64,000 nucleotides of DNA, taken from assembly GCA_019055375.1 (NCBI GenBank), contig JAHQIW010004752.1:372001-436000 (forward strand), written 5' to 3'. Positions 1 through 64,000 of the stretch are shown in pieces. This stretch comes from Parelaphostrongylus tenuis (taxonomy: Eukaryota > Nematoda > Chromadorea > Rhabditida > Metastrongylidae). Position 1 is the first letter of the stretch. Each line of letters starts with the position of its first letter. A program made the position numbers and the translations under genes. A model generated the notes under the pieces. That model had not been told where the DNA came from, did not search any database, and was given only the letters and a program-made list of their open reading frames with translations.

Positions 1-3000
1 AACAATGACGAAGGAACGTGCGTTCCGTTCGAGTTTTGCGATAAAGAGGTTTTTTGCTCATATTAACATTAACATTAGTCACAGGTCAATCCTTTTCGGA
101 CGATAAGGTCAATTCCACACCCAAGATTTCAACAGCTTTTTTTGCTGGATAGAGTTTCTTTCTTAACATTATTGGTAGTAAAATATTATTAGTTTACTAT
201 ATTATTCGAAATCTCAAATTTTGGCAGTTTCAATGCTGTGCTTGGTCTGTGAAAAAACCTTTTAGTATAATTTAACAGCGTAGATAAAATTATGTTTCAG
301 ACTAGGAATGCTTTGAGCACGGCAGGATCTGTAGACAACTTTTCATCAGACTATGCTAATACTTACTCGATATCAAAAATTTCGATGATTTCGGAGCTGA
401 ATTTGGTTTTCTGAGGAAGTGCTGCATGAGCGAAAATAAATTTACGTTTCACATCTAGAGTTTTCCTCTCACTCAAGTCTATATGAACAAAAAAAAGAGA
501 TTGTAGAGAAAATAATGGGCTGTTGGAATTATACAAAATATGAAGTTTTTCCTGAAACGAAGAAAGAGATTTTTTTCAAAAAATGAATGATGCGCGTCGC
601 GTTCGGTGTTCATTATCTGCCGTCCGGAAAGGGTTAACAATGCAGCAGCTGCACAATGCTATAGCTGCGTCGATTTTCTCGCCTCCAGTACCAAATCCGT
701 GTTTCAGGCTGAACCATCGTGTCCTGTAAATTCCACATGGGCTAAGTGCGGTGTGGCATGTGAACCAAGTTGCGCCAATATGTACGACACCGCACCGTGT
801 CCAGCTACTTGCGAGAAGTCCGCTTGCACATGTGCTGACAACTACGTTCGTCATGAAGGCCACTGCATCTACTGGGGAGATTGTCCCGGTAAGTCATAAA
901 GGGAAAATTTGTCATTGCGGAAAGTTTAACGCAAATTTCATAGCCTTGCTGGTTAAAAGATCAAAAAGGGTAAAGTCCTTGGCGATGGTCAATGACTGAG
1001 GGATGTCTTATGCGTTCCAGTTCATCTACTATCACTTGAGGTGTTTGAGCGCATATCCGACCTTTACAGTGATTCACGATGGCCTATCGATCTATCAAGT
1101 TAGTGGTACTATTCTACCAGACAAGTCTGGTGCCAGTTTTTCGAGCCGGGGAGATAGGACATTTGGTTCATCCTAGGCATGAAAATGAAGCGATAATCAC
1201 GTGCGGTTGCACAGCACCTTTAACCACTGCGTCACACGCCCCACCATGTACCATAGTGGAGTGAATTTGCAAAATTGCTGAGTCGGTACGAGACATGAAG
1301 ATTATTTGGGTCGTGAAGATGGCACAAGTGATTGCTTCAGGGTAAAAAAAATGCTGTGGGAAACGCAAGCACCTTATGATCGAAGAGCTCACAAAGTTCA
1401 TCTTACTGCCGACGATGCGACGAAATGTGCAATTCAATTACGTCGAGAAGTAACCGAAGATAGAGAATTCTGGCAGTTATTTCTTGATACTTAGTGGCCT
1501 TCCTGATTTATACCAAAGGTTTTTCAAAAGCTTTTCATTATTGTTATCTTGTGTAGATGTTTCATATCAATATTTCGAAGGACACGGGTTGATATAAATC
1601 AAACAGCAAGAAAGTTATTGACCGTTTTGGGTAGAACGCGAGCTCAGTACTTCACACTTACAATTTCTATTTTTCCACTGAAGAGTACAAAAGCAGTCGA
1701 GCATCCGGAAACATGATATGACGGAGTCACGTTTTCGCTGAAAAACTTGTTATTACTCTAGGGTTTCCGTCTCCATATTCTCTCTTTAAGTGTCCTTAGA
1801 AAAGTTATTATTTGTTTTAAAGTGTTAGGAGGTGTAGAGGAAAAATTATTAATCGATTTGCCCTATTTCGATGACGGAACTTCAAATAAATTCTCAGACA
1901 GAACAGGGGTCGATGGAAAGCTGATTTCTCCGCACCCATGATCGCTGCGTAACGTAAGGAAAATTAGTGCTTTATATGGTACTGCATTAGAAAACCTGCT
2001 GTCCTTCTGAATAATAAGGTCTCGCATGCAGGGCATTTCTCATTCGTTCTCCGACGAAAATTGATTAGTCCTTTTTCAAACTCAATCAAAATCTCTCTTT
2101 ATCTTACAGACATCGACAGCCACTTCCATGAAATAACAGGCAACGACAGCACCATCGCCATCCAACGAGCATCTATAGTAACAGGTTTGTTTTTGTCCGA
2201 GGAATGGTTCCAATGTAGATGCATGGGAAAATATGATATGTGGTTGGTTTTTTCCATAATAACAGTGGAATACAGCGCCGAGTTCATGTTTAGTTATGAA
2301 TTTCCTAGAACTGTGAATATGCATCTGACTGAGTAAGAGCTTGCTTACTTGATCCAAAATGTCAGACACTAATTCGTCATTATTAGACGAACAAATAATT
2401 AACTGACTGATCCTGTAAAAAATTTCTGTCTGAAGTCAAGCTGTGATCAAAATTTTCACACGGAAATCTTTTTCAGTTGATTTGCCGCTGCAGACACGGA
2501 CAAGCTTGAAGGCGACGACATCGACGACGACATCTAGTTTCGAGAATTTGACGTGTGCTGTAAACGAAACTGTCGCCGAGTGTGGTAAAGTTTGTGAGGC
2601 GGACTGTGTGACGATTTTCACTCGGGCCGAATGCGATGACTGTGGAACACCAGCCTGCACTTGTATGCAGGGCTATGCCCGAAATCCAGAGGGCGTATGT
2701 GTTTACTGGGGAGATTGTCCCATTGACAGTGAGTTTCACCGAACAACACTAGAGGTTCTAGAATATGTTTATTGTGATCACTCAGAAGAAAAGATTAGAT
2801 TGGTAAAATATTGATTGTTAAGTCACTGAATGACAGCTGATAGTGGGGACTCGTATAAAGCGGCTCTGAAGAGGGCAAAGCCGCCGAAACTTCAGCTGTT
2901 TTGCCAAATAATGTAAAATAATCGTTTTGGCTTAATGAGAAAAGTGAGAAAAGATTAGCGTATTAAAATTGGATCAGATCGACACTGAAACTTTGCAATA

Positions 3001-6000
3001 AATCGGATGTGAAAACTTTTGGTGAGTTTTTTGATACACTCCGAACCGTATGAACACTATAGCTTCCGTACGTAATTGGACAGGCTTTCAGAATCCCCAT
3101 CTCAAAAACCTGCCTTTTTGTGGCATGTAAAATTTTTCTACTTTCTTTTCTTGGAACTCAACATTTCTCGGGTACCACGGGAAATATATGTTGGGGTTTC
3201 AGTGCACATAGATATGGCGCTGCTATGGCACACTCCTTTGAGACGGCCCGGAGTGTGTTAATGTGGTTTTAACTATATTTGAAAACCAGTAAGAAGTAAG
3301 AAAAAAGGTTTGCTACTGGGGCATTATAGAATAAATTTTAGCCATGCAAACTCAGACCCAGACTCACCTGGTCACTACTGTTCCATCAACATCTCATGAA
3401 TCAGAAAAAAAGTCGAAGCTAAAAGGTTAGTTTTGATCGAATCAATTTTTCAAACTATCACACCTTCATCTAGATTTCAAATGAGTGAAACAGGAACTCA
3501 CCGAAAGACCTGTCTTATCTCTAACACTATGACTATTTTTGCATTAACATGTTGACTGAATGGAGGAAAGTTGATGAAAGAGAAAGCGAATCAAAGTTGA
3601 GTTCAAGGTCATGATCGGTCTTTTTCATGAAGAGAAAAAGCTTTCTGTCAATTCACAGCTGTTCCTTTCGAAGCCATTCACTGTACAGTGTACTCTGATT
3701 TACACTTTACGGTTATCGTGCAGTGAAATGATTCGCAACTTGAAAATGCTATCCACTCTGTTCTCAATAAATAATGATTTTCTTTAACCCTTTGTACACA
3801 GAGTTCCAATGCACATGTGTTTGAATGATTTTTGCGAGGGACACAGCTTTACACTAGACTTTTCTAGTAATCAGACAGGTGGGAAAATATAAATTTTCGA
3901 TTTGAGCTCGGTCCATGAAAGGACGTTGTTTGTGCACTGTATTAATGAGAACAATTAGCTTTACGCCTTCGCATTGATTATCTACTGCTTGAACTTCAGA
4001 GAGCAGATACATGCACTCACATAGCGATGTTCAAAGCTTGGGTGGATCTTATCTTCTATGTAGATTTTTTATTCGAGAAAATTTTCATGCGTCCTAAAAG
4101 ATCTTAATTTTTCTTTTCTTGATGGGAGAACAGCATTTTGCGAAAAAAAAAAACAGTTTCCGACTTGGCTAAACATTTTCTGACCAATGTTGTAGGAGCG
4201 TGACTCGAAAACACTTGTTATTCATTTTGGGACTTCTAGAAGAAGCTTATGTTGAAGTACTTCTATAATGTAGTTGAAATATACATAGAAATAGTGCACA
4301 TTCATCATTGCTTAGAATAGTTCCTTGAAAAAATGTATATTCCTCAACCATATTTTCATAACATTCTATTAATGTTGTAAGCCAGCAACTCACACTTCTT
4401 GCGTAAAATTTATACTTCTTACATGTGGTCGAATTTTTAAAATCTCTCGACCGTAGTCTTTTCCTACTCAGCATCTTTCTTTAGCTCTAGATGTTTGTTC
4501 ATACAACAATCAACTTCCAAACATCGATCATAAATGATTCGTAGATGCCGACTAGCTCCCTGACCTGTGCTCATTACATCGCTTTCAAGAAACTGCTCGA
4601 CGTCCTTACAGAGTAGATTTTTGGCTAACGTTACCTTCCTTGACCACTCGCCAATTATCTTTCCATCTTCCCAATTATATTTCTCTTCATCTTCTGAGTC
4701 ACTGTTCTCAGATCCAGCATCTGTGATGAGTGCGTTGTTTTCCATAGCGTCATCGGCTTCGTCGCTGACCTCCTCATTGTAACTGTTTACCAACAAGTGA
4801 TCGACCAGAGTCTCAAAGTCTTCAAATTGATACATGGCAAAACCTTCCATTTAGAACGTTTATTTAAGCACACTTCTTCTTACAAATTCTAACAGGTGTT
4901 CAAATATGACTCCGCCGTTTCCTTCTTTGCTTTAATAATGGTAAAAATGAAGATGTGCAAATTTTTTCTTTTGTTTGAAAACGCATTAAAAACGCTTGTA
5001 CACAATATTCTACTTGATAATTTCTATAGGAGTTTGAAGATAACGAGTTTTCTACGCGAAAAACGCCAATTTTTAGGATTTGCTAATTTTTAATTGGAAT
5101 TTGGTAATTTCAAGTGGTAATCTGACAATGCACTTTCGAAAGAGTAAGGCGAGTAATGTGAAACCTCGTAAAACCTCCCACTTCAGCTCTTTTGAAGTTT
5201 TGATTGGTCAACGTGAAGTCGAGCGTTATCATGCAACGAAATTGCAAAGTTCGTGCCATATTGGTTTTTTCGAATGTGATTTTGCAATGAAATTGCATGA
5301 CCTTTGTATCATTCAACTGCACATTTTGTTGTGAATATCTTGCTTTACAACCTGCTTGCACCTGCCTTAAGATGGAGCTCGCTCTGAGTTCCATTAATCT
5401 TATGGGCCGCCCCATCAGGCGCTTTTCCCTACGCACCATTCGTGCATGAGTAGCAAGCGAATTTGTTCCCACGACAGCTCCATCTCAAAGCAACTATTTT
5501 TATATTTCTACGATATCTATTGTGCGGATTCCAGTACTTATAGCATTCGATTTGTCTTTCGTCTTCTTGAATGACGTAGGATACTGATCGAGCATGCTTC
5601 CTTGCAGTCTTGAGGATAGCCTGGCTGTGGCGTTCCATACGGCGTTCTTGTTGACTGACGGAGAGTTGTAGAGGGGGGGGGAGGGGAAAAGATGAGGCAG
5701 GGTGGCAGGTAATAGTGCCCGGCTTCACGCGCGCCGTGCGAGCATCACAACCACTCGGCCACGGTGTTCCAAAGCAACTATAGGCAAATGGCATAACAGC
5801 ATGTTTTTAAGAAAATGCGCAGTTGAAGATAATGATATGAAACAATTTCAGTTAGTTCTATTTTATAAATGAGCAAGGTAAAGTTACCGCAAATGGCCTT
5901 TTTCGAGTACAAAAGTCGTCAATCTCGAAAGTCCTCTAGAATCCATCGATTGAAATATTCTGTTTATAGAAACATATGACCGTACAGAATTTTTGTTGCA

Positions 6001-9000
6001 CTTGAAGACAAAGAAAACGAATTTGCACATTTTTATTTTTGTTATCATTATAGCAAGAAAAAAAAAAACGGCGGAGTCATATTTGTATACCTGATATGAC
6101 TAGCAGCTCTACACTCGTTCGAAAAAATACACCCTTATCACATAGAATTATAGTAATTTATCACAATACTGTACACAGTTCACTCTAAGAATAAGATCTA
6201 CTGTTACTACTGACAACTTCTGTATGCTTGCAAACCCCATACAACGCGCGCGTCTTTCACTGAAATAACAAATCCTAGAGGATGCGCTGCTCAGAATATA
6301 CCGTCTAGCATATCTCGTGGTTGTAAATACGAAACAATCAAAATTTGGCAACTTCATGCATAAGAGCAAATTTAAAACACTGTCGGGGTGTTGCTCTTCG
6401 GTTGTTGTGCAACAAATGTTTACACCAAATTGTACAAGTTGTGGGTGAATTAAAGTAAACCGAAACAATTAGCAAGCAAAAAACTTTGCTCTATGTAGTT
6501 CTTCCGAAGAACGATTGTGGTTTTGATGCAGATCACTTCCGTGACGTTAAGTACCTTTTCGGCTTTGTATGCATCTACTGCAAAATCTTTGAACTAAACT
6601 ATTCAATCAAATATGTCGAAAAGTAATTACTTTTATCTGTAGAGGACATCCATCGTGATCAGGTATCGGAGAGAGGAGAACCAAGAGGTCTTTGATGCAT
6701 TGTTGGTTCTGCAGAACCACTTGTGTGATGTTGAAGCAATTCTGAGGCGTGGGAATTTGATGACAAGGCACAATAAATTTCTCTGAGGACGTCCGATAAA
6801 AAAAATACACTGCGCACCTAAAAAAAGTGCACATGTTCAGCCACAAAAATTAGCACGATAAATAATGTTTACAGAAGTGAATGAGTTGATTCATAAAAGT
6901 GTTAATCCCCATAGAACGATAGAAGAGACTTTGTCCTATAGTTCTATAGAGGTCCCAACTTCTAAAGTGTACAAGTATTGGAAAAATTATTGATATTTGT
7001 CGATAAACTGGCATCGCGTGCCCTACACATCATCATTTGTGACAAACTAACCATCATTTTTCAATTTCCAGTTGATTTTCAACTATCGTGGTAAGCGAGA
7101 AAACAATAAAATCACAGAATCTATGCCTTTACATCCTTACACAAGTTAATACAATTCAGTTAATCCTAGAAGAAGTATCTCTGCAAGGTGAAGGAGCGCT
7201 TTTTTTCACACACAAGAGTATTATATGCCTCAGACACACACGAGAGTGTATAGAAGATCATGTAGCTCAATGGACAAGCAAAGTATAAAAATTTTTCAAA
7301 CGACGGGAAGATAAATTATCTAACGAAAATTGCACGCTACTCCCTAATCCTACTGCACGCTGCAATTTCTACGGCCGCCTTTGAAAGGTGGAGTCAAATC
7401 ACCTCCATATACAAAAAATTGTTAATGATATTTGTTTCACAACCAATTTCTTCATCTAATACAGACATTTCAGTCGGAGGCGACGTCTGCTATGGTGACT
7501 TCCGATATCCGAGCGGCTGCTCAGACTGTGATTATAAACTAACATGGAACTATATTGACGAATCAGACGATATCGAATTCTCTCTCGAGACAAAGCTTCA
7601 GTCGAATTCGTGGACTGGAGTCGGATTCAGCAAAGATGGCTCAATGATATGTTTTCCACTCTAAACTAAATAATACTGGAGTCGCTTCTTTTTTATCATG
7701 AAGATTTTTGCTTGTATGCTTCGTCGCTAGAATCATCAAATGCTTCTTGAAATTCATAGGACAATTTCAAAAAGACCATTAAATTCGATTGAAATATCAC
7801 CGTGGAAGAATTAATCAAAAACTCTCAATTTAAGCATTATGAAAAATTACGATAATTACGGAGTATAGTAATGAACTAAATCTAGAAAAAAATACTACAT
7901 ATATGTTATCAGATTATATTGTTTTGAGCGAGTTCTCAAAAACACGAAACAAAAGGAAAGAAATGCCGCTTGCGGAAATTTTGAGTTTAAAAGCGTAGCA
8001 AAAACTTTTCCCCCCATTCTGCCCATCCTCTTCTTTGCAAGTAGAAGTTTCAAATTTTATTGCTGCTTTATTTCGTGAAACATCGTTTTTGCGTCGAGTC
8101 CTTTGATAATCCTTTACTCTTTTGCATCACGTGTACAGATTTCAGTACGCGAGTAAGTTCATGTTTCGGAGCGAGTACAGAATGTGGTACACACGCCGTT
8201 GTAATTTTATCTTTTAGAACTGTTTTTTGATTTACTTGAGATTTTCTCAATCCCTTTCCCCCATTCTGTAGATGGAACAATGGAACAGCTACCATAAAAA
8301 ATTAGTAAGCCGCATCTTTACTAAATATTGTTTATAGTATCGATTTCAACTGAGTACTGATTTGAGAGCGCATTTTGATTTCGTTCCAATGACACGTTTT
8401 GAATGTTTGCCGCGCGTGCTGCTGCGATAGTTTAACTGTCCTTATCGGGCAGTTGTTGATTAAAAAAGTTCCAATTTGAGGAACTTGCCCTTCTTTCCAT
8501 AAACTATTTCCGATACTTTACTGTTAGACGGCGACAACTGAAAAACCTATCTCATTCGCTGAGCTGAAATTTTCATAGGAGTATTAGTAATCATTCGATA
8601 GCGTAATGTTCGCTGATTCCAACGCTGTGATTATTCTCTGAAAAGACCGTTCCTCTGCAGTGCAGCAGGGAATATAAGTTGAGTTCACATATACGAGCAA
8701 GTGGTTTTGGCTAATTCACGGGTAGCTGGGCCAGGCAGCAAAGTGGGCTGGCACGATAATCGATCGATTTTCGCCCAGTCTTATGAAAGTGCGATCTTGT
8801 TATTCAATTAGGAATTGTTTTTCCGCTCTAAAAGAAAAACTCCAGATAAAACGTACGACTCTGCTACAAAAATACTTAACATACATTTATTTTCTATGAA
8901 CATGGATAGATCAATCATCATTATGATCACTTTGATAGAATTTAGAAACCAGAACGTCCTAGTTATTTCCAACAGTGACTCGAAGGGAGTCAGATACCAT

Positions 9001-12000
9001 GAGTTTTTCTCTACACGTTCATATGCTTGAAAATCGATGGATTATCGCATCAGCCCACTTTACTGCCTCACCTTGGGGCCCGTCAATTGGCCCAAGACCA
9101 GTTGCTCGCGTATGTGAATTCAAATTATTTTCCTTGCTGCACTGCAGAGAAACAGTCTTTTCAAAAATTAAGCTCAGCGTTGGAATCAGCAAGCATTACG
9201 CTATCTAATGATTACTAATAGTCCGAAAAAAGAGCTCTGTCCGGCGAGAAAAATCCGTGTGTGAAAGACAAGGAATTTCCTTCTGTAACAACGTCAGAAA
9301 GAGGCTTTTTGAGAACCGGTCACGTTGGTTGTAGCCAGAGATTAGCTTTCGAATGATTACTAGCACTCCTATGAAGAGTTTCTGTCCAGCGAATGAAGTC
9401 AGCCTTTCACTTGTCTCCGTTTAACAAAAAAGCTTTGGTTTGAGATACTTATCATTCTTTTCTTGAATATTTTCTTCCTAAGATTCATAAGAAATCTTTA
9501 AATTGATATTTTTAAGTGGATGCCGATATGCTCATTGTGAAATCCACCGATGGCGTTCTCAGCTTACATGATATGTACAGCGATGGCTACGGTGCCCCGA
9601 CCAGAGAAAAACAGCAGGATTTATTCACTCCAGATGTGGTACGGTATATTTAACAACGACTATCAACGGAAAGATTGTTACTGTTTTTGGCATTTTTGAT
9701 ACCCAACGTGTAGCTTGCCAGGCTCTAAACGTGGGGGCTGGGTAGTCACGAGTAGCTTGCCAGTCTCTCTCGGAGGAGCGGGAGGAGCTTATTTGTTGGA
9801 GGCGACTCCTAACCGCCTCCCATGTACTTCCCAGCCGCTTGATTGCAGGCTTTTGGCCGACTTGACTCGTAGAAATAGAGTTTTGTCAAGTCGGCACTGT
9901 AGAAGCAGGGAGCTCGTCCCCTGAATCCGCCTGCGTCTCTGGGAAGCACACGGTCGCTTTTGGTTCGCGTTTTATTCCCCTATCCACCACCTGGGGACGC
10001 GCCACGTGCCCTCGCGACTAACCGGGCGGGATCCCTCAAAGAGGGAGGTCCGTGGAAAACAATGTTCATGAGGAACGGATGGGTTTCTTATGCCCCATTC
10101 ACGCTCAACGGAACGACAATTTCCGAATGCTCCAGTTACATCTATCTAGGTCGTGAAATCAACATGATGAACGACCTAGCCCCAGAGTTGAGCAGGAGGA
10201 AACGAGCGGCTTGGGGAACGTTTAAGAGCATCGAAGATGTAGTGAAGAGGACAAAGAACATCCGACTCCGTGCCCACCTTTTCGACTCGACAATTATCCC
10301 TGCCCTAACGTATGCAGCAGAAACCTGGTCGCTACGTAAGCAGGATGAAAGATCACTTGCCGTTATCGAACGCGCAGTCGAAAGGTCGATGCTAGGAGTG
10401 TCTCGTATTTCGCAAATGAGACAAAGGATCCGAACTTCCGACCTACGTCAACGATCGAAAATCAGAGACGCCGTTCTACACGCCAGGATATCGAAAATAA
10501 GGTGGGCCGGACACGTGATGCGCTTCAACGACAACCGATGGACGAGAGCCGTTACCGACTGGATTCCTCGGGACGTCAAGCGCTCTAAAGGAAGACCACT
10601 GACCCGTTGGTCCGATTTCTTCACGAAAGCGATGGAAGAAAGATATGATGCTCAGCGAATTCCTAGAGCAAGGAGGACCCACTGGGCTACTCTTGCACGC
10701 GATAGGGAAAAATGGAAGAGTTGCTGGTACCCGCTCGAGTCACTCGACGATCAACGGGACGACAGGTGATACAGGTGATCAACGGAAAGATATGAATTTG
10801 TGATAAGTTAAGAATGATGTCCCTTTCAAAGTAACAAGGTGATTGGAAAAAATCGATTAGCCGAGAAAAGTTCATGTTAGAAAATTGGGATATATCCTAC
10901 GACCAGAAAACCGTGTTCTAGAATTTAGGAGCTATTTATTAGCGCAATGAACTTTTGCCAATATTATGGAGTTTGAACTAATAACAAGAAGTTTTTGCAG
11001 ATTGGAACCCATGCGAATGGAGTGCTGCGAGCTCAGTTTATGCGAAAGAGAAACACTGGAGACGAGTATGACAAATCGTTCAGCAAAGAATGTTGGAAAA
11101 TGATGTTCCCAGTGTCTGGAGGAAAGCATGATGAAGTTTGTTTGATCCGTGAGAAGACAAAGTTGCATTTGTTGAAAATAGCTGAAATTCATTTTGCAGA
11201 GTGGAAATATCACGATTCACACCAGCGCACCTTTGGTGTCGGAGAAGGAAGTCTGTATAAGAAGCTGCAGAGAGGAGAAAAAAGACGATCTTGGTGAGTC
11301 TATAAAAAAGCGTGCACATTGCACTCAACTCTTGATTAGTAATATTCTTACTAGTATATAATGGATATTCCAATCTATTACACTTGAATTACTTTGACTA
11401 GACTTGACAAGGATTTACAGATAGACCGGTTTGCGAGAATTCTTTCCGATATCCGCCCAAATGTTCCGGTGATGAATGCGAGTACGTGGCCTCTTGGACC
11501 TATGATAGCGCCAAAGATGATGTCCGTTTCCAGATTTCTAGTAAGAACATTGGTCGTTGGACCGGAATCGGATTCTCAAAGTAAGGTTTATATCAGTCAA
11601 GTATGGTGTATGGTTTGGGATCTAGCTATAATTCATTTATAAATAAAATAATTTTATTCAATTTCAAAGACTGTCAAGCCCTTTATGGTGCGGTTTTGAC
11701 TAAAATGTTATGATCATCTGTTTTTACCACTTGAAATTGCTAGTTGTTGATACTTCGTTTTTAAACTTCCATATATTTTCAGGGATGGTCAGATGACAAA
11801 CTCCGATATATATACTGGATGGGTGTTCGAAGGTAAAGCCTTTGTCACTGATCGTTTCGCCTATGGGAGGCAACTTCCTGCCATTGATCCGGCGGACCGT
11901 CAGAACATTTATGATATCGGAGGGAGAATTGAAGATGAAACACAGGTGTTACTTAGATAACTATGCTTGCGCCTTGAAATTATGACAGAATCGTAAATAA

Positions 12001-15000
12001 AAGGTAACAGAAAATCAATTATATGAATTCATGATTTCACTTTCGGCTGTTTATATAAGCGTCACTTGAAAACGATGATAATCTAATTATATGATTACAT
12101 GTTTTAAGCTTTTTACCAGGTCTGATGTGGCATCATACAGTGCTAGACAGGTCTGCTTCGCCTTCCCAGGCTCATCAGTAGTGCGGTGCCTTCCGGTTCA
12201 ATATCTCCCTTGCAGGGGAATATACCCCTAATTGTAGACGCCGACTAATTTGAACCACCGCATGTCGGCTGACAAAATCCCCTGACATCGCAGCCACCAC
12301 TCGAGCGGTTATGGCTAGTTGAATTGATTATGCCTTCACTTTCGACTTCCTGCAAGAGATCGGCTGAACCGGAAGGCATCGTACTACTGATGAGCCTGGA
12401 AACGTGAAACAGCTTGTCTAGTGCTGTATAAGTGCCATACTAGGCTCACAAAAACCTCGAAACATGTTATGACATTATCAGATTCTCACTGTTTGTCAGC
12501 GAGGTCTATAAAAATAGTTTAAAGTAAAGACATCAATCATTCTACTAACCATAATCACTCGACTGTGATCACTGCAATGTCGCAGGGGAATTTTGCCACT
12601 CGACATATAGTGATTCAAATAAATCGGCGTCGATTCCTTTTGGGTAAAGATTTATCGCTCCGCAAGGATTCGGCTGAACCAAAGAGCAGCATATTGCTGG
12701 GAGCCTGAAAACGTGAGACAGGTCTATCTAGTACTGTATAAATGCCATACTAGGCCTCACGAAAGGCTCCAAACATATTATCATACTATATTAATTCGAT
12801 AATGTGCTCTGTAGTTGCATGAATCTAATTAAAAGTTCTAGCTCTTGAAACTCTCGGCGTTGATCAATCTCTCAGGTATGCGCCATGCATTCATCTTCAA
12901 TGTTTAATTTCATTTGAAGTGGTTGTAAGCATATTTTGCCTCCTTTACAATGACTAGCGGTGGCCTCTCGCTGTTTTGAGCCAGTGCTGCTTATCCTCCC
13001 AGACAAGTGAATCCGAATAATGCAGTAAATGTACTAATCAATTGAATTAGTAATGGAGATATTTGAACTTCTTTTATTAGGTCTAGCAAAACTCTGATGA
13101 CTTGTCCTTTTGACATTGCCTATGTCCACTTATTTCATTTACTTATTTTTCAGAACGGTTCTTAAATTATAGCAAAAGACAACATTTACTCCTTTTCCAG
13201 ACATTTTGGTTTCGTCGACCCGTTCATTCGAAAGATCAGCTCACAGATTTCCCACTCGATCAGTGTTGGTACTTTATGTTCCCCGTTGGTGGAGGTCGTG
13301 TCTTAGCAAGAAAAAGTAGTGACTTCACGAATCCGAGAACTCCAATTGGTATGTTAAGAGGACAGCAGGATGATACTTTATAGCACAGATTGTTTCTGTA
13401 TATGAGCTTCTCACTCTTTGAGTTACTTGAGCTGGACCATTTCCACAGGTTATCACGATTTATATCAGCCACGAGTTTCGGAGAAGAAGATCTGTATCTG
13501 TGATTCTGACGGAAAACAAATTTCCACACGGTCACGCAAACGAAGACAAGCAGGAACCACTGCCGTTACATCTGCCATGAGTTCCTTTGACCCTTTTGCA
13601 CGTAAGTTGGATCTCTTGTACTTTCAAGCGACTCTCCTCGAAGCAATTTGATTTTAAGCCAATGCAATGGAATGTACGGATATGGTAGTTGGAGCTGTAA
13701 TGAATGGGCGTGCGCGAGTAAAGGACCTCTACTCACCTACTAAGGTCTGTTTAAGTTGTCATATAGATCGCAACAAGTGCGCGACTATAAAATATACCCA
13801 GTGATGTAGAGTAAAATTAAACCTAATGCGATATACTACAAGTATATGCAAAACTTTTGCGTCAGGCGGGACTCGAACCCGCATTTCACCCATCCGAGTG
13901 CGCGTGATCTATCTCTTGCATTACCGACTCCTATTTTGACACCACTTTTCTGGGCTACAGCGCAACTTTTCATAAAATAAAAGGAGACTATAAAATTATT
14001 ACACAGAACGAAATTAAGAGAGCACATGTCTGTAGCTAATCGTACTATGCGTCGCGAAGTAAAATAAAGGCAGGGCAAAAGAAATGACTTACTTTAGAGA
14101 ACCTCAAAAGTTTCCCAAAAAAGAATACACAAGGGAGAACTCTTTGGCTGGTATGAGCTTTTTTGTAAGCATTTAGTTGCCGGCGTTTTGATCAAGGACT
14201 AAAAGATACGTACGACAACGGCCAACTGGTTGCATTCGCCATCTCGTAAACCTCTTGGGATACCTGAAAAGTTACACGATGCACAACGATGAATTTATGT
14301 TTTCACTAGCGTACTTCACCTACTGACCAATTTAGCCCTTCCTTCTCTCTTATAGGTAATTGGGTAATAGCTGGTGGCCTTGTATATGTTCAATTGCTTC
14401 TTACCCAAACAATCTATCATGGTAAGTTAAAGTGAACTAAGAATGGTTGACGAGAGCTCAGTCGAGAGAAAGACCATGCCAGTAGTCGTCGCAATAGCGA
14501 AAAAGACGTGTTGCAGAACTCTAAAAGAAGCTTTTGCTTTACTAATCAAGTTAATATTATGTAGAGGCTTAATCACATGTAGCACAAATGATGCATTTTA
14601 TACAATACAATCATGAAGAATGGTGAAATGGGCGAAATGCATTGGATCCAATGCATTTCCTTCCCAGCAAACTCAATCGATAATTATTGTCTGAAGCCTG
14701 GTCTGTGAGAGCTGCTTTGTTCAGTCTATTATATCTGTTTTATTTTAGACGACCCGAGATTATAGTTTGGGCTGATTTCAGCGCTTCGTGCTAAATATCA
14801 CTTTCTCCGCATGTATACTCAAATGAAATACTCTAATTCATCTTGTGAGTCTGCATAAACTTTCATACCTTCTAACAATAAATGGATCTAAGTTGAAGCC
14901 GCATGGCACACAGTATTACTTTTACCACTTGACGTCTCGTTGATCGTCGAGTGACTTGAGCGGGCACCGGTAAACCTTCCCTTTTCCATCTCGCGTACAA

Positions 15001-18000
15001 GAACAGCCCAGTGGGACCTCCTCGTTGTAGAAATTTATTGAGCATCCTATCTTTCGTTTAGGCTCCTCATGAAGAACTCGGATCATCGGGTTGATGGTCT
15101 TCTTGCAGTGTGCTTGACGTCGCGAGGAATCCGATCGGTAACGGCTCTTGTGTTAATCGGTTGTTGTTAAAGCGCTCTACGTTTCCGGCCCACCATAGCT
15201 TCGATATTATGGCGTGCAGAATGGCACACATGCCCTTCGATTATTGACGTGGATCAGAACTTCGAATTTTTCTCTCATTTGCAAGACACGGAATACTCCT
15301 ACCGACCTTTTGACGGCGCGTTCAACTCTTATTTACAGCCAAGTTTTCAACTTCTCAGGTATTCCATCTGCCGAAAGTTATCAACAGTTGCCGAAAATTC
15401 CAGTCCACTGTTTGAGGCATATAAAATTCTTTTCTGACCAGTAATTGCCACTCGTAATTGCTATGATGAGTGGTGGTTGTTGTATAGGATGGGTGTATAA
15501 GAAGTACTAAGTTATACTCAAAGAAACTGCACAGTACTTACGAATGGTGCTAACGATTTGATTGATAGAGTGTGAAAGAATATAGCACATACTAACATAT
15601 GTACGTTTACGCCGATAAAAATAAGCGTCTTTCATAATAATATGATGCCATTGCTATTTTTCAGATCATCTCTGATCTTTTCAGTCGACTTTTCTCAAGA
15701 GCTCGCTTGAAATTTATATAACCTAGTAGCATATTCCAAGCCTTTCAGAGGTCTGGTATGACATCTCTAGTGCTTAACGTACGTTTTCGGTTTGTTTTCG
15801 CGAACTTCATCAGTAGCGAATGCTTTTCGGTTCAATCGTTCTTCTACAGCTAAGAGTAGCGGAGCCGAACAAGCTCGGATATGCTATCAGATTATGCAGT
15901 TTCAAGCGAAACCTGGAAACCGTCGATTAAAAAGGCATGCTAAGTGCGATGTCGAGTGATCTTTTTACTTGATGTGTAATCATACATGTTCGGCCCGCTA
16001 CCCTTAGTTGCAGGGGTACAGTTACTAAGCTACTGATGAGATTTGCGAGCATAAACCGAAACGTTCAGCTAGCACTAGAGATGCCATAGAATCCCCTTGA
16101 AAGGTTCAAGATATGCTATCATCTCTGATCATTGAAAAATTACCGTCTGCAATCAAAAACCAGCATTGTTCGTTACCTTTGACGTCTTAATCGACCAAGT
16201 TTAAGCTTTTTACAGTCTTTATGAAGCAAGGCGCCACCTTACGCGGCAGCCACGCAAAATTGAATACCTGCATGTTTATTTCAAGTTTTCGGTCAAATAA
16301 AGAGATATCGCTGCAAAAGAAAAAACCATTAAAGAGGAAATGCCCTGGGTTATGAAGAGATGTCTTCTAAAAGTAAGAGTTGGGAGAGAGCACACTCTAA
16401 AGAAATATTACATTGATATGAGATCGTAGTTTCCTACTGTTTAGACCACACCACGATTGGATTCAGCTTTTGGAGGAAGCGATTCTCTTACGGCAGCTGC
16501 TGCATTCAGTGAGGACGGCATTACGACAGTGGTATTTCGAAAGAAACTGAAAGGTATGCGTTCCGTCCTAGTGTGCCATCTAATCCGACTCTAAAGGTAT
16601 TCTATTTTCAGCTAGTGAAAAATGGGATCATTCCATTGAAGGACCGATGACGGTGATATGGGCCAAAGGTGTCAATCCGAGCAATTATGTACACACAACT
16701 GGCGGTGAACAATTCGTTTCGCTATTTTCTGTTCAACGAAATATTTAGTGACGTTACTAAAAAGGCTTTCAATTACCGATCTATTCAGGTTCTCCAATCC
16801 ATGCCGATCCAAATTTTTTCACCAAAAACACGTTCAAATATCATGGTCGTAATCAACGCGGGAGTTTGACCATCGACTTCCTACAAGGTTTTGCATTCTA
16901 TCGTTCAAAAACTTTTAAGGCTATAGTGGTTAACAGCATAAAAATAGTAAAGAACAACATTTTCACTAATTCCAGAGAGAATAAGGCTAGGAATTAAGAC
17001 ATCGTAGGAATGAGATCGTTTAGAACAGAGTACTACTTTATATATGCTTCTCAAACTCTGTCTTATTGGTTCACTCTGTCTTATTTTTGATGAGACGGTT
17101 TCAGAGAAAATATAAAAATGTCATTAAGCTGTAGATGACACTAAAGAACTATTCTTGGAGAAAGCGTAAAATTGCAGAGATTACAGATCTATCTCCTTGT
17201 ACAGATAGTAGCTAGTTTGATGCCGTATCTTTGCAGAACCCTTTCAATTTTTCGAGATTGAGAAGTTGGATTGAAACGTTTTCTGGGAGTATGAAAACTT
17301 TGACTTCACCTGATTGCGTGACCTATACTTATACTGATTCCTACGATTGAAATCTATCAACTATGATTTTTCGATGTTCAACATTAAACGGAGTTAATGT
17401 GAACAACTCTTTAATAGTGTTGTGATCTTCAAGATACGAAAAAGGAAAAGCTCATTCACGGCTTGAACATCGATGCGTCGACGTGCTCGGGAAGCTACGC
17501 CTTCCCAGCTAATTGTGTAGCAGAATCAGCCGAGAAAAGGTGTCAATATGTTGTTAAGTGGATCAGTGACGGAGAGGTGGCTCGTTTTAGCGTCAAGGTT
17601 GGTGACAGAGTCGTTCAGATTATTGAAATGATTGGTTGCCTAGTTGTCTATTATTTCATGAAAATCTATGCACAAGTTTGTATTACACCAAACCGATTCA
17701 GGCGGTCATAGCATAGCTGTATTTATCTCGATTAATGTCTATCACTTTTCATAAAAGCTCATTGAAATTAATCGATTTCTCAAACACGCATAATTTAACA
17801 TATGCAGTGTTTCAATGTCAGACGTTCATGTAAGCAATATAATAATTCATACATTACTGCTCGTTAAACTCACAAAATGAAAGACAAGTATAGAGCTCTC
17901 GGCGCTGATCAATCCCTGAGGAATGCGCCATGCATTCTTCTTCAATTCTTAACATTGCTTGATGTAATTGAATGCATATCTGTGTTTTTATGTCTTTAAA

Positions 18001-21000
18001 ATGGCTCACAGTGGCCTCCCGCTGTATCGAGTCAGTGCTGCTAATCCTCCAAGACAGGTCTGAGATGAGTTTGGTACTAATTTACCGACTCCGGAGGGAT
18101 GAATGCGACGCAAAGCACCTCTTATCACTGCGCCACATGCGCTCATAGAACTAAAATATAAACTACATGTTAATGTCTTAAGGATAGTGGACTTACTTCA
18201 CAATGAAACTCTTGGTCTCACACTGTGTCTAGTGATATTAGGTTATTCAATGGCTATTCGTTGCTTGTCACATCTAAAAACTTGAAGTTCAGCCTACTCT
18301 TAGTTTAGATAGTTATGATTTGTAATACTTAAAACATTGATTAATTTCGATTGTCTTTAGGCTCTAATGAAACCGTCACAGTGGGTTGCGATAGGCTTTT
18401 CTCCGAATGGAGCGATGGCTGGATCCGATGTGATAGTTATCAGATTGGAGCCAGAGAAAGAAGTTACTGTAACAGATCAGTTTATGATCAATTATGGTAG
18501 TCCTGTTGTCGATGAACAGCAAGATATATTCGATGTTGAGGTGAACTTCACCGAGAACGGTTATGTTGGGATGAATAGTACCATTTCAAAAGATTTCCGT
18601 TTTCAGACCTCATGGGATGGTGGAATACTTGTGGCCAATTTCTCTCGCGAACTTTACAGTAAGGACCAGAATGACATCGATTTGAGGAAGTGTGTTCATC
18701 TACTGTTCACGCCAAGTGCGAATGTAATCGAACCAAATGGTGAAATTAGGAAGCATAGAGAGACTCCATTTGCTAGCAAAATGAAGGTTAGTGTTGTGGA
18801 GATGTTGAAATATGTGTCAATCTTCAATTGTGAGCATTTGAAAGCTAGTTATAGCGTTCCTTCTTTGTGATTTGTACCTGGACATCATCTAAATCCTTTC
18901 CTGGCCGATCAAGAGTATGGCATCACATTTACTGAATTCGGTGTCACTTGGCGAACAAATAAATTTGATTTCACCTTAAGCTCATCTTCTGTCTACTAAT
19001 TTACTAGAGACAAATGTTGTTGAGAGGGCTGGACTGGTACAAAGAGGGATTAGAACTTTTCCCTGGTCTTTTCATCGTTCAACCTCTTTACCAGACTTTT
19101 CATTCATCTCTAACGATTATTCACGAGAATTTAGTAGCTATATAAGGCCATTGGGTCCGAGCACTGTAAAGAAGATCTTGCGAAATCAAATCAATATCCC
19201 GCTGCTTTCTTCTTATGTTATCACTTCATATCAATCAGATCTTCTAGAAATGATTTCCATTGATTTCTTGCTGGTCTTGTACAACCATTTCTTGCCTACC
19301 ATTATATCTATCAAACTTGTACGTATCAAAGCCGATAGCAATTATATATGGCATATATACGTTATATTTAACTGTGTAATGATTCAATTTTAGGTGTGTC
19401 TGAACACTTGTTCAGAGATGCCGTCGAAGACAATCAAGCTTGAACCAAAAGAAGAGACTAATGTTGAAGGAATGGTGACGCCGAAACCCAAGACACACGT
19501 TGAGCAATCGTCACCTAAAACAACAGCAGAAGTTCTCATTCCTCCAGTCATCAAGGCATCACGTAAATGATTTTGAATCTAAAACATTTCGAGAGAAACA
19601 TGCTTTACGCTAAAAAAATTCTCTCATCGTTTCTTATGAGAGTTCTTGCAAGGTGCACGTGGTCATAGTTTACTTTATCAATTTGTTTCAAACCTGTTTT
19701 GTCAAATCATCTAATTATAGCAACGACTTATTAGCTTAGCTGACTTTTAAGGCAATTTTGAGATATTTCAAAAGCCCAGTTTAGGCTTTTTAGACGAGGA
19801 TTGTGTCTCTGAAAATTCTTGTAGACTCTACGGTTTTTCAGCTCCACTCGTTGTGTATGATCCGACAGAGCCAGTCAAATCCCGTTATGTTCTTCGTGTT
19901 CGAATTCTCAACAAGAACTACGTTCCAGACTTGGCTGATCCACAGTCAGAGTACTACCATAGTTTCACGAAGACGATCACTTCAGCGGTTTGTATTCATT
20001 ATCAACTATAATATTTTCGAGTTTTATACTCTTCTCCATTATGATATTTTCAGGTCAATGAGCTGCTGGCGAAACGATGGAAGGATATGCAAGTCTCAAA
20101 GCTCTTGGGCTACTACAAAGGATCTGTAATTGCAGAATTTGAAGTGACTATTGTCTTCTCGTTTATGTCGTTTCATCCTTTTCCTTCATCTTCCTTAGTA
20201 ATGTTGACTTGTCAAAACCTTGTCAGTGCAACTTTTTGAAGCATTAACCATGCCAACGAAGTATTTTTGTATGTTCTTGTTATGTTAAGATACTTGAAGC
20301 TGTATGACTATAAGTAGAAGGAGAAACATGCGAAAGCTTACTTTCAGATAGTTTCTACGGGTGATGTTCCTCGTCCTATTGAAGTAAAAAGTCTTTTCGA
20401 AGAGAATGCTATTCGAGGAAGTATTGGCGATTTGGTCATCGAACCGAGTACTATTAAGGCGAATCTCGTCGGTAAGTGAATTTTTTGTGTGGCTGTGCCT
20501 GAATGGTTGTGATGCTCGTCGCAACGCGCGTGGAGCTTGGCTCCACCCCCTACCCCCTCCCCCGCCTCTTCCCAACTCTCTCCAACAGTCAAGAACAACG
20601 CCTTACGGAACGCCACAGCGAGACTTTCCTCAAAGACTGCAAGCAAAAAGAACTCGCTCAGCCAGTATTCTATGACGTTCAAGAAGAAGACGAGTAAACG
20701 ATTTGAATGTTAGAAATGCTGGTATCCGACAGTGAGAAAAAAAGCATTGTGAAGACGGATACGTAAAGATAAAGATTTTTTCTGTCTATATAGAACTATG
20801 TGACTGTTACAGCTTCACCAAGTAAAGAAGAGGAAGTTCATGAAAAAGCCTATGTTCGAAATATGGTGGTCATAGCAGCTTCCACTTTATTGCTTCTCTT
20901 CGCTGTTCTTTGTACTTGCTGTCTTCTGTGTCGTGTCAGAAGAACATCAAAATATGTAAGTCTACTATTTTACCTTTGTTACTATCAAAATTGCTGATAA

Positions 21001-23174
21001 GGATATTACATGCTTTGAGCTGTTAGGTCTAGTGCTACACAGGCGCCTGTTTCGTCCTATTGGGACACATTAGTTGCACCCTCCCTCGGTTCAGCCGATC
21101 CTATCCTAGCCGATTATATTATTTCGAGAGGGTTTATGAAAAAGCGATCGGAAGAAGAGGTATCATGATTGCTTTGAATATTTTCAGGATTCCTATCCAG
21201 TGCAACATGGTGCTCCTTATTTCTATGGAAACGGTATGTTTTCACCTCTTTTTACATCTCTACAAACCTTTCTTCAGTTCTGCACAGAAAACATTTTTTT
21301 CTTTACAGCCTCATATGTGATCTGTTTCCATGTCTTTTCAGCTAGTTTCCTTCGTCTGTACAGTTTATACCATCAAAAATTCCAATTTACTTCTGTTAAA
21401 ACATGTGTTGTTGCCAGATACAACTATCACATTTGATCCCTCCACTGAAGAACTTCATATCTATTAGTATTTTTGCTTTAGGAATAGCGAAAGCACCTAA
21501 CGGATTTGACAACGCTGCTTTCCACAATCATCAACGTCACTACTCGCAAGCCACCACAGCTTCCACAAAGCCCAGCGGAAGCCCCCCTTCGGCAGATGGT
21601 CTCGATGCAGTACCTCCCGGAGGTATAGGAGAGACCACTTATCATGAGTGGTACTCTAAGGTACTTATTTTGATCCGGTGGTTAAAATCACCTAAATAAA
21701 TGAGGTCACAAATGTTTTTCGTAAGCGCGCTCAGTATTCAGATGTTAGACTCGTTCACCAATCACGCAGGTGCCGAATTCTCCAATTCGCTTCGCTGTCT
21801 TGCAAACTTCATACATTGAGATTAAAATGTGTTAAAGTCTGATCTCATTTACATGTGGATGGCTGGTTGATGGAAGTTTTCCCCTACAAGCAGTATTGCT
21901 ATAGTACGTCATTCTCAGATCGTCGTCGAGTTTTGTCACTAGGGACGGGTTTCGCTGCTTTGCAACTCGGATCCTTCCAAGATAGTTTTCATACTAATAA
22001 GAGCAGAGAGCCGTGTGATGATATATTGCTGTGTGAAACTCGCGCTATGATGTTATACTGATGAGAAAATGAAAAATCTAAATAACCAGATAGGATTAAG
22101 TAACTGCAAAATGACAAGCAAGTTGATCATCCAAGATGCCCATCAAGATTATGGATAACTTAGGAATTTTCTACAATCTTTGTCTTACATCTCTTGTGAT
22201 ACCATACGTGAGAGGAACGTTATCTTGCTAATTACATGATTTCCGCAAATTTATAAGAACATTTACACTCAGCGATAGTCTGTGCACACTTGGCGTATAT
22301 TTCCAAATGGTGCACCATTTGTCAACTGAACAGTAGCATTTGTCTTCATATAGGTTTCTCAACTCATAAATAGCCTGGTTGCACAACTTTCTATGTACTC
22401 AAGAATGCTGAGTGATATGCAAAACTTTTTAAACTCATGCAGGAGATAAACTTGCCATACACCCATATTCACACTGCTATGCAGCCGCTAAAATGAACGA
22501 TCCTTGCGTATGCATATATTAATCCATTTCCATACTAATGAATCAACTTAATATCATACCTTTATTTCGAGTGCTTCATTAAGACCACGCTCAAATTTCA
22601 ATAGATCCTTTCATTATTATTTGAGCCAACTTGTCATGTGGTCTGGTAAGGGCTCATGTACAGCCCGATACACGTGTTTCGTTTTTACAGACTCGTCAGT
22701 CGGGCAGGACCTGTCGTCTTTCGATCTTTTTATTAGTCAGTTCTCTCGGGAGCTCTACTCCCTTACAGAGAGTCATCGAACACGAGCGTTTTAACACTAT
22801 GTCAAGTGAAATTTTCACCTAACATAGAGTGTTGCGCACTCGATTGCTCTTTGGCTGGTATTTTTATCAATAATACAATATAATATAATATAATATAAAA
22901 GACCGTTTCACTCCAGTGTAGCAGTGAAATTATAATCGAGTGTCGCATACCCTGGGCATTTGTTTGCCGGCTAGTGAAAGTGGTAGTCGTGGATTGATAG
23001 ACAACCGATCGATTGCGCTGGTGCGACTCACCTGTTTGGTAGAAGTTTCGTTTTTTAAATGGAAATTTTCCTCTGCTTCGAAAGAAACTCCAGATAAAAC
23101 GTATGACTCTGACACTGCGAGATTTTCTATGCACGTTCATATGCTTTTCGTGCTCCTAGCGAAGTGATAGTGAA

Positions 23175-23222
<48 letters not shown>

Positions 23223-23929
23223 GAAAAACAAAAAACATATTTTAATTTTGAATGCTATAGAAGCATATATTTATTTTGAGTGTTACAGTGTTATAAAGGG
23301 GTCTTTTCGAAAAAGGAGCACGCAGCGCAGTAAGCGAAATTTAGGCTTTCAAATTAGTATTAACACCCTTATAAAGAGTTTTGTCTATGAAGAGTCGTTT
23401 CTTTATTTGTTTCCGTCCAAGAGAAAAGAACCGTAACAGAATATCGCTTTCGGTGGTCTACCGGTAGCACACTACTTGGGTTTGGATGAAACGCGGGTTC
23501 AACTCTGGCATGAGGTTCAGAATTTTGAAATTTCACTCATCGTCTTTAAATATATAGTTGCAATAACGTAATATTGTCATATGAACGTTAAATCAGGAAA
23601 TTTTTTGTACACTATTCATCTGTATATATATGCACAATTTTCGAATTATCAGCTGTTAGAGTGCTATCAGTTGTTTCCAGATATTTCCAAAAGCTCGAGC
23701 TATTTAGTATTGACTTATGAAATACATCATTATAGTCGATATTATGAATATTCTATGACAGGTTGGTTCAAAACCCGCCTCTCAACAGCACGAAGAAGCG
23801 ATGGCTGTCGTGCGCCCGCCATCAGCCACACCCTACGTGTCCTACCCAAACGATCCGTCCGGCTACTACACCCTAGGCGGTGAACATCGAACAGGATCGG
23901 CTAACAAACACATCAGATCTCCGTTTTGA
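1..23929 (+). CDS. TIL / DOMON / SEA mosaic single-pass membrane protein (5' end outside window)
   Basis: Exons chained by splice consensus and reading phase: 1-48, 708-888, 2110-2184 (weak), 2477-2728, 3342-3425, 3804-3878 (weak), 7474-7650, 9517-9638, 11001-11135, 11200-11293, 11421-11580, 11783-11945, 13201-13348, 13449-13601, 13659-13744, 16445-16553, 16612-16704, 16789-16887, 17434-17597, 18361-18786, 19394-19562, 19842-19987, 20054-20143, 20348-20471, 20813-20955, 21188-21233, 21482-21660, 23762-23929 (TGA). The total is 3,909 nt, divisible by three. Order: end of a TIL-like domain, two TIL domains, Thr/Ser linkers, four DOMON-type units, SEA domain, one transmembrane helix, about 140-residue tail. 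TIL domains are usually extracellular protease-inhibitor folds; DOMON binds haem or sugars in known proteins; SEA is found in membrane-tethered glycoproteins. A cell-surface or cuticle-facing receptor-like role is inference. The two weak exons are symmetrical phase 1, so dropping either keeps the frame. The start codon lies before position 1. Confidence 0.85.
49..707 (+). other. Intron, no further feature
   Basis: AT-rich intron between GT at 49 and TTTCAG at 702-707. Nothing recognisable inside apart from the open frame that runs through the acceptor into the TIL exon. Confidence 0.6.
1025..1265 (-). repeat. tRNA-derived SINE, family C
   Basis: Read on the minus strand, the end at about 1265-1200 contains a pol III A-box-like sequence (GACGCAGTGGTTAAAGG). 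The body towards 1030 matches the other family C copies at 17.9, 29.9, 36.6, 49.0, 50.4 and 54.8 kb (segments resembling the complement of ATGGCCTATCGATC and CAGACAAGTC). It lies in an intron of the large gene. Confidence 0.6.
3342..3878 (+). other. Linker exons between TIL and DOMON regions
   Basis: Exon 3342-3425 lies between ATTTTAG and GGTTAGT, is phase 1 on both sides, and encodes a Thr/Gln/Ser-rich linker ending in a Lys-rich stretch; it reads as a typical extracellular spacer. Exon 3804-3878 is less certain: it needs the acceptor ACACAGAG and donor GGTGGGA, is also phase 1/1, and encodes 25 residues with two Cys. Either could be left out without disturbing the frame into the DOMON exons. 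Confidence 0.5.
4464..4850 (-). CDS. Antisense acidic ORF of 128 codons, unknown function
   Basis: Open frame inside a large intron of the sense gene, on the opposite strand. The start is ATG (MEGFAMYQFEDFETLVDHLL) and the stop follows KKDAE. The middle is strongly acidic (SENSDSEDEEKYNWED), followed by a helical Arg/Leu-rich part and a Cys pair. I recognise no family. Acidic leaders of this kind occur at the N-termini of some DDE transposases, and a mariner-type terminal repeat begins 40 nt away, so a transposon remnant is the likeliest alternative to a nested gene. Confidence 0.35.
   Translation of the reverse strand: MEGFAMYQFEDFETLVDHLLVNSYNEEVSDEADDAMENNALITDAGSENSDSEDEEKYNWEDGKIIGEWSRKVTLAKNLLCKDVEQFLESDVMSTGQGASRHLRIIYDRCLEVDCCMNKHLELKKDAE
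4892..6097. mobile_element. Non-autonomous mariner-type element
   Basis: Terminal inverted repeats: ACAGGTGTTCAAATATGACT at 4892 and, reversed, the complement of CATATTTGTATACCTG near 6090. The similarity extends about 80 bp inward (CCGCCG, a poly-T/A stretch, TGTGCAAATT). The outer end resembles the CAGGTGTACAA terminus of Mos1-like mariners and the element abuts TA. The 1.2 kb length is that of a full mariner, but no transposase frame is visible; the interior contains a SINE (about 5465-5775). Confidence 0.7.
5465..5775 (-). repeat. tRNA-derived SINE, family D, nested in the mariner-type element
   Basis: On the minus strand it begins with TGGCCGAGTGGTTGTGATG, an A-box of a class II (Ser/Leu-like) tRNA. 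A G/C run, ACGCCGTATGGAACGCCACA and a 3' region matching copies at 20.5, 52.1 and 55.4 kb follow. It sits inside the 4892-6097 element, so it inserted later. Confidence 0.65.
8577..9225. mobile_element. Large fold-back element (MITE-like)
   Basis: Arms of roughly 170 bp: the sequence from about 8577 (GGAGTATTAGTAATCATTCG, then GATAGCGTAATG and GATTCCAACGCTG) recurs inverted near 9150-9225. The outer ends are best conserved. The centre (8810-9030) shares segments with 22,900-23,170, e.g. AAACTCCAGATAAAACGTA and ACGTTCATATGCTT. It lies in the intron between DOMON 1 exons. Confidence 0.7.
9676..10777 (+). mobile_element. 5'-truncated RTE-type non-LTR retrotransposon with target-site duplication
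   Basis: Flanked by a perfect 14-bp direct repeat, ATCAACGGAAAGAT, at 9662-9675 and 10778-10791. The 3' end is a short TGATACAGG-type repeat, as in RTE elements, rather than a poly(A) tail. The first 280 bp are GC-rich and non-coding; the rest encodes the C-terminal end of the reverse-transcriptase polyprotein. The insertion lies 37 nt downstream of the donor of exon 9517-9638, in the same orientation as the gene, and both splice sites appear intact. Confidence 0.9.
10054..10769 (+). pseudogene. RTE reverse-transcriptase C-terminal fragment
   Basis: Open for about 238 codons to the stop after DDQRDDR. Hallmarks of the RTE polyprotein C-terminus are visible: YLGREINMMNDLAPELSRRK, LRAHLFDSTIIPALTYAAE, RSMLGVSR, IRWAGHVMRF, RWTRAVTDWIPRDVKR, GRPLTRWSDFF and HWATLARDREKWKSCW. 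The endonuclease and the catalytic reverse-transcriptase core (Y-x-D-D) are missing, so it cannot act on its own. The frame is undamaged, suggesting a fairly recent insertion. Confidence 0.9.
12098..12478. mobile_element. Fold-back element, family F, with a related partial copy downstream
   Basis: Inverted arms: GGCTCATCAGTAGTGCGGTG and CCTTCCGGTTCA on the left, and TGAACCGGAAGGCATCGTAC and TACTGATGAGCCTGG on the right, extended outward by CTAGACAGG / CTTGTCTAG and ACATGTTTTAAG / CGAAACATGT. A single right-arm-like copy follows at about 12,660-12,790 (GGCTGAACCAAAGAGC, CTAGTACTGTATAAATGCC). It lies in the intron before exon 13201-13348. Confidence 0.7.
12848..13035 (-). repeat. SINE family C, truncated copy
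   Basis: It begins with CTCTCGGCGTTGATCAATCT and contains ATGCGCCATGCATTC, ACAATGACTAGCGGTGGCC and CTCCCAGACAAGTG in the order of the other family C copies read on the minus strand. The tRNA-like head is missing. Confidence 0.65.
13789..13935 (-). repeat. tRNA-like inverted-repeat element, family A (partial)
   Basis: It contains the terminal motif ATATACCCAGTGATGTAGAGT and TGCAAAACTTTTGCGTC, then a tRNA-like core at 13859-13930 read on the minus strand (GCGGGTTCGAGTCCCGCCTG). The T stem pairs perfectly. The matching right terminal repeat is not evident. Confidence 0.6.
14935..15345 (-). mobile_element. Degenerate antisense RTE fragment
   Basis: On the minus strand this matches the 3' coding part of the RTE copy at 10,400-10,770. 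Examples are CTCGTTGATCGTCGAGTGAC for the DDQ region, CCCAGTGGGACCTCCT, CGTCGCGAGGAATCC and CGGCCCACC, followed by CTCATTTGCAAGACACGGAA and CTACCGACCTTTTGAC. It has many indels and no long frame. It lies in the intron 13745-16444. Confidence 0.75.
15745..16130. mobile_element. Fold-back element, family F variant
   Basis: The left arm (GGTCTGGTATGACATCTCTA, AACTTCATCAGTAGCG, CTAAGAGTAGCGGAGCCGAAC) is mirrored on the right (GTTCGGCCCGCTACCCTTAG, CTACTGATGAGATT, CACTAGAGATGCCATAGAAT, TTGAAAGGTT). The organisation is that of the 12.1 and 53.0 kb fold-backs. Confidence 0.7.
17434..19562 (+). other. DOMON-type unit 4 and Pro/Thr/Lys-rich linker
   Basis: Exons 17434-17597, 18361-18786 and 19394-19562. 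It starts at TCSGSYAFPANC, continues VKWISDGEVARFSVK, WVAIGFSPNGAMAGSD, a conserved QQDIFD strand, SWDGGILVANFSRE, and ends with a Cys pair (VCLNTC). The 426-nt exon is the longest in the gene and contains several N-x-S/T sequons. The last exon is rich in Pro, Thr and Lys and looks like a flexible stalk leading into SEA. The intron between the first two exons contains a SINE copy (17897-18150). Confidence 0.85.
17897..18150 (-). repeat. SINE family C
   Basis: It starts with CTCTCGGCGCTGATCAATCC and contains AATGCGCCATGCATTC and CCAAGACAGGTCTGAG. It ends with the complement of a tRNA-like head (CTTATCACTGCGCCACATGC). It lies in an intron of the large gene, between DOMON 4 exons. Confidence 0.7.
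20489..20780 (+). repeat. SINE family D filling an intron
   Basis: It starts at TGCCTGAATGGTTGTGATGC (A-box), followed by a C-rich tract, CTTACGGAACGCCACAGCGA, TCAAGAAGAAGACGAG and ATGCTGGTATCCGACAG. These match copies at 5.5 and 52.2 kb in order. Apart from about 20 nt on each side, the whole intron 20472-20812 between SEA and the transmembrane exon is this SINE. It is open in one frame for 64 codons but that is not the gene's frame. Confidence 0.7.
20995..21130 (+). repeat. Interspersed repeat, family E
   Basis: It contains ACAGGCGCCTGTTTCGTCCT and CGGTTCAGCCGATCC, also present in the same order at 46,262-46,390. The CGGTTCAGCCG motif relates it to the fold-back families at 12 kb. Confidence 0.55.
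22880..23219. repeat. Repeat related to the 8.6-9.2 kb fold-back, ending in a TA microsatellite
   Basis: A short ATAAT run at 22,880-22,900 is followed by GACCGTTTCACTCCAGTGTA and a body shared with 8,810-9,030 (AAACTCCAGATAAAACGTAT, GCACGTTCATATGCTT). An uninterrupted (TA)n tract follows at about 23,178-23,219. Confidence 0.6.
23445..23516 (+). repeat. tRNA-like core, family B, solitary
   Basis: A 72-nt segment containing CGGTGGTCTACCGGTAGC (A-box-like) and ATGAAACGCGGGTTCAACTC (B-box-like), aligned with the family B cores at 61.6 kb. The acceptor and T stems are imperfect, so this is a decayed copy and not a tRNA gene. Confidence 0.5.
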
Positions 23930-25985
23930 GTAACCTTCTCACACCTTTGTAACAAATTGCTATAATCAAACTAACCAAATGTTATCGAAGTACCAGAGCC
24001 AGTGTTTTCTACACGATTTTGGCTTTTCGTGTGCAAATTGGCATTGTATTTCGACTACCTTGTTTTTCACCTTTTTTTGGTTGAGTTTGCTCTGAAATGA
24101 TTGCTTACAGAAACTGTAGGGTGCTTAGTGTGATCTTTCTCACCGTCCACTTATTGTAAGAGTTGTTATTTCATTGAAATTTTCTTAATGCATAAATTTA
24201 TCTATAGCATCAGCAGATGTTTCATTCTTAGCTTTTACCAATTGTATTGATTAATCGTTGACATCCTTCATTCATAAAAATAGAAAATACTTTGAATGCC
24301 TGTTAAGAGGCTCTGTCAATAATGAATGAAATTATTATATTAGTATAATGTTTCTTTGACTATTCTACAACACACTCATAAGGATATTACAAAAATTTTT
24401 ATTGTGGGTAGAGTTGTTGCTTCTCTACCTTCTTTACCAACGCAATGTTTCGAGTCCAGTGTCTAGAGAGCCGTCGTTTTTTGTGAAGTGTTTTCATGGG
24501 CGCATCGAAGCGAGTGAGTTGGATTTTTACACGGTCAGAAATTCTTATATCCCTAGTTTACGATCGACTCCACTCGGTGTAACAACAAACATCCACATCG
24601 CAATAAACGACCGGCTGTGAACTATCGACCTGGATAAACGCGGCTGTAGAAAGGTGAAAGTTGCGAAACGTCAGGCGATTAAACATTCCAATACCAACCT
24701 TGTTCAAGATTAATGAACTTAGAAAGCTAATGATCCCTGTCACCTGTGTGATCTATAAGTCGTTGATTGACTCAAATTCCTACAACTAAATAACTTCTTT
24801 GTTCTTGTCTTCAACAAGAGGGCATTTAAACATTTTTGGCTGGGGATTTTTAGTGTAGGAGACAAGGAAATGCAGTCTATCTTCACGTGCGCGCGCTTAT
24901 GCACATGAAATCAGTTTGATATTTCCATATATAATCAAAGACAAGAATGCTGAGAAATATGCAAATCGTGTAACCTCAAACGGAAACTAAATCCGCGCAT
25001 CGCCCACATTCAATAGCTGTTAGCGTAAGTGAGTTTAATGCCGATATGTGCCTACCCAGAACAGATCCTTTGACGGGTGGTTGCTGACAACTGTGAGGCT
25101 AGAAAAAACCTCCAAAAAAGGTTTTGTCTGGCGGCACAGAAGAGCACACGTCGAAAACGCCTTGTTGAACGAGTACAAAGTTTGCTATATAGTCACGGTC
25201 ACTTTGTGCTGCGCATTTATAGCACTACTGCGGTGGCCATCTCTCGGTATTATAAGGTGCACACTCAAGTATCAAAAAGATTTATCGAAGGCTTGATGAT
25301 ATGGGTGAAGAAAACTTGAAGTTATCACCTTTGAAGACTGTTTATAATACACCATATCAAAAGACAAAATTCTTAGGAAAAGGCGAAGCTAGTGCCTTCA
25401 TTAGCTCATCGCTACTCTTTTGGACGACTTGCGAGCGGAGATGGAAGTTCACAACTGAAAGAATGTGAATCAACGCCGACTTTACCAGCCTTCATTATCG
25501 GCCTGAAAGATCGATAATTTATACACCAACAGGAAACAATAAAAAAGAGGATTCAAGAGAATCTTTAGAAACTTGGTGTGATTTGAAAAACATCTACGCT
25601 GCCCATTGGAACGTTGTAAATCTATAAGGCTAAGATGATCGCAGAAACTCCAAAAGAAAATAGAGGAAATTAGAGCCATATATATGTAACTCGCTCGACC
25701 TTCACGTCAACCTGTTTCCACGCAAGCTTAAATAAATTTATGTATCCTCAGCGGTTCTTTCTTTCGATACCCGACATATTACAGGGATGACGGTGTCATG
25801 CTGCACTTTGTCTGAACAGGACTGAAGTTGACCATTGAATAGACTAGCTTCTAGCTTTCTTTGAATCCCTTCCTTGGCTACAACGTTCTGACTCAGTAGA
25901 AGACTACTGAGATAATACTGGTGCACAGATGGGAAAATCTGCAAGGAATAAGCAAAAAGTTTTTCTTCAGCTCACCGTTCTAATA
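23930..25985. other. Intergenic, AT-rich
   Basis: Downstream of the large gene. I see no splice-bounded coding exon and no clear repeat except short A/T tracts. The open frames here lack splice context or plausible composition. Confidence 0.5.
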
Positions 25986-26107
25986 CTCGACTTCCCTAAG
26001 AGAACTGAGTGAAGAGCAAGAACACAACCTCAGGCGGGAATCAAACCCGCGTTTCATCCATACCGGTTATGCGTGCTACTACCACCACACCAACGAGGCA
26101 CATTTGC
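25985..26107 (-). repeat. tRNA-like inverted-repeat element, family B
   Basis: It begins CCCTAAGAGAACTGAGTGAA like the other family B copies. The tRNA-like core is at about 26,028-26,099 on the minus strand (GCGGGTTTGATTCCCGCCTG; GTGTGGTGGTAGTAGCACG). Confidence 0.6.
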
Positions 26108-26368
26108 GCCACCACCAAGACTTCAACACATTTAACACTAGATTTACCTCTAGCGGAGTCTACAGAACACCGTAGGAAAGGAAGTCAAGCGAATGAGCGA
26201 ATATTGGAAAGGACTCAATACACTACATTCACACGATAGCTAAACTTTGAAAGTTAGAGAGAGAGAGCACAAGAGACTGCTTCATATCATTTTTAAGGTT
26301 CTATGAAAGGTGTTACACTCACTAAAAACAAAAGGGTGTCAATAATCAATCGAAATTTATCTATTTGA

Positions 26369-26572
26369 CCGCCGCTTGCGGTGGTATGATGTTATAATAT
26401 ATCTAATAATGTGGAATGGTATACAAAAACATTGGCATCAGCCGGGATTCGAATTCAGATCTCATTCTTTCCGGGAGCGTGTGTTGAACCGTTGCAAAGA
26501 GAGATTTAAGTTTGAATCGCGGCTGACCCAAATGTTTTGCACAGCACTCCACATTATTGGGTATATCATAAC
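26369..26572. mobile_element. tRNA-like inverted-repeat element, family A
   Basis: The ends match in inverse orientation (TAATAATGTGGAATGG with CACTCCACATTATTGG; ACAAAAACATTGGC with CCAAATGTTTTGCAC). It is preceded by a CCGCCGCTTGCGGTGG palindrome shared with 56,990 and 63,632. The core has a tRNA-like T-arm on each side, an inverted mosaic. Confidence 0.65.
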
Positions 26573-26865
26573 AAAAGGTTGCCATTAAAAATCTTGACAG
26601 GTGGCGCACTCGTAAACGATACGTTATAATCTTATCACAGCTCTTCGCAGCTTGGATCTGTAGGCTGCGGTAGCTCCATAGATAGTCTTCAAATAAGCCT
26701 TAAAAAATAGATTGAGTTACTTGAGCAAGGCACTGATTTACACCATGTTAAATTTTTTGGTTGCAAAATTGTTATATTTTTTTGTAAGCATTGGGTTGCC
26801 TGAGAGACGCGTCATGAATTCTTTTCCATCTAACAACGTTTGAAGTGGCTAGATCATGTCTGGCC

Positions 26866-27749
26866 TGATATAGCAAACCTCCCAAGGGAGTTTTGCTAAC
26901 TTTTCGGGTATTACATGATAATTTAGGCAACTCAGATGGTCCATGACTCTAGAGAGCAAATGCTATCGTGGAGGTTCGAGGACCTTACGCAGAAAATGGT
27001 CCGAGTGGCGACGGCGGCACCCAGCTGCCACCAACTTGAACAGTCAATTCGATCACGGGGTATCATCCGAACTGTCGTTTGACTTCATCCAGACCACCTC
27101 ATCTCAAATCGTAACTGATCCATTATTGCTCTCTCCACACAATCTCGTTGTCGTGTAACTGATTGTTATCATAAAGCTGCGCTCATACGGCTGTCAGATG
27201 AACTCAATACAACTGTGAGCGGAACATATCACTAATGTGGCGGAGCAAACTCACTTAAGCGATGCTCGGCCCGCCACCGCGGTCAAGGGATTTTGCCCAT
27301 ATCTAATTAGTGATGACCTCGCTGCTGTCACAATATACTCACCCACTGGATCCCGCCGCCGGTGCTTTTACTTCGGGGCGAATATAGCACTCCTAAACGG
27401 GCTTCGCCGCCTAGTCATATTTCGTTAATAACAACATCCATGGCATCGTCACACGACAATACATCTCATCAATTACGTTCACTTGTTCATATTATCGTCA
27501 CAAGACGGTACATCACATTCACAGACATATGTTCACATAACGATATGTCGCAATCGTATATAAGTGTTCTTGCGCTATTATTACAGTGATATATGTATAT
27601 TATAGGTTGTTTGGTTTCACCATACTGTTTGGTTGCATCCTATTGTTTGGTATAAGCCATACAAAGGATTTGAGCTCTACGCTCTTGTCCGTTGCGATAC
27701 ACAACTTGGCAGCAGATCAAAACAACAAGACCACTGAACCTTCACCACA
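26866..27749 (+). repeat. 5' long terminal repeat
   Basis: It begins near AGCAAACCTCCCAAGGGAG and ends at ACCTTCACCACA. It is the direct counterpart of 28,984-29,888 throughout (e.g. GGATCCCGCCGCCGGTGCTT, TTGTTTGGTTTCACC versus TAC). Confidence 0.8.
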
Positions 27750-27751
27750 TT

Positions 27752-27826
27752 TGGTGCATTGGCCGGGGAATCGAACCCGGGTCGCGCGCTTGGCAGGCGA
27801 GTGTTCTACTGCTGAACCACTAATGC
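27752..27826 (-). repeat. Full-length tRNA-Gly(GCC) complement at the primer-binding site
   Basis: Positions 27755-27826 on the minus strand form a near-complete tRNA-Gly: GCATTAGTGGTTCAGCAG, anticodon loop CTGCCAA, T-arm GGGTTCGATTC and 3' CCAATGCA. The acceptor stem has one mismatch, the anticodon stem one mismatch, and the T-loop side one extra C. The three bases beyond the discriminator read CCA (TGG on the + strand), which nuclear tRNA genes do not encode. That and its place 2 nt after the LTR argue for reverse-transcribed tRNA primer rather than a tRNA gene. A decayed tRNA gene remains the alternative. Confidence 0.7.
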
Positions 27827-27827
27827 A

Positions 27828-27977
27828 CTTGATGCATTGTCCGAGTTAATCGAACTCGGATCTGTCACTGACCGTGCACTACACATTTGGTGCATCGACT
27901 GACTCAATTCGAACTCGGGTTTGCCACTGAGCTTGCTCCACCACTTTTGGCGCATTGCCCACTCAAGAATCGAGGTA
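27828..27977 (-). repeat. Decayed tandem copies of the tRNA-Gly primer-binding segment
   Basis: Three further segments repeat the pattern at about 60-bp spacing: GATGCATTGTCCGAG with ATCGAACTCGG, TTTGGTGCATCGACTGAC with TTCGAACTCGGG, and TTTTGGCGCATTGCCCAC with AATCGAGG. Each starts like a primer-binding site (TGG-x-GCAT) and decays in the part matching the tRNA body. Confidence 0.6.
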
Positions 27978-28245
27978 CTTAACAAGAAAGCCTCCATTTC
28001 CTACTCATAGATCGGGTCACTCAGCAGAAAGCCCCAACTTCTCGGTGCATAGATTAGGAGACTCAGCGAGAAAACCCTCATTTCTTAGGACACAGAGCGA
28101 GGAACTAGCAAGAAAGCTCCACTTCCTGGTACATAGAGCGAAGAACTAGCAGAAAACCCTCACTTCCTGGTACATAGAGCGGGGAACTAGCAAGAAAGCC
28201 CCCACTTCCTGGTACATATCGCGGGGAACTAGCAAGAAAGCCCCC
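27978..28245 (+). repeat. Tandem array of 41-42 bp units
   Basis: At least four clear units (AACTAGCAAG at 28103, 28144, 28185, 28227) and two or three more diverged ones upstream. Each unit contains CTTCCTGGTACATAGAGCGG. The CTGGTACAT-GCGGGGAACTAG part aligns with TTGGTGCATTGGCCGGGGAA of the preceding primer-binding segment, so the array appears derived from it. Confidence 0.75.
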
Positions 28246-28983
28246 TCATACGGCACATCAGCCGATTACGTTCGCATACTAGTCACCGGAGAATCTCGCA
28301 ACCAAGGACGCAGCCTCGCCAGCCGATTGAGTGTTCGCATTGTCGCATCATTGCAACAACCAACTCTATGAGTAGCTGAACAATACAACTTCATCAAGTA
28401 GAACCAAACAACCTCAAACTTGGAAAACCGCCAAATACGCTTGAATTCCGTCATTACATCAAAGTCATCTTCCATAACACTGTATGGTAAGGGCTGAAGC
28501 AAAAATAAAGCAGGAAATAGAAGACGTCAACATCATGACGGACCAGTAAATCGTAGTGGCAGCCGAAGTACTGGAAAAGTTCACGTATCCCCAAAAACAG
28601 ACTCACAACACACGACCTTACGTTGTGGTGCACATAATCTTAATTTCGCTCAAACAAGGGTAGTCCTAGAGCTCATTACCACCCCAAGACCTGATAAATA
28701 GCCTCAGCTGGAGCTATTCATATTAAACCGCCGGAACGGTCGTGGCATAGATAGGACCACGTAACTGGGGAGCACTATACAGTTCAATCCTTTCTCATAA
28801 TTTCCTTTTGGTCGTTAGTTACACGCTTCACCTAAATATCAGTCCCAGGTCTCTACCCTTTTACAAGAAAACTCTCGTCTTCTCCTCCAGCCAACTCGTC
28901 TTCGAACATGCAAGACGGCACGATGTTCAAGCTCACAGACCCACTGATCTATTGAGCATAGGAGACAATCCTTTCGCGAGGCC

Positions 28984-29888
28984 GGAATTAAGCAAATCTC
29001 CCAAGAGAGTTTTGCTATCTTTTCGGGAACTACATGATAATTTAGGCAACTCAGATGGTCCACGACTCTAGAGAGCAAATGCTATCGTGGAGGTTCGAGG
29101 ACCTTAGGCAGAAAATGCTCCAAGTGGCGACGGCGGCACCCAGCTGCCACCAACCTCAACAGTCAATTCGATCACGGGATATCATCCGAACGGTCGTTTG
29201 ACTTCATTTAGACCACCTTACCTCAAATCTTAATTGACCCATTATTGCTCTCTCCACACAATCTCGTTATCGTCTAAATAATTGTTATCATAAAGCTGCG
29301 TTCATACGGCTGTCAGATGAACTCAATACAACTGTGAGCGGAACATATTACTTATGCGGCGGAGCAAACTCACTTAAGCTATGCTCGGCTCACCACCGCT
29401 GTTAAGGGATTTTGCCCATATCTAATCAGTAGTGACCCCACTGCTGTCACAATATACTCACCCACTGGATCCCGCCGCCGGTGCTTCTACTTCGGGGCGA
29501 ACAGAGCAACCCCAAACGTGCTCCGCCGCCTAGTCATGTTCCGTTAATAACAACATCCATGGTATCGTCACACGACGATACATCTCATCAATTGCGTTCA
29601 CTGGTTCATATTATCGTCACAATACATTACATTACATTCAAGGACATGTGTTCACATAACGATATGTCGCAGTAGTATATATATCGTTCTTATGCTATTA
29701 TTCACAATGATATATGTATATTATAGGTTGTTTGGTTTTACCACTTTGTTTGGTACCACGCCATTGTTTGGTTCCATCCTATTGTTTACTATAACCCATA
29801 TAAAGGATCTGAAATTTGCGCTCTTGTCCGTTGCGAGACACAAGTTGGCAGCAGATCAAATCAACAAGACCACTAAACCTTCAGCACA
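28984..29888 (+). repeat. 3' long terminal repeat
   Basis: Counterpart of 26,866-27,749, starting near AAGCAAATCTCCCAAGAGAG and ending ACCTTCAGCACA. It carries a small extra segment relative to the 5' copy (extra CCATTGTTTGGTTCC-type repeat near 29,760). Confidence 0.8.
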
Positions 29889-29904
29889 CCCAACCTCTGA
29901 CCCT

Positions 29905-30110
29905 ACAATGACTCATCGTGGTCTACCGATCCATTAAGTCAGTGCTACTATCCTCCTAGACAAGTCTTAGAGATTTTTATCGACCGCGGAAAAACAGAAT
30001 GTACGCTCAGCCTTGACCGCACAATCGAATAGTCGAGTATAGATTAATCGATCATGTGTATCGCAAGAAACCTCGGACCACTACGCCGTGCGTACTCTTC
30101 TACAGGCATG
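29905..30110 (-). repeat. SINE family C next to the LTR element
   Basis: It contains CTCATCGTGGTCTACCGATC, TAAGTCAGTGCTACTATCC and TCCTAGACAAGTCT, then the complement of a tRNA-like head (CCACTACGCCGTGCG). It starts about 17 nt after the 3' LTR. Confidence 0.6.
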
Positions 30111-31351
30111 CTCTTAATGAAACTAATTCATGGCGATTTTGAGAGCGCTCATGAAAGGGCCAGTCTTGAGATTTTGGAAACCGAAATCACAAAAGCTAAT
30201 ATCTTCTAGCTGGCAATCACCTTCGATGACAAATCTGAAACGTCACGAAGAACTGAGGATCAAGTCAAAAAACACCAAGATTAGAGCTTTTTTATTAACC
30301 ACTGAGAAACTTACCCTCCACAAAACCAAACCAGTCCATCAACATTGTCGAATAGCTATCGAAGTGATTATGTTCAAAACACTAGATAACACACAGGTGA
30401 GAGGTTGGATTGGAAGTCGTAACCAACATTTGCGATTAAGGTAAACTGAAGATCCGCCTCATAGAAAAATGACCGGAGGTTAGACAGAATTTTACGAAGG
30501 ATTTTAGGAAAGGTGCACGTCAGCTCTCAAGAATAGTGCACCCATGAGGCCATTTTGTATATGAACAGAAAAAACTAGAGAATTCTATCGGTCTGTTTGA
30601 ATTAGTTGGCTGTTGAAGACTGAGCATATCATAATAACTGCTCGCCTTGTAGATGTGATTCTGGTTTTGTGAGAAAATTCCTCGCCTAACTTCTAGGGAA
30701 TTGCTTGTCGTTCATTTTTCGTGCATATATTGTTTTCTTTTTTCAAATCCAGAAAAAATCTTACTCTATCGCATCATTTGCACATGTGATTTTTATTTAG
30801 AGCTGAAAGTTATAGAAAAATGGTAATAATTTCGAGTTTTGAGAATTTTCAATGGATGAGGCGCAGTGGCTATGTTGGGAACATCAGCTCGTACTTCGGG
30901 ATTGGTACCTGCTTGTAAAATCACTTTTCGTTCAGATAATTTTTCAGAAGCAGGAAAATGGCAACACGATATATCGCAAATTTTAGGAAAACAGAATTTA
31001 TATCAACTACTCCTCGCTGCACTGCCTACGGTTAATTTTCAAATTTAGGCTATGTAAATATAACCCATGATTGCAAGGATGAGGGCAAAATTCGAAATTT
31101 GAGGTCTGTGGATGTGGAGTGGGTTTGAACTGACTACGTTTACTTGATTCCAAGTGGCTCGTTCAATTCTAGTCATCGTTTGCAACTTTTTTTCGCACCA
31201 TAACCAATTCTCTGTCAGATTCCCCTGTTAAAGAACAACACATCCATTATACATGGTATTGTTAAAGTTTATTGATGCCTTAGCTGTCAAACACTGTCCT
31301 CATAATGTTGATCCTTGTCTATGAAGAGACCGTGCAACTTCAACGACAGAA
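30111..31351. other. Intergenic, nothing clear
   Basis: AT-rich. One open frame of 104 codons (30,130-30,444) has no splice context or recognisable domain and is not called. Confidence 0.45.
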
Positions 31352-31854
31352 ATGGACACTATCGAGAATTTTTCCTACATTTCTAAGAAGCTTTTAGTAA
31401 CCTTCATTGAACGTAGGCCAGCAAAACAAGCTGTGAATCACGCACTGGATGTCTTGAGAGTCGGTGTCGAACGATCTGCTGCGACAAAGGTAAGCGGGAG
31501 TCTGACATTGGAAACCAGTTGTTCTCCAGCACATCAAGTGGATTGGATCATCAACAATAATTGTCTAATCAGCTATTATATGATTGCTCTGTTAGTGGTC
31601 TTACACTACTGGCGCCTAATATGTCTCCTCCTGTTCATTCTTATCACCACCACAGAGACCGGTCAGATAGGATTGCGCCCTATATCTCGCCTGGCCACAT
31701 CGGCTACATTCCATATCATTTCGTCTTACGCACTTTCGTATAACATTTTCTAGTGGTCACATCAATATCTTTTCAGAATCGTTCTCTTCCAGTGCTTCAT
31801 TATCATGAAACGATGTGCGTGAGGTGTTTCCTCACACCCACCCACAAAAGTTGA
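31352..31854 (+). CDS. Small three-exon gene, unknown function
   Basis: Exons 31352-31489, 31573-31737 and 31777-31854 (TGA), phases 0/0, giving 126 residues. The ATG is two bases after ACGACAG, which fits a spliced-leader acceptor, so I take this as the true start. The first exon is helical (starting MDTIENFSYISKKLLVTFIE), the second is His/Pro/Tyr-rich (HSYHHHRDRSDR, then GHIGYIPYHF), the third has two Cys near the end. The first donor is GGTAAGC and the introns are 83 and 39 nt; the second is unusually short, so its junction is the least certain. No family recognised. It ends 275 bp before the next start on the same strand. Confidence 0.5.
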
Positions 31855-32129
31855 GGCTCTCATGCTTTTATGAAAACACTGCTGAAGAACACTTCTTTTC
31901 CTTTCGATTTGGGCCGTTTCCGGGCAATAACTAGAATGTAATAGAGACACACGCAGTATTTCAACTATGTGAATACACGAATCCTCCTCTGTTGTCTTTT
32001 GTATTTTGTAATTTTGTATACCCTTATGCCAGTGTGGTGCGTAATTTTCAGCGTTACGTTGCACTAAATCACGTACAACATCGAAATTGAAGAGATTTAC
32101 CTCATCGACGATCACATCATTCACTGCAG

Positions 32130-35100
32130 ATGCTTTCCACGACAATCTTGGCATCACGGTGGTATATCATAGTGCTGTTTGTATCATCCGTTTCGGCACA
32201 GCAGTGGAACCCGAATCACGTTGCTCTCAATGCGAAACGAAAGTATATCGAAGCCGACTCTAGTTGGTTAGACAAACGGCAACAAGAAGTCCAAAGGGCG
32301 AGTAAATTATGTTCATATTTCTTCGGAATACAACTAACCTCCTCTACTATGCTTTCTACATTGTTACGTTTGCGAAAAAAAGGAAAGCTTTTGAATCCAA
32401 AGAAAAATACCATTATTTGCGTAGGCGGATTAGGTTTTATTTTATTTATTTACTGCATTACCTAGTTGTGTAATGCATGCATCATAGTGTGCGCATCCCA
32501 GCACTTCTTGCACTGGTCTCCTCTTGTCCACTATTATGGAGACGTTTAAACTTTTCTTGCATGTGTTTTCTGCTGCTGATTCCGGATTTTCATCTACGTT
32601 ATACACTCCATTAAATGCTAGTCGAGTCGGGCTATAGTATCTTTTTGGATTGCAGAAGGTGAACTGCTCTTAGACAAGTTTGACATCAGTTTCCGAAGCG
32701 TGAATTGATGTCAGGCTTGGTAGACTTATAACGCGGTCAAACTATCGCCTATATCCATGAACTTTAGAAAAGATGTTTTCCTTTCACCATTCAAGAAGAA
32801 AATTACTGAAAAAGATTTGTGAGCCCAATACTATGCAATTTTTTTTTGGAAATCAACACCATGAACTACATCTTTCAAAAACGTGTTTACAAGGAGAAGC
32901 CTTCGTTTAGAATTATTTTTTCAATACTTCATGGATGATCTTCACTATTATCAATACTTCATGGATGATCTTTACTATTAACATTTCCCTTGGAAAAATT
33001 TTCCTGTGGTAAGGAATTTTCCAAACTTTTTCGTTTTTGTTGATTATTCTCCATGCATTTGAGTTTTTGTTACTACTATCGTTTAGAGCAGCATCTTGCG
33101 TTTATTTTGATCTATATCAGCTACACATTGTACTGAAATGAGATTGTTTCGAAAGCAAAAACGATTATTGATGCTACACGAATATCGTTTGGGTTCAAGT
33201 GCTGCTTTGGCACGCAACAATAGTCCTGTAACATCAATAACTGTCTTTGCTTTCAGAACAATCTCATTTTATAACAAATTTTAAGTGTTATATATCAAAA
33301 TAATTGCAAGAGTCTGCTCCAAACGTAGAAACAAAAACTTGAATGCAAGAAAAATAATCGGCGAAAACAAAAAAAGCGCGGAAGTTTCTTGCCAACCCAA
33401 AAGTGAACCGATGCATGCCGAGGTTCGTTACATCAGTAGTGTCCCTCAAAGTAAAATAAAAAGATGTTGGAAAAGAGCCCATAAGGGAATAAATCAGTGC
33501 GAGGAGTCACTACCTCAGTAACATCTTAGATGCATGAACACTTAACTTAGCCCAGTCCACATTGTCGTGAGTGTTTCTAGTCAATAATTGAAAATATCAA
33601 ACATTACTACATTGGAACTAAATGAGAAAAGATGCAACCTGTGCTGTGTCCCATTCTATCTCTTGAGAATATGGGTCATTCAAGTAAGGAATTATAAATA
33701 CAATGGACCAAAGGTGCTACAACACCTTCAATCACTGTCTTTGACCCTTTCCTAACGAGTCTTTTTCGCTCAAACTTTTGGCAATAATTCCATAGCTTGA
33801 ATTTCGACAATTTCGACACTATACTATGTTTCTCAGTTCATGTTAGTGAGAAAAGGTTGAAAAATTGCTTTATACGCTCAAACTATCTACGCAGTGAAAA
33901 TGTCATTGCATAAGTGTTTCATCAAAGTCCTACCTTGCAGATTATGTCTTCGAGTTATATTTGCGCGAGAATGGTTAAAAGTGTACAGTAAAGGCTGCAA
34001 ACATGTTCTTCTTTCAAAGATTTGGCTTCTTTTGGTGAAAATTAAAGATTTTCAGAACATGTGGGTGTCCCCTCCACAATGCCTTTATGGATGTTTTTCT
34101 TGTAATATTTCATCTTTTTATCTCGATAAAATGCCTATAGCATAGAGTTTGTATTACAGCGAGTATTTATTGGAAGCGTAGCCATATACTATATAGCTGC
34201 AATAAACCCCCTGTGAAGTTCAAGGGGCGAGCAAACCAATCCGAATTTGAGAGGCAATCTTCTCTAAATTGCTGCATCTCATTAAAAGGATCTCTTCGAG
34301 GGAATCAAATCCAGTCGTGGAATCACCGTTTTTCAAGCTATCGAATGACTATCAAATGTTTGATGAAAAACCAAGCACGGAAGCCAGCCGTTCGAAAAAT
34401 GAGCGTCGAAGGTGAAACGTAATTCATCTTTTGGTTGCTACAGCGTATTAAAAAAACCTTTTACATACAGCGTATAGTTTTTAACTTCTTGGCTTTTCAA
34501 TCTATCAAATGACTCCTCGAAGCCTAGAGCAAACAATGTCCAGCGAAAATGGCTTATATAAAATTGTGCATCTAAAACAACACATGTGCTTTGCTTTCTG
34601 CAAGGTAAGAAGTACGCCAAATACACTTAAGTTCTTCATTTAAAAAGTTCGGATTGCATCTAAACTGCTACTGAGAAATTCGTGAAGAAGAGAAAAAAAC
34701 TTGATGTGAAAGGATATGGAGCACACCTCACAAACCTTGTATAATACGTATGCCGCGAAGAACTGTCTGCAAGAGTGTATCTCAGGAGAAAAATCAGGTG
34801 AGAAGTATTGAAAAGGGCTCGAAAGAACTGCTTCAAAGCGAATATGCAAAGATTGTTTTGAGAGTAATATTTGCTGTATCGTGAATATTTGCTCCTAAAG
34901 TCAGAACTGCAATAACGAGTAACTGCTCCTTTTTGTTGGCCTCCTTTAGAAGTTTAAGTTAACGCAGCAAATTTAATTTCTCGTCCACTTCGAAAGGCTT
35001 CTTGAATTTACTTTTTGGGGAACCTTTTTACTTCACACTGTTTACTAGTACCACAGGAGACTTGCAGTAGTGGAGCTTGATATAAAGAAGTCATGATGCC

Positions 35101-37795
35101 TGTCATCAAACTAGAACATTGCGGACCGCGTTGATATTTCGCCTGCTACACGACGCTGGTCGCCGTTTGGCGGGCATTCTCCAATAAGAATGAGGTAGTT
35201 TTGTAGTGCAATTCAATTTTTTATCATAACTAGAAGGAAATTTACAGTCTGTAAATGATTGAATATGGTAGTCAGTAGGGCTATGAGTAGCAGAAAAAAG
35301 CGAATACTTCCTCCAAAGCACCGCATTTTTTGAAATGAAAAAAAATTTGAGAACTCCAAATCAACCACTGCGCTCTATTTCTTCTACTGTAGATACATAC
35401 CGAATAAACTCCGTATAAATTTCTTCTAGAAGTCTTGCATTGTAGAAACACGTCTTCTGAAGAGATCATTTGAAAGTATTGTTCAAAGAATTGTGAAAAA
35501 AAAAGAGTCGGAAGTGCTCCGCTATCCCGTCGTTATAGTTTGTGTTCGAAAAGTAGGGTTTTTAGGACGATCGAGCACTCTTTTACTAAAATAACTTTTA
35601 CAAGAAAATCTCCAGTAATACTTCATCATCTCATGGCGATGGAGTGACTCTAAAATAAAAATTTCACTGTATAAGTATCCATCCGTAGTAAAGTTTAAAC
35701 AAGCAAATGCTAAGTACTCCAAATCTAATATAAACAAAGCATAATCTTCTTTCCGTTAGTAGGACGAGCTATGAAAGTTTTCCCAAAAACAAAGCTTGTA
35801 CTGAAGTCTGTATTTTGGACCACTGAATGACCACAAAATTGCAGGTAAAATAAGAAAAAATGGTCTGTGAAAATGTTAGATTATTTTTTGAGCTTAGTAA
35901 GTCAGAGCCATGCGTACGTTTCGGCGGTTCACCTGCTTGGCTAGTAGCCCACGACCCACACTGAACCCAATTTTATAGGAGAGATGGGGAAAGGTTAATC
36001 AGGCTGAGAGCGCATGATATAGTATCATCCCTATTTTGATGAAACTGATGAAATGCGTAACACCGCTGACATGTGCGCATGGCTCTGACGTACCAACCTC
36101 GAACAGGCTTTGAACATCCTTACAGACTTAATAAATGTTTGAAGCGAGGTTTAAGAACAGCCAGTAAGATAGAAAAAAAGAAATGTAATTTAACAGCTGC
36201 AAAAATGTTTCTTTTTTGAAGGATGCGGTTTTCTCGTTAAAACGTAGGAAAATTCGGAACACATGAGCGTTCTTTAACTAGAATTATTCTTACAGTAATC
36301 CCTTTTCTTTTATGACATCCCAGCATTTGATGATGAATCGCTGCCTCAAAATTCCAATTACCTAGTTAAATTCCTTACTTCAGTTGACGTGTGCATTAAT
36401 GCCAATTGCCTGGTATGCGGCGCTGGTATCAGTGCATAAAATTTCACGCATTTGGTGTGCAACGTGATACAGAACCACAGCTACAGATGTAGAATACGAC
36501 AAAAATGACCGGTCTAGCCTGGCATAGTTTGAATAAATGCTTTTGTAGACTCTTTCTTCCTAATTCATAGTCACTCATAATAAAGGATAGAGGATAATGC
36601 TCTCGGCGTTGATCAATCCCTAAGGGATGCGCCATGCATTCGTCTTCAAGTTTCAGCTTCGTTTGAGGTGACTGAAGGCATACCTGGCCTTTACAATGAC
36701 TCGCGGTGGCCTACCGATGAATCAGTTTAGTGCTGCTATCCCCCCATACAAGTCTAATGCCAATTCGTCGACTGTGGAGGAACAGCAGGTTTGGTAAACC
36801 TTGAATACGGGATCGGGCCATCGGCCAGGGCATCTCTAACCACCACACACATGCGTTAATTGAAAGAGATGATGCTACTTAATTCATGTTCGAGGCTCTA
36901 CCTATTTGTTCGCTTATGATTTCTATTTAACAGAATTTCATAGTTACTAAAGATGAAAAGATTGATTCGTCCTCAGAAGTGCAAGAAGCGATGACATTAA
37001 TATCATAAATATTCAGGAAGTAATCATGAAACAAAGTTCATACACCTTTGCGGTAGAAGTACTGAACCATTTCAGGTCGCTCTAGATGCTTCCAACAAAG
37101 AGAAGGTGATTCTGAACTTGCTGAACACCCAACGGAGGTTTTCGGCATCCGCTTCAGGAAATGTGGCAGCAGCAGATACATACGACGGGAAAAGGGCGCA
37201 GGTGCAGAAGATTGGCGATAAGGGCGGCATCGCTACCGTCGATGGCCATAAGTTCGCCTTTCACATTCATTGAGAGCATTAAAGCTAAATTACTGACTAA
37301 GTTGACTTTAGCTGTTTAGGGCACAACTCAGAGTAAAAGAGGATGTAAGTGGCCGACATGCTTTTCTGAAAGCTGATGGACGGTATGATCTTGACGCAAT
37401 AGCCGCTGGAGACTTCAAAGATCCAGCTGTACGTTTCTGTCTATTACTATTCGTAATCGCTCTTAGTTTTCTCTACCACGCTTCCATCTTGTTGAAACTG
37501 AAAGCATCCTAGTAACAAATGGCATCACATAGCGCACAATTTAATTGTGTATTTCTTTGAAACTTCACTTTTTATGAATCATTTTCTCTCAAGAAAGTAA
37601 TTATTAATTTTTACCTGTTTATGAAGTTATTTGAAAAAATGAACGTGTTAAATAGTCTAAGTTAAAGGTGATGAATTTGAACTGTAAGTCCTTCTTTGTT
37701 TCTGTAGCCAGATGATTGCGTTCAAAGATAATCAAGCATTCACTGTGGATTTTGCCGAATTTTTCGCTCATTCATTTGCAAAGAACGTTGCCTAG
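32130..37795 (+). CDS. Secreted protein, unknown family (five exons)
   Basis: Exons 32130-32301, 36384-36412, 37076-37251, 37320-37428 and 37712-37795 (TAG); 570 nt, 189 residues. The ATG directly follows CACTGCAG, as at a spliced-leader acceptor. The N-terminus is a signal peptide: basic start, hydrophobic WYIIVLFVSSVSA, cleavage likely before QQW. The 29-nt second exon gives a short Cys motif (DVCINANC). The third and fourth give LNLLNTQRRFSASASG, DKGGIATVDGHK and FLKADGRYDLDAIAAGDFKD. The end contains FAEFFAHSF. Junctions were chosen by phase; the 37,251/37,320 junction has an alternative (37,239/37,312) that also keeps frame. AATAAA occurs at 37,923. The N-terminal module resembles part of the next gene, suggesting tandem duplication. 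Confidence 0.6.
33137..33269. mobile_element. Short palindromic MITE
   Basis: Terminal inverted repeats of about 38 bp: AAATGAGATTGTTTCGAAAG with AAAACGATTATTGATG at the left, and CATCAATAACTG with CTTTCAGAACAATCTCATTT at the right. Total about 133 bp. Confidence 0.7.
34380..34525 (+). repeat. Interspersed repeat, family G
   Basis: It shares AACGTAATTCATCTT, GCTACAGCGTATTAAAAAA and TTTTCAATCTATCAAATGA with 63,175-63,290, and in part with 39,540-39,760. Confidence 0.55.
36598..36885 (-). repeat. SINE family C, near full length
   Basis: It starts with GCTCTCGGCGTTGATCAATC, followed by GGATGCGCCATGCATTC, ACAATGACTCGCGGTGGCC and CATACAAGTCTAATGCC. It ends in the complement of the tRNA-like head (CATCTCTAACCACCACACAC). 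It lies in an intron of the secreted-protein gene. Confidence 0.75.
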
Positions 37796-38649
37796 CGGCA
37801 CCGAATATATTTGGAAATACCTAATTATGAGAAATTTGCGCTAAGTACGCTGTTCCTTCAATCACCTCCATCTATTCTCTACTGCACTACTTCCATATAA
37901 AAAGGAAGGTGCGTCCTTACTTAATAAAAATTTTCACGTTCTTCTTATTCTCATTCATGAACCGCCGACTCTTCTTCCCATTACACCAGGTCCATTTGTT
38001 CCGTGCTTTTGAAGTCTGTACATCTTATTCTCGATAACTAGCTGGAGAAGGTCTGAAGTGATCATTAACTTTGTTTTTCTGCGTATTTTTTGTGTTTCCT
38101 GAGGCACTTTCAAGGTTCTGTATTATGGATGGTTCGTGAAATTTCGACGTGGTTGGTTTGTAAAGATCAGTGTACTAGCACCTACATAGAATTGCGTTGA
38201 AGGCTTCTAGTCAAAAACGGTAGCATAGAGTTTTTGCTCCGTCAGGCGGTACACGATTTCCCTGAGTAATCCCAGTGATTTTCCAGAGAATTTCTTTCTG
38301 ATGCATTTTCTATTTTTATTTACATCATTAATTTACATATAAATCATCCTCATCATCCTCTGCTGAGAAAGAATCATCCGTTCTATTTGATTTGCTTGGC
38401 ATCGTACTATGAAATATTTATGAACTAGTTTTCGTTCCGATTTAAGAACTCCTTTATCTTCTTTCCGGATCAGCTGAACTTTGTAGTGATGAGCGACTGT
38501 GCTATCTATTGCAGTTGACGTAGCTGTACCTTGAGAAAAGTTCCTTTCATTACAGCTAGTAACTCCTTTTATATAATTAAAAGTAGGGAACATAAATTAT
38601 GTCGTTGCTAGCATTTGAAAAGTTGAATTTGGCATAGTGGATAATTTCA

Positions 38650-41600
38650 TGTGGGCTTATCGCATTCAGGTAAATGCTCCAGTATAATGTTTTCTAATCT
38701 TTCTATACCATCTCTTCTGGCTCATTTTTCTCCAGCAGAAGATTTATAGCGTGTGAGAGTTTACCGCTTGAGTGCTTGTAAAGTGCAGTTGTGGTTTTAT
38801 TTTGTTGTATGAAAAAGTAGTTCTTGAATCAGACGGGTTCACTAAAACGCCAAAATTGGCCAATTTTTCTTACGTATTTAAATTTGGCTCTGATCAAAAA
38901 CTTCAGAAGACATCGTTCGCAGCAACAAATGACAGATTCGATTTCAATCTAAATCCGAAATCGCATGATAACAACACTGGCACTGGAACTCTGGGATTCA
39001 GGGACAAGGTAACAAATTCTTCACAAACTTTGCTGCTATCGTCTGATTAGAACGGCTTTTATTGCTACCATGTAGATATCTCTATGAAAAAAATTCTTGT
39101 GTTTATTGAGCTCTTTCGCAGGATTTTTTCTCATTCCATCTCAAACTCATCGCATCTTATGAATTGCGTCCATTTATCAATCACTGAGAAACCATCGCTC
39201 ACCAACTCATAAAAATCCAAAGACTGTGGAAAAAATCTCAACTTTATCATTGTCACAAAATCTGAATTAATGTTTGCAATATAGTTCCATTCATAGATTA
39301 GTGGTGACCGCTTTAATCTAATGATACATTTCATAAATCGTGAGAGCGACCACACATTAATACTCTCCGGACGGCAACGTAATTGATATCGCACACGGCT
39401 CGCGATTTTCATTATTCAATAAGGATTTGTACTTCGCTTCGGGAAAAAACTCTAGGTTTCTTGTATTGTTTTAACACACCTTAATTTTCTCTAAACGCTC
39501 ATGTACATTTTGTGCATATGGACCTCTTCTGTCAGAACAAAACTGCGAATGTGAAATGTAATTCATTTTCTCGTACTATGCAGCATCAAGGCTTTCAAAA
39601 AAGCAAATTTAGCTTTGGAATTGCCGAGATTGTGCTATCGAATAAGTATTTGCATAGTCTAATTAAAAACTATTCCCAGACCTCAGACGTGTAAACAATA
39701 TCCTCCGAGAACGCATTTTGAATTGTCGCTGCTACAGCGTACTAAAAAGATTTTCTAAAAACAAGCACACGTCTTCAAGATTAAAGGTTCTGATCAAATT
39801 CATTTGATTTCAGGAAAAGGCAAAAGCGGTAAGTATGCCTACACGATCACACAAAACGGCAAAAAGACGGATGCGACGATCTCGGCTCACGACATCGGTA
39901 GCAGTGACTTCGCTGAAAGTCTCTTCGGAAGGCGTAGTGAAAAGTATCACTGCACGGGTGAGCACGCTGTAATGTATAGTGTTCTAAATTCAAATATATG
40001 AACAAGGTATGCTATGACTTGTCGTTTAGATACAGCTTAATAACCTGATGGCCATTTCTAGACCAAATACCTCACGATATCGCGAAAGATCTGGTTTTTG
40101 AAATTTTTATTCGAAATTTCAATTCAACTGAAAATTCAATAAAATTTTGATTTGTAGAAGAGACCATGAATATTGCGTCAGAGATTTGGAAGCATTACTA
40201 GAAGTCATCGCAGCTCTAAAGATGTCTGAAAATTTACAGCTCGAAAAATTGTTAACAATGAAATTAAGGCCTAAATTTTTAAAGGAAGAGCAGCGACTTA
40301 ACCACAGAGGTAGCCAAGGAGGTTACCAACTTGTTATGACAAATGGTTATGACAATGGTCTCCATTCGTTCTCTATCGCAAAATTTCCGTCCACGATAGT
40401 AGCCTGTTTCGAACGTGATAACGACCTCGAGAGCCATTTTGTAACTTTGCATTCATTGTCGTCTGCAAGCTGGTATGGTCGACATTAAGCACGAAGGCGT
40501 GCACCCGTCGTTCGAGTGCTCGTCCAAGACGGAGCTTGCAATTTTTTGGAGTATACACTCCAGTGTTCTTTTGCCCATCTGCCACCTGTTATTCTTACTA
40601 CTTAACCGAACCATTTATATCCTGCTGTCGAAAAAAGTATAAAAGGATGAATAAAAGAAGATCTTCAACGCAATAATGTCATTGATATGTATGTTCATGT
40701 CAAAAGACATACGATCGTCTTGAAGGAAGAAGAATTCTTTAATCGTGCACGAAGATATATGCCGTTCATAATAGTTTCCAATGCGTATGATAAAAATCGC
40801 TGCTGATATATGTCCACAACGCAGAAAGCCGTCATTGTTATTACCTTGTATGACCTCTATGGTGGACAACTCGTTGTGTAAGTGTTAAGCCACAGTTCTG
40901 CTGCCCTATATATGTCTGCTGTCTTTACCTCGGTTCGCCTTTGATTACTTCTCGGACAACATAATTTGAACTATCCGCACATATGAACCAGACCTTGAAA
41001 GTTCTTGCTTCGGAATCACGGTAACTAGAAAATCGATAAATATAAACAAAATTTCAGCGGAGACACCTGGAGTGTCTCAGTGTTACGATGCAAAGGGCCG
41101 ATCGGTCGGAAAGGTAGTGGCGGACAAAAATGGCAACACTGTCGTCTACAATGATAAGGATGTTCCCATCGGTTCAGGATCGGTGAAGCAAGTCGGCCCT
41201 CGGAGTTATGAGGTAGCTGTCTCAAAGTTCAATACGTGGTTCTTCTATTATACTACGTACTGTGATAATTGAAACTTATGTGATGATGCATTCCAAAACT
41301 GTACTAAATTTTCTTTTCCGAAAAATGAATAAGTGATCTCAGGCAGGTGCATTTCTGTTATACGGCAGGGAACTGTAAAAGAAAATTGGTCGCTACACAA
41401 AGGCTTTTTATTGCATTTTTACTAATTTCGAAAGATTAATACGTGCTTGTTTTTTGAGTAGGAAACAAAATTGTGTTTCACAAATCTAGCACGTTTTTTG
41501 CCTTTTCGCGTGTTATCGCTCGTATTTTTCGCAAGAAAAAATTCTTACCTTATAGAATTAGTAATCGTTCAATAATACAAATCTCCGGAAATTGAAAAAA

Positions 41601-44600
41601 ATGCTTGTTTTCTATGCCTGTAAGCAAGCAAGCGCTCTCGTATTGAGTGAGATATGGGTTAAAGTCCCGCCTGACGCAAAAATTTTGCACACCACTCTAC
41701 ATCACTGGGTTTCACTACATTTTGAAGAACTAAAGAGATGTTTTGTATGCAAAGAATAACAAATTTGAATAGAGCAGTGATGAAATATTAGATACGAGAA
41801 TTCTAGGCTGTCTACCGTCTATTCGTTGCATCTAACTCCGTATTTTTTTTTGTTTCTGCTTTTTCTAGACTAACTATCGAGATGACATTCAACCGGTCTT
41901 TTGAGCGCATTACCGATTGTGCAAAAAATTCATTGCACTATTACAGGCGGTGATTTCGAAGAATTTGTTCATCGCTCGACTAAAGGATGCTCGATCCCAA
42001 GCTTGCTGTCGTGAAGTTTCTGGCCGAGATTGCACGGAGCCGATCAAGCTTGCTAATCCATCTGTGAGTGTAAACATCAAATTTCATAACATGTTATTGG
42101 CAGTTCACTCAGTTGTTCAGTTTTCACATCCATCAAGTAGGGATAACGATGGCACCGTTCATTTAACATGGCCCGACTGCTTTGACATGGGAATTGACGT
42201 CACACTGCCGCCAGGTTTGAGCAGATACTCGGAAGTTACCCATACAATATTCTAATGCTTCTCACAAAATTCCACTCTTTTCCACATTCTTCCTTATTCC
42301 GTTGGATTTTCGATCTTGTAGATCATGCTCTTACTCACTTTTTGAGTACTTATTCTTTGAAGTAACTGTTAATTACAAACTTTCTTCTCACAAATCCTCT
42401 CACAAAATTGGGAAATCTTACTGATTCGCCTTCGTAGCATCATAAAGTCTTCGAATAGAAGCCTTCAGATTCACTTTTTCACGTGCATTTTAAAGGTTTA
42501 TGTGAACAACACAGATAAATAAAGCGACAGCACAGCTTCTGTGAGAGATTGTAACTAAGGACTTTTAGATTTTTCCTTATAAATTCTGAAGTGTGCTGAC
42601 CTATTTGCTTAGGAGTGCACATTAACAAACTGGCAATGAAGCTAGATGTTTCAATACAACCGATTGGTAAGCTACGATGTATGGACGTAGCCACCTGTGG
42701 TCGAGAATGCTTTTATTGCGATTTCTGCAAGGAGAGTAGGTTGGCCCCTTTTCTACATTTGTAAACCCTTGATAAATCGAGCGATGATAAATATAATCAC
42801 CATGATATTTCTATTTCATCGCTTTTATAGCTTTATGGTGTTATAATTATATGCTCAAAGATGTGAGTGACATGCGGAACTTTCAACCCCAACTGGAGAG
42901 TTCAACCCGCGTCAGCTATCACTACGCCATCGGGGTCACCGCTCTGCTACCACCCCTTTTCATCAATGGGTAACAAAACTCTTAATCAGATGAATGAGCA
43001 TTTCCACGGGCTTAGCGACAACTCATGTAGGTTACAGTATAATTCACATTCCACTGGTAATGGCTAGAAGCATATCCTCTCCTCGAGAGTCAAGCCACCT
43101 ATGTCAAGGTTTTCCCATCATCATAAGCATTTGGTGTTACTTATGGATTTTAAGATCATTTTGAATCTGAGATTTGATCGATATGAGGGCGACGTCGAGT
43201 AATGGTCAACCCTTTATTTAGCTTCCGGTAAAAGATATGGAGCTCCTTAGCTAGTGAGACTGATGGGAAGATCATCTCCTTGGTATATCGTAGTTTATAG
43301 ACCAGAACAATTCCCTAATATGTGATAGGATGCGAAACCACTCAGAGGCGTTTTAGTTTCGCGGAAAAGAAAAGCTCATTAGGAAATGTGAAAAAACAAG
43401 CAAGGCGTTGATTTTATATCCATTCTTGAATTATGTTAGTACAAATGGATAATAGCAGAACAAACTGGTATCGTCTTGACGCAACCGTGAAGCAGCTTTT
43501 TGAGCTGCAAAACATTATTGATGTCTTTCAATGCTGATTACTTAGAAACAACAACATCATCTTAACGAACGACTAAGCCCAAGCATACTTGTTCGCTTTT
43601 AGAAAACTAAAACTGTTAGAGAATACAGACGGAAATTTATGCCGCGCAACAGCCGAGAGAACATACCGACTGACAGTGAAACTCTGTCCGCCGCCAGCGG
43701 ATCCAAATTTCACGATGTGTTCTGCGTTCTCAAAGTAAGTGTTCGGTCTTTTCAATGTCTTAATATGAAATTATACTGTATATGAATGTATATATATGAA
43801 GTCATAGTCATGTATGGGGATTTGATTACTATAGATGAAGTCTTACGTTTATAGAGATAGCGTATTTCATTTCTGCCATGAAATACTGACCTAGTGAGGA
43901 AAAAATGAAATATATGAACATTTCAAAAAAATGTGCTGTAATGTGTCTCTTCAACGGATTGTGTCAAGATTCGGTTTGCTTACTTGTCGCCTTTCCAAGT
44001 CGTTCACACTCCTGTGACATTCACTCCGATATGCATACTGTTGTGAGCTATCGAAAAGGTTCATTACAACTCGTGGTGACTACAGCAGCACTGCTGTTAT
44101 TCTACTTGCTTCTTATAATCGATATCCATAGTCAGAAATGGCCTGAGTTCTACGCTCGATCGGTAATCCACCATCAGCCGCAGTTTTATTCAGTTTTATT
44201 CAGTTTCCACACTTCTTGCCAAGCCTTGCTAAAACACATTTGCATGAGGATGGTGAAGATTTAACTGAATCAATTAACTTCCCCTACTGAATTGAAATAC
44301 AAATGGAAATCGACTTAGCTGACTTATTTTACATCAAATGTAATAGATCTGTCTGGCAAAAGGACTACTGGCATAAACAAGGAGCCGTGGATGTATGGAT
44401 GAAATTTTATGAACGTGGACAAACTCGAGCTGAGGTAAATCAACTTTCTTCTCTACGTAGCGCTAAAAAACTCTCCTTATTTCCAGAAACCGAAGAACAT
44501 AACTAGTGTTTTAGTTGGAAAAAGAATTCTTCGCTCAAATTGACAATCCACTGCTGGGAAAGGCTTTTAAGCTCGCTATCGTTGCTGAATGGTTGGCTGC

Positions 44601-45967
44601 AAACAGTCTTGATGCAAGTTTCGCTGTTTTTTCAATACTTTTTAAAGAGCGATCAAACTAAAGTTGAAACCGCTCAAACTACAAGAGTAATTTTGTTGTG
44701 TTCATTATTTGTCTCTTTTTCTCTCATTCAAATAAGGAGAGGATTTCGGCTTCTACATCATCCGTGAGCGGTCGGTCGATTTTCTTACCTACCTCTGCTT
44801 TTGATTTCGGCCTAGCACCATCTCAAATCATCTAGTAGGAAGCTGGGCCGAGGATCCGTCGCCGAAACCCATTCCTTGGAAACGACATCATGATGACCTC
44901 AAAAAGCCCTTGCAAGGTTACGTCAGGCGACCAAGGAATATTATACGCACGACCAGCAATATACCATTTGGAATATGTGCTGGGGTTCGCACAACTAGTG
45001 AAGGTGGACCATCCAAGTAAGTAAATAAGGAGAATACGTAGGTGGAAGACGAGTGGAAGTTTTATTTGCAAACCTATTTACGTTCAACAATCAGTTTCAC
45101 AAAGTTGAAAATGTTTATTACAATAAAAACGAAGTCAGGTAAAGTAGTTTTTATAGAACTCTACGAACACAGAGTCATGTGCACTTTCAATGACAAATCT
45201 GCGAAGTATTTCCGTTAGCAAGCAATCTATTTGCAGCAAGGTTCGTACACCCCGTCGAATTCAGAGCTGCTCGAGTTTTGGGTATCAAAAAGGGATCCTG
45301 ATCGCCTTCTGGCTTGTCAGCATGCAGTGGTCGACTATGAAATTGAGGGAGCAAAAGTGAAAACGAACGTGCTGTTTGAAGTGGCAACCACAGCGAAATC
45401 GGTAGGAATCAAATTTCCCTCTAAGTTTTTCATTCTCCACCGCCCTACTTGTGAGCATATTCCGTGTCAGACGCAGTGCATTTGACACCTCTGATGCTTT
45501 GCTTCAATAAACTCTGAGAACATACTTTCTCAGGATATAAAGCATGGTGAAGGATCATGTTGAACAGCCAAGTGTCGCGGAGTTCATTTGTCAACCATGC
45601 TTCCTTTGCTGCTGCTAAAATATAACCATCAGAGTGCTCTATAGCACGCTGTACATCCTGCTGTTTAGCTGGAAGGTTGCCTGTAAAAATTAGCAAAGCA
45701 CAATGTGAATGATATCAAAGCACTTCGTCGTGTTTTCACGCTAGGAAAGAAGGTCGTTACCACAAAATCATTGTACGTGACTAGATTTATACTTAATGTT
45801 TTTTTCAGTTCCCCAACATTTTGAAGGACAAGAAATGTGCGGCGTTTGAGAAATTGCAAGAGGATCGCTTCCAACAAGAAGCTCAGGAGTTTAAGAGACA
45901 AACGGGAGGCGGAAATTTTCTGAGTGGTCTGGGCGGTTTTCTGAACACAGTGCGAGGAGGAAAATAA
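38650..45967 (+). CDS. Multi-exon gene, tandem-paralogue N-terminus plus Cys-rich C-terminal region
   Basis: Supported exons: 38907-39008 (may begin earlier, at 38821), 39814-39957, 41058-41212, 41947-42063, 42121-42214, 42613-42735, 43620-43734, 44347-44434, 44515-44617, 44839-45016, 45237-45401 and 45809-45967 (TAA). From 39814 to 45016 every junction is phase-consistent. The N-terminal part (KYAYTITQNGKKTDATISA, SDFAESLF, then VADKNGNTVVYNDKDVPIG) resembles the preceding gene. The middle is Cys-rich: CMDVATCGRECFYCDFCKE, then YRLTVKLCPPPADPNFTMC. The end is Gly-rich (GGGNFLSGLGGFLNTVRGG). Family not recognised. Two phase gaps (39008 to 39814 and 45016 to 45237) suggest missed microexons or mis-set borders. 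The start is uncertain; ATG 38650 with a 7-codon exon before GGTAAAT is possible. Confidence 0.65.
39485..39790 (+). repeat. Interspersed repeat, family G
   Basis: It contains ACGCTCATGTACATTTTGTG, TGTGAAATGTAATTCATTTT and CGCTGCTACAGCGTACTAA, also found in this order at 63,115-63,230. It lies in an intron just before exon 39814. Confidence 0.55.
41622..41725 (+). repeat. tRNA-like element, family A (right half)
   Basis: It contains AAGTCCCGCCTGACGCAAAA, TTTTGCACACCACTCTACAT and CACTGGGT, matching the right half of family A. The left half is missing or decayed. Confidence 0.55.
42880..42960 (-). repeat. tRNA-like sequence
   Basis: Minus strand: GGGGTGGTAGCAGAGCGGTG (A-box-like) and GACGCGGGTTGAACTCTCC (B-box-like). 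Stems pair poorly. Probably the head of another decayed SINE. Confidence 0.35.
45526..45680 (-). CDS. Antisense exon inside the last intron of the preceding gene
   Basis: On the minus strand a strong acceptor (ATTTTTACAG) and donor (AAA|GTATGT) bound 155 nt with one open frame, entering in phase 1 and leaving in phase 0. It encodes GNLPAKQQDVQRAIEHSDGY, an Ala-rich helix and WLTNELRDTWLFNMILHHAL. The composition is that of a real protein. I do not recognise the family. Flanking exons on this strand were not found within the intron (45402-45808), so it is either a nested gene fragment or part of a decayed transposon. Confidence 0.5.
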
Positions 45968-46261
45968 TCTTTACGTACACTGCTTTTAATTTTTAAATAT
46001 TATATCGTCTTAAATCACAATGTTGTATCGTGAATGCTTGAATAATACGACCTATGTGTTCATGGTGACTCGTCAATGAAGATCTCTCTATCGTTTAATT
46101 TCAGCAATTTTCTTTCCTACAATTTTAAGAGTTTGTAAAATATAGACTCGAGCAAAGCTTTTTTGAAAATCCTTTTCATGAGATGAAATTCAAGTTAACG
46201 CTGTTATTTTCAACCTCTCCTTTCGGCCACTTTTCATAGGCCCGCTTAAAACGATATAATC

Positions 46262-46390
46262 TGATAAGGATATAAAAGTTTGAGCAGCTATGTCTACTGC
46301 CATACAGGCGCCTGTTTTGTCCTAGTCGCACTCATCAGTAAAACCCTCTGTCGGTTCAGCCGATCCCTTTAGGCTAAATGATGCTCTATG
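46262..46390 (+). repeat. Interspersed repeat, family E
   Basis: It contains ATACAGGCGCCTGTTTTGTC and TCGGTTCAGCCGATCCCTTT, the counterpart of 20,995-21,130. Confidence 0.55.
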
Positions 46391-48437
46391 AAGGAATCGA
46401 GGCTCAGTACAAAAATCGTCGCAAGACAGATGATAGGATTACTTAGCATTGTGGTGACCGGCAGTTGAGTTGTGGCTTTTACAGTGAATCAAACAATGCT
46501 GTTATTTTATTCATCAGTATTCAACATTTCTTTTTCCGACTATTACTACTAGCTTCAGTGTAGAAGCTTCAGTGTAGAAACTTTCTTTCTCACTTTATGT
46601 TAATTACTAATAGCTTGAGTGCAGAAACTCTCTTTCTCACTTTGTGGTTAGTTTCTTTCTCACTTTGTACATCAAAGCAGTTTTTCCATATAGTGGCGTG
46701 ACCATGGGGAATAGAAAGATTTGTGTGTGTCGAAATGAAGGCCATGCAGTGAGGTTCAAACTTTGGCCGTGTGATCAAAGTGGACGGAGTTCGTTATTTC
46801 TATATGGAAGACCAACGAAGATTGAAATTAGAAGAAAAGATAGAGCATAGTAGAGCAAAATAATAGAGTAGAATAGAATAAAGTAAGAATGAAATTTTTA
46901 TTTCGTTTCCGCTTGCTACTCTCAATAATCTGTGCCATAATTGAGACAATTACACACACTCATGTCTAATTTCTCACCAAGGGAAAAAATGTCGTGATTA
47001 TTGTTTTCAATGAAGGAGGGGGAGAGTTGAATTGTCTCCACGGTGGGACAAGGGCTTTAGCGGTCGCCTTTCAAGTTGCTTGATGATTAATGAAACCTAG
47101 GGTTAAGCGTGCTTCAATGTTATTTTTATTGTTAGATCAACATGTGGACATGTGAAATTGACTACAAATTGTCATGGAAAAAAGTAATTGTCTTTTTTTA
47201 AAGAAAAAATATTTTTTGCACATAGAGGCCTATAATTTGATCATTTCATCATTAAATTCGCCATTCGATTCCATGGACATGGGTGACTGGAGAAACGAAC
47301 TTCACCAACTAGATTAATTTTCGGACTCCGGCTCGCCATTTCATAGTGGTCGTTGGAATATCCCGGAGGATCACCATCCTACCTAGCTGTTTTAGATTTT
47401 TAGGGTAAATGAAGAGTTGGGAAGAACAACAATGCCGTGATTGATTTTGCCACAAAGATGTTTCTGCAGAAAGATTTTCTTCAAGTTCTCGAAAATTTCT
47501 CTAATGCGGCATAATTATAATCAATAAACCGATGATAAAAGTTGTGACACAAAATCTCCTTGGAAAACTCGCCCTCATGGCCTTACGGAAGTTATTAAAC
47601 TGACGCATTCTGACATATTGACATGCGTTATTCCATTCTTTCAGACATGTTCGCTTTAAACATAACATTGTGACCAATTTCTGGAATAGCTGTTGAATCT
47701 TCAGCATCTTCGTAGTTGCCGACTAGTATTCTATTCTCGTTCTTAATCTCCGCCGACTAAGCCTCCTTCCGTAATGAGTTATTACGAGATCAACGTACAT
47801 CCTTTCACTAGCGATTATTTCACGAACTTCACGTCTCATTAAATCTCCACGCTGACTTGATACCTTCAATTCATGGATCGAAATACCGATTATTCTCAAC
47901 ATCGGCTATCTGTCAACCTCGACATGCTCTAATAATTCTCATTTTTTCTTGAACCTTATGAAAAAATTAGGAATTACTGATTCTCTGTTTGTTCAGCTAC
48001 TAGTCTACCATTTTTGCGTGGTGAATCTAAAAAAATTGAGAAAAAAACAGCACAGGTTCGATAATGAAATTCAATATTCTGTCAATCCATTCGAAGCATT
48101 TTCCTGAATATTCCTAGCCATTGTCGACTTTAGTAAGGATTCCGTGTTCTCTCTAGAAGTTCTGGGCGTTCATTCTATCTTGATGACAATCAAATCATTA
48201 TAAGTGGGACTCTAATATTATAATGGTGCATCAAATATTACGTAGCTTACTATTATAGTACAAGATGTGATAATAGTGCAATACATCAAAAAGATGTATA
48301 TAGTAGTTATTTTTTGCTGTTTCTTTCTACTCGCATTGCGCCTTCAATTTTGCTGGCATTTGATGAATAATCTCTGTTAATATATTAACCAATTTGAGCA
48401 ATTATGAACCTAAGTTCATTAAAGTATTCAACTCCAG
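46390..48437. other. Intergenic, no clear gene
   Basis: It holds a short tandem duplication at 46,545-46,665 (three copies of CTTTCTTTCTCACTTTRTG-like units with AGTGTAGAAACT). Otherwise AT-rich sequence with no splice-bounded frame I would defend. Confidence 0.45.
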
Positions 48438-48581
48438 GCTACCGCATACTCGATGTTGATGGACCGCGAGCTACGTCTAAAGGCCTTCATCGATGAATAC
48501 GTCCGTGTTGCACAACTCTTTGATGACATCGTTTCAATTGAAGAGTCGATCGGAAGGGTGGAGATGTATATGGTGGTGATC
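48438..48581 (+). CDS. Putative isolated coding exon
   Basis: Between ACTCCAG and ATC|GTATGC, 144 nt, phase 0/0. It encodes YSMLMDRELRLKAFIDEYVR followed by VAQLFDDIVSIEESIGRVE, an amphipathic helical stretch with natural composition. No partner exon was found nearby and no family recognised, so it may be a gene fragment or an exon of a gene whose other exons I missed. Confidence 0.4.
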
Positions 48582-48954
48582 GTATGCCAAGTCGGAGCCA
48601 CTATGTTTGTTAGTAAATTTATTTCCATTACAGCAAAACTGATTTCGTTATTCAAAAAAATCCTGTGAAATTAAAACTGATGACTGGTGAATCGCGCAAG
48701 ATCCGCATGTAATCATCATGACAAAATCGTAGCTCGTTTAGTTCTCACTTCTTCTATCAAATCTATTTCAGACTACAACGCGAGTAATCGCTCTAATGAC
48801 GTGCTGCGGAAATACTCACTCTATTTACTGATTTCCCTCGGAGTGATGCTGCTAAAGTTTGATTAAACGAATCATAACACGGCAGAAGATAAAGTCTTTG
48901 GCGTTTCCATTTTTTGGATGCCTCTATTCACTTGTGATTTCATTAACTATCGCT

Positions 48955-49165
48955 AAAGTGGGTTGATTGCATATCCAGTCCGCACAATTACTTGTGATGG
49001 CCTACTGATCCATCCACTTTGTACTTCTACCCTCTTAGAAAGTCTAGGACTAATTCAGCGCCGCTAAAGGGATTGAACTAGTGAGTTCGCGGTTCGGAAT
49101 CGAATCAGCGACCACGTGTGTTTTGCAGATCCACCTTCAACCAACAAGCTACACGCACCCAAGAG
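48955..49165 (-). repeat. SINE family C, diverged
   Basis: It contains TTACTTGTGATGGCCTACTG, GATCCATCCACTTTG and GAAAGTCTAGGACTAATTC in family order. It ends in a tRNA-like complement. Confidence 0.55.
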
Positions 49166-50439
49166 TAGACGGTGCACACAAAATTAGACGAAAACCCCAT
49201 CCTTGCTCAGTTAGAACAGTTGTCCGTCACTCTTTTCATACACTACAAATGAAAAGCCATTGAGGCGCTCGGCATTGGTACTATACTAGAGCCTTGGACG
49301 CATTCATATTAACTTTCTCCATCTCTTTCTCTCAGTCTACGTAGTGATAGCGACAAGGAATGAGAGGGCAAACTATTGTGCTGACCTCAGTAATATGTTG
49401 TAAATTTAGCCTCACATAGCTTTGCAGTAATACTATAACGAGGTTCAATAACCTAAGGATCAAGTCATATAAACAAGGTACTAGTAATACTTATGATGAC
49501 ACTCATGCAAGAAAACTAAGTACATAGATTATCACTGTTTTTCTTATATCTCAAAAAGCTAAATAAAATCAATGCTCGGATGTAACCGAACAATATTGAA
49601 GGTCATGAGTCTATTCCTGTTATTCCGATTCTGCCAAGCTCAAAGAAACAGCGGAGAGTATCACTTGGAACATCGCTTCGAGCGGAGTCCATCAACCATC
49701 AATGAAAAAATATCGGTGCCTTAGTACGAAGGAATATCGGTAGGAGATTTCCACACCTTTCGATATAAATAAAGAAAAGAAAACTAGTATCAGATCGGTG
49801 CAAACCAAATAAGATTTATGCACTGTTGAATTTGCCGTTTGATACTGGAATGTATTGAAAAAGCGAAATGACCGCAAAACCTAATTTCTTCAACTGCACT
49901 TACTTTTGCACCAACCTTATATTCTCGCAGTGAAAAAAATCATTTGCGTTTGTTTCTAGATGTTAAGCAAACCAAAGCGACTCTTGTAACAGTGATTATT
50001 TAGAGAGGATTATATTCCTTCTTGGAGTCTTCGTAACTTGTAAGACTTGGCGAACTTGGTGAACTTCTGAAAACGTGTCACTTATTTGATGAGTTTTAAG
50101 CCTGAAGTGCTTCCACTGAAGTGACGCAAGATATCCGGAGAGCAGGAACGCGGTAGGATGAGCCTAATCTCTGGATATAATATCTGTCTTTGAGAAGCTG
50201 ACACAATGCTGCTACGGAAGCTCAGTCAGTTAATGTTTCGACGTTTTCTTTCCTTCTGTGCTGGACTGAATCAACTGTTCGTCCACATTCGTTTGCCTTC
50301 ATGTAGTGAGCATTCGCAAACGCATCGACGATCTTCGTGAGTGGAGTACCATTCGTGTGCATTAAAGTGACTCGGCGGTGTCTCTTTATGCAGAATAGTT
50401 GTTGGCTTATTGTCGATTGAATACTTTGCCATGCAAGAG

Positions 50440-50715
50440 CAAGTGTGGCGCAATGGTTAAAGGTCGTGCGACATACACGTGGTCGATCTATTGATAGTCA
50501 ATGGTTCAGTCCCACGCTCAGGGCTCACCAAACCTTCGTCCTTCGGGGGTTAGTGAATCAGTCACAGACTTTTCTGGAAGGATAGCAGCACTGACTTAAT
50601 ACGCCGGTAGGCCACCGCGAGTCATTGTAATGGCCACGTATGCTTTCAGTCATTTCAATCGATGCTGGATGAAGTCGAATGCATGGCATATACCTCAGCG
50701 ATTGATTAAAGCCAA
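50440..50715 (+). repeat. SINE family C with clear tRNA-like head
   Basis: The head has A-box GTGTGGCGCAATGGTTAAAG and B-box GGTTCAGTCCCACGC. The body contains AGTGAATCAGTCACAGAC, GGCCACCGCGAGTCATTGTA and GTCGAATGCATGGCATAT, ending near CAGCGATTGATTAAAGCC. It is the plus-strand counterpart of the 36.6 kb copy. Confidence 0.75.
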
Positions 50716-50934
50716 GAAAGAATTCTGGTGATTCTTTTATAATGACGCTCTACTCTGAAATGTTACTGTTTGTCACACTGTGTCTGCCCTTATACCACAG
50801 CGTGCCGTCCAATCGCAGCACCACAAAATCAGTATTTGTTACTACTCAGCAATTAGTAAAGAGTAGTCGAACTAGTTTCCTGAGATATTTCTATATTTTC
50901 ACTGTATTTTCGCAAAGTTACTGTGTTTCATATA

Positions 50935-51045
50935 CACCTAAGAGAACTGAGTGGTGGGCAAAAACACGGCCTCAGGCGGGAAGCGAACCCGCGCTTCATC
51001 CTATCCGGGGACTTTGCCCACCATTCAATTTTCTAACATAATCAA
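50935..51045 (-). repeat. tRNA-like element, family B (truncated)
   Basis: It contains AAGAGAACTGAGTGGTGGGC, GGCCTCAGGCGGGAAGCG and CTTCATCCTATCCGGGGAC, then jumps to TTTGCCCACCATTCAATTTT, the opposite terminal repeat. The 5' half of the tRNA-like core is deleted. Confidence 0.6.
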
Positions 51046-51339
51046 TCTATTATTTGGCTTACAAAATGAGAAGAAGTACAAAGCTAGCTCAAGGGTTTTA
51101 GAGATAGGTTTAAAGGGCAATGATTAGCGTTCTGCTTACACTATAGTGAACATGCGGTGCGTTACGGGTTACAGGTTCAGTGGAATGACTTCAATGCATC
51201 TCTGAAAATCGAAAAGCGAGCCATCGTGAAATAATGTCCCCTTATTGAACGGCTTTTACAATGAGTGTAATAAGAGATTGAAGAAATGTCGCATGTGCAT
51301 GACTCATTTCCGATAGCGAATGCCTAGAGTTCAGATAAG

Positions 51340-51645
51340 GGATGGATGCGCACTATCGTCGACGACTCGTTTCGTCGCTGTTAACGCTTTTGCTAGTGGA
51401 CGAAAGTTCAAAAAGGATTGAGTGGCATGTTCGATAGACTTCTGTGGATCAGGATACGATTTTTATATGATCTATGGCTCAAAATCCTGTCGGAATCGTC
51501 TTTACTCTAGCAGTTTTTCGTTATCCAAAGTTCTCCTTGAACAGGGTAGTATAATCTTTATGAACAGCTTGTAGAATACACTAAACAAGCATATCGCGTG
51601 ATAGTTGGAAAGATCATTTCGGTCACACGTCATTTGCAGGTTGAT
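51340..51645 (-). pseudogene. RTE reverse-transcriptase core fragment
   Basis: Minus-strand translation gives NDRNDLSNYHAICLFSVFYK followed by LFIKIIL and, later, FRQDFE. This corresponds to the N-R-P-I-x-L-L-x-V-x-Y-K block of RTE-type reverse transcriptases. Stops and frame changes interrupt it. It is not linked to the RTE copies in the first gene. Confidence 0.7.
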
Positions 51646-52124
51646 CGTGTGCGGCTCCATCCATTAATTAGAAACCTCCGTCTTTCGAAGACAGGATATC
51701 GCATAGGTTTTATATTGCTTACAAGGCTTATGATAGGTTTTTCGATGTAAGAAGGTGTGTCCATATCTGCTGTTTATGTATAAATTTTCTTCTCGCTGAC
51801 CTGCTCACTCCACATGAAACCCTCCCTTATCGGCCGCTACTTTAGGGGAGAACACGTAGGATGTTTTGAAGTGATAGCGAAAAGCGATGATTGCAGATAC
51901 GCTGCAAAACATGCTAAGCGGATTACCGCTCGATGCGGCCGTCGTGGGGAACATAACTGTTTGAAATGTTCTAATGATAATTATTCAAAAGGCGCATTTT
52001 GCTGTGAAATGGACGTTTAGGAAAGTAGGTGAAAACTGCAACTAGTGCATAAAGATACTAAATTCTGTGTACTTGTAAATCGTAGGCTTTACAATTTACA
52101 AATCACGAAATGTAAATTGTCTTG

Positions 52125-52395
52125 ATGGGAGACCGCGACCGAGTGGTTGTGATGATAGTGTTGACGTGACGGGCTGATCCCTAACCCCAACACTCTCCGA
52201 TAGTCAACAACAAACGCCCTATGAAATGTCACAGCCAGGCTATCCTCGAGATGCAACGAGACACTCTCAACCAGTATTCCACAACGTTCAAGAAGACAAA
52301 AAAATGATTCAAACGCTAGAAGTACTGGAATCTGCACAGCAAAAAAAATTGCGAGACGGATCAAATAAAGTAAACGGCTAAAAACATCGTCTATA
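52125..52395 (+). repeat. SINE family D
   Basis: It starts with ACCGAGTGGTTGTGATGATA (A-box) and contains CCTATGAAATGTCACAGCCA, GTTCAAGAAGACAAAAAAAT and AGTACTGGAATCTGCACAG, aligned in order with copies at 5.5 and 20.5 kb. Confidence 0.7.
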
Positions 52396-52964
52396 GTAGA
52401 GCATCTTGTCTGAAACATCACTAAAGGGCTGCGAATTTATAATTAGATTACTATGTTGAAAGCCAAATTGTATTGACTAGTGCTAGAATTTTCGACAGCC
52501 AAGTATAGTAGACAAGACACCTCTCATACCCTGTAACAGTAGTCTCTGTGATGTCGACTCTTCAGCACATCTTACTCTCACCATGATACAAACTTTCGCG
52601 CCAAAGTTTTTTTTAAATTGTTAAGCGAGGAGAACCACTTTCATGAATGCGCTCCTGATACAACATCTATATTGGACAAACGATCAGTTGAGTGTTAAAT
52701 TTGCGGAAAAACTCGATATGGGGAAAGCAAATGGCCGATAAGGAAAGCAACAAGTGCATAATAAGTGATTTATTTCCTCCGCATTTTTTGAATACAGTAA
52801 GTCCTGGTGATGTTAGAAGTGTTTAAGAGAAGTTATAACATTTCAAAATTGGCGATTAAACAGCCTTTACTTTACATTACTCTGATAGAAACTAACTCAC
52901 AGAATAAAACTACATAATGATCTAAGCGCTGTTATGGATAGCAATAACTATAGTTTGTTCTGAT

Positions 52965-53450
52965 AGACTTCCAAGCCTTTTTGAGGTTCTTTTTGTCAGT
53001 AGCTTACGTACGTTTCAGTAATCTAGCTCGCCTCATAAGGTCCGCACGCCCATCAGTCAGTACTAGTACTTGAAGTGTAGGTGATGGGCGATACAGAATG
53101 TTAACATCAGGCAAAGTGAAACGTTGCCCAAGTCTTTTACACTCGATGACAAACGGCTGTCATTGATTCCATCGACACTGCCCTCAAATCAATTTTTTCT
53201 TAAAGCATCGTTCTTGAACCTCGATATATTCTGATAGACCAGAGTAGAGAATTTAAGACAGTCGGTGTCATCGAGTGTAAGATACTCAGGCGACATTCCA
53301 CTTTATTTGATCTTAACATTCCGTGTCTCGCTTTCTCTACTCTATATAGGGTTGGTTGGTGGGGCGTGTGGATGTGATGAGGGGAGCGAAATCGCCGAAA
53401 CGTACGTAAGCCACTGACAGCCTCGAAAAGGCTTAAAAGGCTATCAGATT
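52965..53450. mobile_element. Fold-back element, family F variant
   Basis: The left end (CCAAGCCTTTTTGAGGTTC, GTCAGTAGCTTACGTACGTT) is mirrored at the right (AACGTACGTAAGCCACTGAC, AGCCTCGAAAAGGCTTAAAA). Inner arms share ACACTCGATGACA / TGTCATCGAGTGT. About 485 bp. Confidence 0.75.
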
Positions 53451-53459
53451 ATATCAAAG

Positions 53460-54840
53460 TTGAAAAACGAGGTTTTAAAGACAATCTACTGGAGGACAAT
53501 CATTGTGTACTCGTTTCAGGGATACCACTGACCTATTGAGGACCTTCTTGAAGGTTACAACGCTACTTGGCCCAAGAATTATCCATCGTATCTTCAACAC
53601 TAAAAAGATGTTATCACGTTCGCATAGGTGCCATTCAAGATTATCCTTTTTAATTCTAATTCGATTTCATGATTGTTACATATGACTGTATAATTCGCAA
53701 TTAACTATGGATTTCCACAACTGTCATCAATTTATTTGACACTTAAACCTAATTGTAATCATCATTTTCCTCATTAAGTTTCATTATTGATAAGCATTTT
53801 ACCAACGACTGCCATTTTCACATATATGATAAGCTTCGTTTACTCTCATACTTGACATTGATTGAGTTGCGAAAAACGTTATCTGTTGCTGTAAGTATCT
53901 TTCAAGCAAAATATAGCAGTGACTTTCTGTGACAAATTTGATAGAAATAACGATAGACAAGGGCATGTTAGTACAATGGTAAAAAATGCTACGTAATGCA
54001 CACGTGATCACTGGTTCAACCCGCGTTAAGAGCAAACAAAGCCAGCTATTTTTAAGAGATCAGCAGATTGGTGAAAAATATGACAGGAAGGTTAAAAGTA
54101 CATGCTTGATAAATGAGTGGTTCAAAACGAGTCATTCTTAAGACGAAATAAGCTTTAAATCATCTTTGTGTCCAATGGAGTGGAATGCATGGCGTCGTGA
54201 AAGAGGGACTGAACGGCGACAAATGCTCTATGCTCTGCCCCTTCTTAATTACAAGCATGCGAAGTAGTCGGAATTTATCTGTTGCAAAATCAAACTCTCA
54301 TTTGCTTTTCACATTTACGGGAAGGAATTGTTTACATGCATTCATTTTCTATGAAATATAAGGCAAGTTGATTCTACCATATACAAGAGTTACTGAGAAG
54401 AGAGTGATTAGTTTCAAAAATGCAAAACAAACATGGGACGCATTTCAAAATATGTTTGAAGTAATAACGACGAGTTTTGAAAACCAATTTGACTCAGCAT
54501 TCGACCTGAAACAAAAGCTTATGTGATAAATTTAAAGTTTCGTATACGAGGGACTGAATAACAAAAGTGATAGGAAGTAGTTTTTCCTTTAGGTTATGGG
54601 TTGGGGTTTTCGCTGTCATCAACTACATGGATGGATTGTTACATAGATGGGTTCATACAAGTGGTCGATTTTACCACGGTTACGACAGTGTTTGAAATGT
54701 ACTAAAATAAGTCGTCTTGTGAAGAATCGTTCACTCCCAAACTATGGGTATCTCGCCAGCAACAGCTCGTCGATCATTACACTTCAGCATAATCATAATC
54801 TTCTGCATCATTTTTTGATTGTTACCTTAAAGAAGCTAAC
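53460..54840. other. Intergenic; one tRNA-like remnant
   Basis: At about 53,963-54,033 the + strand reads GCATGTTAGTACAATGGTAA and later GGTTCAACCCGCGTTAAG, a tRNA-like A and B box pair without good stems. Nothing else recognisable. Confidence 0.4.
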
Positions 54841-54844
54841 ATAG

Positions 54845-55127
54845 GAGAGCATATGGCCAGTGGTTAATGGTGCTCAACGTCGCACACAAGTTCGATGGTT
54901 CGATCTCCACTCATGGCTCACCAAATCATCTGTCCCTCCGGGGTCGGAGAATCGATACCATGCTTCATTGGGACCATAAGCAGCACCGACTCGATACGGC
55001 GGTAGGTTACCGCAAGCCACTTCAAAGGCCAGGTATGCATTGAATCACCTCAGACAAAGGTAAAACCTAAAGGTGAGTTTATGGCGCATCCCTCAGAGAC
55101 TGATTGATGCCGAGAGCTTTATTTTTT
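54845..55127 (+). repeat. SINE family C, near full length
   Basis: The head has A-box TATGGCCAGTGGTTAATGG and B-box GATGGTTCGATCTCCACTC. The body contains GCCACTTCAAAGGCCAGGTA and ends GATTGATGCCGAGAGCT. It is the clearest reading of the tRNA-like head in this family. Confidence 0.78.
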
Positions 55128-55389
55128 CATCTTTTTGATAGCTAATACCTTGGTCACACATGACCTCTATAGAGATGATACGCATTTTGGATATTTTGCT
55201 CAGTGTATACCAAATCTAAGGCACTCTTCAATTGATTTCAAGCTACACATTACGAATTATATTTTTCATTCTTAGTCAATAAAATACAGTTCACGATAGG
55301 ACACTAAAACACTAATCTTGGAAAAAAAAATATCTCTCCTATAGTGGTTACTATCACCACATAAAACACATTGCGGTGCACATTTAATC

Positions 55390-55560
55390 GTGTAGAGATG
55401 TGATCAATGTTCTACGACGTTCATGAAGAAGACAAATTTTCAATCAAGTGATGAATGCGAGAAGACGAACTGATTGCTAGAAGTACTGGGACCCGCAGAA
55501 AAATTGTGATGCCAGTCAGGTATAGTGATAAAGCGATAGGGCGAACATCGTATCACTGCT
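55390..55560 (+). repeat. SINE family D, 3' part
   Basis: It contains GTTCTACGACGTTCATGAAG, GCTAGAAGTACTGGGACC and CGCAGAAAAATTGTGA, aligned with the 3' half of the 20.5 and 52.2 kb copies. Confidence 0.5.
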
Positions 55561-56171
55561 ACAAAAACAGTGATATAAGGAATTCTTCTAGATAATATAT
55601 GTTTTCTCAATAATTTGCCATTCGATTACATTTTAAAAGCTTTGTCATCAAAAAGAGCTAAATAAACTCTGTGGAAAAACTTGATCAAGTCGAGTTACCA
55701 ATTATTTACAAGCATTCCAGAGGACTGTGCTCTAAAATTAGCCATCAGAAAATTGTGGTTTTTTTTTTGAACAAGACTTTATCGTCAGTCTATGTTGAAG
55801 GACACTCCCTAATGAAGACCATATTCACTGTGGATCACACCATCACGAATCTGTTAATGGAATCAAACTCTCAGCATTATGCTGTTACCACTTATCGATT
55901 TCTGAGGTATTGGTTGTCATTAGTTCATTACAATTCTATCGAACTGTGGGAGCCTAAGACCAAGCCTTAGTATCTTCCTAATTTTGGTATAAGTACAGCC
56001 ATATGGAATGCATCCGAGCACAGGTGCAATTCCATCTACTATCGAACGCAATAATAAGACGTTCTGACCGGTGTTCTTTCAACAGCACTCTTTGTAAAAC
56101 TTAACGATGAGCTTCTTTGACTTATATTTTGATTAGGATAACAACTGGACTAGAATATGCCGGCGGAGCAC

Positions 56172-56645
56172 GTGATATTAGGTTGGAAAGAAAGTTCTGG
56201 GGCACTTATGAAAAATTGAAAATTCATGCATAGATTTCACACGGAAACCATAATAACTATTCTTTAAAATGAAGGTCATCGTTATCTACGATATTCTATC
56301 ATCGGTCCTCCAAATTTCTGATCTGGTCTAGGTACCATTCCTTCGACTTCGCATCAAAAACGCTTGACATGCTTCAAACGATTCAAATTGGCATCCTTCA
56401 ATAAGTGTTGCATTGACTGTAAAAGGACAAAGCCGGACGAAGCGCCACCTGGGCCGTAGGCGGGATGCGGCAGAATCTCAATTCCGTCTAATTCATCAAA
56501 ATTTTCTTTGGTCTTTTCGGCAGTATGCAGTCTGGCATTGTCTTGCTGCATTAGAACGCGCTTTCAGTCCATCAGAGCCGGGAACTTCTCCTTAAGCTTG
56601 TCACAGACTCGGTCTAACTTGTAACAAAGTGAAAATATAGACGAA
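56172..56645 (-). pseudogene. Decayed mariner transposase, C-terminal part
   Basis: Minus strand: DRVCDKLKEKFPALMD, an in-frame stop, then MQQDNARLHTAEKTKE, LPHPAYGPGGASSG, and after a frame continuation HVKRFFDAKSKEWYLDQI. The QDNAR-H block carries the second catalytic Asp of the DD34D triad. The following block, normally Y-S-P-D-L-A-P-S-D, has lost the third Asp. The terminal repeat at 56,175 (TTAGGTTGGAAAGAAAGTTC) is of the mariner type. Non-functional. Confidence 0.82.
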
Positions 56646-56859
56646 TGATGTCTAGACTTTTAGCAGCAACATCCCCCGTTTCAGTGGCTGTTAACAATCA
56701 TTTGTCAGTGGGATAGATCTAAAGGGCACAAAGCGGCGAAAACCCTAGTAAGGATGAACTTGCGATAGAAATCATAATTCTTATGCCTTATGACTTTATA
56801 TGATGCCTAATTTTTATCTTAACAGTAAGATATGGTGGTTCCATTTACCGCAACCTCTT

Positions 56860-57010
56860 GTTGCAATGGATTGGTGCAAACGCTTAGCATACGCTCTCGG
56901 AAAGAGTGAAACGGGGTTTAAATCCCGTCTGACGCAAACTTTTTGCACAACACTCCACATTATTGGTATATTACAAGACCATTCCACCGCAAGAGGCGGT
57001 CGAATGAATG
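56860..57010 (+). repeat. tRNA-like element, family A
   Basis: It contains GTGAAACGGGGTTTAAATCC, CGTCTGACGCAAACTTTTTG and CACTCCACATTATTGGTATA. It ends in the CCACCGCAAGAGGCGGTC palindrome shared with 26,369 and 63,632. Its left terminal repeat is degraded. Confidence 0.6.
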
Positions 57011-57880
57011 AATTTTGAATGATTAAAAATTAGATTGTCAATAAAGTCAAGCATTTTGATTTCAACATCTGATGTTATCCTTCACGTAAAAGATTTCCTC
57101 TTTTGCTCGCATTGTGTTCAGAAGAAGGCAATGCTTGATGATACACATATAAACTACAAAAGCTTGCGTTTAGGATTACATTCAGGCTTTTTTCTTGAGT
57201 CTCAAGGTCGAGAATGATTTTCACAAAGCCAGCAGCAATTGAATCAATCATTTTGATCTGCAATGCTCAATCTTTATCTAGTGTCTAGTCTCTTTCCACG
57301 CCACGGTACGAAGTGGCATACTATCACACGAATGCTGAGATACGAAAACTAACCTCGGAACTTCTGGTGACTTTGGACCATTGATTACCAAATCATTGAG
57401 CTTACATGCTATATAGTGCACCATCGAAGTCATTGTTCCGATTTTCTTTCACCGATGGTTCAGCTCTGGAAACAAAAATCATGAGTTCGAAGCCACTTCA
57501 TAATGCGTATCTTGCTCTCATCATAGCATTCTAGCGGTTGTAAAACAGTCACAATTCCGACAATCATAACATATGTATTACGATTCAATTTCCATTGTCC
57601 AGTTCTTAGTTGGCGCCGTTTAACTATCACCTACCTCGGTCGCTAGAGCATTTCTCTAGCAAGAAGATGTTCTAAGACACCAATCACTTGCGTTAAGGTC
57701 TAATAATTTTCTTTGAATCCAAGGATGACGAGCATTATGAGCGCGTCGTTGCCTGAGTTCTGGCAAAAATATGTTCAGGCTGATGGCGCATATTTTGGAT
57801 AGCGTTGTTGAGCAATTTTAATTACTTCTGGTTAATAAATTTGGTGTTTATTGCTTCAGTGCCAAAACTTATGAGAAAAC
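57011..57880. other. Intergenic or 3' flank, nothing clear
   Basis: AT-rich sequence without recognisable repeats or exons. Confidence 0.4.
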
Positions 57881-59115
57881 CTAGCAAATTAGATTCGTTT
57901 GCTCACATTTATCCTCCACATAGGTTTTCGAATATTTAGCGTATTCCCTCAGCTGTTTAAGAACTTCCTTCTCTTTATGAATAATACCGGTGCTAGTCGA
58001 GACTAGTTTCCATGCATTCCTGGAAGTAACCGAGCTAAGGAATTCGCTAAGACGTTCGTTGACTGATTGAAGGAAAATGTTGAATTTGGGGATCGAAGCG
58101 GCGCCTAGCTCATCATCTGGTCATTTGATACAGCTCATTAGTAATCATACTAATTACTCAGGCCAGCAGCACGATATCTACGTACATACAAAACTGCTCA
58201 GAAGAAATAATACGCACAAGAAATTGAATTCAAAAAAACATTATCAAAATACTGTTACCAATATCCTAGCTACTAAAGTACTGCTAATAAACTGTGCCAT
58301 TATCAACTATAATAACTATTAAAACTACATCAAAATGCTATCCGTGCTATGAGATTTTAGCTTATTAATATTTCAAAACTAATTATTGGAATAATACTAA
58401 GCCATTGGATTTCCAGACTATGACAAATTACTCACAAAACAAGATTTCTCTAGGTCTTCGAACACGGCATAATTCACAAGTTTAACTTTTCACTTGCTGC
58501 TTAGCCTAGTCCCTTGACGGCGGGATACTGTTTGAAACATGCTGAGTACGAGAGCAAAACTCGTGACCTATAGTGATGTCGAACTCTTTATTTCGTTTCT
58601 GTGGGCTCACATTACCTACGACACCATCGAAGTCCTTCCGTTGGCTTTTTCTCAGGCATCTTTGAACGCATTGAGTAGGATTGGAACATGCCACTAAACC
58701 CAGCTGCTCTAAACGATGTCAGCAATCGGCAATGCCGAGTGATTGGTAATGCGAAGCATTGGGAAAAATGCTGGTTCGATTTCCCTTCGCGACGATCCAC
58801 AGTTGGTTCTCCTGATCTGATGTAATTGAATGCTTTCTACTAGTATTGTAGGGTCTTCTAGAGACCTAATTACTCTGAGAGGATAAAACGCTTGGTTGCC
58901 TTACACCTCACTAGTTTTTGATATGAAACGTAATTCTTTTGGGTACCAACAGAACCAACACGCGGGCTCCACGAACTTATTGCATCCACTTCTTTATGAG
59001 TTTTCTCTGAAAAGTCGCACACTGTAGAAATTGTGTTATCGAATTCGACTCTGGCTACACCGTCATAAGAAACTTCAAGAAAATGTGGATCCAAAAACAG
59101 TGATTTATAAGACAA
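57881..59115 (-). CDS. Putative minus-strand gene, unknown function
   Basis: Minus-strand exons in order: 59115-58907 (acceptor GCACAG, donor AG|GTGTAAG), 58708-58616 (acceptor TCGTTTAG, donor AG|GTAATG; phases agree), 58485-58436 (donor TTT|GTGAGT, acceptor poor) and a terminal exon about 58110-57881 ending in TAG. Stretches with natural composition include SLFLDPHFLEVSYDGVARVE, MRSKMPEKKPTEGLRWC, NYAVFEDLEKSC and EKEVLKQLREYAKYSKTY. The junctions into the last two exons do not match in phase, so at least one exon or border is wrong. Family not recognised; the 5' end is not defined. Confidence 0.42.
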
Positions 59116-59194
59116 CTGTGCTTTTTTTGCTATAACAACTGCTTCTATAAAGAAACCTTCAAATGAACTGAGTAATGCCTATAGGTCCACGTTG

Positions 59195-59300
59195 AAGTGG
59201 CGTGGGAAAAGATCGAACCAGCAACCTTCTTCGCGATGGTCGGCATCACTGACTGTCCGTTACTATGAACCTGCCCACCGCGCGCGGCCGCCGGGCTGGC
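59195..59300 (-). repeat. tRNA-like remnant
   Basis: Minus strand: GTGGGCAGGTTCATAGTAAC as a weak A-box region and GTTGCTGGTTCGATCTTTTC as a B-box region, in a locally GC-rich stretch. Possibly another SINE head. Confidence 0.3.
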
Positions 59301-59909
59301 CGCCTGTCCCACTCGTACCCAACGGGTTTACCCTAATCGGTGAGGTTGTTAGCATTCACTCGCACTACTTAGATAATATGCAATTCAAGACTTCACAGTT
59401 TGTAGTAGATATGAGCAAATTAATGAAGAAGATATTTATTGCGATCCTCTACTCCAACAGCATCTCTTGATCGTCTAGTTTATGATTTGAATGAATTAAA
59501 ATTTATTAGCACGGGTTTCCAGAAGATTAATGTGCTTACAAGTCGAATGATTTTCGAGGTTCTAAGACTGAATTAATTGTATAGCGACTCGTCAGCTCTG
59601 ACACCAACGGACCATCGCGTCGTTGGTCACCTCTTGAGAAATGATATTAATTTAGTAAGTAGTGACTACTTTGAGCGCAAGCAATCAATTTTCTGAGATC
59701 TTTACGTTGAACTTTAGATTATAAATTTAGCATAGTGCTCAAAAAACGTCCAATGAGCTTGAAAAAATCATCGCAAAGCAGACAAAGCGTCGCGCGCGTG
59801 TCCAAACCACACACGCCGTCCCCAAAGGGCAGCGACGTTGCTCTACGCGACGCTCGAAAACAACGCGCGCACACGGAACGCACAGCTCTCCCGCCTCCTA
59901 CGTGTATCA

Positions 59910-62215
59910 GGAACATTAGGCGTCTGTTGTGTGACAATGCGCTGTCGACAAATTGCGGACCGTTCGATGACCGTTTCCTTTGACGCGCGTAAAAATCGAA
60001 AATCTCTCGTTTCCTGTCGATTCTTCCAGATGGGCCTTTTCTGTTTCCTTGAGGTCATCAGTCTGTCTTGGCATTCGATTCCATAACCTCCCGAAGGTCC
60101 CTCCTTTTCCCGTGGTCTTTCGCTAACATCGAATTTCACAGATTTCGGAAATTTTCCAGGAAAAAGTGGAAAATTTCCGGTCTATTCGGTCCTGGTTTTT
60201 CATAGCAATTGGTTTTACAACTCCTCGGAGATCGCTGTAGACAGGTGCCCTTCTCCCTTTTCCTTTTCCACGTCCTGGCAAATTTCTAGAAAGGGGGAGG
60301 GGGACTTTCTGTACTGGGAAACATTGGACGTCTGTTGCTTTGTCAAATATTTGTGGATCGATGTCCGATTCTTTCATTTAATAAAGTAAATATATTGGAA
60401 ATGTCTCATTCCCTTCCTAAAAGAGCTGAAGACTCACCATTTCCGGCGGTCCCCCCCCCCTTTCCCGGGTCCAATCCATCTCTTATGGATTTGATTTCGT
60501 AACACCCAGAGGATCCCTCCGTTTCCCGTCGTCCTCTACATGGTCAGTCTTCCGCTAACATCGGGTTTCACAGGTTTTTGGAGATTTCCCGTAAAAAGGG
60601 GAAAATTTCTGGTCTATTCGGTCCCGGTTTTTCATAGCAATTGGTTTTACAACTCCTCGGAGATCGCTGTAGACAGGTGCCCTTCTCCCTTTTCCTTTTC
60701 GACGTCCTAACAAATTTCTAGAAGGGAGGAGGAGGAGGGGGGGGTGGGGGGGTTGAGGGCTTTCTGCTCTGGGAGATGGATCGATATGCGTTTCTTTTAT
60801 TTAATAAAGTAAACACATTGGAAATGTCTCATCCCCATCCTATGAGAGCTGTGACTCACCATTTTCGATGGTCCCCCCACTGATCCAATCCATCTCTTAT
60901 AGGATTTGATTTCGTAACACGCAGAGATCCCCTTATTTCACGTCGGCCCTTACGCGATCCGTCTTTCCCTAGCATCGCATTTCCTGGCTTCTTGGAACAT
61001 TCCACTGGAAAAATGGAAAATCTTCGTCTATTCTGTCTTATTTTTTTCAGAAGAAACTGATTTTACCAACCCACCGAAGATTGCTATAGACAAGGGGTCC
61101 GTGCCTTACATTGGGAAAAACATTAGGCGACCGTTGCTTTGTCAATTATTTCCGGATCGATGGTCCGTCTTCTTCTATCTAATATATATAAATACATTAT
61201 GAATGTCTTATCTCCTGCCTGTGGGACCTAAAGAGTCCTCGTTTTCGTCGATCCCCACCGATCCAATCGATCTTTCATGGAGTGTTTGATTTCGTAACAC
61301 CCAGAAAATTCCTCCATTGGCTTTCCACGATCTGTCGCCGACATTCGATTTTCATCAGTTTTCAGAAATCCTTCTGAAAAGTGGGAGAATCCTGGGCCTA
61401 TTCGGGTCCCGGTTTTTTCATAAAAATTCCTTTTACAACTCCCTGAAAGTTGCTATAGACAGGGGTCCCACTTTGGAGAAACAGTAGGCGTCCGTTGGTC
61501 TGTCAATTACTTACGGATCGATGGCCGTCTTTTTTACTCAATAAAAAGAATTGTTACTTATATAACTAAGAGAATTGAGTGGTGGGCAAAAACACGGCCT
61601 CAAGGGGAAATCGAACCCGCGTTTCATCCTATCCGGGGACGCGTGCTCTACTATTACACCACCGAGGCAAATGGGCTGATAGCTAACATAGAGATGTTAA
61701 AGAATGAGTGCTCGAGCAAATGTGCCTCGCTGGTGTTGTGGTAGAGCACGTGTCCCCGAATAGGATGAAACGCGGGTTCGATTCCCTATTGAGGTCCTGT
61801 TTTTGCCCACCCACTCAATTCTCTTAGTTATATAAGTAACATCATAACACTGCGAAAAAAAAGCAGTAGAATTACTATAATTTCGAAAAATTAAGTTATA
61901 AATAAGTTAAAAATTGTATAAAAGATGTAGTAATATAGGAAATATAAATAATGAGAATAAATAAAAATATGGTATGTAAAGGATACAAAACATACTCAGT
62001 GAATACATTGTGAATGTCCTATCTCCTTCCTGTGAGACCCGAGAACCCCTCAATTTCGATGGTCCCCACCGATCCTATCGATCTTTCGAGGGAGTAGATT
62101 TCGTAATTCCCAGAAGATCCCTCCCTCCTCGCATTGCCCGTTGCGCGGTCGTACTTTGGCCAGCGTTTGATCTCATGACTTTTTGTCGAGAATCTTCCTT
62201 TTTTCCTTGGCCTGC
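59910..62215. repeat. Satellite-like tandem array, unit roughly 380-430 bp
   Basis: Recurrent landmarks: GTAACACCCAGAGGATCCCT at 60,499, with variants at about 60,070, 60,915, 61,295 and 62,100; CATAGCAATTGGTTTTACAA at 60,205 and 60,635; TAGACAGGTGCCCTTCTCCC at 60,239 and 60,669; and TTTAATAAAGTAAA. There are four to five units with decreasing identity to the right and GC-rich purine runs of variable length. The last unit is split by the fold-back element at 61,553-61,840. Confidence 0.8.
61553..61840. mobile_element. Fold-back element carrying two opposed tRNA-like cores (family B)
   Basis: Inverted arms of about 120 bp run from GTTACTTATATAACTAAGAG inward and mirror at ATTCTCTTAGTTATATAAGT. 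Each arm has a 72-nt tRNA-like core: 61597-61668 on the minus strand and 61724-61795 on the plus strand. Both start GCCTCG and carry GTAGAGCACG, CCCCGRATAGGATGAAACG and GGGTTCGATTCC. Confidence 0.8.
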
Positions 62216-62493
62216 TTGATTGTTGGTCTTTTGTATCGATTTATTTCATCGCTTATAATCGTTTTTGAATATTCTGAATTTGCAATCAGCCTAGGAGATT
62301 GACCCACTTCTCGATCACCGACTGACCAATCGACCGACCGACCGACTGAGCTATGGCTTCAATGAATGTGAGAATAATTTGTTTGTTTTCGGACGATTCA
62401 AGTGATAATCGGGTGATATTCATATCGCCTTATCATCGATAACATGGCGAAAAAAAGGTATGTTGTTAGTGGTGGTGATTCGAGTATTTCAGC

Positions 62494-62938
62494 ATGAGTG
62501 AAGGAGCCGTGCGGGAAGTCGATGGTGGTGGTCAGCAGACGACAATAGTTGTTGGTTCATCCCTTTCTCATTCTTCTACGCTCTTCTCATCTCTGATTGA
62601 TCTACGTCCTATTAATCACATTTACATAGGAGAAGACCACATGGTACCCTGATTTCAGCCTCAAATGACGTCTGTTTGATCTACGTACAAAGAGAACTAT
62701 TGCTTCGTTCTTTAGGCACGACGACACCCGTCACGTGAAGCTGTGGCTCAGTCTTCATCAACAGCTGCTCCTGCTCTTCCACCCCATCTACAGTCGATCG
62801 ATATGCTGGTCACGTTATCGATTGCCTCATTGATCGAGAATAACTTCCCGTCAATCGATCACGCACTCAAACCTTCCCTACTTGAAATACTTAATCCGAC
62901 TGAGCAGTTTTTTCCATACAAGTCAACAGTCCGCTATG
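62494..62938 (+). CDS. First two exons of a gene running off the window, unknown function
   Basis: Exon 62494-62643 starts at ATG one base after TATTTCAG, consistent with a spliced-leader acceptor, and ends in phase 0 at ATG|GTACCC. Exon 62716-62938 starts after CTTTAG and ends in phase 1 at ATG|GTAAGT. The first exon encodes MSEGAVREVDGGGQQTTIVV, a Ser-rich stretch and LIDLRPINHIYIGEDHM. The second has a Ser/Ala/Pro-rich linker, then the helical MLVTLSIASLIENNFPSIDH and LLEILNPTEQFFPY. No signal peptide or membrane segment is visible, so an intracellular protein is likely. The family is not recognised, and no third exon is clear before the window ends. Confidence 0.65.
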
Positions 62939-63109
62939 GTAAGTAGCATTTTAAACATTTCTCTTATCAGGCAAAAAGATTTTCAGCTGCAGTTTAACCC
63001 TTTCGGGACGGCAGTTGAAGTCGATGTGGTCTCGATTTCCGTCATTTATGAGGATTTTCTTCTCTATTTCTCTGGAAATTCTTAGGTTTCCCTTGCTATC
63101 TCCGTAGTC

Positions 63110-63310
63110 AACGATTCACTCTACACGCTCATGTGCTTTATGTGCATATTTAGTCTTTATGTGCGAAGAAAACTTCGAATGCGAAATGTATTCTTCTAAT
63201 TCGTTGCTACAGCGCATTGAGCAGGTTTTTCTATTAAGCAGACTCAATTTCAGAATCGCTGATTTTCAAACTATCAAATGATTACTTGAAGTCCAGTGAA
63301 AAATCTGAGT
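63110..63310 (+). repeat. Interspersed repeat, family G
   Basis: It contains ACGCTCATGTGCTTTATGTG, CGAATGCGAAATGTATTC, GTTGCTACAGCGCATTGAG and TTTCAAACTATCAAATGATT, matching 34.4 and 39.5 kb. Confidence 0.55.
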
Positions 63311-63629
63311 CCAGAGAAAAAGGCCTCTAGAAACTCTCTGCAAAGTTTGGAGGACGGGCTATCTACTCTACTCTGCGCGTGGAACATAGATTTCCTTTCG
63401 CTCTTATAGCGCTGTTCAGAGGTCTTCTTGGTGACTAAGTATCAAAATCATCGAGATCTAAGGTATCGGACGACCACTAAAAGTACAGCTAAGACCTAAA
63501 CTCAGGCGCCAGCCGACGGTGGAACGTACTGTTTCCTGCGGCTTTCACAGCGCTAAGAAGACCTTTCCAGAAGCCAAGTATCGGATTTGTTTTTTAGAGA
63601 TCAAATGAAATTCTAATCGTTTAAACCGC

Positions 63630-63840
63630 TCTAGCGGTGGTATGATGTTACACAAATGTATACCCATTGATGTAGAGTGATGTGCAAAACTTTCGCGTCA
63701 GGCGGGACTTGAACCCGCACCTCATTCTTTCCGGGAATAAGTTCTCTATCCGTTACACTACTGACGCCCATTTGCGTGTTTCTGCCAAAAAAAGACTAAA
63801 GTTTTGCACATTACTCTACATCAATGGGTATATATCTGCT
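63630..63840. mobile_element. tRNA-like inverted-repeat element, family A (best-preserved copy)
   Basis: The terminal repeats are near perfect: TATACCCATTGATGTAGAGT at 63,659 and its reverse complement ending at 63,836, continuing into TGTGCAAAACTT. A CCGCTCTAGCGGTGG palindrome precedes it. The core, about 63,697-63,769 on the minus strand, starts GCGTCAG and ends CTGACGC (7/7 acceptor pairs), with T stem GCGGG/CCCGC. Confidence 0.8.
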
Positions 63841-64000
63841 TTTTTTCGAATAGTACTAGAAGTTCTATGAAGAATCTATGTTCAGCAGAAAAGATCTCTG
63901 AAAATGTAAGAAATATGTGCGCACCGTTCCCAATACGTCAACGAGACTGTCCCGTTTTTCACACTTTGTGTAGATCATAGCAAGTCTTGAGTTACTCATT

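Follow-up and report, generated by a model that had tools for sequence, protein, structure and literature searches.

Complete, CCA-ended tRNA-Gly copies at the primer-binding sites of an LTR retrotransposon family in Parelaphostrongylus tenuis

Results

A complete tRNA-Gly at the primer-binding site of the window element

The window, a 64,000-nt stretch of the Parelaphostrongylus tenuis genome (contig JAHQIW010004752.1, positions 372,001 to 436,000), contains an LTR retrotransposon whose aligned LTR pair is 90.2% identical (K2P 0.105) and whose inter-LTR stretch of about 1.24 kb holds no frame longer than 106 aa from stop to stop (Table 1). On the plus strand, the 5' LTR ends in ...CACCACA and is followed by TT and then by TGG plus 72 nt, which ARAGORN calls as tRNA-Gly(gcc) on the minus strand; Rfam RF00005 matches 27755-27826, scoring 48.4 bits where the gathering threshold is 29. 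These calls, the sequence itself and a genuine LTR pair bear out the first-pass annotation, which had proposed an LTR element whose primer-binding site (PBS) extends over a whole CCA-ended tRNA-Gly beginning 2 nt past the LTR. It had also described a match of about 72 nt to a complete tRNA-Gly(GCC); the tRNA is complete, but it departs from the host tRNA-Gly sequence by one inserted base and 7 substitutions. Half the LTR divergence predicts about 4 substitutions; the 7 seen are more, yet of the same order, and the changes in the tRNA copy fit what appears to be an old insertion. A nuclear tRNA gene has no encoded CCA and a terminator after the tRNA, whereas in the window copy the CCA is present and the LTR end adjoins it.

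TRIM elements are very short and non-coding with two short LTRs, and TRIM and LARD are both classes of non-autonomous LTR element. Like these, the window element has no coding capacity, two LTRs and a PBS; its LTRs of about 900 nt, however, are long for a TRIM, and a complete tRNA at the PBS is no part of the TRIM definition. We found no clear target-site repeat around the element (flanks CCTGA/CCCAA). The purine-rich stretch before the 3' LTR may be the plus-strand primer site.

Table 1. Features of the window element (positions in the window)
Feature	Position	Strand	Basis or remark
5' LTR (TATAGC...CACCACA)	26869-27749	+	881 nt; alignment with the 3' LTR; family-type start and end as in other copies
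TT spacer, LTR to PBS	27750-27751	+	Sequence
Complement of complete tRNA-Gly(GCC) plus CCA	27752-27826	-	ARAGORN; Rfam tRNA, 48.4 bits; alignment with 35 other captured copies
PBS, the first 14-18 nt of the tRNA complement; the remainder is read-through	27752-27769		Window element
Older PBS (TGATGCATTG...) followed by the family leader; both displaced by the later tRNA copy	27830-27886	+	Resembles the L012 and L082 leaders directly after the LTR
Second decayed unit: PBS, T-arm-like part and ...CACCACTTT (LTR-end-like)	27887-27946	+	Tandem period 59
Minisatellite in the leader with a 41/42-nt unit, about 6.5 copies	27971-28245	+	Tandem repeat
GAGGCCGGAA, purine-rich stretch before the 3' LTR	28978-28987	+	Same or nearly the same stretch precedes the second LTR in L035, L036 and L045
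3' LTR, with no tRNA copy after it	28988-29888	+	901 nt

Beyond what the first-pass annotation had described are a second family-type PBS directly behind the window tRNA and, in other copies, further tRNAs with varied joints, some of them shared. Because a family-type PBS and leader (27830-27886) lie directly behind it, the full tRNA was placed in front of an old PBS. Compared with the tRNA, 27830-27886 scored 36, equalled by 0 of 2000 shuffles, and for 27887-27946, 3 of 2000 shuffles scored as high. A tRNA origin was unsupported both for the 41/42-nt array (200 of 2000 shuffles as high) and for 27947-28000 taken alone (60 of 2000). Repeats akin to this minisatellite were seen by eye in L015, L019 and L020.

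The element family is of BEL/Pao type by its coding relatives

The window copy itself has no coding region, so we typed the family through its relative at L035, whose pol frame gave Pfam matches in three of four pieces, to Peptidase_A17 ('Pao retrotransposon peptidase', E 5.9e-39) and to integrase domains; the Pfam search returned no match for the first piece. The closest named proteins come from Ancylostoma, Angiostrongylus, Necator, Nippostrongylus and Haemonchus, all strongylid, and several are called Pao; by these neighbors the host is most likely a strongylid nematode. The relatives with coding capacity are BEL/Pao elements. LTR pairs are present in the window element, L035, L036 and L045, and a usual family copy reads LTR-TT-TGGTGCATTGGCCG followed by the family leader. 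Element copies recur on several contigs (C2002, C2003, C2907, C127), and those in L035, L036 and L045 end at contig borders; haplotype duplicates therefore inflate raw copy counts.

BEL/Pao target-site repeats are 5 bp long, and L043 has an exact 5-bp repeat, AACTC. Among six one-LTR copies examined in all, the L037 copy has an exact repeat directly after ACA (with a second exact match 6 nt on), those in L038 and L040 have repeats with one mismatch after ACA, that in L057 has an exact repeat that is 6 nt off, and L032 and L106 show no convincing target repeat. The chance of a match in 36 positions is 0.047 for an exact repeat and 0.47 for one mismatch; because one-mismatch matches are so common by chance, the repeats around these one-LTR tRNA copies are only suggestive of integration.

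Long and short primer-binding sites coexist in the family

We searched the window's own assembly (481.5 Mb, 5105 contigs; one genome search scored 40 of 772 candidates) for an LTR end joined to the start of the PBS, allowing up to 3 mismatches. This pattern imposes orientation, spacing and PBS start, and these are therefore not separate evidence. It matched 92 genome sites, compared with 0 for a reversed control pattern; copies with a larger PBS change, such as L010/L042 with a base missing, lie outside the 92. Reading 91 of the sites (C2156, at a contig edge, was left out) and merging identical 110-nt junctions gave 80 distinct junctions, 75 of which have the TT spacer that the search pattern favors. 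The first-pass annotation had suggested comparing full and short sites across the family, and both were found: anchored extension against tRNA-Gly reached at most 18 nt in 52 of the 80 junctions, 19-42 nt in 8 and 43-74 nt in 20. The usual PBS for tRNA-Gly is 14 nt, with 37 of the 80 extending to exactly that length, and several of the 8 intermediate junctions are leaders resembling the T arm.

Among the 20 long junctions, 18 exceed 60 nt of tRNA; TGG is exact in 16, and the other four read TGA or TAG, within the 3 mismatches allowed. In 8 of the 80 distinct junctions (the window and 7 others), the match ends exactly at tRNA nucleotide 1, with U5 joined through the PBS to that nucleotide, and L008 and L011 are exactly 4 nt short at the tRNA 5' end. 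Chance origin of the LTR-tRNA joints was ruled out by the Rfam score, the shuffles and the reversed control (0 versus 92). One LTR string scanned against viral contigs gave 0 matches.

LTR-joined copies mostly carry a CCA that gene-like copies lack

A search with a 59-nt tRNA-Gly core, at up to 3 mismatches and requiring neither LTR nor CCA, found 59 places in the genome. We read 33 of these with their flanks (32 of the 38 at up to 2 mismatches and 1 of the 21 at 3 mismatches), finding 16 with CCA and 17 without, against a chance expectation of 1 in 64. Once the six extra places are counted, CCA is present in 21 of the 38 places at up to 2 mismatches: C1237, C3210, C5055, C350 and C2608 (read in L133) have CCA, and C1725 (L011) has CTA. 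Five of the six lie at or beside junction loci and one in L133.

Comparison with tRNA genes, also suggested by the first-pass annotation, identified 11 of the 17 copies lacking CCA as gene-like, with 7/7 acceptor pairs and a T-run. Behind the CCA, we saw an LTR-like end by eye in 15 of the 16 copies (the exception being L143), belonging to family 1, to a recurrent end (..CCTTTGCTACA) or to several others; LTR pairs are confirmed for family 1, family 2 is the recurrent end, and the other LTR-like ends were recognized by eye, position and terminal CA. L118 and L119 are the same sequence among the CCA copies. That gene-like copies lack CCA while LTR-joined copies mostly have it supports the earlier proposal that the TGG corresponds to the CCA of a mature tRNA copied into the element. 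The contrary outcome, an ordinary gene with unrelated flanks and no tRNA in other family members, did not occur.

The 5' leader of the 11 gene-like copies was seen by eye after tRNA nucleotide 1 in 0 of the 8 junctions that end there. Other tRNAs called by ARAGORN in loci of at least 5 kb (Ser, Pro, Leu) included none with CCA. Ordinary genes account for fewer than half of the near-exact tRNA-Gly copies that we examined, a point relevant to tRNA annotation.

Sequences beyond the tRNA indicate repeated capture

What follows the tRNA differs between copies. In the window it is the old PBS, and in L031, by eye, an LTR end, TT and then the old PBS. In the L035 copy the tRNA lacks 2 nt at its 5' end and is followed at once by what, by eye, is the protease part of pol, in a piece for which Pfam gave no match, and gag is absent; the L036 copy passes from a full tRNA with one internal base missing into a gag zinc-knuckle-like stretch (translation by eye). 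Where the tRNA meets pol in L035, AAT is common to both: the tRNA reads ..CCAAT, and the pol sequence, as seen in L036, reads ..AAAAT. These two loci have 2174 nt in common at 99.8%, and their LTR pairs are 99.5% (L035; 969 aligned columns, with the second LTR cut at the slice end) and 99.8% (L036) identical; because the two are near-identical and have young LTR pairs, their differing joints are of recent origin and came from sources that were closely alike. Between L006/L035 and L007/L036, the 600-nt LTR tails are identical but the joints are different.

In other copies an LTR end lies beyond the tRNA. L070 has a full tRNA, ATTCGGTGGCG, then CCTTCACCACA, which is the LTR end, and then flank; in L077/L078, one locus type (81% over 150 nt), the tRNA runs to AAACC and is followed by TTCACCACA, again the LTR end. 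L038 (L009) has a tandem pair of tRNA units. In L124, the tRNA comes after an LTR whose far side (L147) is a 3'-LTR-type purine stretch, with about 690 nt between the stretches unread; the arrangement is what would be expected of a linear cDNA whose primer had also been copied.

Sequence related to ATTCGGTGGCG(C) directly follows the full-length captured tRNAs in L009/L038 (second tRNA), L002, L070 and L133. Its identity as a pre-tRNA leader was rejected by eye, as no gene-like copy's leader ends that way. The motif ATTCRGTGGCG is common to L002, L009 and L070. The acceptor halves of the captured tRNAs in L004 and of the second tRNA in L009 are mismatched (for example, C5 with A66 in L009), as though separate templates had supplied the PBS part and the 5' part.

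In a tree of 21 LTR tails (12 tRNA-bearing and 9 short-PBS; the long branches of L004 and L011 are unreliable), tRNA-bearing and short-PBS copies are mixed, with 4 label changes, at least 3 of them required by starred branches. A short-PBS copy in L046 groups as the sister of the window copy with 100/100 support. The tRNA label is clustered in this tree (9 of 500 shuffles as low), and some copies therefore probably inherited a common capture. One joint is common to L137, L138 and L143, and nearly common to L121 and L125; the copies in the first three loci look inherited rather than produced by separate events. Taken together, the sequences, their CCA and the varied joints record that capture happened more than once, recently in two cases, and the recurrence probably spans more than one LTR family.

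Fold-backs, likeness to U5 and position 58

In L116, the same LTR-like end lies inverted on both sides of the tRNA, with 40/40 nt identical beyond the acceptor stem, and the inverted-arm score of L109 is 44.5, compared with 4-7.5 in the other 31 copies. Both forms may have arisen by self-priming on the acceptor stem, which would need a DNA end at the first nucleotide of the tRNA: a single-stranded product ending there would anneal at its 3' end to the acceptor strand of the same molecule, and the fold-back would prime copying through TGGT into U5, leaving inverted LTR ends.

The LTR end ACCACTGAACCTTCACCACA resembles the last part of the tRNA complement, ACCACTGAACCACCA (tested alone with the U5 end of L033, P ~0.017), and the U5 end and the tRNA complement have ACCACTGAAC and CACCA in common. 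Re-annealing through this likeness would explain the forms in which an LTR end follows LTR and tRNA, as well as the 4-nt loss (..CACCA) in L008 and L011. We conjecture that U5 itself descends from a captured tRNA. Leaders behind the PBS also resemble the tRNA, with P 0.002-0.03 in four of five strings and 0.12-0.13 in the fifth.

Our alignment of captured tRNAs comprises 36 sequences: 20 from junctions, 15 of the 16 from the CCA set (all but the duplicate L119) and the second tRNA of L009. The CCA copies, having been found at up to 3 mismatches, vary less than they otherwise would. Position 58 is changed in one of the 36, so no sign of miscopying at m1A58 was seen; either A58 was unmethylated in these primers or, equally well, it was bypassed faithfully.

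Discussion

Probable copying of the whole primer

Normally, plus-strand synthesis during reverse transcription proceeds through U5 and about 18 nt into the attached primer before stopping at m1A58. Here, the tRNA primer was very probably copied in its entirety by the plus strand and the overlong end then joined elsewhere, the window element being an old, non-autonomous member of a BEL/Pao-type family. In the order of steps that we infer, tRNA-Gly(GCC) would serve as the primer, the stop at A58 would be weak or missing, and the plus strand would run through the whole mature tRNA to nucleotide 1. Such an overlong 3' end would be unfit for clean PBS-to-PBS transfer and would therefore be joined by other routes. 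It could be joined in front of the old PBS (window, L031); be carried by short matches into minus-strand pol or gag, deleting the intervening part (L035, L036); return onto the U5 end, giving LTRs that contain a tRNA (L070, L077/L078, L037); fold on its own acceptor stem and copy back over U5 (L109, L116); or remain as the right terminus of a linear copy (L124). The first-pass suggestion that the read-through is a fossil of reverse transcription gains support from its recurrence across copies with several kinds of joint, including deletions and fold-backs.

A broader proposal is possible, although we consider it less likely than not: that the tRNA-Gly primer regularly lacks the m1A58 stop in this nematode lineage, and that whole-primer capture is a standing BEL/Pao by-product feeding element evolution, with leaders and the U5 end (ACCACTGAACC..CACCA) built from old captured tRNA and captured near-exact tRNA-Gly copies outnumbering true genes.

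Alternatively, a single captured tRNA, perhaps retained for use as a second primer site or as a Pol III promoter, could have been inherited by a subfamily, with the joints produced by later deletions. Such inheritance would account for the joint common to L137, L138 and L143, for the clustering of the tRNA label in the LTR tree and for the tRNA-like T-arm traces in short-PBS leaders (at the P values given above for the five strings). We nevertheless consider it improbable as a general account, since identical LTR tails carry different joints (L006/L007), young copies match the host gene completely or almost completely, and joints close to tRNA nucleotide 1 occur in different contexts.

It is less probable still that the tRNA was copied alone, self-primed or by another reverse transcriptase, and only then joined to LTR DNA. 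Self-copying of a tRNA followed by LTR joining was proposed by Gurgo and Franchini for an HIV clone, and the 4-nt 5' loss in L008 and L011 recalls the 4 and 5 nt missing in the MMLV and HIV cases (as described in PMC12220202). That loss, however, leaves ...CACCA, which is also like the U5 end; moreover, the PBS match makes the tRNA the element's own primer, the CCA lies at the PBS with normal spacing, and nucleotide 1 is reached in 8 of the 20 long junctions.

Although targeting of tRNA genes is a known behavior of elements such as Ty1, Ty3 and Dictyostelium TRE, and ARAGORN recognizes the window tRNA as a gene, there is very little chance that these are ordinary tRNA-Gly genes beside LTRs of an element that targets them, given a CCA encoded at the PBS, 2 nt past the LTR, sequence beyond the tRNA that differs between copies, and gene-like copies without CCA; for the window tRNA, an ordinary gene was rejected by CCA, position and family pattern.

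Relation to known systems

Whole-primer copying by the plus strand, the reading that we prefer, has precedents in HIV-1. Plus-strand strong-stop DNA ends at m1A58; in vitro, a tRNA without modification is copied as far as its 5' end, and HIV-1 synthesis continues past A58 in TRMT6-mutant cells, where m1A58 is lost (as described in PMC13191261). The HIV-1 read-through on an unmodified primer likewise passes nucleotide 58 and in vitro reaches the primer 5' end, but in that account it is a viral side product seen in vitro and in cell culture, whereas the nematode copies are integrated, inherited and repeated in the genome (PMC13191261).

Single tRNA-Gly captures are described in PMC12220202. Colicelli and Goff (1986) obtained an MMLV circular DNA with tRNA-Gly between its LTRs, which resembles the nematode copies in having tRNA-Gly at an LTR end with 4 nt missing, as in L008 and L011, but differs in being one unintegrated cloned circle with a non-cognate primer and a mutated LTR (PMC12220202). 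The HIV clone has a CCA-ended tRNA-Gly at the 3' LTR and large deletions, and thus matches the nematode copies in its mature, CCA-ended tRNA-Gly beside an LTR and in its proviral deletions; unlike them, it is one clone from a cell line, with a non-cognate tRNA for which self-priming was also proposed (PMC12220202). The same source describes tRNA-mediated recombination in HIV (Konstantinova 2006). It is striking that the MMLV, HIV and nematode cases all involve tRNA-Gly.

A 1994 study by Lauermann and Boeke is reportedly related to Ty1/Ty3 plus-strand transfer. Ty1/Ty3 are likewise LTR retrotransposons with a tRNA primer, yet the outcome is the opposite: as described in PMC5371799, the change in a mutant primer was not reflected in the PBS after retrotransposition, while the nematode elements inherit the primer sequence in full.

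The open-access literature that we searched, with most subscription papers beyond its scope, held no account of a genome-wide inherited record of primer capture, and against what it did contain, namely single cases, the reaction is seen here in a form that is natural, is inherited and recurs. The stop after about 18 nt of primer, and its failure, have so far been studied with purified enzymes and HIV. In this genome, failed stops are preserved in tens of copies, opening the step to natural statistics, and the repair routes (ectopic transfer, gag deletion, U5 re-entry and fold-back) are visible. The captures also offer a concrete route for tRNA sequence into LTRs.

Other repeats and reading frames

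The window also contains dispersed tRNA-Ser(GGA)-like repeats at 25982-26070, 50924-51012, 61552-61640 and 63650-63738, with a fold-back at 61581-61811 and one pair forming a 97-nt inverted repeat. The tRNA-Ser(GGA)-like copy called by ARAGORN in the window has no CCA. These repeats are likely a tRNA-Ser-derived SINE or a tRNA pseudogene family. Another dispersed repeat, around CTCTCGGCG.TGATCAATC...ATGCGCCATGCATTC, occupies 12842-12937, 17887-17982 and 36591-36686, and part of it was also seen by eye downstream of the tRNA joint in L008. A 235-aa frame at 10062-10769, without a Pfam match, presumably resembles the C-terminal part of a nematode RTE-type non-LTR retrotransposon. By eye, the translation of the first 2 kb of L031, in LTR orientation and adjoining the LTR, is GIY-YIG (Penelope-type)-like.
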